A stretch of 47,563 nt of DNA from Melioribacteraceae bacterium (lineage in GTDB: Bacteria > Bacteroidota > Ignavibacteria > Ignavibacteriales > Melioribacteraceae). The stretch covers positions 1 through 47,563 of the forward strand of contig JAIOZI010000038.1 in the NCBI GenBank assembly GCA_021740785.1. The letters are read 5' to 3'. Made by a program: the position numbers and the translations under genes. This document shows positions 1-47,563 of this stretch, one piece after another; positions within the stretch are counted from its first letter, which is position 1, and every line of letters starts with the position of its first letter. Under the pieces are notes generated by a model that did no database searches, was not told where the DNA came from, and worked only from the letters and a program-made list of their open reading frames with translations.

Positions 1-25
1 GCAAATTATGTTGTGTTTGAATTAA

Positions 26-38
26 CCTCCTTTCCTTT
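26..38 (-). promoter_or_regulatory. possible ribosome binding site of a gene off the left edge
   Basis: Read on the minus strand this is a purine-rich AAAGGAAAGGAGG, a near-perfect Shine-Dalgarno match, lying just downstream of the stop codon of the PD40 lipoprotein gene. No ATG follows within the remaining 25 bases, so the start codon would lie outside the window. It suggests that the lipoprotein gene is followed by another minus-strand gene in the same operon. Confidence 0.25.
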
Positions 39-47
39 AAAATGCAT

Positions 48-1082
48 TTAAGGTTTAAAATTAGTTAACTGAGTTAAACCGGAACCATCAATATTCATTA
101 TCCAGAGCTGTCCGTTTCCAATTGCTGTTGAATCAGGACTCCATAAAACAAATGCTATTTTTGAGTCATCAGGGCTGAAATCAAATTTATATGCCCAATC
201 AGGTGATATATTTCTCAAATCTGTTCCGTCACTATTTATCAGCCTGATTTTTCTTTCACCATTTCGTGGAGAAGAAAGAAAACCTATTACTTCGCCCGAC
301 TTTGTATATCTTGGATATCTGTCATGTATTATGTCAGTTGTTAATCTGAACTGTGAAGAACCAGACGAATCCATAATAAAAACTTCTGCTGCATCAACAT
401 CTATATACCTTTGATATACAATAAAATTATTAATTGGTGACCAATTAGGCATTCTCCATTCACCAGTGCCTTTTATACTAATACATTTTTTTTCACTTCC
501 GTCAGAACGCATTTTCCAGACATAGTTTGGCCCCGGTGAATCTTGCCCGGAATCATAAACTATCCATTCACCATCCGGACTGAACGATGGGAAATATCCG
601 CTCTCATATGTTAATTGTTGAAAACTTGCAGTATCTATCTCTACCGGGTCAATACTATTAATATTAATTGAATAAATTTGACCTCTTCTAACCATAGCAA
701 GCTTATGTCCATCCCTGCTCCAGGCAAGCAAGCCTACATCGTAATTTAGAAAAGGCTTTTTCTGCCCTGTTTCAGCATTAATTAACCAAACACCTGAGAA
801 AGCCGCATCATTAATTCCATCATTATTTGTATCAATGCTATCTGAATGCGTAATAGCTATCCAATTGCTTTTCGGATGCCAGGCAGGAGAGCCGAAATAC
901 ACCGGTGGAATATATCCGAAATCGAGACCATCATCTTTCGGATCTGTTAAATTATCTTCGCAAGAATAAAAAAGGAAAATTTGTAGTACAATTATAAAAA
1001 GAAGCAGTATTCCTTTTGAAATGTTAAGTAGATAGTCAGTACTAAAATAATATCTCTTTTGATTTGTTCTTACCATTTTCAC
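48..1082 (-). CDS. PD40/TolB-like beta-propeller lipoprotein
   Basis: A 344-residue protein with a long N-terminal hydrophobic segment (about residues 24-40) ending in a lipobox-like FYSC, so it is probably a lipoprotein exported by Sec. The mature part has about six repeats of the TolB/PD40 type, recognisable by cores such as SFSPDGEWIVYDSG, NWSPINNFIVYQR, FDFSPDDSKIAFV and ending in QLWIMNIDGSGLTQLT. Such repeats fold as a beta-propeller used for protein or peptide contacts in the periplasm or at the cell surface; no enzymatic motif is visible. It is not accompanied by TolA/Pal genes, so it should not be called TolB itself. A later ATG (MVRTNQ, codon 3) is an equally possible start. Confidence 0.8.
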   Translation of the reverse strand: MKMVRTNQKRYYFSTDYLLNISKGILLLFIIVLQIFLFYSCEDNLTDPKDDGLDFGYIPPVYFGSPAWHPKSNWIAITHSDSIDTNNDGINDAAFSGVWLINAETGQKKPFLNYDVGLLAWSRDGHKLAMVRRGQIYSININSIDPVEIDTASFQQLTYESGYFPSFSPDGEWIVYDSGQDSPGPNYVWKMRSDGSEKKCISIKGTGEWRMPNWSPINNFIVYQRYIDVDAAEVFIMDSSGSSQFRLTTDIIHDRYPRYTKSGEVIGFLSSPRNGERKIRLINSDGTDLRNISPDWAYKFDFSPDDSKIAFVLWSPDSTAIGNGQLWIMNIDGSGLTQLTNFKP

Positions 1083-1281
1083 TTCTATAAATAAAATATT
1101 GAGATTGTGCCATTGATTTTTTGTTATTAATTTATTGCCATATCCTATGAAAGAATTATTTTAGTCTAATTCCAATAATCATCAAAGTCAAGACCTATAA
1201 TTAGTCTACAATTAGAAAGCTCTTGATAAATAAGGCATTATAAGGTAACTTAATCACTTATTAATTTTAGGTTTCTAATTA

Positions 1282-2457
1282 TTGGAAAATAAATACACGT
1301 CTGATGTCACTTCCGTAATTGTTGACGATCGAGAGTTTATATTAGTAGGCACGGCTCATATTTCAAGGCAATCGGCAGATCTTGTTCGAGAGGTTATTGA
1401 AAATGAAAAGCCTGACTGCGTTAGTGTGGAGTTGGATCCTCAAAGGTACAAAGCGCTATCCGAAAAAAAGAAATGGGAATCTCTTGATTTAAGAGCTGTT
1501 ATAAAAAATAAGCAGTTAACTACTCTGCTTATTAATATTCTATTAGCTTCTTATCAAAAAAAGCTAGGTGAAAAATTAGGGGTTACTCCCGGACTTGAAT
1601 TACTTGAAGCAGCAAACACTGCAAAAGAAAAAAATATCCCGATTGAATTATGTGATCGAGATGTAAGAATTACATTAAGACGTGCATGGAATTCAATGTC
1701 TCTCTGGCAAAAAATGAAATTCCTTTCATTCGGTTTAGCCGGAGTTTTTGAAGACCAAGAAATTAGCGAAGAAAAATTAAATGAGATTAAACAGAAAGAT
1801 GCTCTTAATGAATTGATGCGGGAATTAGGAGAAGCAATGCCTCCTTTGAAAACCGTACTAATTGATGAACGCGATAATTATTTAGCGACGAAAATTCAAG
1901 ATTCACCCGGAAAGAAAATTGTTGCTGTAGTCGGCGCCGGTCACTTGGAAGGAATAAAAAAAGCTCTCGAAGAAAAGAGGAAGTCAGACTTAAAAGAAAT
2001 TGAAATTATCCCGCCGGTTTCTCCTGCTTGGAAATGGTTCGGTTGGGGATTGCCCATCGTTATTTTGCTCTCGATTTTTTACATCGGTTATACAAAAGGG
2101 ATGGCTGAAGCACAGTACAATATGATTTTTTGGTTTCTGGCTAATGGTATTCCCAGCGCTTTTGGCGCCGTAATAGCCTTGGCTCATCCGCTTGTTATTT
2201 TGACTGCATTTGTCGCCGCACCATTTACCAGTTTGACCCCGGTAATCGGCGCGGGTTATGTTGCCGTTTTTGTTCAAGCATATGTAGTGCCGCCCGTTGT
2301 TAAAGAATTTCAAACAGTAACAGACGATATTGTTAAAGCCGGGAAATGGTGGAGCAATAAACTTCTAAGATTAATTTTAGTTTTTGTGCTCACGGGACTT
2401 GGCAGCGCAGTCGGGACATATGTCGGCGCTTATGAAATAATTTCAAATCTTTTCTAA
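1282..2457 (+). CDS. TraB/PrgY-family membrane protein
   Basis: A 391-residue protein of the TraB/PrgY (pheromone shutdown) family. Family landmarks are visible: GTAHIS at residues 23-28, the VELDPQR stretch with E50, D52 and R55, and GAGHLEGI with H221. These residues form the conserved EreA/TIKI-like fold shared with haem and erythromycin esterase-like proteins. The C-terminal third (about 250-390) is hydrophobic with four or so membrane segments, as usual for bacterial and archaeal members. The start codon is TTG with only a weak purine stretch upstream; no in-frame ATG is available before the conserved N-terminal strand, so TTG is retained. The biochemical role of chromosomal members is unsettled (putative membrane-anchored protease or pheromone control). 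Confidence 0.85.
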   Translation: MENKYTSDVTSVIVDDREFILVGTAHISRQSADLVREVIENEKPDCVSVELDPQRYKALSEKKKWESLDLRAVIKNKQLTTLLINILLASYQKKLGEKLGVTPGLELLEAANTAKEKNIPIELCDRDVRITLRRAWNSMSLWQKMKFLSFGLAGVFEDQEISEEKLNEIKQKDALNELMRELGEAMPPLKTVLIDERDNYLATKIQDSPGKKIVAVVGAGHLEGIKKALEEKRKSDLKEIEIIPPVSPAWKWFGWGLPIVILLSIFYIGYTKGMAEAQYNMIFWFLANGIPSAFGAVIALAHPLVILTAFVAAPFTSLTPVIGAGYVAVFVQAYVVPPVVKEFQTVTDDIVKAGKWWSNKLLRLILVFVLTGLGSAVGTYVGAYEIISNLF

Positions 2458-2498
2458 GAATTTAATTCAGCCATATAGTCTTAGTTACAAAAATCAAA

Positions 2499-2954
2499 TT
2501 AAATCAAAGGTCGCCCATAGCTGAAGAACGACCAGGGGATACCTGCCAGAATTAATATTACCGCTATTGTATAAAAAATCATTCCCAGTTTATGTTTTTG
2601 CTTATCTGAACCGGCTTTCTTTACTTTTGCTCTGCCAATGTGGATCAGTGCAAGAGCAATTATCATTATCGTTATATGTTCAACAGCCCAATAGCGAAGT
2701 ATAGAATCTTTCATTGCGAATCCAAAATCCGACAAAATCTGCTGTGTAACCGGACTGATAAAGAAAAACAAAAGTAAACCGATGAGTACTTGTAAGTCCA
2801 TACTAATACTAAAAAGAAGACTCCCTTTATCATCAAGTGAGTCCCATTTTTTATTTCCGAAAAAACCCGAGTAAGATTTATACAATGTATATATTGCAGA
2901 TATTACCACCACCCATCTAAGAATCGAGTGAAATGTTAAAGTAAATTCATACAT
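2499..2954 (-). CDS. conserved four-helix inner membrane protein
   Basis: A 151-residue protein with four predicted membrane helices: about residues 8-28, 45-68, 85-106 and 115-138. The start at 2954 is preferred because an AAAGGAA ribosome binding site lies six to seven bases upstream and because the longer reading (start 3053) would run into the divergent gene at 3041. It resembles small Bacteroidota membrane proteins beginning LHSxLRWVV that are sometimes labelled cytochrome-b-like. Conserved histidines are present near helix 1 and in helix 3 (residues AVEHITI and ALIHIG), which would be compatible with haem binding, but this is inference. No function is assigned. Confidence 0.7.
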   Translation of the reverse strand: MYEFTLTFHSILRWVVVISAIYTLYKSYSGFFGNKKWDSLDDKGSLLFSISMDLQVLIGLLLFFFISPVTQQILSDFGFAMKDSILRYWAVEHITIMIIALALIHIGRAKVKKAGSDKQKHKLGMIFYTIAVILILAGIPWSFFSYGRPLI

Positions 2955-3040
2955 GTGAAATTCCTTTAAAAAAATTATAAGAATACAATTAAGTATAACA
3001 TTTTCATTAGATTTTAAGTTGCAAAACGGAGAAAAGTTTG

Positions 3041-3337
3041 ATGAAGAATTCATTCCTAGAAATACTTGATTCAGAGACTAAAGGATTAAAGAAGATTTCC
3101 GATATGCCTTCACTATCAAGGATAACGGAAGAATTGGGATTTGAACTTCATGATTTTATTTCTACTAAGAACATTGAAGGTGATGAAGTTGAGATAAGTA
3201 TATACAAGAAGGGATATCTTAAAATTGTAACATCCTGCGTGTATGTTGAAACAAGATCAGAGGGAGTTCTTCACTACCAATCATATTATGCAAGCGAAGA
3301 GTTGACCGATGTACTTGAGAATCTAAATATGTATTAA
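3041..3337 (+). CDS. hypothetical 98-residue soluble protein
   Basis: A small acidic soluble protein with no signal peptide or membrane segment and no motif I recognise. It appears to be an alternating helix and beta protein (beta-rich around VEISIYKKGYLKIVTS and LHYQSYYASEEL). The ATG at 3041 has GGAGA eight bases upstream; a TTG immediately before it (3038) is less well spaced. It is divergent from the membrane protein gene ending its 5' side at 2954, so the 86 bases between them must hold both promoters. Confidence 0.6.
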   Translation: MKNSFLEILDSETKGLKKISDMPSLSRITEELGFELHDFISTKNIEGDEVEISIYKKGYLKIVTSCVYVETRSEGVLHYQSYYASEELTDVLENLNMY

Positions 3338-3435
3338 TTCATGATAAGCGTCCGGCTTGTTGTTTTGACAAACCATTACAAGTGCCTGAATTCAAATTTG
3401 GTTAAAAAAGTGAGGTGGTAATATTAAAAGCGGTT

Positions 3436-3639
3436 TCAAGAATTTTCATTTTCAGATGTTTCCTTTTTCTTTTTTTCTCTTTCTCTCAATTCATCTCTTA
3501 ATTTATATATGCTTTCGCGTCCAAGTCTATCCCTTCTATCGAAATATTTATCCATTTTCATTATTAACCATGCAACAACTGTTAAACCCAACATCAGTAA
3601 AATGGTAACCAAAATAAACACGATTGTGTACAAACTCAT
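3436..3639 (-). CDS. small single-span membrane protein
   Basis: A 67-residue protein: one strongly hydrophobic N-terminal helix (about residues 4-28) followed by a highly charged cytoplasmic tail rich in Arg, Glu and Lys, predicted to be a coiled or extended helix. The layout is that of small membrane adaptor or assembly-like proteins, but there is no family I recognise. Upstream of the ATG the only ribosome-binding-like sequence is a weak CGGGAC. The gene is convergent with the hypothetical gene ending at 3337 and divergent from the ammonia-lyase gene. It could be a chance open frame; the clear membrane helix plus charged tail argue for real. Confidence 0.45.
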   Translation of the reverse strand: MSLYTIVFILVTILLMLGLTVVAWLIMKMDKYFDRRDRLGRESIYKLRDELREREKKKKETSENENS

Positions 3640-3749
3640 AAAAGTCCCGTTTTTGATTTTAGACGAATCAATAAAAAGATTTATTCAGAAAAATCAAAAG
3701 TAATTATTAAGTTTTATAAAAGATTTCGATCAATTTTGCGGAGAATGTT

Positions 3750-5273
3750 ATGGCAATTGTTTTAGACGGATCCAATTTAACAGTTGAAAAATTAGTACGA
3801 ATTGCGCGTTACAATGAACCGGTTGAGCTTCATCCGGATGCGTTAGTGAGAATTAAAGTCTGCAGGCGAATGCTGGAAAAAAAGATTGAAGCAAAAGAAA
3901 CAATGTACGGTGTGAATACCGGGATTGGGGAATTTTCAGAGATAGTGTTAAATGACGAACAGGTTCAAGAATTTCAGAAGTATTTGATTTACAATCATTC
4001 TGCCGGAATTGGCGATCCGGCTCCTGCTGAATATGTACGGGGTGCAATTGCCGGGCGCATTAATGTACATGCTCATGGAAATTCCGGGTGCCGTCCTGAG
4101 ATTACACTTACTTTAATTGAAATGCTGAATAAGAAAGTTACCCCGGTTGTATGTCAGAAAGGTTCGGTTGGCGCATGTGGTGATTTAGCCCCGATGTCTC
4201 AGATCGCTCTGCTTATGATGGGTGAAGGGGAAGCTTATTTCAACGGGGAAAAATTGCCCGGGAAGATTGCTTTTGAAAAAGCCGGGATAAAAGTCCCCGG
4301 GTTACAGGCACGCGATGGGTTGGCAACAATCAACGGATCAAATCTGCTTACGGCAATGAGCGCTATTCATCTTTATGATATTAACCGGTGGTTAAAGCAG
4401 GCGGAAGTTGCTGCTTCAATGTCGCTCGAGGCTTTGTATGCAAATCTCAAACCGTACGATGTTCGCCTTCATGAAAAGAGAGGATTTAAAGGTGCGGTAA
4501 GAAGTGCAAAATCAATTAAGAAATGTGTTGATGGAAGTGATCTGCTGAGCGGTAAAATAAAAATTAAGGTTCAGGATGCATATTCGATGCGGTCAACACC
4601 CCAGGTAGTAGGGGCGGCACATGATGCAGTAAAACATGCCAAGGAGCAAGTGGAAATAGAACTGAATGGAGTAGGTGATAATCCAATATTTTTGCCGGAA
4701 GAGGAGTTAACTTTAACCGGGGCAAACTTTCAAGGATCACCGGTTTCATTACCGATGGATATGGTTGGAGCAGCAGTAACAATGGTGAGCGTGCTTTCGG
4801 AAAGGAGATTGAACAGACTGCTGAATCCAGCTTTAAGTGTAGGACTCCCTGCATTTTTAACCAAGGGTGCGGGAATGTTCAGCGGTTTGATGTTAAGTCA
4901 ATATACCGCGGATTCATTGATTGTAGAGCAAAGAATTTTATCAACGCCGGCATCAATCCAGTCTATTCCCGCGGCGGCTGATCAGGAAGATTTTGTTTCG
5001 ATGGGAATGAATACTGCAGTTAAGAATGCTCAGATACTTGATAATGCTTACGGAGTTCTTGGAATTGAATTTATGGCTGCAGCTCAGGCTTTGGATTTCC
5101 GCGAGTTCAGTCACGGCAGGGGAGTGGAAACTGCTCGAAAGGTTATTCGTAAACATATCGATCATCTCGATATAGACAGACCGCTTTACCCGGATCACAC
5201 AAAAATGAAAGAAGTTGTGAAATCATGTGAAATATTAAATGAAGTTGAAAAAGAAATTGGTGATCTGGAATAA
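3750..5273 (+). CDS. aromatic amino acid ammonia-lyase (HAL/PAL/TAL family) with an ACG MIO triad
   Basis: A 507-residue member of the MIO-dependent lyase/aminomutase family, usual length about 500-520. Seen landmarks: MYGVNTGIGEF (loop tyrosine), INGSN (the Asn of the active site), VQDAYSMRSTPQV (Tyr and Arg of the carboxylate site), GANFQGSP (Phe and Gln), and QEDFVSMG. The MIO prosthetic group normally forms from Ala-Ser-Gly; here residues 142-144 read Ala-Cys-Gly (codons gca tgt ggt at 4173-4181). The substrate-selectivity pair is Asn-His in YNHSAG, closer to the Ser-His of histidine lyases than the His-Leu of tyrosine lyases, while NFQG resembles phenylalanine lyases and aminomutases. 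QED keeps the Glu found in histidine lyases. No hutU, hutI or hutG is nearby, so histidine catabolism is not supported by context. A good GCGGAG ribosome binding site precedes the ATG. Confidence 0.88.
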   Translation: MAIVLDGSNLTVEKLVRIARYNEPVELHPDALVRIKVCRRMLEKKIEAKETMYGVNTGIGEFSEIVLNDEQVQEFQKYLIYNHSAGIGDPAPAEYVRGAIAGRINVHAHGNSGCRPEITLTLIEMLNKKVTPVVCQKGSVGACGDLAPMSQIALLMMGEGEAYFNGEKLPGKIAFEKAGIKVPGLQARDGLATINGSNLLTAMSAIHLYDINRWLKQAEVAASMSLEALYANLKPYDVRLHEKRGFKGAVRSAKSIKKCVDGSDLLSGKIKIKVQDAYSMRSTPQVVGAAHDAVKHAKEQVEIELNGVGDNPIFLPEEELTLTGANFQGSPVSLPMDMVGAAVTMVSVLSERRLNRLLNPALSVGLPAFLTKGAGMFSGLMLSQYTADSLIVEQRILSTPASIQSIPAAADQEDFVSMGMNTAVKNAQILDNAYGVLGIEFMAAAQALDFREFSHGRGVETARKVIRKHIDHLDIDRPLYPDHTKMKEVVKSCEILNEVEKEIGDLE

Positions 5274-5291
5274 CGTACTCCGTGCCGGTTG

Positions 5292-5339
5292 GTTATTGGG
5301 TTATTCAGTTATTGGGTTATTATGTTATTGAGTGAATGA
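5292..5339. repeat. octamer tandem array, GTTATTNN type, copy 1
   Basis: Six consecutive 8-base units: GTTATTGG, GTTATTCA, GTTATTGG, GTTATTAT, GTTATTGA and a diverged GTGAATGA. The same array, in the same order but with one unit fewer, recurs at 5864-5903. Confidence 0.85.
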
Positions 5340-5350
5340 GATGTGAAAGC

Positions 5351-5392
5351 GCAGAGAGCAGAGGGCAAAGCGCAGAGAGCAAAAGGCAAAAG
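5351..5392. repeat. purine heptamer tandem array, GCARARR type, copy 1
   Basis: Six consecutive 7-base units: GCAGAGA, GCAGAGG, GCAAAGC, GCAGAGA, GCAAAAG, GCAAAAG. The period then continues in increasingly degenerate form to about 5490. The copy at 5915-5970 has the same units with one extra GCATAGC unit, as expected for slippage by one repeat. Confidence 0.85.
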
Positions 5393-5611
5393 CAAAGAAC
5401 AAAAAGAAAAGAGGAAAAGGAGAACGGGAGAAGATCCAAAATCAAAAGGTGAAAGGCAAAGAACAAAGCGCGTGGAGCAAAGGCGGAAAATCCTAGCACC
5501 ATCAATTCGCAAATTCGGAATTTGTTTATACGCAAATCCAACCATCCATCCTTCCAAAAGCCGCGAATGCGCCAATTCGATAACCTGTCTCGGCGAAGCG
5601 ATTTTTGCGAA

Positions 5612-5852
5612 CCTGTCTACCGATAGGTCAATGCTATCAACTTAGTACACCTAAGAATGCGGCTAAAGCCGAATGATTTTCCGGATATTAAATCCGTTCG
5701 CTGAAGCGAACGGCTATATAAAACTATAATAGCCGTTGCCTTTAGGCAACGGGACTAAAAAATCAAACCCAAAGTGGCTTTAGCCTGTCTGCCGATAGGC
5801 AGGCCACATTTTTTATCTTAAGTTGACAGCATTGACCGATAGGTAGAGACGG
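5612..5852. repeat. 240 bp multi-hairpin element with terminal inverted repeats, copy 1
   Basis: The ends, about 5612-5644 and 5819-5852, are imperfect inverted repeats of roughly 33 bases (inner words TCAACTTA and TAAGTTGA). Inside are: CTTAG/CTAAG (5641-5655), CGGCT AA AGCCG (5660-5671), a 9-bp stem CCGTTCGCT GA AGCGAACGG (5694-5713), a 9-bp stem CCGTTGCCT TT AGGCAACGG (5733-5752), and a GTGGC/GCCAC outer stem (5774-5807) enclosing TGCC gata GGCA. No gene is inside. A nearly identical copy starts near 47432 and runs off the window end, so this is a mobile or mobilised non-coding element, akin to MITE or REP/BIME elements. Confidence 0.85.
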
Positions 5853-5863
5853 ATCCAGAAATA

Positions 5864-5970
5864 GTTATTAAGTTATTCAGTTATTATGTTATTGAGTGAA
5901 TGAGATGTAAAAGTGCAGAGAGCAGAGGGCATAGCGCAAAGCGCAGAGAGCAAAAGGCAAAAGCGAAAAA
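5864..5970. repeat. second copy of the octamer plus heptamer block
   Basis: 5864-5903 repeats the GTTATTNN octamers (five units) and 5915-5970 the purine heptamers (eight units, including one extra unit relative to copy 1). The spacer word GAGATGTRAAAG is also shared. The 240 bp hairpin element lies between the two copies, so the block is either duplicated flanking sequence or a compound repeat. Confidence 0.8.
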
Positions 5971-5984
5971 TCCTAAAAGCCTTC

Positions 5985-6024
5985 AATTCGCGAATCGGCG
6001 AATCCGCAAATCCGCAAATCCATT
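5985..6024. repeat. octamer array AATCCGCA type
   Basis: Five 8-base units: AATTCGCG, AATCGGCG, AATCCGCA, AATCCGCA, AATCCATT. A related array of ATCCGCCA units follows at 6176-6215 (ATCCGCCA twice, ATCCAACC, ATCCACCA, ATCCGTCA). Confidence 0.75.
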
Positions 6025-6058
6025 CATAGTTATTTAGTTATTAGGGGATTAAGAATAA

Positions 6059-6116
6059 GATTAAGAGCAAGAGTAAGATTGATTTCTTAATCTTTATCTT
6101 ACTCATAATCTTAATC
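6059..6116. repeat. imperfect 21-nt inverted repeat
   Basis: The left arm 6059-6079 (GATTAAGA, 4 variable bases, GAGTAAGAT) pairs with the right arm 6096-6116, leaving a 16-base loop. Seventeen of 21 positions pair. There is no T-run on either side, so it is not a typical terminator. Confidence 0.6.
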
Positions 6117-6495
6117 AACAAATGCAAGAATCCGTTAATTTTTACCAACCGTAGACTTGGCGAAGGTTGGCGTTTATCCGCCAATCCGCCAATCCAACCA
6201 TCCACCAATCCGTCACTCAAAACCTCTTTCTCGCAACGGCGCAGAGAACGCAACGTTGAAGAAAAAGTTTCTCCACTCTAAAATAAAGGGGGATAGGCAT
6301 CAACAGAAATCGCTTATTCGAATTGACAATTCAAAAGCGAGTAACCACCGCAACCCCACTGAATAATTCAATGGCAATTAAATGATCACAAATGACAAAG
6401 CTCTTTTTTAAGAATTATGAAATGACTATGAATTACTACCAATGACCGAAACCGTTTCTCAATGACAATGAAATGACTTTTTAAAATCACATAAT

Positions 6496-7965
6496 CTACT
6501 TAACTATATTTTCTCTTTCATAATTCCCGTCTGCAACATTGTAAGTTGTTAAGAATGCAAGCTCTGTGATTTTTTCATACAATTCCGGGTTAAGCGTTCC
6601 GGGTGTGTCAGTCATGTAGTGTAGATGAGTATAGCTGTTTGTCGTAACAAAGTACAATGCCGGAATGCCTTTCTGATGAAACGGTGCAGCATCCGCGCCG
6701 CCTCCCGACCATGTTGGGTTGACAGTCATTTTCGTATATGTACTATCGAGAGATTTTGCAAGTCCCCATAATTCAAGCGCTGATTTTCCGTTACCAAGCC
6801 GAATGCTGTCGCCGTGTCCGACACAATCCATATTAAGCATTGCAGCCACCTTGTTTGTATCAATTCCCAAATTACTTGCTAAAAATGATGAACCTTCCAA
6901 ACCTGACTCTTCACTGGCAAATAAAACAAACATTATGCTTCTTTTTGGTCTGATATTGTTTCCGACAAATGCTTTCGCGATTTCCATCACGGCAGCAGAG
7001 CCGGATGCATTATCATTAGCACCGGGGAAATATATCTCTTTTCCCTGCTGACCAACATGATCGAGATGGGCACCGAGTATCACATATTCGTCCTTCATTT
7101 TTTCATCAATTCCCGGCAGTATCCCGATTACATTCACCGTCTCTTTTTCTTTATCGTATTTGGCATTGACTAGAATTTGAGAAGATGTTTTCAATTCGAT
7201 TGAATACGGTTTTTTATTATCATCAATAATTGTCTGCAATTCTTTTAATGTAAACCCGGAACCGGTTAAAAAATCCTCGGCAACATCAAGATCAATATGA
7301 AGCTGCGGGAAGTTTTCATTTTGCACACCGTCGCCGTGCATCGTACTTCCGATTGTTTTCTGCGGATTTTCATCATTCGGGAATGATACGAACATAATTC
7401 CCAAGGCACCGTTTTCGGCTGCAACTTTTGATTTATACCTTGGCGTGCCGGGTGACCAATTAACATCATTCAATTTCCATTTCGGGTTATACTTGAATGC
7501 AATTATTATTTTACCGGCGGCATCTATGTTTGCATAATCGTCGTACCCAGGAACAGAAATTCCGTATCCCGCAAAGACAACGGGAGCTGTAATTTCACCG
7601 GAACCTGTAAATCCTCTAAAGATGTAATCATCACCGAGTTTGTATACTTTAATTACTTCTTGATTGTCTATTAACTTAAGTGAAACCGGCGGGAAGACTT
7701 CATTATACTCAATATTGAATTTTTGGAAAAATGATTCCTTTGAAAAAGGTTCCAATCCAATTTCCTTAAATTGATTAGATACATAATCTGCGGCTTTCAT
7801 ATACCCATCGCTTCCGGAAAGACGTCCCTCATATTCTTCACTTGCCAAAACTTTTACTGTATTTATCAGGTTCTCTGATTCAATAAAATTCAATCCTGCC
7901 TGCTGAGGTTCTTGTGAACAGGATGCAATAAAAATAAGTACGGTCAATATGAATAATTTTTTCAT
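6496..7965 (-). CDS. M28 family zinc aminopeptidase, lipoprotein
   Basis: A 489-residue protein starting at the ATG at 7965, chosen because it gives a clean lipoprotein signal peptide (MKKLFILTVLIFIASC, cysteine 16); an in-frame ATG further upstream would bury it. A protease-associated (PA) domain occupies roughly residues 100-250 and an M28 peptidase domain follows. The zinc-site and catalytic residues of the family are seen in order: H300 and D302 in HLDH, D318 in GANDNASG, E352-E353 in ASEESG, D380 in MDCVG, and H449 in HYMTDT. It is thus expected to be an active periplasmic or surface-exposed aminopeptidase with two metal ions, anchored by lipid. It stands alone; the 3' side faces the repeat-rich region. 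Confidence 0.9.
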   Translation of the reverse strand: MKKLFILTVLIFIASCSQEPQQAGLNFIESENLINTVKVLASEEYEGRLSGSDGYMKAADYVSNQFKEIGLEPFSKESFFQKFNIEYNEVFPPVSLKLIDNQEVIKVYKLGDDYIFRGFTGSGEITAPVVFAGYGISVPGYDDYANIDAAGKIIIAFKYNPKWKLNDVNWSPGTPRYKSKVAAENGALGIMFVSFPNDENPQKTIGSTMHGDGVQNENFPQLHIDLDVAEDFLTGSGFTLKELQTIIDDNKKPYSIELKTSSQILVNAKYDKEKETVNVIGILPGIDEKMKDEYVILGAHLDHVGQQGKEIYFPGANDNASGSAAVMEIAKAFVGNNIRPKRSIMFVLFASEESGLEGSSFLASNLGIDTNKVAAMLNMDCVGHGDSIRLGNGKSALELWGLAKSLDSTYTKMTVNPTWSGGGADAAPFHQKGIPALYFVTTNSYTHLHYMTDTPGTLNPELYEKITELAFLTTYNVADGNYERENIVK

Positions 7966-8160
7966 TATGGTCTCAAAATATTTTTTTAGAATTTGTAAAA
8001 TTACAAAGAACGAAATTAAGAAATCGTATTTCATCTGTGTTCACTCGAAATTGAATTATTAAATTGTATGCCGGGAATTGAATTTTGAATTCATACTGAT
8101 CATGTAAAAGTAAACTTTAATGAAACATCATTATATTTTCTACTCAGCATACAGCTTATT

Positions 8161-8188
8161 TTGAAAAAACTAAACTTTTTTGTATAAA
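8161..8188 (+). promoter_or_regulatory. candidate sigma-70-like promoter of the ferritin-like gene
   Basis: TTGAAA at 8161-8166 and TATAAA at 8183-8188, separated by 16 bases, 47 bases before the start codon. The spacing fits a housekeeping promoter; the AT-rich surroundings lower the weight of the match. Confidence 0.4.
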
Positions 8189-8235
8189 TATATGTTCATT
8201 TATATACGATTATCTATAAAAAATGGAGGAAAGTA

Positions 8236-8688
8236 ATGGAAAAGAAGAAAGAAATTATTGACGGTTTAATTAAAGGTTATTGGGCTGAGATGGAAACGGT
8301 AATGAATTACATCGCAAATTCCGTGAACCTTGATGGTGTAAGAGCAGAAGAAATTAAGAAAGCGTTGACCCTCGAAATTCAGGATGAAATTGGTCATGCA
8401 CAGATTCTTGCAAAACGAATTAAAGAATTAGGCGGAAGAATACCCGGATCGATGGATATTCAATTATCGCAAAAATCTTTACAGCCGGTTGAAGATTCAA
8501 CGGATGTGGAATATGTAATTAAAGGTGTGATTGAAGCTGAGAGCGGTGCAATTGAGCACTACAACAAACTAATTAAATTATGCGACGGTATTGATTACGT
8601 AACACAAGATTTAGTTATTACTCTGTTAGCAGATGAAGAATCTCACCGGACTATTTTCCAGGGTTACTTGAAAGAATATTCTAAATAA
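8236..8688 (+). CDS. ferritin-like di-iron four-helix protein
   Basis: A 150-residue all-helical protein of the ferritin-like superfamily, close in size to bacterioferritin and Dps-type proteins. Two ExxH motifs, EIGH (E51, H54) and EESH (E134, H137), together with helix glutamates near E18/E20 and E100/E102, form the expected di-iron site. No haem-ligand methionine can be assigned. There is no signal peptide, so it is probably cytoplasmic and acts in iron storage or peroxide defence, or as a related oxidase. An excellent GGAGG ribosome binding site lies seven bases before the ATG. It is a single-gene unit closed by a hairpin terminator shared with the convergent DUF255 gene. Confidence 0.85.
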   Translation: MEKKKEIIDGLIKGYWAEMETVMNYIANSVNLDGVRAEEIKKALTLEIQDEIGHAQILAKRIKELGGRIPGSMDIQLSQKSLQPVEDSTDVEYVIKGVIEAESGAIEHYNKLIKLCDGIDYVTQDLVITLLADEESHRTIFQGYLKEYSK

Positions 8689-8710
8689 CTCCGCATTAGT
8701 AATTCATCAC

Positions 8711-8744
8711 AAAGCCCAATCATTTATAGGTTGGGCTTTTTTTA
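8711..8744. terminator. bidirectional terminator between convergent genes
   Basis: A 9-bp stem, AAAGCCCAA (8711-8719) and TTGGGCTTT (8731-8739), with an 11-base loop and a run of T. The T-run overlaps the stop codon of the minus-strand DUF255 gene (8742-8744), so the two convergent genes share one hairpin. Confidence 0.85.
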
Positions 8745-10829
8745 TTTGCTTAATAATTTCATCATTTTCCCCGGATCATTCACCGGCAGGCTGCACTGAT
8801 AGTTTTTACATACGTAAACAGTGGATTTGTTTTTCGCAATTGAAAATTCTGGGGTATAGGGTGCAATTTCATTCATCACTTTTCGATTTTCATCGGTTAC
8901 CAATAAAACTACTTTATTCGGAATGAATTCGTTATTCAAGTTTTCAATAAATAATTCAGCATCTTTCTGATTTTTAGAGGCAATAACAATTTCAAAAGAT
9001 TTATTCAAGACATGATCTAAACCACAGAGCATTTGAGCAAATCCGTAAGGTGTTTTTGTTATTGATGCGGAGAAAGAATCAATCATTTTTGTAACAAAAT
9101 CTTCAAAGTGATTTTGACCGGTCAACCGGGAGATCACGATTAAATTATTGAGTGCCGCCGAGTTGCCGGATGGAATTGCCCCATCATAAATTTCCTTTGT
9201 TCTTACAAGCAGTTTTTCCGAATCATTTGCGGTGAAAAAGAATCCGTGATTTTCTTTATCCCAAAATTTATTGATGTGAATTTCTTGATAGTGAATGGTT
9301 TTGTTAATGAATTCGTGGTCGAATGTTGCGCCGTATAATTCAAGCAATCCCCAGATGAAAAATGCGTAATCGTCATTATGAGCATTCAGCTTTGCGTCTC
9401 CTCCTCTGAAACGATGCAGTAGTTCACCCTTTTCATTTCTTAAATATTTTTCGATAAACCGAACTGCTTTAATTGCTGCATCAATATATTTCGGTTCTCC
9501 AAACACACTTCCGGCTTTTGAGAGTGCGGCGATCATCAATCCGTTCCAATCGGTTAATATTTTGTCATCCTTTAACGGGTGAATTCGTTTCTCTCTTTCA
9601 TTAAATAATTTCTCTCTGATATTATTCAAACGGGATGTAAGCTCTTCGCCGGTAGTATGTAAATCTTTACTTAACTCCGCAATGGTTTTGTTTAAGTGAG
9701 GAATGTTTGTCCCGTTTAACATGCGTGTCGATTCCTCAGCAAAATTTCCTTCACTTTTAAGATTGTAAATGCTTTTGAATATTTCGGCATCTTCTTCATT
9801 CAGCAATTCATCAATTTCTTTTGCTTTCCAAGTATAAAATTTCCCTTCTTCTCCTTCGCTGTCGGCATCTTCTGCAGAATAAAAACCGCCTTCGGGATGA
9901 GTCATATCTCTTAAAACATACTCAATGATCTCTTCGGCAGTCTGTTTGAAGAAAGTGTTTTTTGTTGCTTGAAAAGTTTCGGTGTAAGCAATTATGAGCA
10001 TTGCCTGATCATACAGCATTTTTTCGAAATGCGGGAGAAGCCATTTATCATCGGTTGAGTACCTGTGAAATCCAAACCCGATATGATCATATACACCGCC
10101 GAGCCGCATTTTTGTTAATGTTTTGACTACCATATCCAAAGCACGGTTATCGGAAGTTCTTTTCCAATAGCGTAAAAGAAATAGAAGGTTTTGAGGAGAA
10201 GGGAATTTTGGGGAGTTCCCGAATCCGCCGGAGTTTTCATCAAATCTTTTTTCCAAATGAGAATATGCTTTTGTGAATATCTCAACATTCAGTTCCGCTT
10301 TTTCATCATTCTCCGATAGACCTTGTAAATATCCGGTTATCTGTTCTGCCGAATCTAAAACTTTAGTCCTGTCATTTTTCCATACAGTGGAAATCTTTTT
10401 AATAAGGTCGGTCATACCGATTCTTCCGTACCTGCTGTTTTTTGGAAAGTAAGTTCCGGAGAAGAATGGTTTTTTACCGGGAGTCATGATGATAGTCAGC
10501 GGCCAGCCTCCGCCGCCTGTCATCATTTGGCAGACCGTCATGTAAATGTTGTCAATGTCCGGTCGTTCTTCTCTATCGACTTTTATTGATATGAACGCAT
10601 CATTCATCAAATTTGCTACTTCGGCATCTTCAAATGATTCATGCTCCATAACATGGCACCAATGACATGTGGAATACCCGATTGAAAGAAAAACCGGTTT
10701 ATCTTCTTCTTGGGCTTTTTCAAATGCTTCGTCGCTCCAGGGATACCAGTCAACAGGATTATGAGCATGCTGCAGAAGGTACGGACTTTTTTCTTGAATT
10801 AATCTATTTGTGTTTATATTCGATTTCAT
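8742..10829 (-). CDS. YyaL/DUF255 thioredoxin-domain protein (SSP411 family)
   Basis: A 695-residue protein of the DUF255 family (bacterial YyaL, human SPATA20). The N-terminal thioredoxin-like domain carries C55-H-W-C58 in [16 protein letters not shown], and the remainder is an (alpha/alpha)6 barrel resembling N-acylglucosamine epimerases and glycoside hydrolases, with family signatures WGGAGGFPL-like [11 protein letters not shown] and [13 protein letters not shown]. The ATG at 10829 is preferred over one five codons upstream because GGAAG lies just before it. No export signal is seen. The family's biochemical function is not established. It is a stand-alone gene. Confidence 0.88.
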
Positions 10830-11070
10830 TATTCTTCCAAACATTTTCTATAATAGTAAAACTAAAGTTACATGAATAAAGTTCGATTGCTTTCGTCGAT
10901 GATAAACCGGAACTCTCTAAAACGGTGTAATATTGGGGCACGTCAATTATTTATACAAGTTCCCCCGGTATTTATTTGTTTTTACTGGGCGTAGTTTTAT
11001 TTTTACTAATATAATTTTTATAATTGACCGAATTAATAACATAAGAAATCGAAGGATACGGAGGTTAGAA

Positions 11071-12702
11071 ATGTCTAACGCATATTTCAAAGTACCGGTA
11101 CCGATAAATGAACCGGTAAAAACTTATGAGCAAGGAAGTTCTGAAAAAACCGAATTAAAGAAAAAATTAATTGAGCTCAAATCACAGCAAATTGAAGTCC
11201 CGTTGATAATAGGCGGAGAAGAAGTGAAGACCGGCAATACCCAAGAAATGGTAATCCCTCACAATAAAAAGCATGTTTTGGGAATTTATCACAAAGCCGG
11301 AAAGAAGGAAGTAGACATGGCAATTGAAGCGGCGCTTGAAGCTCGTGAAGAATGGGCGGCAATGCCGTGGGAACACAGGGCTGCAATCTTTTTAAAGATG
11401 GCTGATCTGTTGGCAGGTCCGTGGAGATCTACAATTAACGGAGCTACAATGCTTGGTCAGTCCAAAGTCGCACATCAGGCTGAAATTGATTCTGCTTGTG
11501 AGCTGATTGATTTCTGGAGATTCAATACTTACTACATGGCTCAGATAATGTCCGATCAGCCGTACTCTCCGGCAGGAATGTGGAACCGTGTTGAATACAG
11601 AGCTTTAGAAGGATTTGTTTTTGCGGTTACTCCTTTTAACTTTACTTCGATAGCTGGTAATTTACCAACAGCACCCGCAATGGTAGGAAACGTTGCTTTG
11701 TGGAAACCGGCATCCAGCGCAGTTTACTCAGCATATTATTTAATGAAGTTATTTGAAGAGGCAGGTTTACCGAAAGGTGTTATCAACTTTGTGCCAGGTT
11801 CGGGCGGTCAGGTTGGGAACCCGGTAATGGAGAGCCCGCATCTTGCAGGAATTCATTTTACTGGATCGACCGCAGTATTTCAGAATATGTGGAAAACCAT
11901 TGGGAATAATATTTCCAAATTGAAATATTACCCGCGTATCGTTGGCGAAACAGGAGGTAAGGACTTTATCTTTGCGCATAATTCTGCTGATGTTGATGCA
12001 TTGGTTGTTGCAGCGATCCGCGGTGCGTTTGAATACCAAGGACAGAAATGTTCAGCCGCATCAAGAATGTATATCCCTCTATCACGCTGGGATGAATTCA
12101 AAGAAAAATATATTTCGGCAATGAGTGAAGTAAAAATGGGAGACGTAGAAGACTTCACTAATTTCATGTCCGCAGTTATTGACGAAGCGGCATTCAAATC
12201 GATTACCGAATATATTGATCACGCAAAAGAAGCTGATGACGCTGAAATAATTACCGGCGGAAATTATAATGATTCCGAAGGCTACTTTATTGAACCTACG
12301 ACAATTATAACAAGCAATCCGAAATTCAAATCAATGGAAGAGGAAATATTCGGACCGGTATTTACGATATATGTATATGAAGATGATAAGTTTGATGAAG
12401 CCCTTGATCTGTGTGATACAACTTCGCCTTATGCATTAACCGGTGCGATATGGGCTCAAGACAGGGCGGTGCTGGTTAAAATGTCTGATAAACTTCAAAA
12501 TGCAGCGGGAAATTTTTATATCAATGATAAACCAACTGCTGCAGTTGTTGGTCAGCAGCCGTTCGGCGGTGGTCGTGCATCCGGCACAAACGACAAAGCA
12601 GGAAGCGCAATGAATCTGCTTCGATGGATGAGCGTAAGAACAATGAAGGAAACATTCGTTCCGCCGAAAGATTGGCGCTATCCTTTTATGTCGGAAAAAT
12701 AA
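11071..12702 (+). CDS. pruA: L-glutamate gamma-semialdehyde (1-pyrroline-5-carboxylate) dehydrogenase
   Basis: A 543-residue NAD-dependent aldehyde dehydrogenase that oxidises glutamate semialdehyde to glutamate in proline breakdown. The family length for the stand-alone, mitochondrial-like form is about 540, matching the ATG at 11071, which has GGAGG eight bases upstream; the longer open frame from 10933 is not needed. The catalytic cysteine is C327 in GQKCSAASR and the general base is E293 in GETGGKDF; the substrate loop WSVRTMKE-type ending (WMSVRTMKETF) is present. No proline dehydrogenase gene is adjacent. A GC-rich hairpin follows the stop. Confidence 0.93.
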   Translation: MSNAYFKVPVPINEPVKTYEQGSSEKTELKKKLIELKSQQIEVPLIIGGEEVKTGNTQEMVIPHNKKHVLGIYHKAGKKEVDMAIEAALEAREEWAAMPWEHRAAIFLKMADLLAGPWRSTINGATMLGQSKVAHQAEIDSACELIDFWRFNTYYMAQIMSDQPYSPAGMWNRVEYRALEGFVFAVTPFNFTSIAGNLPTAPAMVGNVALWKPASSAVYSAYYLMKLFEEAGLPKGVINFVPGSGGQVGNPVMESPHLAGIHFTGSTAVFQNMWKTIGNNISKLKYYPRIVGETGGKDFIFAHNSADVDALVVAAIRGAFEYQGQKCSAASRMYIPLSRWDEFKEKYISAMSEVKMGDVEDFTNFMSAVIDEAAFKSITEYIDHAKEADDAEIITGGNYNDSEGYFIEPTTIITSNPKFKSMEEEIFGPVFTIYVYEDDKFDEALDLCDTTSPYALTGAIWAQDRAVLVKMSDKLQNAAGNFYINDKPTAAVVGQQPFGGGRASGTNDKAGSAMNLLRWMSVRTMKETFVPPKDWRYPFMSEK

Positions 12703-12714
12703 ATCATTTCAATT

Positions 12715-12740
12715 CTCCGGGATCAATGTTGGTCCCGGAG
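12715..12740 (+). terminator. GC-rich hairpin after pruA
   Basis: CTCCGGGA (12715-12722) pairs with TCCCGGAG (12733-12740) around a ten-base loop. The T-rich stretch comes only after GGCTATG, so this is either a weak terminator or an RNA 3' end stabiliser. Confidence 0.45.
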
Positions 12741-12804
12741 GGCTATGTTTTCGATAACATTTTCTCATCACACGATTCCGCGACAAACACGTCATTATAA
12801 ATAC

Positions 12805-12854
12805 TTCCTTCTGAAAAGGAAAGAATATATAATTCCTTCCTTCTGAAAAGGAAA
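12805..12854. repeat. two identical 18-base hairpin repeats
   Basis: The word TTCCTTCTGAAAAGGAAA occurs at 12805-12822 and again at 12837-12854. Each copy can form a six-pair stem TTCCTT/AAGGAA around CTGAA. Start-to-start spacing is 32 bases, about three helical turns. Confidence 0.7.
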
Positions 12855-13068
12855 AATTTGCTCCCATGGGTTGATTTTGAATTAAAATCACATTGATTTC
12901 ATTTACATTGGGTTATAAAGGAAAAGCCGGTAACATACATTTTATTCCGGCTAATAAGTGGCTGTTGATGAGCGATTAAGAAAACATTTCATTCATCTAA
13001 ATTTTTTATTTGCAATAAAATCTTCTTAAATTTGACACAATAATTTCCAATTAAAATAGAGACCTATT

Positions 13069-14232
13069 ATGAAAATTCATGAATACCAGGCAAAAGAAAT
13101 TCTAAGAAAATATAATGTGGCGGTGCCGAACGGTTATATGGCAACAACTGTTAAACAGGCTGTAAAAGCCGCTGAAAAATTAGGCGGAAAAGTTTGGGTT
13201 GTAAAAGCACAGATACATGCCGGCGGAAGAGGAAAAGGCGGCGGCGTAAAAGTTGCCAAAACATTAAAACAGGTTGAAAAATATGCAAGTGAAATTTTAG
13301 GTATGACATTGGTTACACATCAAACAGGTCCAGAAGGTAAAGTGGTAAAAAGATTATTGATAGAAGAAGGCGTAAACATTGACCGCGAATTATATGTTGG
13401 TATTACTTTGGACAGAGCACAATCACGCAATGTTGTTATGGCTTCAACGGAAGGCGGAGTTGAAATAGAGAAAGTTGCCGCCGAATCTCCGGAGAAAATT
13501 CTTAAATCTTCAGTTGATCCGGCTGTTGGAATGCAGGCGTATCAAGCAAGAGAACTTGCATTTGGATTAGGTTTGGAAGGCGACCAATTTAAAAATGCAG
13601 TAAAGTTTTTCTTGTCGCTGTATAAAGCTTATGAATCAACAGATGCATCAATTGCAGAGATTAATCCTCTTGTTGTTACAAAAGATGGAAAGGTTATTGC
13701 GTTGGATGCAAAAATGAATTTTGATGACAATGCACTTTACCGGCATAAGGATATACTTGAGTACCGAGATTTAAGCGAAGAAGAACAACTGGAAATTGAA
13801 GCATCAAAGTATAATCTGAATTACATAAAACTGGATGGAAATGTTGGCTGCATGGTAAACGGTGCAGGTTTGGCAATGGCAACAATGGATATTATCAAAC
13901 TTGCAGGCGGTGACCCGGCTAACTTTTTAGATGTTGGCGGCGGTGCGAATAAAGAGACGGTTGCTAACGGATTCAAAATTATTTTATCGGATGAAAATGT
14001 AAAAGCAATCTTGATTAATATATTTGGCGGAATTGTTAGATGCGATAGAGTTGCTCAGGGCGTTATCGATGCTGTAAATGAAATTAATATTACAGTTCCC
14101 GTTGTCATTAGACTCGATGGAACCAATAAAGAAGAAGCGGCAGTTTTACTTGAGAACTCTGGGCTCAATTTTGAGGTTGCCAAAACACTCAAAGATGCAG
14201 CCGAAAAAGTAACATCTATTCTTAAAGGTTAA
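13069..14232 (+). CDS. sucC: succinyl-CoA synthetase beta subunit
   Basis: A 387-residue ADP/GDP-forming succinate-CoA ligase beta subunit, full family length (386-388). It begins with the typical [15 protein letters not shown], has the ATP-grasp features [17 protein letters not shown] and [10 protein letters not shown], and in the C-terminal ligase domain the [10 protein letters not shown] loop and [10 protein letters not shown] signature that contacts the phosphohistidine loop of the alpha subunit. It acts in the TCA cycle. The alpha subunit gene sucD is not next to it, so the complex must be completed from elsewhere in the genome. No clear Shine-Dalgarno precedes the ATG. A strong terminator follows at once. 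Confidence 0.95.
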
Positions 14233-14240
14233 TTTAATAA

Positions 14241-14275
14241 GCTGCGGGTAAATTCCCGCAGCCATATTTTTATAT
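14241..14275 (+). terminator. terminator of sucC
   Basis: GCTGCGGG (14241-14248) and CCCGCAGC (14255-14262) form a perfect 8-bp stem with a six-base loop, followed by CATATTTTTATAT. It lies eight bases past the stop codon. Confidence 0.85.
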
Positions 14276-14441
14276 ATTCAGCTCTAACTTTTTTCCCATT
14301 TATGTGATTTATAACAAATTCATGGAATTATTCTATAAAAAGGTACTAAAGTCCATCATTTTTTTTTGTAAGTTGAGTTATGAAAAAGGGCTTTTGTTAG
14401 GGGAACAAATAAATATTAAATATAATTTTTGGGAGGAAAGG

Positions 14442-15632
14442 ATGAAAAAATTTTTACTCTATTTGTTTCTTGTATTTTCTGTATTAATGTATGTTGGCTG
14501 CAATAAAGATGACGGAGGGACGGAACCTGAGAATGACGTAAACTCTGATATTCCCGCTGATCCTGGTACGGCACCACCACCGGTTAAAGATGGTCCGCTA
14601 AAACCTAGTGTCGCTGTTGATGTAGATGTAGCTAATCCGAGTAGAATTAAATTAAATGTAGCCGGATTATTAACACCCGGAACAACAACCCCGATTACAT
14701 ACTCAACCGACAATTTAACGGTTGTTGAAGACGGCGTTGTTCAGGGAATTAAAGTCACAAAAATTGGAGAGACTGTTTCTTTAGGAACAGATATTGTTTT
14801 CATAATTGACATTACCGGTTCAATGGGTGGTACAATTGAAGGTGTGAAAGAAAGTATTTTAGCATTCCTGGATAATCTCAGAACAAGGGGACTTAATGTT
14901 TCTGCCGGTGCGGTAGCATATTCAGATAATAATGATAATAGAATACCGTTCGATATTAACGGTATAGCTGATGACACTGACCCCGGCGCTTTTACTGTTG
15001 TAGGTTCACATGATCTTTCAACTAATTTAGATTCAACCGCTTCGTTATATCAATTCATTGATGGTTTATCATCATGCTATGAAGGTTACTGCGGCGGTGA
15101 TTCTCCCGAAGGTGGTTTCGATGCTCTTTATTGGGCGTTTGAAAATTATACATGGAGAAGCGGTGCACAGAAAATGTTCATTGTTATGACCGATATTGCA
15201 ACCTGGGGCGATGGAGCATCAGAAGGTTCCGGAACTTCTCACTCACCTTGGAGAACTGATGAATTAGCTGCCGAATTAGCTGGTAATGCTACGGTTCATG
15301 TTGTATCGCCTGATGAAGATTATATGTCGAATTACAATGATGGATCTACAATCGGTGCTTATGATATGAGATGGTTAGCCGAACCCGGAACTTTTACACA
15401 AAACGGTGTTGAATATACTTCAGCCGGAACTGGTGGAATTTGGATTGATATTTACGGAACAGACAGAGACGGTAATGTTGATTTAACCACTGTGCCTATT
15501 ACATCTGTTGCTGCCGCTTCTGCTCTTGTTGAATTTGTTACAGAAAAAGCGGATGGTACCGAAAAGACAATTCGCGTTGTTGTTGATATTACTTCGTCCG
15601 ATGGTGAGGTAACTATTAAAGCTGAATACTAA
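14442..15632 (+). CDS. von Willebrand factor A domain lipoprotein
   Basis: A 396-residue protein starting at the ATG at 14442, which has GGAGGAAAGG directly upstream and opens a lipoprotein signal peptide ending at cysteine 20 (LMYVGC). A low-complexity Pro, Asp and Gly linker (about 21-60) leads to a vWA domain with the metal-ion adhesion motif in the DxTGSM form, D123-I-T-G-S-M. Such domains bind divalent metal and mediate protein-protein contacts; the metal site residues further on include a YCGGDSPEGGFDAL region. It is probably attached to the outer membrane. The open frame extends upstream to 14304 but that part lacks a signal-peptide logic. Followed by a strong terminator. Confidence 0.85.
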   Translation: MKKFLLYLFLVFSVLMYVGCNKDDGGTEPENDVNSDIPADPGTAPPPVKDGPLKPSVAVDVDVANPSRIKLNVAGLLTPGTTTPITYSTDNLTVVEDGVVQGIKVTKIGETVSLGTDIVFIIDITGSMGGTIEGVKESILAFLDNLRTRGLNVSAGAVAYSDNNDNRIPFDINGIADDTDPGAFTVVGSHDLSTNLDSTASLYQFIDGLSSCYEGYCGGDSPEGGFDALYWAFENYTWRSGAQKMFIVMTDIATWGDGASEGSGTSHSPWRTDELAAELAGNATVHVVSPDEDYMSNYNDGSTIGAYDMRWLAEPGTFTQNGVEYTSAGTGGIWIDIYGTDRDGNVDLTTVPITSVAAASALVEFVTEKADGTEKTIRVVVDITSSDGEVTIKAEY

Positions 15633-15660
15633 TGATTATCCACATATCATTTTTAATAAA

Positions 15661-15690
15661 AAAGGCTGAATTTTTATTCAGCCTTTTTTT
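15661..15690 (+). terminator. terminator of the vWA lipoprotein gene
   Basis: AAAGGCTGAA (15661-15670) and TTCAGCCTTT (15677-15686) form a 10-bp stem around a six-base loop, running into T residues to 15690. Confidence 0.9.
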
Positions 15691-15847
15691 AAATATAATT
15701 TGATTTTATATATGTTTTTTTAATAAATTAGGACATAAAGATATTATTAAGGGCGGCAATTATAATGATTTCCACTTCTTCATTCTCAACCGAAATAGGG
15801 CTTCTATTTGAATAAACTGATTTATAACGAAATCAAGGGGTATTAAT

Positions 15848-16552
15848 ATGGAACTCACCTTACCTAACACTTATACTTCGAAGGATCTTGCTGGTGTTGA
15901 CGGTTTTCTTGAGACCGAAACCGGTAGACAAAAAAGTGAGAAATGGTCGAAAGCAGAAACTTTAACTGATTACATTTCCAAAGGGGGATATGCATTATCA
16001 GGATTTGTCTTTTTAATTTTCTGGATTGTAGATGGTTTTGGCTCAGGATTAATTTTGGGTATAATATTTTTAGTAATTGCCTTAATTGTAAGATGGATAT
16101 TTCGAAAAATTGAAAACACTGCCAGAAATGGTTATTTCAACTCTAGGTGGGATTATACCGAAGCAATGGCTGATAAAATTTCATCGGTAATCAATTCTAG
16201 TTACTATCGTCTCTACGATGGAACAATATTTTTCTTTTCAGATGAAGTTTGCGGATTGGCAAATGTTGAAACCGGCAACCTGGATGTTGTAACAACTGAC
16301 GATATAAAAAAAGTTGACTTACGAGAGGTAAATCTCGGAAGCCAAACAACACAGGAATCAGCTCATAGCGGTCATTATAGTTCTTTCACTGATTCATATA
16401 AAGGGAAAACGACAACTACATCAACTACTACGAACTATTTCGCCTGGCGCTTAGATGTATATACTCGCTATAATGCTTTGTCCAACTTCACTATTGATTT
16501 TGGTGAAGACGAAGAATGGGCAAAAAAAGCTTTCGGTTTACTTCAAAAGTAA
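15848..16552 (+). CDS. hypothetical protein with two membrane helices
   Basis: A 234-residue protein I do not recognise. Two adjacent membrane helices lie at about residues 49-65 and 68-88, separated by a short glycine-rich turn, with cytoplasmic-looking charged flanks. The C-terminal 140 residues are soluble, with beta-strand character and a Thr-rich low-complexity run near residues 188-198. The layout, a helical hairpin followed by a soluble domain, is like small membrane-anchored PH-like or bacterial SHOCT-type proteins, but no sequence hallmark proves this. AAGGGG lies upstream of the ATG. Closed by its own terminator. Confidence 0.65.
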   Translation: MELTLPNTYTSKDLAGVDGFLETETGRQKSEKWSKAETLTDYISKGGYALSGFVFLIFWIVDGFGSGLILGIIFLVIALIVRWIFRKIENTARNGYFNSRWDYTEAMADKISSVINSSYYRLYDGTIFFFSDEVCGLANVETGNLDVVTTDDIKKVDLREVNLGSQTTQESAHSGHYSSFTDSYKGKTTTTSTTTNYFAWRLDVYTRYNALSNFTIDFGEDEEWAKKAFGLLQK

Positions 16553-16562
16553 AATTAATAGG

Positions 16563-16587
16563 GGGCAGTTATCATCTGCCCTTTTTT
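16563..16587 (+). terminator. terminator of the 2-TM protein gene
   Basis: GGGCAG (16563-16568) and CTGCCC (16576-16581) form a 6-bp stem with a seven-base loop followed by six T residues. Confidence 0.8.
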
Positions 16588-16726
16588 ATTGCTTCCATTC
16601 ATCCATCCAATTCTAACTCCCGTTTATCCACCGACTTATCCACAGAAGCTGACTTTTAGCGTAGGTGGAAGCTGTATTAAATCCTGTTTTCATACAACAA
16701 TCTTTATCGCAGGCAGTCATATTCAC

Positions 16727-16824
16727 ATTCATCATTCATCATTCGTCATTCATCATTCGTCATTCGTCAATCATCATTCGTCAATCATCAATCATCATTC
16801 GTCAATCATCATTCGTCAATCGTC
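16727..16824. repeat. perfect heptanucleotide array, 14 units of AWTCRTC
   Basis: Fourteen back-to-back 7-base units. Each reads A-(T or A)-T-C-(A or G)-T-C: in order ATTCATC, ATTCATC, ATTCGTC, ATTCATC, ATTCGTC, ATTCGTC, AATCATC, ATTCGTC, AATCATC, AATCATC, ATTCGTC, AATCATC, ATTCGTC, AATCGTC. There is no other variation. It lies 120 bases upstream of the subtilisin start and downstream of the preceding terminator, so it is non-coding and within reach of the subtilisin promoter. The rest of the 391-base gap (16553-16943) shows nothing else definite. Confidence 0.95.
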
Positions 16825-16943
16825 AATCCATCGATTCTTCACTTGAATAATATAATCACCATCTCTATATTGCAATACTTGTCTCAAATATATTTACATA
16901 GAGCGGCATTTAACACAAACACATATTAATATAAGGAGGATAC

Positions 16944-19900
16944 ATGCAAATCTTTAAGAAATTGTTTGCTCTTCTTTTAGTTTTACTTTTTTCTGCTGCA
17001 ATTATTACCGCAGCCGAAGGTTTGGGTAAAACTAAAGATGGAAAAAACTATTTACCCGGTAAAATTGTAGTTAAATTAAAAAGCGATGGAATGAGTAATT
17101 CCGTTAACAGGGGAGCCTTATCTGCCGTAATTGCACAAATATCAGCTAGTAATGCTGAGCCTGTTTTCGATAATCTCAAAAATTATCAACTAAAATATAA
17201 ACTCAATTTGCAGAATGTTTTTCAATTAGATGTTAGCATTGCTTCTGATATTGAAGAACTGAGTAAACAATTGGAGAAGGAATCTTACGTTGAATATGCT
17301 GAACCAAGTTATGTAGACAGACTCGATGCAACTGTCGACGATCCGCTTTATTCGTCTCAACAACACTTGCCCCAGGTTAATGCCGAGGAAGCGTGGGATA
17401 TATCATTTGGTTCTAGTGATGTAATAATCGGGATTTTGGATACCGGCGTGGATTGGGACCATGAGGATTTAGAACGTTCGATTTGGTCGAACGAAGACGA
17501 AATTGCTGATAATGGTATAGATGATGATGCCAACGGTTATATTGATGATATCCGCGGCTGGGATTTTGTTACCGGTATTACAAATGCTTATCCCGGTGAA
17601 GATGCAAATGATCCTGACAATGATCCTATGGATTTTGACGGACACGGAACGCACGTTGCCGGATTAGCTGCAGCCGAAACCGATAATGGCGTTGGTGTTG
17701 CAACTCTAGCCGGAGGAGCTTCAATTATGCCCCTGAGAGTTGGCTGGCACGGCACAGATGGTTTAGGTTATGTGAACAGTACTTTCGCAGCACAGGCTTA
17801 TACCTATGCTGCCGATAACGGTGCGCGTGTTACCAATCAAAGTTCAGGGAATTCAGGGCAGGTAATTATAGATGCCGCATTTTATGCATTTCAAAATAAT
17901 GTTATTATTTTTGAATCTGCAGGTAACTCCGATGATAATACGCCAAGTGCTTTGGGAAGTCAAACTTTTGTAATGAGCGTTGCTGCGGTTGATGATTTTG
18001 ATGAGAAGGCATACTATTCAAGTTTCGGTGAGTATGTTGATATTTCGTCGCCCGGCGGTGAATTTCAAGGAAGCTCAAATGGCTTGTTGAGTACTGTTGT
18101 TTTCCCTTCTGATTTTTACGGCGGTGCAAAATACGCTAGGTTCCAGGGTACATCAATGGCAGCTCCGTTTGCCGCATCTTTGGCTGCGCTTATTCTCTCT
18201 CATGAACCGGAACTGGATAATGTTGATCTTTATACAAGAATGCAGGAATCTGCGGATACTTCAATTTATGATATAAATCCGGATTATGAAGGTTTACTCG
18301 GGGCGGGCAGGATAGATGCTTATCAAGCGCTCATAAGCAGCGCTGTTGCCGAGCCGTATTTTATGGTTGTGAATTGGAGTGTTGATGATTCCGACGGCAA
18401 CAATAACGGTAAAATTGATCCTGGTGAAACAGTAACATATAGTATCGACATGATTAACAAATGGCAGAATGCTCAGGGAGTTTCCGTTACACTTTCAACA
18501 GATGAAACATGGCCTTTGACGGTTTCAAATCCTACCGTCGTCTTAGGTGATGTTCCGGGAATTAAAGGAGGTGAAAGCTCAATGGTAACTGCTGATTTCA
18601 CGGTTACTGCAGCAGCCGATGCTATTCCGCTGGCTGTTCCTTTTAATTTGGAAATGTCAGGCAGCGGCTTTAGTAAAACTGTAGCGCATAGCATTTCAAT
18701 CTCTCCAAATGTCTTGGTTGTTGCAGATTTCGATCAAAAAGATTTTGAAATTTTCGACTTCAGTGCTGAATATAGAGAAGCGCTTGCAGCGAATGATATA
18801 CCTTATGATTTGGTTTATTATCAAGATGGTGTGAACCAAACTTTGCTTAATAAATATACTATTGTTATTTGGGGATGCGAGTGGAGTTTCCCTTCTCTTG
18901 AAAGAGTCGACCGGGATATGATCGATAACTTTCTTCAAAACGGAGGATCATTTTTCTTATCAGGCCAGGATATTGGATGGGAACTTAACGAATCTACAGA
19001 TAATGTTGATGTAGATTTCTTTAATAATGTTCTAACTGCAGATTATCTTGGCGATGATGCAGGCACTACTATAATCTATGGCGTAGATGGTGATCCAATT
19101 ACAGACGGTTTTGAAATTGAGTTTCTTCAAAAAAGAAGAGCATTCAATGTAGAGGCTAACTCACAACAGTATCCTGATATTATTGAACCGATTAACGGAT
19201 CGCAAAAGATGCTTCAGTATGCCAATACTCAAGGCGGCGCTGTGCGGTATGACGGTGATCATAGGTTGATTTATTTTGGGTTCGCCGGGTTTGAAGCTAT
19301 TAACGGAGAATATATCCGCGAGCTTCTAATGAATAGAATTGTGAATTGGTTGAGTGGAATAGATTTGTATCACAATCCTCTGGGTGATACTGAAGATACC
19401 GAAAATGATTACTTGGTAACGGTTGAACTCAATGATGCATTAGGTTCAATTGATTCGGTATTCTTATTTTATGATGCAGTGGGATCTCCGCCTTACAGCA
19501 AAGTACTCATGAACTCTGTTGGTGACGGGATGTTTGAAGGATATATCCCCGCGCAAAGTGAAGGCACAACGGTTGATTATCTTATTTTTGCGAAATCGAC
19601 AAGCGGGAATTTTAGATTTTCTGATAACCTTCAATTTCATGTGGGTGCCGATAATGAAGCTCCGACTCTTGCTCTTTTAAATAGTTTCTTTGAAACTACA
19701 GTCAATCCGTTCGGTCCGGCTCCTTTCGAATTCCAAGTTGAATTAAAAGATAACATGGGAATTGATCCGGCTTCGGCAAAAATTTATTTCTGGGCTGAGG
19801 GAGTTGAACAGGATAGTTCATTATTAACATTATTCGGCAGTGATGTTTATACAGGCACTTTTGAATTTGCCGAACCGCTTTTAAAAGGTACTGAAGTGAG

Positions 19901-20774
19901 CTATTATTTTTATGCCGAGGACAGTTCATCAAATAGAAATTCAGATACATCAGATACATATTCCTTTATAATTGATACTACACAAGTAATTGATGATTTT
20001 GAAAACGGAACTGCATTTTGGGATTTGGGCACCGGCTGGGGATTGAACAGTACGCAGTCAAACAGCGGTAATTATTCAATTGACGACAGCCCGTCAGGTA
20101 ACTACAACAATAATGAAGATAATCCGTTGACACTGATGATACCTTTTAACTTAAGCGTGTATCAATATGCTCAATTGTCATTCTTCATGAAGTACACAAT
20201 TGAAAACGGTAAAGATACTTTGTTTGTTGAAGCGAGCAATGATGACGGTGTAAACTGGAACCCGGTCGCTAATTTCACCGGTGTATCATTTAGTTTTAGA
20301 GAAAAGACAGCAGATCTATCTAATTATACCGGTCCGGGTAACGAAAGTGTTTGGGTAAGATATCGAATGGTAACCGATGAATCCGGAGTACAGATTGGCG
20401 TTTGGTTGGATGATGTATCCATCGATGTTTCATACGATTCGGTTACGGCTGTAAATGATGATTTAGCCGGATTGCCTGAGCAGTTCCAGTTAAAACAAAA
20501 TTATCCGAATCCTTTTAATCCAACTACAACAATTCGGTATGCAGTTCCAGTTGTTGCGGATATTACGGTAAAAATATTTGATGTTCTTGGAAGAGAGGTT
20601 ACAACCTTAATTAATAATCAAAAAATTGATGCCGGATATCATGAGGTTAATTGGAATGGAATGAACCAATACGGACAGCAAGCTGCTACCGGGGTCTATT
20701 TTTACAGGATTGAAGCACGCGGTGTAAACGGGCAGACATTTGTCGAATCCCGCAAGATGATGCTTCTTAAATAA
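16944..20774 (+). CDS. secreted subtilisin-like serine protease with T9SS type A sorting domain
   Basis: A 1276-residue S8 peptidase. Signal peptide at residues 1-24, then a propeptide-like region (about 38-125, starting LPGKIVVKLK as in fervidolysin-type proteases), then the catalytic domain (about 150-470) with the triad D166 (ILDTGVD), H234 (DGHGTHVAG) and S404 (GTSMAAP), and oxyanion N328 (AGNSDD). Downstream are beta-sandwich segments, a Thr/Asp-rich middle, a region resembling a type-1 glutamine amidotransferase-like fold (about 590-800), and at about 1185-1276 a T9SS sorting domain with YPNPFNPTTTIRY and GVYFYRIEA. It is therefore exported by Sec and then across the outer membrane by the type IX system. 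GGAGG precedes the ATG. Confidence 0.93.
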   Translation: MQIFKKLFALLLVLLFSAAIITAAEGLGKTKDGKNYLPGKIVVKLKSDGMSNSVNRGALSAVIAQISASNAEPVFDNLKNYQLKYKLNLQNVFQLDVSIASDIEELSKQLEKESYVEYAEPSYVDRLDATVDDPLYSSQQHLPQVNAEEAWDISFGSSDVIIGILDTGVDWDHEDLERSIWSNEDEIADNGIDDDANGYIDDIRGWDFVTGITNAYPGEDANDPDNDPMDFDGHGTHVAGLAAAETDNGVGVATLAGGASIMPLRVGWHGTDGLGYVNSTFAAQAYTYAADNGARVTNQSSGNSGQVIIDAAFYAFQNNVIIFESAGNSDDNTPSALGSQTFVMSVAAVDDFDEKAYYSSFGEYVDISSPGGEFQGSSNGLLSTVVFPSDFYGGAKYARFQGTSMAAPFAASLAALILSHEPELDNVDLYTRMQESADTSIYDINPDYEGLLGAGRIDAYQALISSAVAEPYFMVVNWSVDDSDGNNNGKIDPGETVTYSIDMINKWQNAQGVSVTLSTDETWPLTVSNPTVVLGDVPGIKGGESSMVTADFTVTAAADAIPLAVPFNLEMSGSGFSKTVAHSISISPNVLVVADFDQKDFEIFDFSAEYREALAANDIPYDLVYYQDGVNQTLLNKYTIVIWGCEWSFPSLERVDRDMIDNFLQNGGSFFLSGQDIGWELNESTDNVDVDFFNNVLTADYLGDDAGTTIIYGVDGDPITDGFEIEFLQKRRAFNVEANSQQYPDIIEPINGSQKMLQYANTQGGAVRYDGDHRLIYFGFAGFEAINGEYIRELLMNRIVNWLSGIDLYHNPLGDTEDTENDYLVTVELNDALGSIDSVFLFYDAVGSPPYSKVLMNSVGDGMFEGYIPAQSEGTTVDYLIFAKSTSGNFRFSDNLQFHVGADNEAPTLALLNSFFETTVNPFGPAPFEFQVELKDNMGIDPASAKIYFWAEGVEQDSSLLTLFGSDVYTGTFEFAEPLLKGTEVSYYFYAEDSSSNRNSDTSDTYSFIIDTTQVIDDFENGTAFWDLGTGWGLNSTQSNSGNYSIDDSPSGNYNNNEDNPLTLMIPFNLSVYQYAQLSFFMKYTIENGKDTLFVEASNDDGVNWNPVANFTGVSFSFREKTADLSNYTGPGNESVWVRYRMVTDESGVQIGVWLDDVSIDVSYDSVTAVNDDLAGLPEQFQLKQNYPNPFNPTTTIRYAVPVVADITVKIFDVLGREVTTLINNQKIDAGYHEVNWNGMNQYGQQAATGVYFYRIEARGVNGQTFVESRKMMLLK

Positions 20775-20795
20775 GATCAGATTAATCTAATTATA

Positions 20796-20832
20796 AAACT
20801 CCCGTTATCTCATGATTACGGGAGTTTTTTTT
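20796..20832 (+). terminator. terminator of the subtilisin gene
   Basis: AAACTCCCGT (20796-20805) and ACGGGAGTTT (20818-20827) form a 10-bp stem with a 12-base loop followed by T residues. Confidence 0.9.
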
Positions 20833-20977
20833 GTCAAGTCCCACAATTTTCACACAGTCTCTTTATGTCGGCGATTGATGTGAACCGAAGGATAGCATGT
20901 ACCTGTGCTACAATCGCAGCAATGTTAACTTGAGCAATTTCTAAAAGGGATACGCTTTTTATGTTCGCTGCCTACAG

Positions 20978-21084
20978 GATTAGCCCCGTGAGATAATATA
21001 GAAGAAAAAAGAAGAGATTAGAGAATGTTTACCTATTAAATAAAAAATAAATAGGCTAATAAGAACTATCTCACGGGGTTAATC
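20978..21084. promoter_or_regulatory. 18-base inverted repeat pair, candidate AbiEi operator
   Basis: GATTAGCCCCGTGAGATA (20978-20995) is the inverse complement of 21067-21084 at 17 of 18 positions, with 71 AT-rich bases between. A second small inverted repeat, CCTATT and AATAGG, lies inside. The right arm ends 64 bases before the antitoxin gene. AbiEi antitoxins are known to repress their own operon by binding paired inverted repeats in the promoter, which this arrangement matches; a small transposable element is the alternative. Confidence 0.5.
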
Positions 21085-21148
21085 TATTTGTTGATTATTA
21101 CGGATAATCTCTCTAAATTTGCATGGTAAGTCCAAATAACATGGACAT

Positions 21149-21811
21149 ATGCTGCAAAATATGAGAGCAATTCAAAAAATAAGAGAGAGTATTAAAGAAG
21201 AGGTTTTCAACTACACACAGGTTATCGAAGCGCTTAAAGAGTATAGAAAACCGCGTGATGTAATTAACCGTCTTTTAAAGAACCGTGATATAATTAGGGT
21301 GAAAAAAGGGCTTTATATTTTTGGAGAAGTATGGCGAAAAAAAGCTTACAGTGTGGAATTATTGGCAAACTTAATTTACGGACCCTCGATTATAAGCAGT
21401 GATTACATTCTCTCGGGAAACGGACTAATTCCGGAGCGGGTAAAGACTATTACGTCTGTAACAACGGGAAGATCAAAGTCTTTTAATACACCGGTCGGTA
21501 AGTTTAGCTACAAGCATCTAAACAAAGAACGATTTTCCTTTGGTATCGAAATTAATAAAACGAGTGACGGGCAATATATTACTGCAAATCCTTTAAAAGC
21601 ATTAACGGATAAAATCTGGCTGGATAAAAGGTTTAAACCGACTTCCCCAAAATCTTATGAAGCATATCTATTTGATGATTTGAGAATTGACCCGTATTTT
21701 TTGATAAACTTTCTTGATAAAGAATTCATTGAACAGCTTAATGAAGTTTATTCAGCGAGAAAAATCACTTGGTTTGTAGATTTCATAAAAACAAAATTTT
21801 CGATTAAATGA
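21149..21811 (+). CDS. AbiEi-type antitoxin (type IV toxin-antitoxin)
   Basis: A 220-residue protein with an N-terminal winged-helix region (about residues 17-60: VIEALKEYRKPRDVINRLLKNRDIIRVKKGLYIFG) typical of AbiEi-family transcriptional autoregulators and antitoxins, followed by the C-terminal antitoxin domain. It overlaps the next gene by four bases (ATGA), so the two are translationally coupled. Family members repress the operon and counteract the AbiEii nucleotidyltransferase without direct binding. A second ATG at codon 5 (21161) could be the true start; neither has a good ribosome binding site. Confidence 0.8.
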   Translation: MLQNMRAIQKIRESIKEEVFNYTQVIEALKEYRKPRDVINRLLKNRDIIRVKKGLYIFGEVWRKKAYSVELLANLIYGPSIISSDYILSGNGLIPERVKTITSVTTGRSKSFNTPVGKFSYKHLNKERFSFGIEINKTSDGQYITANPLKALTDKIWLDKRFKPTSPKSYEAYLFDDLRIDPYFLINFLDKEFIEQLNEVYSARKITWFVDFIKTKFSIK

Positions 21812-22674
21812 ACAACCTACTAAAACAACTTATATCAAAACCACTGCCGGATACAGAGGCAGAAATTTTACAGCTATTAAGAGAATCACTGCAGTCTTTA
21901 GCATTGTTAGGGTTGTGGCGTTCCAACTTTTTTGAACATGCTGCATTCTACGGCGGCACTGCACTAAGAATTCTTTATGGCTTAGACAGGTTTTCAGAAG
22001 ATTTGGATTTTTCTTTGTTGAAACCAAATGCAGATTTTACTTTTGAAAAATACCGGGATTCTATATTAAGAGAATTGGAAGCCTTCGGTTTTAAAGTCGA
22101 GTTTACTGTAAAAGAGAAAAGCATAAATTCCGAAATAGAGTCTGCCTTCATTAAAACTAATACTTTGGAGCAGTTGATTTTAATCGAAGCACCTGAAAAT
22201 ATTGTTTCTTCTATCAATAAACAAAACAAACTAAAAATAAAATTAGAGGTTGATACAAATCCTCCGCCAGGATTCGAGACTGAAATGAAATATGTTTTTT
22301 CACCGATTCAATTTGCTGTTAAGTCATTTACTCTTCCTTCATTATTTGCGGGGAAAATGCATGCACTTTTATGCAGAAAATGGAAAACCCGTGTTAAAGG
22401 AAGAGATTGGTATGACTTTGCCTGGTATGTAGGGAACTATCCGGAATTAAATCTTAAACATCTCGAAGAAAGAATGCGACAGTCAGGCGATTATAAAGAT
22501 GATTCGGAGTTAACTGCTAAGAAGTTTTTTGAGCGTCTTAACAAAACCATTGATAAACTTAACATAGAGAAAGCTAGGGAAGAAGTTGAGCCATTTGTTG
22601 ATAATAATATATCGCTTGAACTTTGGTCTAGAGAATTTTTCAAAGCGGCTGCGGAAAAAATAAAAATAGATTAA
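21808..22674 (+). CDS. AbiEii/AbiGii-type nucleotidyltransferase toxin
   Basis: A 288-residue nucleotidyltransferase-fold protein. The signature is complete: G49-G50-T51 in YGGTALRILYG, then D65-L-D67 in SEDLDFSLL, the metal-binding pair. Downstream K and D motifs are seen in KMHALLCRKWKTRVKGRDWYD, matching the AbiEii motifs III and IV. Members act on nucleotides or tRNA 3' ends and stop growth, causing abortive phage infection or plasmid stabilisation. All key residues are kept, so the toxin looks intact. It is the second gene of the pair. Confidence 0.88.
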   Translation: MNNLLKQLISKPLPDTEAEILQLLRESLQSLALLGLWRSNFFEHAAFYGGTALRILYGLDRFSEDLDFSLLKPNADFTFEKYRDSILRELEAFGFKVEFTVKEKSINSEIESAFIKTNTLEQLILIEAPENIVSSINKQNKLKIKLEVDTNPPPGFETEMKYVFSPIQFAVKSFTLPSLFAGKMHALLCRKWKTRVKGRDWYDFAWYVGNYPELNLKHLEERMRQSGDYKDDSELTAKKFFERLNKTIDKLNIEKAREEVEPFVDNNISLELWSREFFKAAAEKIKID

Positions 22675-22685
22675 CCAGAACTCAA

Positions 22686-22867
22686 ATGCGGCCTGCCTAT
22701 CGGCAGACAGGCTAAAGCCCTTTACTTTTTCTTGCGTTTTATTTAATCCGTCCACTGAAGTGGACGGCAAAGAAAAACATCTATATTGCAGTTGGCTTCA
22801 GCCAACGGAATACAAAATTATAAAAATGTTATGGGCTTTAGCCCCATTGCTTTTGTCTTTGCTAATA
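22686..22867. repeat. REP-type multi-hairpin unit upstream of the transposase
   Basis: Contains a GCCTGCCTATCGGCAGACAGGC hairpin cluster (22691-22712, stem pairs GCCTG and CAGGC), a 9-bp stem CCGTCCACT GA AGTGGACGG (22748-22767), CAGTTGGCT TC AGCCAACGG (22789-22808, one mismatch) and GGGCTTTAGCCC (22833-22844). The order and spacing of the stems match the 240 bp element at 5612-5852, and match the unit downstream of the transposase. Confidence 0.8.
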
Positions 22868-22892
22868 CATTTTCACAAAAAAGGAGAATAAA

Positions 22893-23327
22893 ATGAGTTG
22901 GATTAGAATTTGGGTTCATCTTGTTTTCTCAACAAAGAACAGAGAAGCATTTTTTACTTCAAGAGAAACAAGAGAAAAACTAATAGAACACATAAAAACA
23001 AATGCAAAGAAAAAAGATATTTGGCTTGAGGAGATTAATGGAGATAAGGATCACTTGCATTGCTTAATCTCACTTGGCAGAGATCAAACAATAAGCAAAA
23101 TATCCCAGCTAATAAAAGGGGAATCCTCAAAATGGATAAATGATGAAAAGTTAACAAAAGCAAAATTTTCCTGGCAGGACGATTACTGGGCAGTAAGTGC
23201 AAGTGAATCACACTTAAAAAGTGTAAAAGAATATATAAGAAATCAAGAAGAACATCATAAAACAAAAAGCTTTACAGAAGAAGTGGATGATTTTATGAAG
23301 AAGTATGGATGGGAGTATGTTAAGTAA
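22893..23327 (+). mobile_element. IS200-like / REP-associated Y1 transposase gene
   Basis: A 144-residue Y1 HUH single-strand transposase. The metal-binding HUH motif is H54-L-H56 in KDHLHCLIS and the catalytic tyrosine is Y114 in VKEYIRNQEEHH, with Q118 as the further metal ligand; the length is that of IS200/IS605 TnpA. The flanks are repeated palindromic units of the same family on both sides, as for REP-associated tyrosine transposases, which nick and mobilise stem-loop ends as single strands. No tnpB is present. The HUH and tyrosine motifs are both intact, so activity is plausible. GGAG lies upstream of the ATG. Confidence 0.88.
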
Positions 23328-23336
23328 AAGAATGAG

Positions 23337-23505
23337 TCTAAAGCCCTTTACTTTTTCTTTTGTTTTATTTAATCCGTCCACTGAAGTGGACGGCAATAAA
23401 AAGATAAAAGCAAAAATTGATATTGCCGTTGGCTTCAGCCAACGGAAGATAAAATTACAAAAATATTTTGGGCTTCAGCCACATTGCCTTTATCTTTGCT
23501 AATAT
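23337..23505. repeat. REP-type multi-hairpin unit downstream of the transposase
   Basis: Same layout as the upstream unit: CCGTCCACT GA AGTGGACGG (23374-23393), CCGTTGGCT TC AGCCAACGG (23426-23445, perfect 9-bp stem) and GGGCTTCAGCC (23470-23480), with matching spacer words TTTACTTTTTCTTTTGTTTT and TTTGTCTTTGCTAAT-like flanks. Confidence 0.8.
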
Positions 23506-23523
23506 TTTGTTGAGCAATAAAAT

Positions 23524-23655
23524 GAGGGTAAAGCTCTTTTGTTTTTTTGTTTTATTTAATCAGCCCACTTGCTGAAGGCATCCCCTTGGGAAAAGTGGAC
23601 GGCAATAAAAAGAGAAGAGTATATATAGAAATTGCTGTCGACTTCAGCCAACCTC
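23524..23655. repeat. degenerate third REP-type unit
   Basis: The TTTAATC leader, a broken first stem (CCACTT ... AAAGTGG around an insertion carrying GCTGAAGGCATCCCCTTGGG) and a broken second stem (GCTGTCGACTTCAGCCAACC) can be recognised. It reads into the thioredoxin remnant that follows. Confidence 0.65.
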
Positions 23656-24161
23656 CCGTGGTTGATTATATCGTTGAAAACTATGTTGTAAAAGATGATT
23701 TATGTTTGGATGAACAAACAGAAAATTCTATTCATAATAGAATAAATCAAAGTAGACTATTGGCATTGGGAAAAGAAGCGCCCAACTTTAAATTGCCGGA
23801 TATAAATAATAACGACATAGAATTATACAATATAAATACAGATAAACTTCTTCTTATTTTCTACACAAGCTGGTGTCCGCATTGTCAAGAATTACTTCCC
23901 GAAATCAATAAACTTTATAAGAAGAAAAAATCATTTGAGGTGGTTGCTGTTTCTCTCGACGAAGAAAAAGAAGATTGGATAAATTTTATTAATGAAAATG
24001 ATCTGAATTGGATTAATGTTTCAGACCTCAAAGGTTGGAACAGCGATGCAGCAAAGAAATATTATATTTATGCAACTCCAACTCTGTTTATGTTAGATGC
24101 GAATAAAAATATCCTAGACAGACCAACAAACCTTTTTGAAATCAAAACTTTGCTTGATTAA
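23656..24161 (+). pseudogene. 5'-truncated TlpA/ResA-type thioredoxin fold protein
   Basis: An open frame runs from 23547 to 24161 (204 residues), but its first 36 residues or so are translated REP repeat (the degenerate unit at 23524-23655), so the original gene begins inside it. What remains is the C-terminal part of a thiol-disulphide protein: TlpA-like core with C110-P-H-C113 in TSWCPHC and the cis-Pro in ATPTLFML. TlpA and ResA proteins normally have a signal peptide and an N-terminal domain before this; neither is here. The catalytic pair is intact, so a cytoplasmic protein could still be made, but export has been lost. The gene is followed by a hairpin at 24162-24205. Confidence 0.7.
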
Positions 24162-24205
24162 GCATCTAAGGTGAATTACCTAAAATAGTTTTCACCTATA
24201 GATGC
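24162..24205 (+). terminator. hairpin directly after the thioredoxin remnant
   Basis: GCATCTAAGGTGAA (24162-24175) and TTCACCTATAGATGC (24191-24205) form a long imperfect stem (about 14 pairs, one bulge) starting one base after the stop codon. No T-run follows, so it may be a stabilising 3' hairpin instead of a classical terminator. Two shorter hairpins (CTTTC/GAAAG and AGTTTA/TAAACT) follow before 24288. Confidence 0.5.
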
Positions 24206-24287
24206 CAACATTTGCAAGATCAAGAGAAGTGCTTTCTTACATAGAAAGTCTCTCAATAACCCCAGTTTAGCAGTAAACTACAGTGCC

Positions 24288-24593
24288 CTACAAATTGATA
24301 AGACTATTTTCAGAACCAAATGGATTAAGCACAAAGTCATCTGATTCATCATCATTTAAGTAATATTTGCCGTCAAGAAGATATCTAAATTGATATTTCT
24401 TATCCTTTTCCAAATCCAATGTGATTGAAAATGATCCGTCTTTCAATTTCTTCATCTGATGTACCGTAGGGTTCCATTCATTGAATTCACCAATTAAACT
24501 TATTTGACCGGCTTCTTTTACTTCTGTGTTGGGAATCTTAAAAGTTACTTTGCAAACGGGTTTACTTTTGAGAGGTTTTTTTACTATTGCCAT
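24288..24593 (-). CDS. CBM48 glycogen-binding domain protein
   Basis: A 101-residue protein that is essentially one CBM48 / AMPK-beta type carbohydrate-binding module: VTFKIP, then ISLIGEFNEWNP, DGSFSITLDLEKDKKYQFRYLLDGKYYLND, and FVLNPFGSENSLI, the typical order of glycogen-binding modules with the Trp of FNEWNP as ligand contact. There is no catalytic domain. Free-standing CBM48 proteins are common in this superphylum; a role in glycogen metabolism or in binding other proteins is inferred. GGGAG lies eight bases before the ATG. Confidence 0.82.
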   Translation of the reverse strand: MAIVKKPLKSKPVCKVTFKIPNTEVKEAGQISLIGEFNEWNPTVHQMKKLKDGSFSITLDLEKDKKYQFRYLLDGKYYLNDDESDDFVLNPFGSENSLINL

Positions 24594-24691
24594 TTTTTTA
24601 TGCTCCCAATTTGTTGCTTTAAAATAAAAAGAAATTTATCTGTTGACAAGGATTTATAAAGAAATTATCTGACAAAAAAAACATTTTCTTT

Positions 24692-25972
24692 CTAAGTAAC
24701 TAAATCCTCTTTTGCGCGCGGATATAATTTGTATTCACCGGTTTCAACTATTTCCCTTATTCTAATAATTGAATTGAAAATATCCTTAAAAGATGTATAC
24801 AGCGGCGCAATTCCTAATCGTATATTGTTGGGCGGACGGAAATCCGGAATAATTTTAATCCCGTTATTTTTTGGAGCAATCATTGCTTTACTAATTCTAA
24901 AAGCTTCATCGTGTTTAATTGAAATATGGGAACCCCGCAAATCGCTTTTGAGCGGAGACGAAATTGAAAAATCAATGGGGAGTAAAAATTGTTTAATCAA
25001 TTCGATCAAAAAATTTGTCTCATCAATACTCTTCTTTCTTATATTTTCAATCCCAGCTTCAATAATAATATTTAATCCCGGTTCAATTGCTGCGAGAGAA
25101 AGAATGTTCGGTGTTCCCACACCAAATTTGTTTATGGAATCAGCATGTTTATATTCGAGATTAAATTCAAAGGGACGCTGATCACCAAACCATCCCCAAA
25201 TCGGATTTATCAATTTTTCTTGAAGATCTTTTCTTATGTACAAGAACGCAGGTGCTCCCGGTCCGCCATTCAAATATTTATAAGTACACCCAATTGCCAA
25301 ATCGGCATTACATTCTTTTAATTTAATCGGGACGACACCAGCCGAATGACTTAAATCCCATAAAACAATTGCTCCTTTTTCTTGAGCGGCTTTTGTTATT
25401 TTTTTCATGTCATAGAGAAAAGAGCTTTTGTAGGCAGCATGACTTAATGTAAGCAGAGCGGTTTTTTCATTTATTAATTCAACCAATTGATTAGTTTCTA
25501 TAGAAATATTATCGTTGCTCTTTGCAATTATGATTTCATAATTCGGGAAATGATTCTCAACAATTCCCTGAAGAATATAATGATCGGACGGAAAGTTTAA
25601 GTTATCAGTTAAAATTTGTGATTTGTTCTGCGAAGTTTTTAATACTCCGAAAACCAGTTTATATAGATTTATAGAAGTAGAATCTCCGACAAATATTTCA
25701 TCATCCCTTGCGCCAACTATCTGTGCGATTTTTGATGCGGTTCTTTCCGGTAAATTGATCCAGTTTTCGTTCCAGCTTCGGATTAATCTTTCACCCCATT
25801 GATGTTTGACAGCCTGTTCCATCAGCCTGATGGTTTCAACCGGGAGTCTACCGAGTGAATTACCGTCAAGGTAAATTAAATTTTCTCCCGAAGTGAAAAA
25901 TTTATCGCGATACTTTTTTAATACATCCGATGAATCAAGTTCATTAGCTTGTTCCAAATATTTTTGAATCAT
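24692..25972 (-). CDS. kynU: kynureninase
   Basis: A 426-residue PLP-dependent aminotransferase class V enzyme that splits kynurenine (or 3-hydroxykynurenine) to anthranilate (or 3-hydroxyanthranilate) and alanine. It starts in the family manner (YLDGNSLGRLP), has NFPSDHYI, the PLP aspartate and histidine in WDLSHSAGVVP, and the Schiff-base lysine K232 in CTYKYLNGGPGAPAFLY; SDLRGSHISIKH matches the C-terminal arginine loop. Length fits. Its start overlaps the stop of the SGNH hydrolase gene by four bases, so the two are co-transcribed and coupled. No kynA or kynB is nearby. Confidence 0.92.
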   Translation of the reverse strand: MIQKYLEQANELDSSDVLKKYRDKFFTSGENLIYLDGNSLGRLPVETIRLMEQAVKHQWGERLIRSWNENWINLPERTASKIAQIVGARDDEIFVGDSTSINLYKLVFGVLKTSQNKSQILTDNLNFPSDHYILQGIVENHFPNYEIIIAKSNDNISIETNQLVELINEKTALLTLSHAAYKSSFLYDMKKITKAAQEKGAIVLWDLSHSAGVVPIKLKECNADLAIGCTYKYLNGGPGAPAFLYIRKDLQEKLINPIWGWFGDQRPFEFNLEYKHADSINKFGVGTPNILSLAAIEPGLNIIIEAGIENIRKKSIDETNFLIELIKQFLLPIDFSISSPLKSDLRGSHISIKHDEAFRISKAMIAPKNNGIKIIPDFRPPNNIRLGIAPLYTSFKDIFNSIIRIREIVETGEYKLYPRAKEDLVT

Positions 25973-26679
25973 TTCAAAACCATTTCAATTACATGAGGTA
26001 AAATTCGTTTAACCCAGAGGGAGTACATTTTTCCGGATGGATGCAGACCGTCTTCAGCAATTAATGACTTGTCGCCGGCAGCATGTTTTGAAATATCCGT
26101 AATATTGAAATAGCGCACATTCATCTTTTCGGTTATTTCCTTTTTTACCGAATTATAATCTGCAATTTCATTTGAGATTTTTTCAACATCCCTGCCGGCG
26201 GCGAAAGGTGTTACCGACCAATCCGGTATTGATAACACAAAGACTTTTGAAGTATCTCCATCTGCAAATTTTATTGCGGTTGAAAGAAGGTCAATAAATT
26301 CATCCCGGAAATTTTCCACCGGTCTCCCGCGGTATTGATTATTAACACCGATAAGCAGAGAAACTAATTGGTAAGAATCGGAAATTGCTGAATCAATTAT
26401 TGCAGATTTTAATTCATCTGTTGTCCATCCGGTTCGTGCTATTATTGTTGTTTGTTCAACTTCAATTCCGGCGGCATTCAGGGAATCAGCTAATTGCACA
26501 GGGAAGCGCTCCCTTTCTGAAACACTTTCACCTATTGTATAACTATCGCCCAGCGCCAGGTATTTTATTCTCATATTCATTTCTTGTTTTACTGATCTGA
26601 TGTTCTGATTGTTGTTTGATTTGCATGAAATTAATATTAATAATGAAATCAAAAAAGTTAGAATAAGTTTTGTCATCAT
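25969..26679 (-). CDS. SGNH/GDSL hydrolase, lipoprotein
   Basis: A 236-residue SGNH esterase/lipase. N-terminal signal peptide with lipobox LISC (cysteine 19), then block I LALGDSYTIG with catalytic S46, block III GVNNQ (Asn), and block V DGLHPSG with D210 and H213. All catalytic blocks are intact, so it is an outer-membrane or periplasm-anchored hydrolase of unknown acyl substrate. It overlaps kynU by four bases at its 3' end and would be its upstream partner. MM at the start leaves two possible start codons. Confidence 0.87.
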   Translation of the reverse strand: MMTKLILTFLISLLILISCKSNNNQNIRSVKQEMNMRIKYLALGDSYTIGESVSERERFPVQLADSLNAAGIEVEQTTIIARTGWTTDELKSAIIDSAISDSYQLVSLLIGVNNQYRGRPVENFRDEFIDLLSTAIKFADGDTSKVFVLSIPDWSVTPFAAGRDVEKISNEIADYNSVKKEITEKMNVRYFNITDISKHAAGDKSLIAEDGLHPSGKMYSLWVKRILPHVIEMVLK

Positions 26680-26942
26680 TCATCCAAATTGAGTTGGCTT
26701 AACGATTTTAATAATGAATGAGCCTGCTTTAAAAAAGTAAAATTACTATTAATATTCTTTGATTTTGCAATAATATCGAAATCAAAAAATATTCAAATTG
26801 GGCTTTTTAGATTCGGCTCATGAATTAGAAAAAAAAATCTGTATTGTGAAACTAAAGTTATTTGCAAATTAATGATACTTTATTATTTTGACATCTCTAC
26901 TTTCTAATTCGTCGGGGATAACCAAAATATGGGGAGAAATTA

Positions 26943-28256
26943 GTGTCCGCTCGTACCTTTCGCACAATTAAGTTTTCATTGCTGATAATTATTATTGTTT
27001 TGAATAATAATATTTGCGGGCAGTGGAGCAGCCAAAAAAGCAATACTAAAAATCATTTGAGAAGCATTGACTTTGTTAGTAAAGACCTCGGCTGGGCAGT
27101 TGGTGTAAACGGTACAATAATAAATACCACCGATGGCGGGACTACTTGGAATAATCAAATTAGCGGATCTGTACAATGGTTGACCGCAGTCGATTTTTAT
27201 AATGAATATAGTGGTTTAGCGGTCGGATGGTACGGTACTATGTTGAAAACAACCGACGGCGGATTTACCTGGCATGAAATTCAAATCGATTCAAAAGCTC
27301 ATATTTTTGACGTTCATTACCTAAGCAATGATACGGTGATATGTGTCGGTGATAAGGGATCAATACTGCGTTCAACTGACGGCGGTACAACCTGGAGAAT
27401 TAAGAATATTTCCAGGAAGTTGATTCTAAACAGAGTAGATTTTGCTGATAAAAAGAACGGAATAGCTGTCGGGGAAAAACAAACCATAGTAGTAACAAAT
27501 GACGGCGGAATGACCTGGGAAAAAATTACTTCTCAATTAATCAAAAGTGATTTGAAAGATGTTGATATGCTGGATTCAAAATCGGCTTGGACGGTTGGTT
27601 CGGGCGGAGTAATATTAATCACAAATGACGGCGGCAGAATTTGGGCAAAGCAAAAAACTAGCTACAATCATGTGCTGTACGGAATCAGCATGGTGAATAA
27701 AATGAGGGGATGGGCGGCAGGTGATAACGGGATTGTTTTGATTACAATCAATGGCGGTGAAGATTGGATCAAATGGCCCCGGACAAATATTGATGTAATT
27801 TATGATATCGATTTTTTTAATGAAACTAACGGATGGCTTGCCGGTAAAAACGGTGAAGTTGCAGCTTATAATAAGGAAATTCTTCAGGAAGCTATCGTTA
27901 CCGGTTTTACAATTGCAGCAGTAATAGTCTCAATTGTTCTAACAATAATTATCGGAGCGGTATTTATGTGGCTTGGCGCAATTATGGCTGGGATTGATAT
28001 ATCCGATGCAGTAAGACCTGCAATTTTAACATCAATTGCAATTACATTGGCGACATGGACAATATCAATTGTTTTTTCCTTTCTGGAAGTTTGGCCGCTT
28101 GCCGGATTTATCCTTGGAATTATTGCCTCCATCTATATTATTAAGTTACTGTTCCAAACATCTTTCGGTAAAGCTGCATTAATTTGGTTCTTTAACATCC
28201 TGGCTGTTATTGCCGCCGGATTTCTTATCGTAATGTTCGGACTCGCATTTATTTAG
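26943..28256 (+). CDS. YCF48-type beta-propeller fused to a membrane domain
   Basis: A 437-residue protein. Signal peptide or anchor at about residues 10-27, then seven repeats (about 42 residues each) of the YCF48/BNR type, e.g. GWAVGVNGTIINTTDGGTTW, GLAVGWYGTMLKTTDGGFTW, GIAVGEKQTIVVTNDGG, ending in GWLAGKNGEVAAYN. This is the plant/cyanobacterial photosystem II assembly-factor fold, widespread as extracytoplasmic propellers. Residues about 315-437 hold at least four membrane helices, an unusual addition. The start is GTG at 26943 with GGGGAGA upstream. Repeats six and seven are less exact than the first five. Confidence 0.8.
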   Translation: MSARTFRTIKFSLLIIIIVLNNNICGQWSSQKSNTKNHLRSIDFVSKDLGWAVGVNGTIINTTDGGTTWNNQISGSVQWLTAVDFYNEYSGLAVGWYGTMLKTTDGGFTWHEIQIDSKAHIFDVHYLSNDTVICVGDKGSILRSTDGGTTWRIKNISRKLILNRVDFADKKNGIAVGEKQTIVVTNDGGMTWEKITSQLIKSDLKDVDMLDSKSAWTVGSGGVILITNDGGRIWAKQKTSYNHVLYGISMVNKMRGWAAGDNGIVLITINGGEDWIKWPRTNIDVIYDIDFFNETNGWLAGKNGEVAAYNKEILQEAIVTGFTIAAVIVSIVLTIIIGAVFMWLGAIMAGIDISDAVRPAILTSIAITLATWTISIVFSFLEVWPLAGFILGIIASIYIIKLLFQTSFGKAALIWFFNILAVIAAGFLIVMFGLAFI

Positions 28257-28343
28257 GTGCACTAATTTATCTGTTTACAATTTTGTGTTTTGTTATTAAG
28301 TTCACTTAAACATTACAGTTCTTTTATGTTGGGGAGTAAATCC

Positions 28344-29309
28344 ATGACTAATACCTTTAGGAAAGTTGTTCTTTTTATCTTTCCTATATTTTTCTTTTCT
28401 GCATGTGCGAATGTGACGGATATGCTTTATTTACAGGATGTTTCGGTATATGCCCCAATCAATCAGCCTCCAATTAATATTGTAAATTCAGACTCATCAA
28501 AACATCTCATCATCTCTCCTCGAATTTTTATAAATGGTTCTAAAAATTTTACAGGTAAGGTTGACGGTCATACATATGTGAACGACAAGGGTATTTTTCA
28601 AGTTGATACTTCATTCACACCAGATGGATTCAGACAATTCAACGAACCGCCTGCAGTGAATATTTATGAATATTCGGAAGATAATTTAAACTGGTACGTC
28701 CCCGATTTTAGCGCTGGCTTCGATATTGACTTTAAAGCCAACCAGCATTTTTCGATTACATCCGGGGTTAGCGTATCCCAGTTAAATCAAGAGAGTCTTT
28801 ACAGTTGGAAACTGGGAGCCGGATTCTCAGGCATGGAAGGAAATTTTGGATTGCGTTTAGATGCCGGTGTTATTTGGAGTGAATCAATTTATTATGCTGA
28901 AACTGTGCTGATTAGAAATTCGGGAACTAATCCGGGAGAAGTTTTCTTCTTTGTGGATAAGGCGAAAACAACCAACGCAGATCATTACTTCAGCATAAAT
29001 TTAAGTTATGAGGACGGTGATTTGCCAATCAATCCTTTTATTGGATTTACATATTCCCGGCAGACGATTTTAGATATTGAACCGCGGAATTTGAAGAGCC
29101 CCATCGATAGACGTGCTGCTTTAATTAAAGAAGATTTTCGCGGAACCAAAAGCATCGGGTCTATGATCATTACTCCCGGGGTTTATATTAAGATTAGTGA
29201 TTGGAACCGGCTGCTGTTTGGAATAAGAATATTCAACAGTGACGATATAAGAAAGACTGCTGGTGGCAGCATTGTTGTTCCGATGATTCAACTCGATCTA
29301 ATCCTATAA
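28344..29309 (+). CDS. uncharacterised lipoprotein with beta-rich body
   Basis: A 321-residue protein whose start at 28344 (GGGGAG eight bases upstream) opens a lipoprotein signal peptide with lipobox FFSAC. The mature part is rich in alternating aromatic and polar residues with strand-like segments (e.g. FSITSGVSVSQLN, FGLRLDAGVIWSE, FSINLSYEDG, LLFGIRIF), suggesting an outer-membrane beta-barrel or beta-sandwich. No family is recognised. The open frame also reads from 28290, but that would put the signal peptide in the interior. Confidence 0.6.
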   Translation: MTNTFRKVVLFIFPIFFFSACANVTDMLYLQDVSVYAPINQPPINIVNSDSSKHLIISPRIFINGSKNFTGKVDGHTYVNDKGIFQVDTSFTPDGFRQFNEPPAVNIYEYSEDNLNWYVPDFSAGFDIDFKANQHFSITSGVSVSQLNQESLYSWKLGAGFSGMEGNFGLRLDAGVIWSESIYYAETVLIRNSGTNPGEVFFFVDKAKTTNADHYFSINLSYEDGDLPINPFIGFTYSRQTILDIEPRNLKSPIDRRAALIKEDFRGTKSIGSMIITPGVYIKISDWNRLLFGIRIFNSDDIRKTAGGSIVVPMIQLDLIL

Positions 29310-29421
29310 TTATTTTACATCCGGCAAAAGTCATTTCGATTTGTACTTATCTTTAAGCTAATTATTTGATATTTTTACTGATTCAATATTTTTCAAAAAG
29401 TGAATTATAAAGGAGTAGGGA

Positions 29422-30165
29422 ATGAAGAAACACAATTTATATATTGCTGTGATTTTAGTGATCTTTATGATTGCATGCGGAGAAGAGAAAAAAGAAACCG
29501 AGCAATTGTCTGATGGAACTCATAAGGTGAAAGTCGTTGAAAAAATGGATGCAGCCGGATATTCATATTTGAATGTAGAAGAAGATTCAAAAACATATTG
29601 GATTGCCGTACCGACTATGAATATTGAACCTGGAGAATATGTTTACTATTCAAGATCGATGGAGATGACTAATTTTAAAAGCAACACTTTAGACAGAACA
29701 TTTGATTCGATATTGTTTGTTGAAGATGCGTCAATGAATGCAGGTACAGCCGGAGCGGGAAGTATGCAAATGCCCGAAGGTCACCCGCAAATTCAATCCA
29801 GCAACAAAATGCCCGAAAGTCATCCAGATGTAAAAACTGCCGGAAAAATGGAAGTTGAGATTGAACCGGTTAGCGGCGGCTCAACTGTGGCTGATATATT
29901 TAAAAACAAATCGGAATTAGCCGGTAAACCGGTTGTTATTCATGGTAAGGTTACAAAATTTAACGGCGGAATAATGGGGCGTAATTGGATTCACATCCAG
30001 GACGGAACAGATTATAATGGAAGTTTTGATCTGCTTGTTACTAGTCAGGAAGAGTTCAAAGTTGGCGATGTTGTAACTTTGGAAGGAAAAGTTGCCGTTG
30101 ATCAAGACTTCGGCGCAGGTTATGCTTATGATGTTCTGATTGAAGAAGCTGCTGCAAAAAAATAA
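29422..30165 (+). CDS. NrfJ-like OB-fold lipoprotein
   Basis: A 247-residue protein. Lipobox FMIAC (cysteine 19) ends the signal peptide. A central stretch holds two tandem motifs, EGHPQIQSSNKMPE and ESHPDVKTAGKM, i.e. an MP-E-(G/S)-H-P-x repeat with possible metal or haem-related contacts. The C-terminal 100 residues (KNKSELAGKPVVIHGKV to DVLIEEA) look like an OB-fold of the NrfJ / DNA-binding-like class common in Bacteroidota lipoproteins. AAGGAG precedes the ATG and a terminator follows. Confidence 0.75.
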   Translation: MKKHNLYIAVILVIFMIACGEEKKETEQLSDGTHKVKVVEKMDAAGYSYLNVEEDSKTYWIAVPTMNIEPGEYVYYSRSMEMTNFKSNTLDRTFDSILFVEDASMNAGTAGAGSMQMPEGHPQIQSSNKMPESHPDVKTAGKMEVEIEPVSGGSTVADIFKNKSELAGKPVVIHGKVTKFNGGIMGRNWIHIQDGTDYNGSFDLLVTSQEEFKVGDVVTLEGKVAVDQDFGAGYAYDVLIEEAAAKK

Positions 30166-30180
30166 AATTCACTCTGATTA

Positions 30181-30211
30181 AAAACCCGGTTTAATTATCC
30201 CGGGTTTTTTT
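30181..30211 (+). terminator. terminator after the NrfJ-like lipoprotein gene
   Basis: AAAACCCGG (30181-30189) and CCGGGTTTT (30200-30208) form a 9-bp stem running into T residues. The next gene starts 14 bases later. Confidence 0.85.
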
Positions 30212-30224
30212 ATCAATAATAATT

Positions 30225-31268
30225 GTGCAAAACTCCAATCGAAGATACCGTTCGGGAACAGCTGACATTCTTAAAGGAATTGCAGTTATTTTCATGATTC
30301 AAGTCCATATTACAGAGCTGTTTCTAAAACCAGAAATTTATAATAGTATTACCGGAAAAATTTCACTTTTTCTCGGCGGACCTCCGGCAGCGCCTTTGTT
30401 CATGGCTGTGATGGGCTATTTCCTTGCAGCATCAAGTAAAATATTTTCACGAAAATTAATACGCGGATTTCAATTACTTGGACTGGGATTGATTCTTAAC
30501 ATTGCGCTCAATGCCAATCTTTTGATTTCAATCTATTCCGGTGAATTTAATCTCAATCCTTACGAATATATTTTCGGAGCCGATATTCTTTTTCTTGCGG
30601 GGCTCTCTATCATTGCAACAGCGCTATTAGAAAAGTTTTTTGGGCGAAAGATAATCTATTACATAATCTTATTACCGATTCCTATTTTGATTCACAGTAT
30701 TTTACCTCAAAGCGAGAATGATATAATAAAATACTTCAACGCATTATTTTGGGGTGAGTATAGCTGGAGTTACTTTCCTTTCTTCCCTTGGTTTTCATAT
30801 GTTCTTGCGGGTTATGTATTTTACTTGATTAGAAATGATAACCTATTAATAAAATATCGAATGCAATTGAATTCTATTCTAATATTTATTGCTGTTCCGT
30901 TTGTAATGTTTTTCTCTTATGCAGTGAATGTAAGCAGCACGCTTCATGAATATTATCATCATGAATTTCTATTCTTTTTATGGGTCTTGGGTTTTCTTCT
31001 CCTTTTCGTTTTTGTCGCGGATTATCTCGAAATGAAGATTGGAAATCAAATAATCATGAAAGGAATTAAATATTTGGGCGTGAATGTAACCGCCGCTTAT
31101 GTAATTCAGTGGATAATAATCGGTAATATTTCAACAGAGATTTATAGAACAGTTGATTTAGTTTACGGTATGTTATCATTTGTTGGTGTGCTGGTTGTTA
31201 CCTATATAATGATTTACCTTTATAATAAATCCAAAGAACATTTGAGAAATTTAGATAAACCGGATTAA
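30225..31268 (+). CDS. integral membrane acyltransferase, DUF1624/HGSNAT-like
   Basis: A 347-residue polytopic membrane protein with about ten helices. The N-terminal RYRSGTADILKGIAVIFMIQVHITELF resembles the heparan-alpha-glucosaminide N-acetyltransferase/DUF1624 and acyltransferase-3 pattern, in which a His in the first helix (H of VHITE) takes part in acyl transfer. It may therefore acylate a surface glycan, but the substrate is unknown. The start codon is GTG at 30225, with no ribosome binding site visible and only 17 bases after the terminator stem; a later start would remove the family N-terminus. Confidence 0.72.
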   Translation: MQNSNRRYRSGTADILKGIAVIFMIQVHITELFLKPEIYNSITGKISLFLGGPPAAPLFMAVMGYFLAASSKIFSRKLIRGFQLLGLGLILNIALNANLLISIYSGEFNLNPYEYIFGADILFLAGLSIIATALLEKFFGRKIIYYIILLPIPILIHSILPQSENDIIKYFNALFWGEYSWSYFPFFPWFSYVLAGYVFYLIRNDNLLIKYRMQLNSILIFIAVPFVMFFSYAVNVSSTLHEYYHHEFLFFLWVLGFLLLFVFVADYLEMKIGNQIIMKGIKYLGVNVTAAYVIQWIIIGNISTEIYRTVDLVYGMLSFVGVLVVTYIMIYLYNKSKEHLRNLDKPD

Positions 31269-31747
31269 TCTAACTCAAGTTGACCTCTTGTTTTTGTAAA
31301 CCATTAAAATTGGAGAACTTGTCATTTTGAATGACACAACTAGCCGTCATTCTGAGTGTAACGGAGTGAAACGAAGAATCTTTAGAAGGCTTACAGATTC
31401 TTCGCCCCTCCAAAACCCGTCGGGACTCAGAATGACATGATGTTTTTAGATTCTTCGTTCATCAATCCCGATATAAAGCACCGAGATACATAAAACGTAA
31501 AAACGATTCACACAGAATGATACAAATGAGATCCGTCATCCTGATCGCAGCGAAGCGGAGTTTCTGTAGGTCGTCAGACTCAGAAGCGTCTTTCGGACTC
31601 TTCGAGATTCTACGAACTCCGTAGGGGTCTGTCCCGAAAACCTCGTTTGTGTCTCAAGATCGGCGAGCAGGACTCTACGAGACTCCTGTGGAGAAGAATC
31701 TTTGAACATTTTTTTAGTTATGCAACTTAATGGTATGTTTAAGTAAT
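31269..31747. other. 479 bp intergenic region between convergent genes, with palindromic repeats
   Basis: No gene seen. It holds a nested inverted repeat at 31346-31436 and a second, related but degenerate block at about 31533-31705. Open frames that cross it are not credible genes. The region lies at the 3' ends of both the acyltransferase gene and the transporter operon. Confidence 0.7.
31346..31436. repeat. nested palindromic repeat of the GTCATTCTGAG type
   Basis: Outer arms GTCATTCTGAGT (31346-31357) and ACTCAGAATGAC (31425-31436) pair perfectly over 12 bases; inner arms CGAAGAATCT (31372-31381) and AGATTCTTCG (31395-31404) pair over ten. The same head word (GTCATCCTGA) and tail word (GAAGAATCTTTGAAC) recur in the block at 31533-31710. 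Confidence 0.8.
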
Positions 31748-32509
31748 CTAAACAAACTTTTCTCTTTTTTGCAAATAGAACAAACCGAATAAAATTGATA
31801 ATATAGTTCCAGCCAATAAATATAATCGGTTGCTGTAGATTACGCTGCTCCAAATAGCCTCACTCATATCATTAGGAAGATCAAATGGATTTAGAAAAAT
31901 ATTCCATTCGGTATTGTAAAGTATTCCACTCGATATCCAAAAAATTAAACCGATAATAACCATAATAACAGCAGTACCGTTACCGTTGCGGACAACAGTA
32001 GATAGTGCAAAAGCAAGACTGCCCAAGAAGAATATCGGGAACATAAGCTGAAACACCATTTCAAATACAGGAACAACAATCAAAACAACAGAACTGATAA
32101 GGATGAGTGCAAATAAAAGAAGGAAGACAAGTATATAAATCATCAATAAACGAGGCAGCCAAACTTTGTACCTGTAGTTTGGAATAGCAAAAAGATTTTC
32201 AAGCATTCCGGAGTCTTCGTCATTTTGAATACCGAATGTAGTCGGATAAAAGATTAGTAGAATTCCCGGGAAAAGTAGAATATAGTAAGTGTCTTTTATA
32301 TCGCTAGTTGATGAAGAGAAAAAATTTATAATAACAACCAGCAGAAAAAACAACACAGCGGCGGTTAGAAAATATATAAATTTATTTGCAAAAATAATTC
32401 TAAGCGAATACTTAAACTGCTTACTCACTATATCGGTGTAATTTGCAAATATTTTCTTAAAATCCTTCAATTTATTATGCCTGCGAATTATTAAAAATAT
32501 TTGTTTCAT
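31748..32509 (-). CDS. ABC-2 type transporter permease
   Basis: A 253-residue integral membrane protein with about six helices. After a short amphipathic N-terminus (KDFKKIFANYTDIVSKQFKYSLRII) come helices at about 50-70, 92-108, 140-165, 170-190, 195-215 and 230-248. The motif NDEDSGMLENLFAIPNYRYKVWLPR is the cytoplasmic coupling stretch typical of ABC-2 permeases. It is the last gene of the minus-strand operon; its start (ATG at 32509, no good ribosome binding site) lies inside the 3' end of the RND-ABC fusion gene (stop at 32475), so the two are translationally coupled. The ATPase fused to the preceding protein is its obvious partner. Confidence 0.82.
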   Translation of the reverse strand: MKQIFLIIRRHNKLKDFKKIFANYTDIVSKQFKYSLRIIFANKFIYFLTAAVLFFLLVVIINFFSSSTSDIKDTYYILLFPGILLIFYPTTFGIQNDEDSGMLENLFAIPNYRYKVWLPRLLMIYILVFLLLFALILISSVVLIVVPVFEMVFQLMFPIFFLGSLAFALSTVVRNGNGTAVIMVIIGLIFWISSGILYNTEWNIFLNPFDLPNDMSEAIWSSVIYSNRLYLLAGTILSILFGLFYLQKREKFV

Positions 32510-35500
32510 TTTCTTTTTGAATACATAAATAAGCATCTTCCAGAGTCGCTCTTACTGATTTAGCGTTTTCAGCCGGTTTTTCATTTGAGATACATCTTAT
32601 TCTAATTCTGTCACCGTCACGCATGTGGTTGACAATTAATAATTTATTCTGTGCTTCCGGAAATTCTTTTTGCGTTACATGCAGATGCCAAACTTTACCA
32701 TCTGCGATCTGAGTCATTTCAATTGGCTGACCCAAATATTTCACCTTTCCTTCATTCATTACCGCCACACGGTCACACGAGCTGGAGATATCCTCAATAA
32801 TATGAGTTGAGAAAATCACAATTCTTTCACGGCTGAGTTCAACTAAAAGATTTCTAAATCTAATTCTTTCACGGGGATCTAACCCGGCAGTTGGTTCGTC
32901 AACAACAAGAATTCGCGGAAGATGTAAAAGTATTTGCGCAATCCCGATTCTTTGTTTCATACCACCGGAGTACGATCCGATTTTCTCATCTTTTCGATCG
33001 TACATGTGAACTGACTTCAAAACGTACTCGATTCTCTTTTCTCTTTCTTCTCTATCGATAAGATTTTTAAGAATTGCCTGATAATTCAGGAAATCGTAAG
33101 CAGTCATATTTTCATACATACCGAAAGCCTGGGGCAGATACCCGATAAGTCCCTGAAGTTCTTCGCGGTAAATTGAGCGATCTAATCCATTGATTCTCAC
33201 CTTGCCGTAGCTCTCTTGAAGTATTCCGCAGATTATTCTCATGATAGTTGTTTTACCGGCGCCATTTGGTCCTAACAACCCGAACATTCCGTTTTTAATA
33301 TCTATGCTGACTCTATCCAAAGCTTTGAATGGTATACGTTTTTTACCGATTACCGGGATTACTCTCACGAATGAATAATATTTGTAACGCAGTTTCCTAA
33401 ATTTTCCGGATAAATTTTCCTCGTCAAAACTTTCATTAAACAATTTGTGTGACGATGAGTTAATCAGTAATGCCGGGTACCATAATAATGCAATTACAAT
33501 TACTAAAAATAAATTATCCCAAAGAAGCTGAAATAAGACGAGATTAAAAAGCGGGAACAGCCAGTAGATAATCTTATACAAGTTGAAATGGTATTTACCT
33601 AGAGAAATCTTGTTAAGATTAAATTTCGCAAATACGTCATTGAATGTAGTTTTTGAAAAATATAAAAGTAAGAAGAAATTAAAATGAACAAAAACGAACT
33701 TCCAAAAACCGCTTTCCACATAAAAGTAAGTAAAGTAAATCACAAACCCGATTAGCGGAATTTGCCATAACAGCCGATCGAAAAGTGAAGGTTTAATATT
33801 GAATTCACTATATCGTGCCTTCTCTTTTTTACCCTTGTTCCATTCTCTTACAAATCGTGAAGCTTGATCATAAATCTTAACCACATTTTTTATTTCGATT
33901 GTAATGGGGTCATCCGGTTTTATCAATTCGGTTTTAGCCTGCCGCAAGCTGTTCAAAATGAAATATGTTAGTCCCGGAATTAATAGTATTATTAAAAAGA
34001 GATCGGCTAACTGCCAGATAAAACTATCAACTTCAAAATAAATTAAAAGCGATAATGAAATTAATGCGGCAATTTGTGTCGCTTTAATTTTCCAGTTAAG
34101 ATTATAAATCCACTCCAGAGCAGAATTCAAACCGGAATAGAGTGTCGGGATGATGATCAGTGTAAATAAGGTGCTGAATGTCAATCCGCCTATGACAGTA
34201 ATCGCGAACGGAGCCCCGATGGCAGCAACGTATTCGACATCACCGAGTGCGAGAGGTATCATTGCAACAATTGTTGTAATTGCCGTGATTAAAATTGGTC
34301 TTACTCTTGCGAGACCTGCATTAATCAAAGCGCGGGGTGTACTGAATCCTCGTTTCCTTAAAATGTTTGCATAATCAATAAGAATAATACCGTTATTTAC
34401 AACGACTCCGAGCAAGATTAAGAATCCCGTTAATGTATTAGTATTTAGTAATGAATTACCGGTAAAAATTAATGCAATCAGAGAGCCGATTGCAGCAAGT
34501 GGAATTGAAAACAAAAGTACAAACGGAGTTATCAGTGATTCAAAGACGGACGCAAGTATCATAAAAATCAGAAGAACCGCGACAGCTATTAAAAAATAAT
34601 ATTCCTCAAATTCAGATTCATCATCAACAACCTCAACCGCAATCCCGGAAGGAATTATCAAACTGGCGATTAAATCATCAACTTCCTGCTCTGCTAGATC
34701 GAGCAGCGGTTTGCTGTTATTCACTTCGGATAAAAATCTATAATTGATTTCAATTTGTTTCTCCTGATTCACCCGGTTTATTGATGACATTCCGCTTGCA
34801 TAGATAATTTTACTCAATTCCTGCAGATCCTGAACATTACCTTCACTGCCTTCAATCTTTAATGCTCGTAAATCATCCATGGTTTTATCTTCGTCATCTT
34901 CAGCATCCATTGTGATAGTAATATCATATTCCTCTGTACCCTGTTTGAAAGTTGCGTTTGAAGAAAATTCTCTTTGGAATGTTGATAATTCCGAAACAAT
35001 TGATGAAAGAGGAATATTGTACTGGCTGAGTAAATGTGAATCAAATAGTAAATGAATCTCTGGTCTTTCACCGCTGACTGAAACTTGTGCGGACTGAACG
35101 GATGAAAGATTTTCAAGATAATATTGAATATCTTCCGCTGTACTTTGCATTAATTTGTAATCACTTCCTTTAATCACAATACTTTCAGTTTGCGAACCGA
35201 TTCCAAGCATCCTCTGAAAACGGTTACCCATATTGGCTCCGGTGCCGCCCCGAAAACGCTGGCTTGATTGGGGTTCGTCAAAACTTATCTCCGCATCACC
35301 TATATCATTCACTCGCGATTGTATAATCTCTTTTACCTCTTCAATATCTTTACCGCTAATATCTTTAAAATCTTCTTTTAATTTTACGGTTAGTGTGGAT
35401 TGATCTTCATACACTTTGCTTATTAAATCTCCGGCTTCTTCAAGATCGGCAAGCCGTTCTTCAACTTTGCGTGCAACCTCATCAGAAATTTCCAAGGTCG

Positions 35501-37205
35501 AACCTTCCGGCATTTGTACATATAGATTAAACGAATCTGATTCCACTTCTTCTGTTGTGTTAACACTGATTGCCAATGCAATAAATACACTTGCGAAGAA
35601 TACAATAGCTGCGCTGATAATCGTTCGCGCCGGAAATCGCATGCTAGATTTTAGTAATACAAGGTAAATTTGAATTAACCGGTTACTCTTTGCAATTTTT
35701 TGAAATGTACCGGAAAAGTTTTGTTTCATTTGTAAAAAGGTGTGTGTGATCATAGGTATCAAAAACAAAGCAAGTATCAATGAAACCAGTAACGTCGAAA
35801 CAATTGAAACTCCGATATGTAATCCAAAACTGCTTACGAGATAATTAGATGAAAATACAAACGGAAGAAATACTGTAATCGTTGTAAGTGTGGCTGCAAT
35901 AATTGAGCGCCATACTTCGGTTGTTCCTTGAATAACGGATCTGTCCCGGTCAACACCATCACCTGCAAGCCGGTAAATGTTCTCCAGCACAACAATGCTG
36001 TTATCAAGCAGCATCCCGATTGCGAGAGCCATCCCGATTAATGTGAGACTGTTGATTGAAATATCATAAGCGTAAAAGAAGTTGAAAGCGGTAAAAATTG
36101 AAATCGGAATTGCTAACCCAATTGTAATTACCAGCCTGAAATTCCTGAGGAAAATCCACAAAATAATTATTGCAAGAATACCCCCAACTAATGCAAGTTC
36201 CATTATCATATCGATATTGGTTTCCATATCGTCAGCTAGATTGTTTTGTATAACAATCTCAACATCATGATGCTTCAATTCATCATTTAACCTGGTAATT
36301 ACATCTTTACACTCATGCGATAATTCAATTAAGTTTACCTGTGAATCTCTTATCAATCTGATTGTTACGGACTCTTTACCGTTAATACGGCTGTAAGTTG
36401 TCTCTTCTTTAACCCCGAAGAATATATCTGAAATATCTTTCAATCTAATTGGACCGTTCGGACTTACAACAATATCCTCCAAATCAGAAATGCTGCTGCT
36501 TTCCGCAGTTACATTTACAAAATATTTTATATTGTTGTGAAGTATTTGTCCGACAAAAGTACGCTGCTGATTATTTTGATTTATGATTGCGCTGATTCTT
36601 GAAGCGGTTAATCCGTATGCATCCAGTTTATCCTTATGCAGTATTATTTCAATAGATTTTTCTCTGCCGCCGAACACTTCAACACTGGCTATCCCGTCCA
36701 CACTTTCAAAATCTTCGGTAATATAATTGTCAACAATGTTGCGTATTCTGTCAACATCACCGCCGCCTCTAACTTCCAAATCCATAAATTGATTTGATAA
36801 TTGTTCTGTATCGACTTTCAATACATTCACAATAAATTGATCAGCTAAGTTTGATTTTACAGCTTCAACTTTTTCCTGTAATTTTAGGTATGCGTATTTT
36901 ATGTCGGTATTGTCTTTATATGTTATGAAGATCATCCCGGAACGGTAATCTGCATAAGAATCTAAACTTTCAATTCCCTCTAGTGTGCCGATTGCTCCTT
37001 CAAGAGGAATGATTGCCTGCTTCTCAACATAAGCGGGGTCAAATTCTTGAATCCCGTTGATTTGAACAATCATAACAGGCAGCTCGACACTCGGCAGAAG
37101 TTCAACCGGCAGATTTTTGTATGAGATATATCCCAGCAAAGTAAAGCCGATAAATATCATACTTACGAATGTCTTGCGCTGTATTACAAACTTGATGATG
37201 TTCAT
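32475..37205 (-). CDS. RND efflux pump fused to an ABC ATPase
   Basis: A 1576-residue protein in one uninterrupted frame. Residues 1 to about 1035 are a full RND (HAE1-like) permease: NIIKFVIQRKTFVSMIFIG start, periplasmic loops, and helices including LAIGMLLDNSIVVLENI (D401, N402) and LGVVVNNGIILIDYA (N937, N938). Residues 1041-1092 add two further helices. At 1101-1113 PITIEIKNVVKIYD looks like the first strand of an ABC ATPase; then about 155 residues with four more helices intervene; then KALDRVSIDIKNGMFGLLG resumes the ATPase: Walker A GPNGAGKTT (1312-1320), signature YSGGMKQR (from 1412), Walker B ILVVDEPTAGLD (about 1430-1441), H-loop STHIIED. All ATPase motifs are intact. A pump using proton motive force and ATP hydrolysis in one chain is very unusual. 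Lies in the RND-ABC-TolC operon. Confidence 0.88.
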   Translation of the reverse strand: MNIIKFVIQRKTFVSMIFIGFTLLGYISYKNLPVELLPSVELPVMIVQINGIQEFDPAYVEKQAIIPLEGAIGTLEGIESLDSYADYRSGMIFITYKDNTDIKYAYLKLQEKVEAVKSNLADQFIVNVLKVDTEQLSNQFMDLEVRGGGDVDRIRNIVDNYITEDFESVDGIASVEVFGGREKSIEIILHKDKLDAYGLTASRISAIINQNNQQRTFVGQILHNNIKYFVNVTAESSSISDLEDIVVSPNGPIRLKDISDIFFGVKEETTYSRINGKESVTIRLIRDSQVNLIELSHECKDVITRLNDELKHHDVEIVIQNNLADDMETNIDMIMELALVGGILAIIILWIFLRNFRLVITIGLAIPISIFTAFNFFYAYDISINSLTLIGMALAIGMLLDNSIVVLENIYRLAGDGVDRDRSVIQGTTEVWRSIIAATLTTITVFLPFVFSSNYLVSSFGLHIGVSIVSTLLVSLILALFLIPMITHTFLQMKQNFSGTFQKIAKSNRLIQIYLVLLKSSMRFPARTIISAAIVFFASVFIALAISVNTTEEVESDSFNLYVQMPEGSTLEISDEVARKVEERLADLEEAGDLISKVYEDQSTLTVKLKEDFKDISGKDIEEVKEIIQSRVNDIGDAEISFDEPQSSQRFRGGTGANMGNRFQRMLGIGSQTESIVIKGSDYKLMQSTAEDIQYYLENLSSVQSAQVSVSGERPEIHLLFDSHLLSQYNIPLSSIVSELSTFQREFSSNATFKQGTEEYDITITMDAEDDEDKTMDDLRALKIEGSEGNVQDLQELSKIIYASGMSSINRVNQEKQIEINYRFLSEVNNSKPLLDLAEQEVDDLIASLIIPSGIAVEVVDDESEFEEYYFLIAVAVLLIFMILASVFESLITPFVLLFSIPLAAIGSLIALIFTGNSLLNTNTLTGFLILLGVVVNNGIILIDYANILRKRGFSTPRALINAGLARVRPILITAITTIVAMIPLALGDVEYVAAIGAPFAITVIGGLTFSTLFTLIIIPTLYSGLNSALEWIYNLNWKIKATQIAALISLSLLIYFEVDSFIWQLADLFLIILLIPGLTYFILNSLRQAKTELIKPDDPITIEIKNVVKIYDQASRFVREWNKGKKEKARYSEFNIKPSLFDRLLWQIPLIGFVIYFTYFYVESGFWKFVFVHFNFFLLLYFSKTTFNDVFAKFNLNKISLGKYHFNLYKIIYWLFPLFNLVLFQLLWDNLFLVIVIALLWYPALLINSSSHKLFNESFDEENLSGKFRKLRYKYYSFVRVIPVIGKKRIPFKALDRVSIDIKNGMFGLLGPNGAGKTTIMRIICGILQESYGKVRINGLDRSIYREELQGLIGYLPQAFGMYENMTAYDFLNYQAILKNLIDREEREKRIEYVLKSVHMYDRKDEKIGSYSGGMKQRIGIAQILLHLPRILVVDEPTAGLDPRERIRFRNLLVELSRERIVIFSTHIIEDISSSCDRVAVMNEGKVKYLGQPIEMTQIADGKVWHLHVTQKEFPEAQNKLLIVNHMRDGDRIRIRCISNEKPAENAKSVRATLEDAYLCIQKENETNIFNNSQA

Positions 37206-37223
37206 TAATTACCGGAACAGAGT

Positions 37224-40200
37224 TTAAATATTTATTTTAATTTTTTCTTTAAATACATCCAGAACATAGTATACACACGGAATAACAACCAGAGTTAAAA
37301 TTGTAGAGGTAACCAAACCGCCGATTACCGCGAGCGCCATCGGAGATCTGAGTTCGGCACCTTCACCAAAGCCGAAAGTTAGAGGCAGCAATGCTAAAAT
37401 TGTTGTTAAACTCGTCATGAATATTGGGCGAATTCTTCTTTCGCCTGCGCCGAGTATTGCATCCTTCCTTTCCAGTCCATCACGCTTCAATTGATTTATT
37501 GCATCTACAAGAATGATTGAATCGTTTACAGCAATTCCAGCAAGCATAATTATTCCGATAAAAGCCATAATGTTGAATGGTATACCCAGAATTGCGAAAA
37601 TGAATACCGCGCCCACTCCAGCAAGCGGAATTGTTAACAAAATCGTAAATGGATGAATTAATGATTCAAACTGTGAAGCAAGCGCCATATAAACTAAAAT
37701 TATTGAAAGCAGAAGAGCGAACGTTAAACTGCTCATCGATTCCTCTCTCTTCAATTCTTCGCCGGTTATTTGTGCAGAATAATTCGGCGGAAAATCAATT
37801 TGATTTAGTTCATCTTTTAATTTAGAAACTAAATGATCGAGGGGAATATCATCAGCAATTTGAGCCGTAACAGTTCCAATTCTGTTTTGATTTTTTCTGT
37901 TAATTTCTTTTGGTGTTTCGGAAAGTTTTATATCAGCCAATTCAATCAATCGATATTCACCGGTTCCGCTTTGGATTGTAATGTCTTCCAATTCCTTTAA
38001 TGTGATGTCCGGAAGTTTGAGAGTAATGCTGCTTAGCTCACCTTCGTAGTCCCAATCTCCGCCGTCTTTTCCAGTCAGTTTATCCTGCAATTGAGAACTT
38101 ATTTGATCTACGCTTATATTAAACAGACCGGCGCGTAATCTATCTATTTCAACCTCAATTTCGGGCGCACCTTTTTCAAACGATGATTCTATATTAAACA
38201 GTTCACTAACATTTTGCATTTTTGAATAAACCAATTCAGTATACTGCTCAATTATTTCTAAATCATCACCTTTAACCTCAACCACAATCGGTGCGTCTTC
38301 CGTCCCGATAATCTGATTAAGAGGAGTTGATCCATACATGAATCTAATTTCAATTTCGGGCAAATCATCAAATGCTTTTTGAAGACTTGCAATTATTTTA
38401 TTGTTGGAAATTTCGCGTTCGTTCTTCATATGAATTTTAATCGATGCAGTATTTTCATCTTCAAAAAACGAACTTTCATCGCTGCTGAAACTGCTGCTTG
38501 GTCCAATTTGACTGAATATAGTTTCAACCTCTTCACCCAACACATCTTTTATTGATAATTCAAGAGACTGAACCGTCTCGGCAGTTCTCTCAAGCTCTGT
38601 TCCCTCAGCCAATTTTACTTCGAGAGTAATTTCACCGCTATTTGTCTTGGGCATAAATTCACTTCCAACAAATGGAATAAGTAAAATAGAAATTGCAACC
38701 AGTAATGCGGCGCCGGTTATTATGATCCATCTTTTATCAATAAAGGATGATAAATATCCCCGGTATTTTGGAAATGATATTGATGATTGAGTTTTCTTCC
38801 CGTGTGTATTTTTTAGAAACTTAGAACTTAGCATCGGTATAACCAGTATTGCAACAAACAAAGAAGATACAAGAGAAAATGCTACGGTCCATGCTTGATC
38901 TTTAAATAATTCTCCTGAAGTTCCGTGAAGGTAAACGATTGGCAGGAATACAATAATTGTAGTTATAGTTGATGCAGTTATCGCACCGCCGACTTCCGCC
39001 GTTCCGTTTACTGCAGCATCTTTAATTGATGAACCAGATTCAATATGCCGGAAAATATTTTCCATTACAACGATTGCATTATCGACCAGCATTCCGGCGC
39101 CCAATGCTAATCCTCCGAGTGTCATAATGTTGAGCGATAATCCGTTGAAATACATCAGGTTGAAAGTTGCAATAATTGAGATTGGTATTGCGGCGCTTAT
39201 AATTGCAGTAACGCCTATTCTCCTCAAGAATACAAACAATATGATCACTGCTAAAATGATTCCGTAAATTGCGGTTTGTTCTACTTCGCTGATTGAGAAT
39301 TTAATAAACTCGCCTTGATTATGCACGACAGTAAATTCATACCCGGGAAGCGCTTTATTCAAAACTGATATTGCACTTTCAAGATTATCAATTGCTTGAA
39401 CAGTATTGAATTTAGTCTCTTTATAAATCGATAAACCCAAACATCTTTCGCCGTTAATACTTACTATATTTTCAGGTTCTTTATTTGTGAACTCAATTGC
39501 TGCAACATCTTTAAGATACACGGGAGCAAACCCGACCGTATCCATTCCGGCAACACGTTCATATCGTACAATTGTATTTTCAAAGTCATTTATATCTTGA
39601 TAAATCGATACACCTTTTATGATATATCTTTTCCCCATTTCTACAATCGATCCACCCGAAACATTACGGTTAAATTGATCAATCCTCTGCTGCAGCGCTT
39701 CTAATGTTAATCCATGAGCTTCGAGCATATAGCTGCTTGTTTGAATGCTGACCTCTTTTTCTTCAGCGCCGCTTATTTCAACGTCTGCAATTCCTTCCAA
39801 ACGAATTAATTCATTACGGATATAGTTTTCCGCGGTTTTCCTTAGACTGTTCATATCCTTAATTTGGGGATGAGAAAATGCAACTATCATTATAGGTTCG
39901 GCATTCGGATCATACTGTGAAATTGTCAGTTCTTCAATATCCCAGTTCTGTGTTGCACTCGATAATGTTTTCTGCAAGTCGAGAAATGCTTCATCCATAT
40001 CTTTATCCCAATCATACTCAACGGTAATTTGTGCTGAGCCGACCATTGAAACAGATGATACATTAACAACGCCCTGCTGGCGGATTGAAAGAGCTTCGAG
40101 ATTATCTGTAAAGTTCTTTTCGATTTCTTCCGGTGGTTTTTCACCTGCGGTTAATTCTATAAATAACTTCGGATTATTCAAATCGGGAAATAAATCAATA

Positions 40201-40301
40201 CCCAATCGCTCGAATGAAATATATCCCAGTAACAGCACCGCTAAAACCATCATCATTACCGTTACAGGGTAATTAACTGAAAACTGCGTAAACTTTTTCA
40301 T
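37224..40301 (-). CDS. RND efflux permease (HAE1-like)
   Basis: A 1025-residue pump with the usual RND layout: two large periplasmic loops and twelve helices. In helix 4 the AcrB-type acidic pair reads D407-N408 in GMLVDNAIVVMENI; in helix 10 the position of the AcrB lysine reads N926-D927 in GIAVNDSIILVDA. Thus the classical Asp-Asp-Lys relay is changed, with one Asp kept. Other landmarks: the periplasmic pore-domain start FTQFSVNYPVTVMMMVLAVL and the C-terminal ERRIRPIFMTSLTTILALLPL. It lies between the adaptor gene (stop 40361) and the RND-ABC fusion (18 bases away), so it probably forms a hetero-oligomer with the fused RND in the manner of MdtB and MdtC. No good ribosome binding site. Confidence 0.92.
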   Translation of the reverse strand: MKKFTQFSVNYPVTVMMMVLAVLLLGYISFERLGIDLFPDLNNPKLFIELTAGEKPPEEIEKNFTDNLEALSIRQQGVVNVSSVSMVGSAQITVEYDWDKDMDEAFLDLQKTLSSATQNWDIEELTISQYDPNAEPIMIVAFSHPQIKDMNSLRKTAENYIRNELIRLEGIADVEISGAEEKEVSIQTSSYMLEAHGLTLEALQQRIDQFNRNVSGGSIVEMGKRYIIKGVSIYQDINDFENTIVRYERVAGMDTVGFAPVYLKDVAAIEFTNKEPENIVSINGERCLGLSIYKETKFNTVQAIDNLESAISVLNKALPGYEFTVVHNQGEFIKFSISEVEQTAIYGIILAVIILFVFLRRIGVTAIISAAIPISIIATFNLMYFNGLSLNIMTLGGLALGAGMLVDNAIVVMENIFRHIESGSSIKDAAVNGTAEVGGAITASTITTIIVFLPIVYLHGTSGELFKDQAWTVAFSLVSSLFVAILVIPMLSSKFLKNTHGKKTQSSISFPKYRGYLSSFIDKRWIIITGAALLVAISILLIPFVGSEFMPKTNSGEITLEVKLAEGTELERTAETVQSLELSIKDVLGEEVETIFSQIGPSSSFSSDESSFFEDENTASIKIHMKNEREISNNKIIASLQKAFDDLPEIEIRFMYGSTPLNQIIGTEDAPIVVEVKGDDLEIIEQYTELVYSKMQNVSELFNIESSFEKGAPEIEVEIDRLRAGLFNISVDQISSQLQDKLTGKDGGDWDYEGELSSITLKLPDITLKELEDITIQSGTGEYRLIELADIKLSETPKEINRKNQNRIGTVTAQIADDIPLDHLVSKLKDELNQIDFPPNYSAQITGEELKREESMSSLTFALLLSIILVYMALASQFESLIHPFTILLTIPLAGVGAVFIFAILGIPFNIMAFIGIIMLAGIAVNDSIILVDAINQLKRDGLERKDAILGAGERRIRPIFMTSLTTILALLPLTFGFGEGAELRSPMALAVIGGLVTSTILTLVVIPCVYYVLDVFKEKIKINI

Positions 40302-40360
40302 ATTTTAATTCTGTTTTATTTTATCAGACCGGGTAAAAAGCCGGATGAATTTTATCAATC

Positions 40361-41410
40361 TTATTTTATGATCTTTACTTTCTGCCTGTTTCTCAGTGTC
40401 TCAAATCCTTTTGTAACAATTCGTTCATTCTTCTCTAAGCCGTTTACTATTTCAACTTCATCCGGGTTTTCCAAACCGGTGGTAATTACTCTTTCCTGCG
40501 AAGCTCCTTTAACAATTACAAACACTGTTAATCCTCTCTGACGAGAAAGGATAATATCTTTGGGAATTACAATTGCGCTGTCTTTTTTAGCAATAACGAT
40601 TTCCGCTTTTACGAACATTCCGGGACGCAGTTTCCAGTCGGGATTATCAATTAAAAGGGATGCTTTAAATGTGCGTGTACTTTGCTCAATAGCAGGTGAA
40701 ATTTGAGTAATCTTTCCATGAAGCGTGTCGTCTTCAAGTGTATAATTCATTACGCGTGTTTCTTGCCCGTCTTTTACAACTCCAAGCTGCTTCTCCGGAA
40801 GATTTACATCTAAATATAATTTTTCGTAGTTCATGATTTTTACAAGCGCAGTATTCTGATTAACAGTTACGCCTGGAGTATTATATGGCATGTCGACAAT
40901 AACGCCGTCAAATGGGGCATTGACTGCCATTTTATCCAATTGAAGCTGTGCATTTTCATAAGTGTATTTCTGATCCATATAATTGAGTTCGGTTGTTTTC
41001 AGCTCGGTTAATGTTACACCGCCTTTATCATATAAAGATTTCTGCTTTTCAAACTCACTCTCAGCCTGCTCCAACTGTAATTTCTTCAAATCAATTCTGA
41101 TTGTATTTTCATACTCGGGATCTTCAAGTTTTATGATCGCTTGTCCGGCTTTTACCTTATCACCAAGTGAATATTTTTTACCGGTTTGAGGGTTAGTAAG
41201 AAGATTATACTTCCCGGTAATTTCCGCCCTCAGAATTACCTCTTTTGTTGGGAGAAGCGTACCTGTTGCATCGATAAACTCTTCAATTGGTTTTGGTTTC
41301 AATTCCTCAACGGAAACCGGCACAGTGATTTCATCATCAACATCAATTTCATCATTTCCGCACCCGGCAATAAAGATTAGGAAGAATAATAATGCGATTA
41401 TTTTTTTCAC
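40361..41410 (-). CDS. RND periplasmic adaptor (AcrA/HlyD family), lipoprotein
   Basis: A 349-residue membrane fusion protein. Start codon GTG at 41410, with AGGAG seven bases upstream; lipobox LIFIAGC (cysteine 17). Sequential domains: barrel-sandwich/lipoyl half KEVILRAEITGKYN, helical hairpin (LKKLQLEQAESEFEKQKSLYDKGG, about residues 105-150), second lipoyl half VNAPFDGVIVDMPYNTPGVTVNQ, beta-barrel ATRVMNY-type and C-terminal membrane-proximal domain. It bridges the RND pump and the TolC-like channel. Only one adaptor serves the two RND proteins in the operon. Confidence 0.93.
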   Translation of the reverse strand: MKKIIALLFFLIFIAGCGNDEIDVDDEITVPVSVEELKPKPIEEFIDATGTLLPTKEVILRAEITGKYNLLTNPQTGKKYSLGDKVKAGQAIIKLEDPEYENTIRIDLKKLQLEQAESEFEKQKSLYDKGGVTLTELKTTELNYMDQKYTYENAQLQLDKMAVNAPFDGVIVDMPYNTPGVTVNQNTALVKIMNYEKLYLDVNLPEKQLGVVKDGQETRVMNYTLEDDTLHGKITQISPAIEQSTRTFKASLLIDNPDWKLRPGMFVKAEIVIAKKDSAIVIPKDIILSRQRGLTVFVIVKGASQERVITTGLENPDEVEIVNGLEKNERIVTKGFETLRNRQKVKIIK

Positions 41411-41434
41411 AATAAACTCCTGAGATTTATCATT

Positions 41435-42910
41435 TTAATTTTTTTCATATTTTATGTCCGGCATAACCGGCTGATCTTTTTCAAAATCGTATAGCGATTG
41501 GATTTTTAAGTTAAGCAGTTCCAGCCTATAATTTATCAGTGCATTGATCCTGTTAAGTTTGGCTTCCGATAGCTGTGATTGAAATTGCTGCAGATCATAA
41601 CTGGTCAAATCACCGTTTGAATATCTTTCCAAATTGATTTCATAAGAAAGCTGTGCGTTGCGCTCGCTTATTTGTGATATCTCGATTTGAGTTTCGAGGT
41701 TTTCCAAATTTCTGTACACGCTCCTCAAAGAAACAATAATGCCTATCTTTTCATCTTCTAATGAAAGATTTGCAACATCAATGTTTTTTTCGGAAGCTTT
41801 AATTCTCGATTCCCGCTCGCCCCAGTCAAAAATCGGGATATCAAATGAAAGTGTGAATTGCTGATTGTTTGTTGGTTTATCATAAATGTTGCCGACTGCT
41901 TCATCAGTCCCGATTAACCCAGCCGATAGTGAGATATTTCCGTAAAATTCATTTGTGGCGGAGGTTTTGATTAAATCGAATTGCGAATTTTCTATATCAA
42001 TCTCTCTCTGCCGCAATTCCATCCTGCTGTTTATTCCCGATGTGATTGCTTTTTCCAAATCGACTTGAAGCGGATTATAGGAGACATCCGCTATTATTGA
42101 TATTTCATTCTCTATCGGCATGCCGATTAATTGTTTAAAATTATCAAGTTGGTTCTGCAGCGTTACCTTTTCATTTTGGTAACTCATCTGACTGTTTAAC
42201 ATATTCAGTTCCGCCTGGTACAATTCATCCTTTGACAGAATATCGGCATCAACTTTCTTTTGTGTCAAATCATAATTTTGTTTCTGACTTTCATATTCAT
42301 CATTCGCAATCTGAACTCTCATTGTCTGCTGGTAAACATTATAAAATGCTTCGGAAACATTCCGCGTAATTGCTAATTTTTGTATTGCATAACCAAGAGC
42401 GGCATTTTCTAAGTCAAGCTCCAACTCATCCAATTGCAAACGGGTGCGGTTATAAGTAAACAAGGGCTGCGAATAACTTAGATAAAGATTGTTGCTGAAA
42501 GTTGAAGATTGTTCATTCTGAAATTCGCTGTAAGAATCCTGCCATGAAAATCGATTGATAAAGGAAACAACTCCGTCCGTCCAAATTATCGGTTGATTAA
42601 TACTGAATGTTCCGTATGATCTTTTCGTTTCGCTGGTATTCCATGTTGAAAAGAAATCGTTGAATTGTCTGTCCTTGGTATATTCAAACGGAGTAACACT
42701 TAAATTGAACTGAGAAAGGAGAGATGCATTCTGTGCATTGAGTGATTCTTTACTCCTTTCAAGATTTAATATCGATCTCCTGATCTGCGGGCTGTTTTCC
42801 AGTGCAATTTCAATTGATTGATCAATTGTCAATGCATCCTGAGAATAAATCGATGTTGATAACAGCAGTACGGATACCGCTGCAATTATTAATAATCTCT
42901 TATAATTCAT
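41435..42910 (-). CDS. TolC-family outer membrane factor
   Basis: A 491-residue outer membrane channel protein. The start at 42910 opens a signal peptide (MNYKRLLIIAAVSVLLLSTSIYSQ) and has AAGGA before it; the longer open frame (from 42979) would overlap the permease gene. The mature protein starts ALTIDQSIEIALENSPQI, the hallmark of OEP domains, and has two long coiled-coil helical halves, with repeats at LNAQNASLLSQ and ISLSAGLIGTDE. It forms the trimeric tunnel for the adaptor and the pumps. No lipid anchor is seen. Confidence 0.92.
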   Translation of the reverse strand: MNYKRLLIIAAVSVLLLSTSIYSQDALTIDQSIEIALENSPQIRRSILNLERSKESLNAQNASLLSQFNLSVTPFEYTKDRQFNDFFSTWNTSETKRSYGTFSINQPIIWTDGVVSFINRFSWQDSYSEFQNEQSSTFSNNLYLSYSQPLFTYNRTRLQLDELELDLENAALGYAIQKLAITRNVSEAFYNVYQQTMRVQIANDEYESQKQNYDLTQKKVDADILSKDELYQAELNMLNSQMSYQNEKVTLQNQLDNFKQLIGMPIENEISIIADVSYNPLQVDLEKAITSGINSRMELRQREIDIENSQFDLIKTSATNEFYGNISLSAGLIGTDEAVGNIYDKPTNNQQFTLSFDIPIFDWGERESRIKASEKNIDVANLSLEDEKIGIIVSLRSVYRNLENLETQIEISQISERNAQLSYEINLERYSNGDLTSYDLQQFQSQLSEAKLNRINALINYRLELLNLKIQSLYDFEKDQPVMPDIKYEKN

Positions 42911-42960
42911 TTTTTTATCCTTCTTTGTACTTCCGGATATTTGTTTTTCAATTTTAATCT

Positions 42961-45900
42961 TTATTTCCTGTTGATCCACTTTATAGCATCAGCCATAATC
43001 AATCCATCGGATGATTTATTTGATAGCGATACCTTTGAAGAACCTTCGGAAAGGTAGAAACTGCCGAGTAAATTCCATCCTTCATCTGCATTACTGAAGT
43101 CAAGTATTACTTCTTCATCCCCGTCGTCATGTGTAACGGTATAGTGATATTCCTGTTTGCTGTTGTCACTATTTCTTCCGCGTCTTCCCGGAATTCTTGG
43201 TTTAGATATATATGTATATACTTCATAGTAACCGCTTTGAGGAATTTCTACATTCCATGCCGCACTTGTGCTGCCGTCGCCGGATTCGGTATAATGAACC
43301 GAGTGAACATATTTTCCGTATGATTCTGAAATAATTGTAGCACGCCAATCCTCAGGGGGATTCCATGTCTGCAAGCCGACATATTTTTCACCTTCCTGCT
43401 CAAGTGAAAACAGCTTTTTAAGCAGACTTGTTTCTTCGGGATTCTTGACTTCGAATCCCGGGTCTTCATTATCAACGATTATTTCATCCCGACTCACAAA
43501 TGCTTCCGGCTCATCGAGAATGGTTTCACCGTCGAATGGTTCGGCTTTGCTATTTTCCTCAAATTCTTCAAACGGAAAGTCAAACTCCAGCGGAAGGTTT
43601 TTTGAAAGGATAGTATTGACCGACATTCTACCGGGCGATTCATCAAGCACCGAAGATATTTGTTTCGTTTGACCGGGCATCAATTGGATTACCTTTTCTG
43701 CAATTGAGGTTTCCTCATCGCCCCCGCCGGACATAAATCCGAAACCTCTTCCGCCTCCCGGTCCGCCTCTTCTCGGTTCGAATGTTATTTTTACAAATCC
43801 TTCAACCGGTTCAGAATTTGTTATATTGAAATTTATTTGATATCGTTCACGGTTATCGGAGACAACTTTGTAACCTTTTATCTTAGTGATAAAATATCCC
43901 GGAAGTTGAGAATTGTTGAACCAATCTTCTATCATTTCCTCAAGATTAATTCCATACTCTTCATTCAATGAATTTACAAACTGCGAATAGCCGCTTGTTG
44001 AAAATTTGTTTTCATTAAGTGTTCTATTTATTAAATCCCGCAGGTTTGATTTACCTATTTCACTTTCGAGCTGCGTAAATAAATAACTCCCTTTCAAATT
44101 CAGAATTTCTTTAAGATACTTATTGTAAGTGGTATCCGAAATTATTTCGGCAAATGATTTATCATTTAATATCTGCGCTGCTTTCTCGGTCGGATTTAAT
44201 CCCATTATTGCACGCATAAAAGGTGAGCCTGAGTTATCGTTTTTTACATCGAGATAATTTTCAATTATTTTGTTGAAAACAGGCAGTGATGAAGATGATA
44301 AATTATTAGTATAGTAATAAAAATTAGGAAATATCTTGTAAGGATTACCGGGCGTTGTGTTGTTATCATTATCGCTTCTAAATCTGAACATGTTGGATTG
44401 ATTCATAAACGTATTGCGTACAAATCTGTTAAACATGTTTGATTGATTCTCTTTCGGAAGTACAACCTGGTTACTTCTATTCCCAAACCTTTCCTGCATT
44501 CTTTCTCTCTGCTTGAAATCCGCATCGTCAATCTCAACGCCGTTTTCCGGCAGCATTACAATTTGCGGCTGCGACTGTTCGTGAGCTGTTGTCCACATTC
44601 TCTGGTACCCGGTAAATTGTGCCGGTACTTCAACAATTGAAAATTGCTGGTATGGATATGTACGTGAAATGTCGCGCTCATAATCCTGTTTCAATTCACG
44701 AATGAGTGCTGTAAGCGTGTCGTTAATTTCATCGAGATAATTTTTATAGTAATCATGTTTTTCCAAATTTAAAAGGTTGTATTTGATCGAATCAACTTCA
44801 ATAGAGTTGACTACATACGGACCAATGTTCAGTGATAACTTCGGCAGAGGAACTTCCGGCTTAAATTCAAAAATACCTGGAGATGGTGATTTATATTCCC
44901 CCTGAGAAACTGCGAGTAGATTCTCTTTCGTCTCGACTTTCAAACTGAAATTTGTGAACTCAACATTGTTGCTGAATTGAGCTTCCGGTGAAAATGTAGT
45001 CCCGGATTTAGGGTACCACATATTTTCTTCGGTTAACAAAAGGTAACCGGGTGTTACAAATGCGTATTTTTTATCGATTGTATAGTAAGCCATCTTTCTC
45101 ATTTGATTTCTTTTATCTTCATTGATATCGAGATAAGCGGCTTCTTCACTTATGCCTCCAGAGTATGCAATAGAAAGTCCTTTTGTTTCTTCAGGCTTCA
45201 GCGCCGATGAAAGGTTTACGGTGATCAAATGTATGTTTCTTGAGAACTCAACTTTGCCGCCGCCGGAAGTAATAGATTTAATTTCTAATGACGGATTCAA
45301 ATTCAAGATAAATTTCGAAACCGACTTTTCGTTATTGTTTTTTACGATAATATCTGATGTGCATTCAATTGTTGACCCTTTATGCCTGAGCGAAATATCA
45401 TTCTGAACCACAGTAATTTTCAGATCCGAAACATGTTCGTTATTTAGATTAATCATTTCTGTACGAAGATTTTCGCCGCTTTGAAAATTGCCGATGTAAT
45501 AAATCATAGAACCAGCACCGCCGAATAGAAATATTAAAGTAAGAATTAAATTAAATTTGCGCATAGTTTCGGATTGCGGCAGACGTTTGAACATGTACAT
45601 TGTAAAAAAGATGAAAGAAAGACCGAATAATATATAAGCTCCTCTCTGCAATATTAAATTTCCAATATTCCCGAATCCTACAAAATCGGAATACATCATG
45701 GGAACGGAAAAGCCGATGTAATCGAATGCCGAATAGAATTTTGGTCCTAAATATAAAAGAGTAACTCCGATATAACCGAGCAGAACAATAAATGTAACAG
45801 CCTGGTTGCGGATTAAAGTCATTAGCAGAAATGCAAATCCCGTAATAAAAATCAAAGTTGGCAGGCTTAACAATAAGAAGTAATAGAAGTAAATAAATAT

Positions 45901-46332
45901 ATTGAATTGTGCGTCGAGATTTATAACATTAAAAACAGCAGCCATCAGCATTACAATAAAATCCAGGACAAAAAAGATCACCAGGATTCCGAATGTTTTT
46001 CCCAACACGTAATCGCTGTTTGAAATTGATCTAATATAAATCGCTTCGGTTGTGTCAAGTTTTTTGTCCCGTTTAAGAAAATCAGAAGCAAGAAAAATGG
46101 TTATCACGGCTTGTGCAAGATTAAGCATCAGTAAATTAGAGTAGGGAATGGAAGAGGTCATACCGTAAAGGAATCGCCAGATAAAACCGCCGGTTACATC
46201 TGTGAATGCTATTAAGTTGAATAGGAATAGCAGCGCTAATGATAGAATTGCAAATATTCGAAAAAACCAGCTTCTCCAAAGAGTTTTAATTTCGAATTTG
46301 GAAACGGTCCAAATGTTGTAAAATGACAACAT
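42961..46332 (-). CDS. ABC-2 permease fused to a degenerate M1-like peptidase and golvesin-like domain
   Basis: A 1123-residue protein. Residues 1 to about 280 are an ABC-2 permease with six helices (LSLALLFLFNLIAFT, VLGKTFGILVIFFVLDFIVM, FITGFAFLLMTLIRNQAVTF and others). From about 285 to 860 follows a large extracytoplasmic M1-like (gluzincin) body. The expected HExxH zinc motif is not found; the nearest match, HEQSQ at about residue 584, lies in the substrate-loop region, and the site itself is replaced by Asn/Ser/Phe-rich sequence, so catalysis is probably lost. A Gly/Arg-rich patch near 855-875 leads to an acidic linker and, at 996-1123, a golvesin-like carbohydrate-binding-type domain ending LSNKSSDGLIMADAIKWI. 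GAGG lies upstream of the ATG; the ATPase gene ends 21 bases before. Confidence 0.82.
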   Translation of the reverse strand: MLSFYNIWTVSKFEIKTLWRSWFFRIFAILSLALLFLFNLIAFTDVTGGFIWRFLYGMTSSIPYSNLLMLNLAQAVITIFLASDFLKRDKKLDTTEAIYIRSISNSDYVLGKTFGILVIFFVLDFIVMLMAAVFNVINLDAQFNIFIYFYYFLLLSLPTLIFITGFAFLLMTLIRNQAVTFIVLLGYIGVTLLYLGPKFYSAFDYIGFSVPMMYSDFVGFGNIGNLILQRGAYILFGLSFIFFTMYMFKRLPQSETMRKFNLILTLIFLFGGAGSMIYYIGNFQSGENLRTEMINLNNEHVSDLKITVVQNDISLRHKGSTIECTSDIIVKNNNEKSVSKFILNLNPSLEIKSITSGGGKVEFSRNIHLITVNLSSALKPEETKGLSIAYSGGISEEAAYLDINEDKRNQMRKMAYYTIDKKYAFVTPGYLLLTEENMWYPKSGTTFSPEAQFSNNVEFTNFSLKVETKENLLAVSQGEYKSPSPGIFEFKPEVPLPKLSLNIGPYVVNSIEVDSIKYNLLNLEKHDYYKNYLDEINDTLTALIRELKQDYERDISRTYPYQQFSIVEVPAQFTGYQRMWTTAHEQSQPQIVMLPENGVEIDDADFKQRERMQERFGNRSNQVVLPKENQSNMFNRFVRNTFMNQSNMFRFRSDNDNNTTPGNPYKIFPNFYYYTNNLSSSSLPVFNKIIENYLDVKNDNSGSPFMRAIMGLNPTEKAAQILNDKSFAEIISDTTYNKYLKEILNLKGSYLFTQLESEIGKSNLRDLINRTLNENKFSTSGYSQFVNSLNEEYGINLEEMIEDWFNNSQLPGYFITKIKGYKVVSDNRERYQINFNITNSEPVEGFVKITFEPRRGGPGGGRGFGFMSGGGDEETSIAEKVIQLMPGQTKQISSVLDESPGRMSVNTILSKNLPLEFDFPFEEFEENSKAEPFDGETILDEPEAFVSRDEIIVDNEDPGFEVKNPEETSLLKKLFSLEQEGEKYVGLQTWNPPEDWRATIISESYGKYVHSVHYTESGDGSTSAAWNVEIPQSGYYEVYTYISKPRIPGRRGRNSDNSKQEYHYTVTHDDGDEEVILDFSNADEGWNLLGSFYLSEGSSKVSLSNKSSDGLIMADAIKWINRK

Positions 46333-46353
46333 TATATAATCCTCAAAATTTTA

Positions 46354-47265
46354 TTAAATAATTTCTTCTTCTGCAATTTCAACATGCTGAGCCAATACAA
46401 ATTCCATGAAATAGATATAAGCGTGTTCCAGGTTCGGCTCGATTATATCAGCGGGGTAATCATCTATTTTATCCGCAACTACTTCAACATCCCAGCCATT
46501 TTCGGAAGGAATTGTTGAAATGACGGGATATTTTTCCTTAATCTTGTCGAGATCAGTCTCAAATGCCTTAATTCTAAAAACATGACCCTTTGCCGTGTTG
46601 ATCAATTCATCGGGCTGACCCTGAAATTTTAATTCTCCCTTGTTGAGTAAAGCCATCTTACGGCAGGTGCTTGAGATATCACCAACAATGTGTGTAGATA
46701 AAATGATAATAATTTCTTCCCGACTCATATCAGACAGCAAATTTCTAAATCGAATTCTTTCTTCCGGATCTAAACCTGTTGTGGGTTCATCAACTATTAC
46801 GATTTTGGGGTTTCCGATCAAAGCCTGTGCTATTCCCAGTCTTCTTTTCATACCGCCGGAAAGTTTTTTCGCGAAACGGTCGCGGAATTTATAAAGCCCG
46901 ACTTTGTGGAGCATTTCTTCAACTGCTCTTTTCCTTTCGGCAGTGTTCCGGAGTCCGCCTAAAGCAGCGGAATAATCTAAAAACTCCCATGTACGGAGTT
47001 TGGCGAAATAACCGAAATCCTGGGGAAGGAAGCCGAGCATAGCTCTTATCTCTGCGCGGTTCTTTTGAAGGTCTAATCCGTTTACTTTTACATTGCCGGA
47101 TGACGGGCGCATCAATGTTGCCAATATTCTCATTAAAGTAGTTTTACCAGCTCCATTTGGTCCTAATAAACCAAGCATTCCGCTTTCAATTTCTAAATTG
47201 ATGTTGTTAATAGCCCGGTTCCCGTTTTTGTAAATCTTGGTGAGTTCTTCGATGCTGATGTTCAT
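46354..47265 (-). CDS. ABC transporter ATP-binding protein
   Basis: A 303-residue stand-alone ABC ATPase, first gene of the operon. Walker A GPNGAGKTT (residues 35-43), Q-loop LPQDFG, signature LSGGMK (135-140), Walker B IVIVDE (D159, E160) and H-loop STHIVGD are all present. The C-terminal ~80 residues (VFRIKAFETDLDKIKEKYP onward) form the regulatory extension common to ABC-2 exporters. It is closest in style to the ATPase fused at the 3' end of this operon (shared DPxERIRFRNLL), so the two may form a heterodimer or serve the two ABC-2 permeases respectively. Weak ribosome binding site. Confidence 0.93.
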   Translation of the reverse strand: MNISIEELTKIYKNGNRAINNINLEIESGMLGLLGPNGAGKTTLMRILATLMRPSSGNVKVNGLDLQKNRAEIRAMLGFLPQDFGYFAKLRTWEFLDYSAALGGLRNTAERKRAVEEMLHKVGLYKFRDRFAKKLSGGMKRRLGIAQALIGNPKIVIVDEPTTGLDPEERIRFRNLLSDMSREEIIIILSTHIVGDISSTCRKMALLNKGELKFQGQPDELINTAKGHVFRIKAFETDLDKIKEKYPVISTIPSENGWDVEVVADKIDDYPADIIEPNLEHAYIYFMEFVLAQHVEIAEEEII

Positions 47266-47303
47266 ATTACTCTTTGCATTTGTTCAATTTAATTGTGATA
47301 GAG

Positions 47304-47335
47304 AAAATACAATTTAGCTAACAATTTTGTATTTT
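47304..47335. promoter_or_regulatory. 9-base inverted repeat upstream of the transporter operon
   Basis: AAAATACAA (47304-47312) and TTGTATTTT (47327-47335) are perfect inverted arms 14 bases apart, ending 39 bases upstream of the first ATG of the operon. This is a candidate operator. As the arms are AT-rich the match carries less weight than its length suggests. Confidence 0.4.
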
Positions 47336-47424
47336 TTTTATTTTACTCAAGTTGACCGCCTCTCTACCTTGGGCTAAAGAGCCGGTGTTAAAATGTTAAA
47401 TGTAGAGCCCGTCTGCTCGTCAGC

Positions 47425-47563
47425 CAATGCTGTCAACTTAGTACACCTAAGAATGCGGCTAAAGCCGAATGATTTTTCGGATATTAAATCCGTTCGCTAA
47501 AGCGAACGGCTATATAAAACCATAATAGCCGTTGCCTTTAGGCAACGGGACTAAAAAATTAAA
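47425..47563. repeat. second copy of the 240 bp multi-hairpin element, cut by the window end
   Basis: From GTCAACTTAGTACACC on, this sequence matches the element at 5612-5852 almost base for base: CTTAG/CTAAG, CGGCTAAAGCCG, CCGTTCGCT AA AGCGAACGG and CCGTTGCCT TT AGGCAACGG occur in the same order and spacing. Differences are single bases, several of them in loops (e.g. GA to AA in the first 9-bp stem). Confidence 0.9.

Follow-up and report, generated by a model that had tools for sequence, protein, structure and literature searches.

In the 47,563-nt stretch of a Melioribacteraceae bacterium genome analysed here (contig JAIOZI010000038.1 of GCA_021740785.1; hereafter the window), a single predicted polypeptide joins a full-length RND permease to a complete ABC ATPase, and its gene is, judging from conserved gene order, one member of a seven-gene export operon found in several phyla. 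RND exporters and ABC exporters count as distinct classes, each with an energy source of its own. We found no description of an RND-ABC fusion in the titles, abstracts and available passages of the open-licence PMC literature, and profile libraries give just "efflux RND permease" and "ABC transporter", an annotation corrected here. The operon, which occurs in several phyla, has two members of each family; with an ABC motor on the RND chain, it offers a system for asking whether the two work in series or as one engine. It also poses structural puzzles, namely how a membrane insert can divide the ATPase domain (NBD), and how a dimeric ATPase is matched to a trimeric pump.

The fusion gene

The fusion ORF (Table 1) has no internal stops over its 1576 codons. 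Pfam ACR_tran matches residues 3-1024 (profile 1-1018 of 1021, E 6.4e-163) and ABC_tran residues 1296-1440 (profile 1-137 of 137, E 1.3e-26). The first-pass annotation had described one unbroken frame carrying a complete RND pump and a complete ABC ATPase, and the ORF, Pfam matches and motifs bear this out. By sequence, the closest solved relative of the RND part is MdtB of E. coli. No in-frame ATG for a separate ATPase occurs in residues 1041-1300, a region with 10 GTG/TTG codons that could serve as internal starts. Compared with four relatives, divergence falls from third to first to second codon positions in the RND part, linker, insert and NBD alike. This coding-like pattern, together with the recurrence of the fused frame in distant genomes, confirms at the sequence level that the fusion is real and beyond chance.

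Table 1. Features of the fusion gene and its operon in the window.
Feature	Position	Strand	Basis
PERM2, NosY/ABCG-like (type V, ABC-2) permease, predicted	31748..32536	(-)	AF2 fold, pLDDT 88.8
RND2::ABC fusion ORF, 1576 aa	32475..37205	(-)	ATG start
NBD remainder, residues ~1293-1564	32514..33329	(-)	Pfam, alignment, AF2
H-loop His of fused NBD	32802-32804	(-)	alignment
Walker B of fused NBD	32895-32912	(-)	alignment
Signature of fused NBD	32952-32969	(-)	alignment
Walker A of fused NBD	33246-33272	(-)	alignment
Four-helix TM insert within NBD, residues ~1141-1257	33435..33785	(-)	AF2 helices 115-231, hydropathy
First NBD beta strand, residues ~1103-1112	33870..33899	(-)	AF2 E77-86
Two extra TM helices (TM13-14), residues ~1038-1087	33945..34094	(-)	hydropathy and AF2 helices 12-32, 36-61
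RND permease part, residues 1-1024	34134..37205	(-)	Pfam ACR_tran 3-1024
RND1, second RND permease, 1025 aa, without ATPase	37224..40301	(-)	Pfam, tree
RND-type MFP, periplasmic adaptor	40361..41410	(-)	TIGR01730 above its cut-off
TolC-like outer-membrane factor (OEP)	41435..42979	(-)	profile matches
PERM1, 1123 aa: ABC-2-like membrane part, M1-peptidase-like region, Golvesin_C	42961..46332	(-)	
ABC1, stand-alone ABC ATPase, 303 aa	46354..47265	(-)	profile, tree

Recurrence in other genomes

As a check on the fusion, the first-pass annotation had proposed looking for it in independent genomes. We scanned species genomes with a query crossing the RND-ABC junction, which favours fused matches; out of 465 relatives the best 80 were retained. 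All 80, from several phyla, carry RND, linker and ATPase in a single frame. Frames of at least 1550 aa number 60 among them; 14 are shortened by a contig start and one by a contig end, and five (L041, L043, L072, L097 and L098) are interrupted in the RND part or NBD with an intact junction. Over the last 600 residues, L074 duplicates L013 and L021 duplicates L014, so the 85 loci represent 83 distinct sequences. One locus, L084, comes from the cultured Draconibacterium orientale FH5T.

A profile of the linker alone, run on 82 genomes of one phylum, matched in 41, and 34 of these have a frame of at least 1431 aa. Among the seven without it (G499, G498, G523, G518, G513, G480 and G538), four are accounted for. 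The break in G499 falls at contig ends, and coordinates identify G498 and G523 as L034 and L040, two loci cut by a contig edge. Only in G518 does a split have an explanation other than a contig end: the gene is divided in the linker by a 212-nt stretch, the insertion of a dispersed repeat, parts of which recur elsewhere in the genome (29 matches, its own counted), and both halves are still open frames. A stop codon between the RND and ATPase parts in relatives, named beforehand as the result that would speak against the fusion, was thus not found in any of the best 80, and the G518 split is due to a repeat. That the frame is a chimeric assembly, or that a stop was lost solely in this genome, has a negligible probability given the same fused frame in other genomes of several phyla and coding-like divergence across the junction; for the fusion family, which recurs fused in several phyla, an assembly chimera is rejected, and nothing was found to favour one. 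A search for plasmid carriage gave no match.

An ATPase domain split by membrane helices

In the AF2 model (pLDDT 83), the fused NBD aligns with chain 1vpl over 235 of 238 residues (model 75..538, rmsd 1.6, Z 28.4), and structural alignments of the NBD begin at model residue 70-76. According to this alignment, the whole fold needs the strand that lies ahead of the insert. The modelled NBD is thus a complete ABC fold in two pieces, one strand ahead of the four-helix membrane insert and the body behind it. The ATPase motifs are intact as first reported; the start then given, about residue 1270, does not hold, since the first strand already precedes the insert. Across 79 sequences the insert has a median length of 172 aa (range 155-180).

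Walker A, Q-loop, signature, Walker B/Glu, D-loop and H-loop are conserved in 77-79 of 79 aligned sequences, seven of 86 rows having been dropped where the anchor pattern was unmatched; the catalytic Glu is present in 77 (one gap, one unread). In the fusion of the window, the Walker A lysine is Lys1318 and the catalytic glutamate Glu1437. The hydropathy profile was computed from 76 rows, 10 of 86 being lost to the anchor pattern. The linker helices are conserved, with invariant residues including W1122 and P1284. No convincing Pfam domain was found for the linker and insert (hits, at E up to 0.1, were confined to single members), nor a convincing solved relative in the PDB (best E 0.07 or worse). 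The nearest named sequence families of the fused NBD are drrA and GldA, both matched below family cut-offs, which are families of ABC-2-kind exporters.

The seven-gene operon

The order ABC1 - PERM1 - TolC - MFP - RND1 - RND2::ABC - PERM2 is shared by the window and 15 other long stretches, which were hand-picked. RND permeases, ABC ATPases and ABC-2-like permeases are each encoded twice in the operon, next to a single adaptor and a single TolC. Where the contig leaves room, RND1 adjoins the fusion in all 65 loci, and MFP (58/58), TolC (57/57) and PERM1 (52/54) lie near it; PERM2 adjoins it in 75 of the 77 loci where 600 nt are available. The second ATPase/permease pair, ABC1/PERM1, had not been connected with the fusion by the first-pass annotation.

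Both duplicated families form sister clades in trees that are small and have few outgroups. The fused NBD groups with ABC1 (0.979 and 0.91; 0.999 for both combined, set against 14 further ATPases from the genome), and RND1 with the RND part of the fusion (1.0 and 1.0; together 0.949), the latter tree having only 8 outgroup sequences and leaving out own_L003, which is RND1 itself.

The gene following the fusion had been read as an overlapping ABC-2 permease. Its predicted fold agrees with the class: the PERM2 model matches NosY (Z 16.0, 216 aligned residues, rmsd 3.6) and ABCG (Z 15), which makes the modelled fold NosY/ABCG-like, type V. The best Foldseek hit is weak (E 7.5e-3, none below 0.001), ABC2_membrane_3 is matched in 6 of 36 PERM2 members (best 1.8e-5), and no MacB permease fold appears among the structural matches listed. 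The overlap is 62 nt when the first ATG is used; however, the start is more likely the ATG at 32509, which agrees better with relatives.

In PERM1, the HExxH motif is absent from the M1-like region in 18 of 18 proteins. An active M1 peptidase is hence rejected, and the domain is possibly structural. Comparison of the membrane parts of PERM1 and PERM2 revealed no homology (hhalign probability 1.2%, E 0.045).

Comparison with known exporters

The two-RND systems MdtABC and MuxABC (HAE-type) also have ACR_tran permeases, adaptor and TolC in one operon and two RND paralogues, which here form sister clades. In contrast to them, one RND here is extended by six predicted TM helices and an ABC ATPase, and the operon as a whole has ABC ATPases and ABC-2-like permeases, two of each. 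The NBD shares fold and motifs with those of the type V (ABC-2) exporters NosFY, ABCG, ABCA, Wzm/Wzt and TarGH, and the predicted PERM2 fold resembles NosY/ABCG; the differences from type V exporters are that the NBD is covalently joined to an RND permease, that a TM insert interrupts it behind the first strand, and that the operon includes RND, adaptor and TolC. In MacAB-TolC, an ABC transporter powered by ATP acts together with an adaptor and TolC. There the NBD is joined to the transporter's own permease, whereas here it is C-terminal on the RND chain. ArsB is described, in passages of PMC13381914, as a proton-coupled carrier that the ATPase ArsA can also drive. The likeness would lie in a proton-coupled carrier that can also draw on an ATPase. 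ArsA and ArsB differ in being separate polypeptides of unrelated families, with no tripartite system.

Proton relay residues

The proton relay of AcrB, consisting of D407, D408, K940, R971 and T978, is incomplete in the fusion. The D408 position is N in 78 of 80 sequences (5 further gaps) and K940 is N in 84 of 85, setting the fusion apart from HAE-type pumps, while D407, R971 and T978 are retained. RND1 also has D408 and K940 mostly replaced, and the stand-alone RNDs L002 and L006 of the same genome show the pattern of the fusion (D-N, N-N). The pattern thus separates the fusion from AcrB and not from the RND superfamily, and with three relay residues retained, neither loss nor presence of proton coupling is proven. 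Relay loss as a sign of ATP dependence is rejected, since stand-alone RNDs of the genome have it too.

Possible mechanism

We favour, with about even chances of being right, an envelope-spanning hybrid exporter built from the seven genes, in which an ATP step would be followed by an RND step. The fused NBD would pair with its sister ABC1 or with itself and power PERM1/PERM2, by which a substrate of amphiphilic or lipid-like nature would reach the periplasmic face of the inner membrane. The substrate would then be received by the RND trimer, probably an RND1/fusion heterotrimer as in MdtB2C (described in passages of PMC12802153 and PMC7015380), and driven by the proton gradient through the adaptor and TolC. 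The role of the fusion, and of the helices embedded in the NBD, would be to keep the ATP-driven and RND steps adjacent and at fixed stoichiometry. With these steps in series, ATP and the proton gradient would power two successive steps, not one. Of the two interpretations offered earlier, an ATPase tethered to the pump as a scaffold fits better; ATP energising the RND pump fares worse, PERM2 being the more obvious client wherever it adjoins the fusion.

Rather unlikely, in our view, is a single machine driven simultaneously by ATP and the proton gradient, in which ATP hydrolysis at the NBD, paired with ABC1, would be mechanically coupled through its embedded helices and TM13-14 to the conformational cycle of the RND1/fusion heterotrimer. 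If true, it would be the first RND pump that is part ABC transporter. It is likewise rather unlikely that the RND is directly dual-energised, the NBD passing ATP strokes through TM13-18 to the RND trimer and PERM2 being an accessory or NBD anchor. Possible models are the proposed mechanotransmission of MacB and the boosting of ArsB by ArsA. Membrane helices do link the NBD covalently to the RND, the canonical D408/K940 relay is replaced, and ArsA-ArsB (passages of PMC13381914) is a case of an ATPase boosting a proton-coupled carrier. However, the NBD family and the adjoining NosY/ABCG-like permease indicate an ordinary ABC client, the D408/K940 change is also present in RND1 and in stand-alone RNDs without an ATPase, and a trimeric RND and a dimeric NBD are mismatched in symmetry unless the trimer is a heterotrimer.

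Returning to the serial exporter, its parts could instead form two independent transporters, an RND pump and an ABC-2 exporter handling identical or related cargo, fused for co-expression and co-location with no energetic or physical hand-off. Every part appears complete and G518 retains both halves after its split; nevertheless, fusion in all of the best 80 of 465 relatives, the conserved linker helices with W1122 and P1284, and the fixed gene order make this unlikely. Less probable still is an ATPase acting as a regulator or assembly clamp in the manner of FtsEX-like systems, where ATP binding would open or assemble RND-MFP-TolC and move no substrate. The operon spans the envelope, and the M1-like domain of PERM1 may be structural, but two complete ATPase/permease pairs exceed what a clamp requires, and the catalytic Glu is retained.

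Fusion gene and its recurrence

The first-pass annotation described a full RND permease and a full ABC ATPase in a single frame, and the domain searches agree. ACR_tran (Pfam) spans residues 3-1024 of the fusion, covering 1018 of 1021 profile positions, and ABC_tran is complete at residues 1296-1440; the matching NCBIfam models are for RND permeases and ABC ATPases, those shown all under their curated cut-offs. The full-query match (1-1576) is unique to this locus in its own genome, the other matches being RND alone or ABC alone.

The expected recurrence in independent genomes was also found, with the RND, linker and ATPase (NBD) profiles sharing one frame in 80 of 80 loci, these being the best 80 from 465 relatives in a scan of species genomes whose query spanned the RND-NBD junction and thus favoured fused genes. 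Record titles among the kept loci include Bacteroidota, Chlorobiota, KSB1, Krumholzibacteriota, Calditrichota, Zixiibacteriota, Latescibacterota and one Deferribacteres bin. From 97 relatives (own genome counted), 4 match a query of residues 1020-1300, and each has an uninterrupted reading frame of 1561-1577 aa. The fusion is absent from most genomes of the own-phylum samples, since matches were found only in 4 of 345 genomes spread over the phylum (own genome counted) and in 5 of 395 using a linker profile built from 31 sequences. Of 82 genomes in the phylum of G410 (KSB1 record L024), 41 match, and in 34 of these the frame is at least 1431 aa long. Carrier genomes have a single copy (8 of 8 examined). 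One contig titled Actinomycetota (L026) bears the operon end, and the genome search groups its genome with the G410 phylum; it is probably a misfiled bin.

Linker, NBD and conserved residues

C-terminal to the RND part there are two hydrophobic segments, a strand with a conserved K-x-Y...R-E-W pattern, an insert of about 4 TM helices, whose length in 79 sequences ranges from 155 to 180 residues (median 172), and, from the P-F-x-A-L strand onward, an NBD of the usual kind. An AlphaFold2 model of residues 1027-1576 (31 sequences; pLDDT 83.4, pTM 0.68) has helices at 12-32 and 36-61, a strand at 77-86, helices at 115-231 and then the NBD (model numbering). It aligns with 1vpl over 235 of 238 residues, from model residue 75 to 538 (Z 28.4, rmsd 1.6), the alignment giving first and last residues only and not the pairing between them. 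Since the structural matches shown begin at model residues 70-76, before the insert, the model strongly suggests that the pre-insert strand is the NBD's first strand. The ATPase is complete, as first annotated; its start, placed at about residue 1270, very probably lies further upstream, with the first strand apparently ahead of the insert. RND permeases have 12 TM helices; both NBD pieces can be cytoplasmic, since 12+2 helices precede them and 4 separate them.

The intact ATPase motifs reported initially recur in the aligned relatives: among 79 sequences outside a divergent branch (L137, L138, L139), none departs from the Walker A Lys, the signature Ser-Gly-Gly or the Q-loop Gln; 77 have the Walker B Asp/Glu and the D-loop Asp (1 gap, 1 unread), and 77 the H-loop His (1 gap, 1 Pro). 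In the RND part of 85 fusions (AcrB numbering), D407 is retained in 79 of the 80 having a residue there, R971 in 85 and T978 in 84, and Asn replaces D408 in 78 of 80 and K940 in 84 of 85. The second RND permease of the operon, RND1 (70 sequences), has N in 61 and D in 6 at D408, and N in 62 and S in 6 at K940. From the stand-alone RNDs of the own genome, L002 and L006 carry both changes and L005 retains D-D. Read from sequence, the D408/K940 replacement in the fusion says nothing firm on proton coupling either way.

Operon and partner proteins

Within the set of 80 loci, counting only stretches long enough to show each neighbour, the fusion is accompanied by RND1 in 65 of 65 loci, the adaptor MFP in 58 of 58, TolC in 57 of 57, PERM1 in 52 of 54 and PERM2 in 75 of 77, the two loci without a PERM2 call (L031 and L038) having less than 700 nt downstream. 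All seven genes keep an identical order in the window and 15 further stretches (5 + 10) picked for length, as well as in G527 (two overlapping stretches) and in G419, where ABC1 is cut by the stretch end.

Coordinates of the operon genes and of divergent or split fusions
Feature	Location	Strand	Remarks
ABC1, stand-alone ABC ATPase	46354-47265	minus	first in operon order
PERM1, ABC-2-like permease	42961-46332	minus	
TolC, outer-membrane factor	41435-42979	minus	
MFP, adaptor	40361-41410	minus	
RND1, RND permease	37224-40301	minus	
RND2::ABC fusion ORF	32475-37205	minus	1576 aa, ATG start
PERM2, ABC-2-like permease	31748-32536	minus	last in operon order, after fusion
Divergent fusion, L137	7944-12683		linker profile E, three loci: 1e-11 to 1e-21
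Divergent fusion, L138	9251-14080		
Divergent fusion, L139	1910-6739		
G419 fusion, L136	1665-6584		1640 aa
G518 interruption, L133	5505-5716		212 nt

PERM2 has no Pfam match at 0.001, and ABC2_membrane_3 is weakly matched in 6 of 36 relatives. Its AlphaFold2 model (pLDDT 88.8) resembles NosY (Z 16.0 over 216 residues) and ABCG proteins (Z about 15), the best Foldseek E being only 7.5e-3; by predicted fold, the annotation of this gene as an ABC-2-like permease stands. In PERM1, N-terminal parts match ABC2_membrane_2 in 5 of 17 (best 4.4e-7). A large M1-peptidase-like region is matched in the window protein and 4 of 7 others, and a C-terminal Golvesin_C domain in the window protein and all 7 of the others; the HExxH motif was found in none of 18 PERM1 proteins.

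With few outgroups and FastTree local supports, the fused NBD (18 sequences) and ABC1 (17) form sister clades (0.979 and 0.91; jointly 0.999 against 14 other own-genome ABC ATPases), as do RND1 and the fused RND (20 sequences each; jointly 0.949 against 8 others).

Proposed mechanism

The operon encodes every inner-membrane part in duplicate and every duct part once. Read most simply, the complex would be heteromeric, with RND1 and the fusion sharing a trimer and ABC1 pairing with the fused NBD to drive PERM1/PERM2. Such a mixed trimer of two RND chains would resemble the MdtB2C heterotrimer (PMC12802153, PMC7015380). Pairing of ABC1 with the fused NBD would require a single fusion chain in each complex (1:2 trimer), and a fused-NBD homodimer two (2:1). 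We give an even chance to a division of labor in which ATP would power substrate movement across the inner membrane or out of it, and the RND trimer would pass the substrate on to the adaptor and TolC. That ATP drives the RND cycle directly seems unlikely to us; such direct dual coupling, if shown, would amount to a new kind of exporter. Type V relatives transport lipids, glycans and lipid-like drugs, and by this analogy we guess that the substrate may be amphiphilic.

Every module is a member of a known superfamily. No description of the covalent RND-ABC union or of the eight-part operon logic was found in the open-licence PMC papers searched, which is weak evidence of absence, and passages of PMC8277102, PMC3924187 and PMC7997004 do not mention such a fusion.

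Divergent and split versions

A stop codon between the RND and ATPase parts in related genomes had been named as evidence against the fusion; none lies at the junction in the 80 loci, and in G518 the gene is split, by our reading through a repeat insertion. There, the first frame stops after TM14 and a second one of 485 aa begins 212 nt on, just ahead of the first NBD strand, both halves remaining open. Portions of this 212-nt stretch are found elsewhere in that genome in both orientations (29 matches including itself). We read this as a dispersed repeat that has interrupted the gene where two domains meet, exactly in the linker joining TM14 to the first NBD strand.

A more divergent group (e.g. 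G527, G539, G490) is likewise fused, with 1580-1610 aa, and in the divergent branch of L137, L138 and L139 the parts are still joined and the insert varies more. In the G419 fusion, the linker profile matches as two pieces about 30 codons apart.
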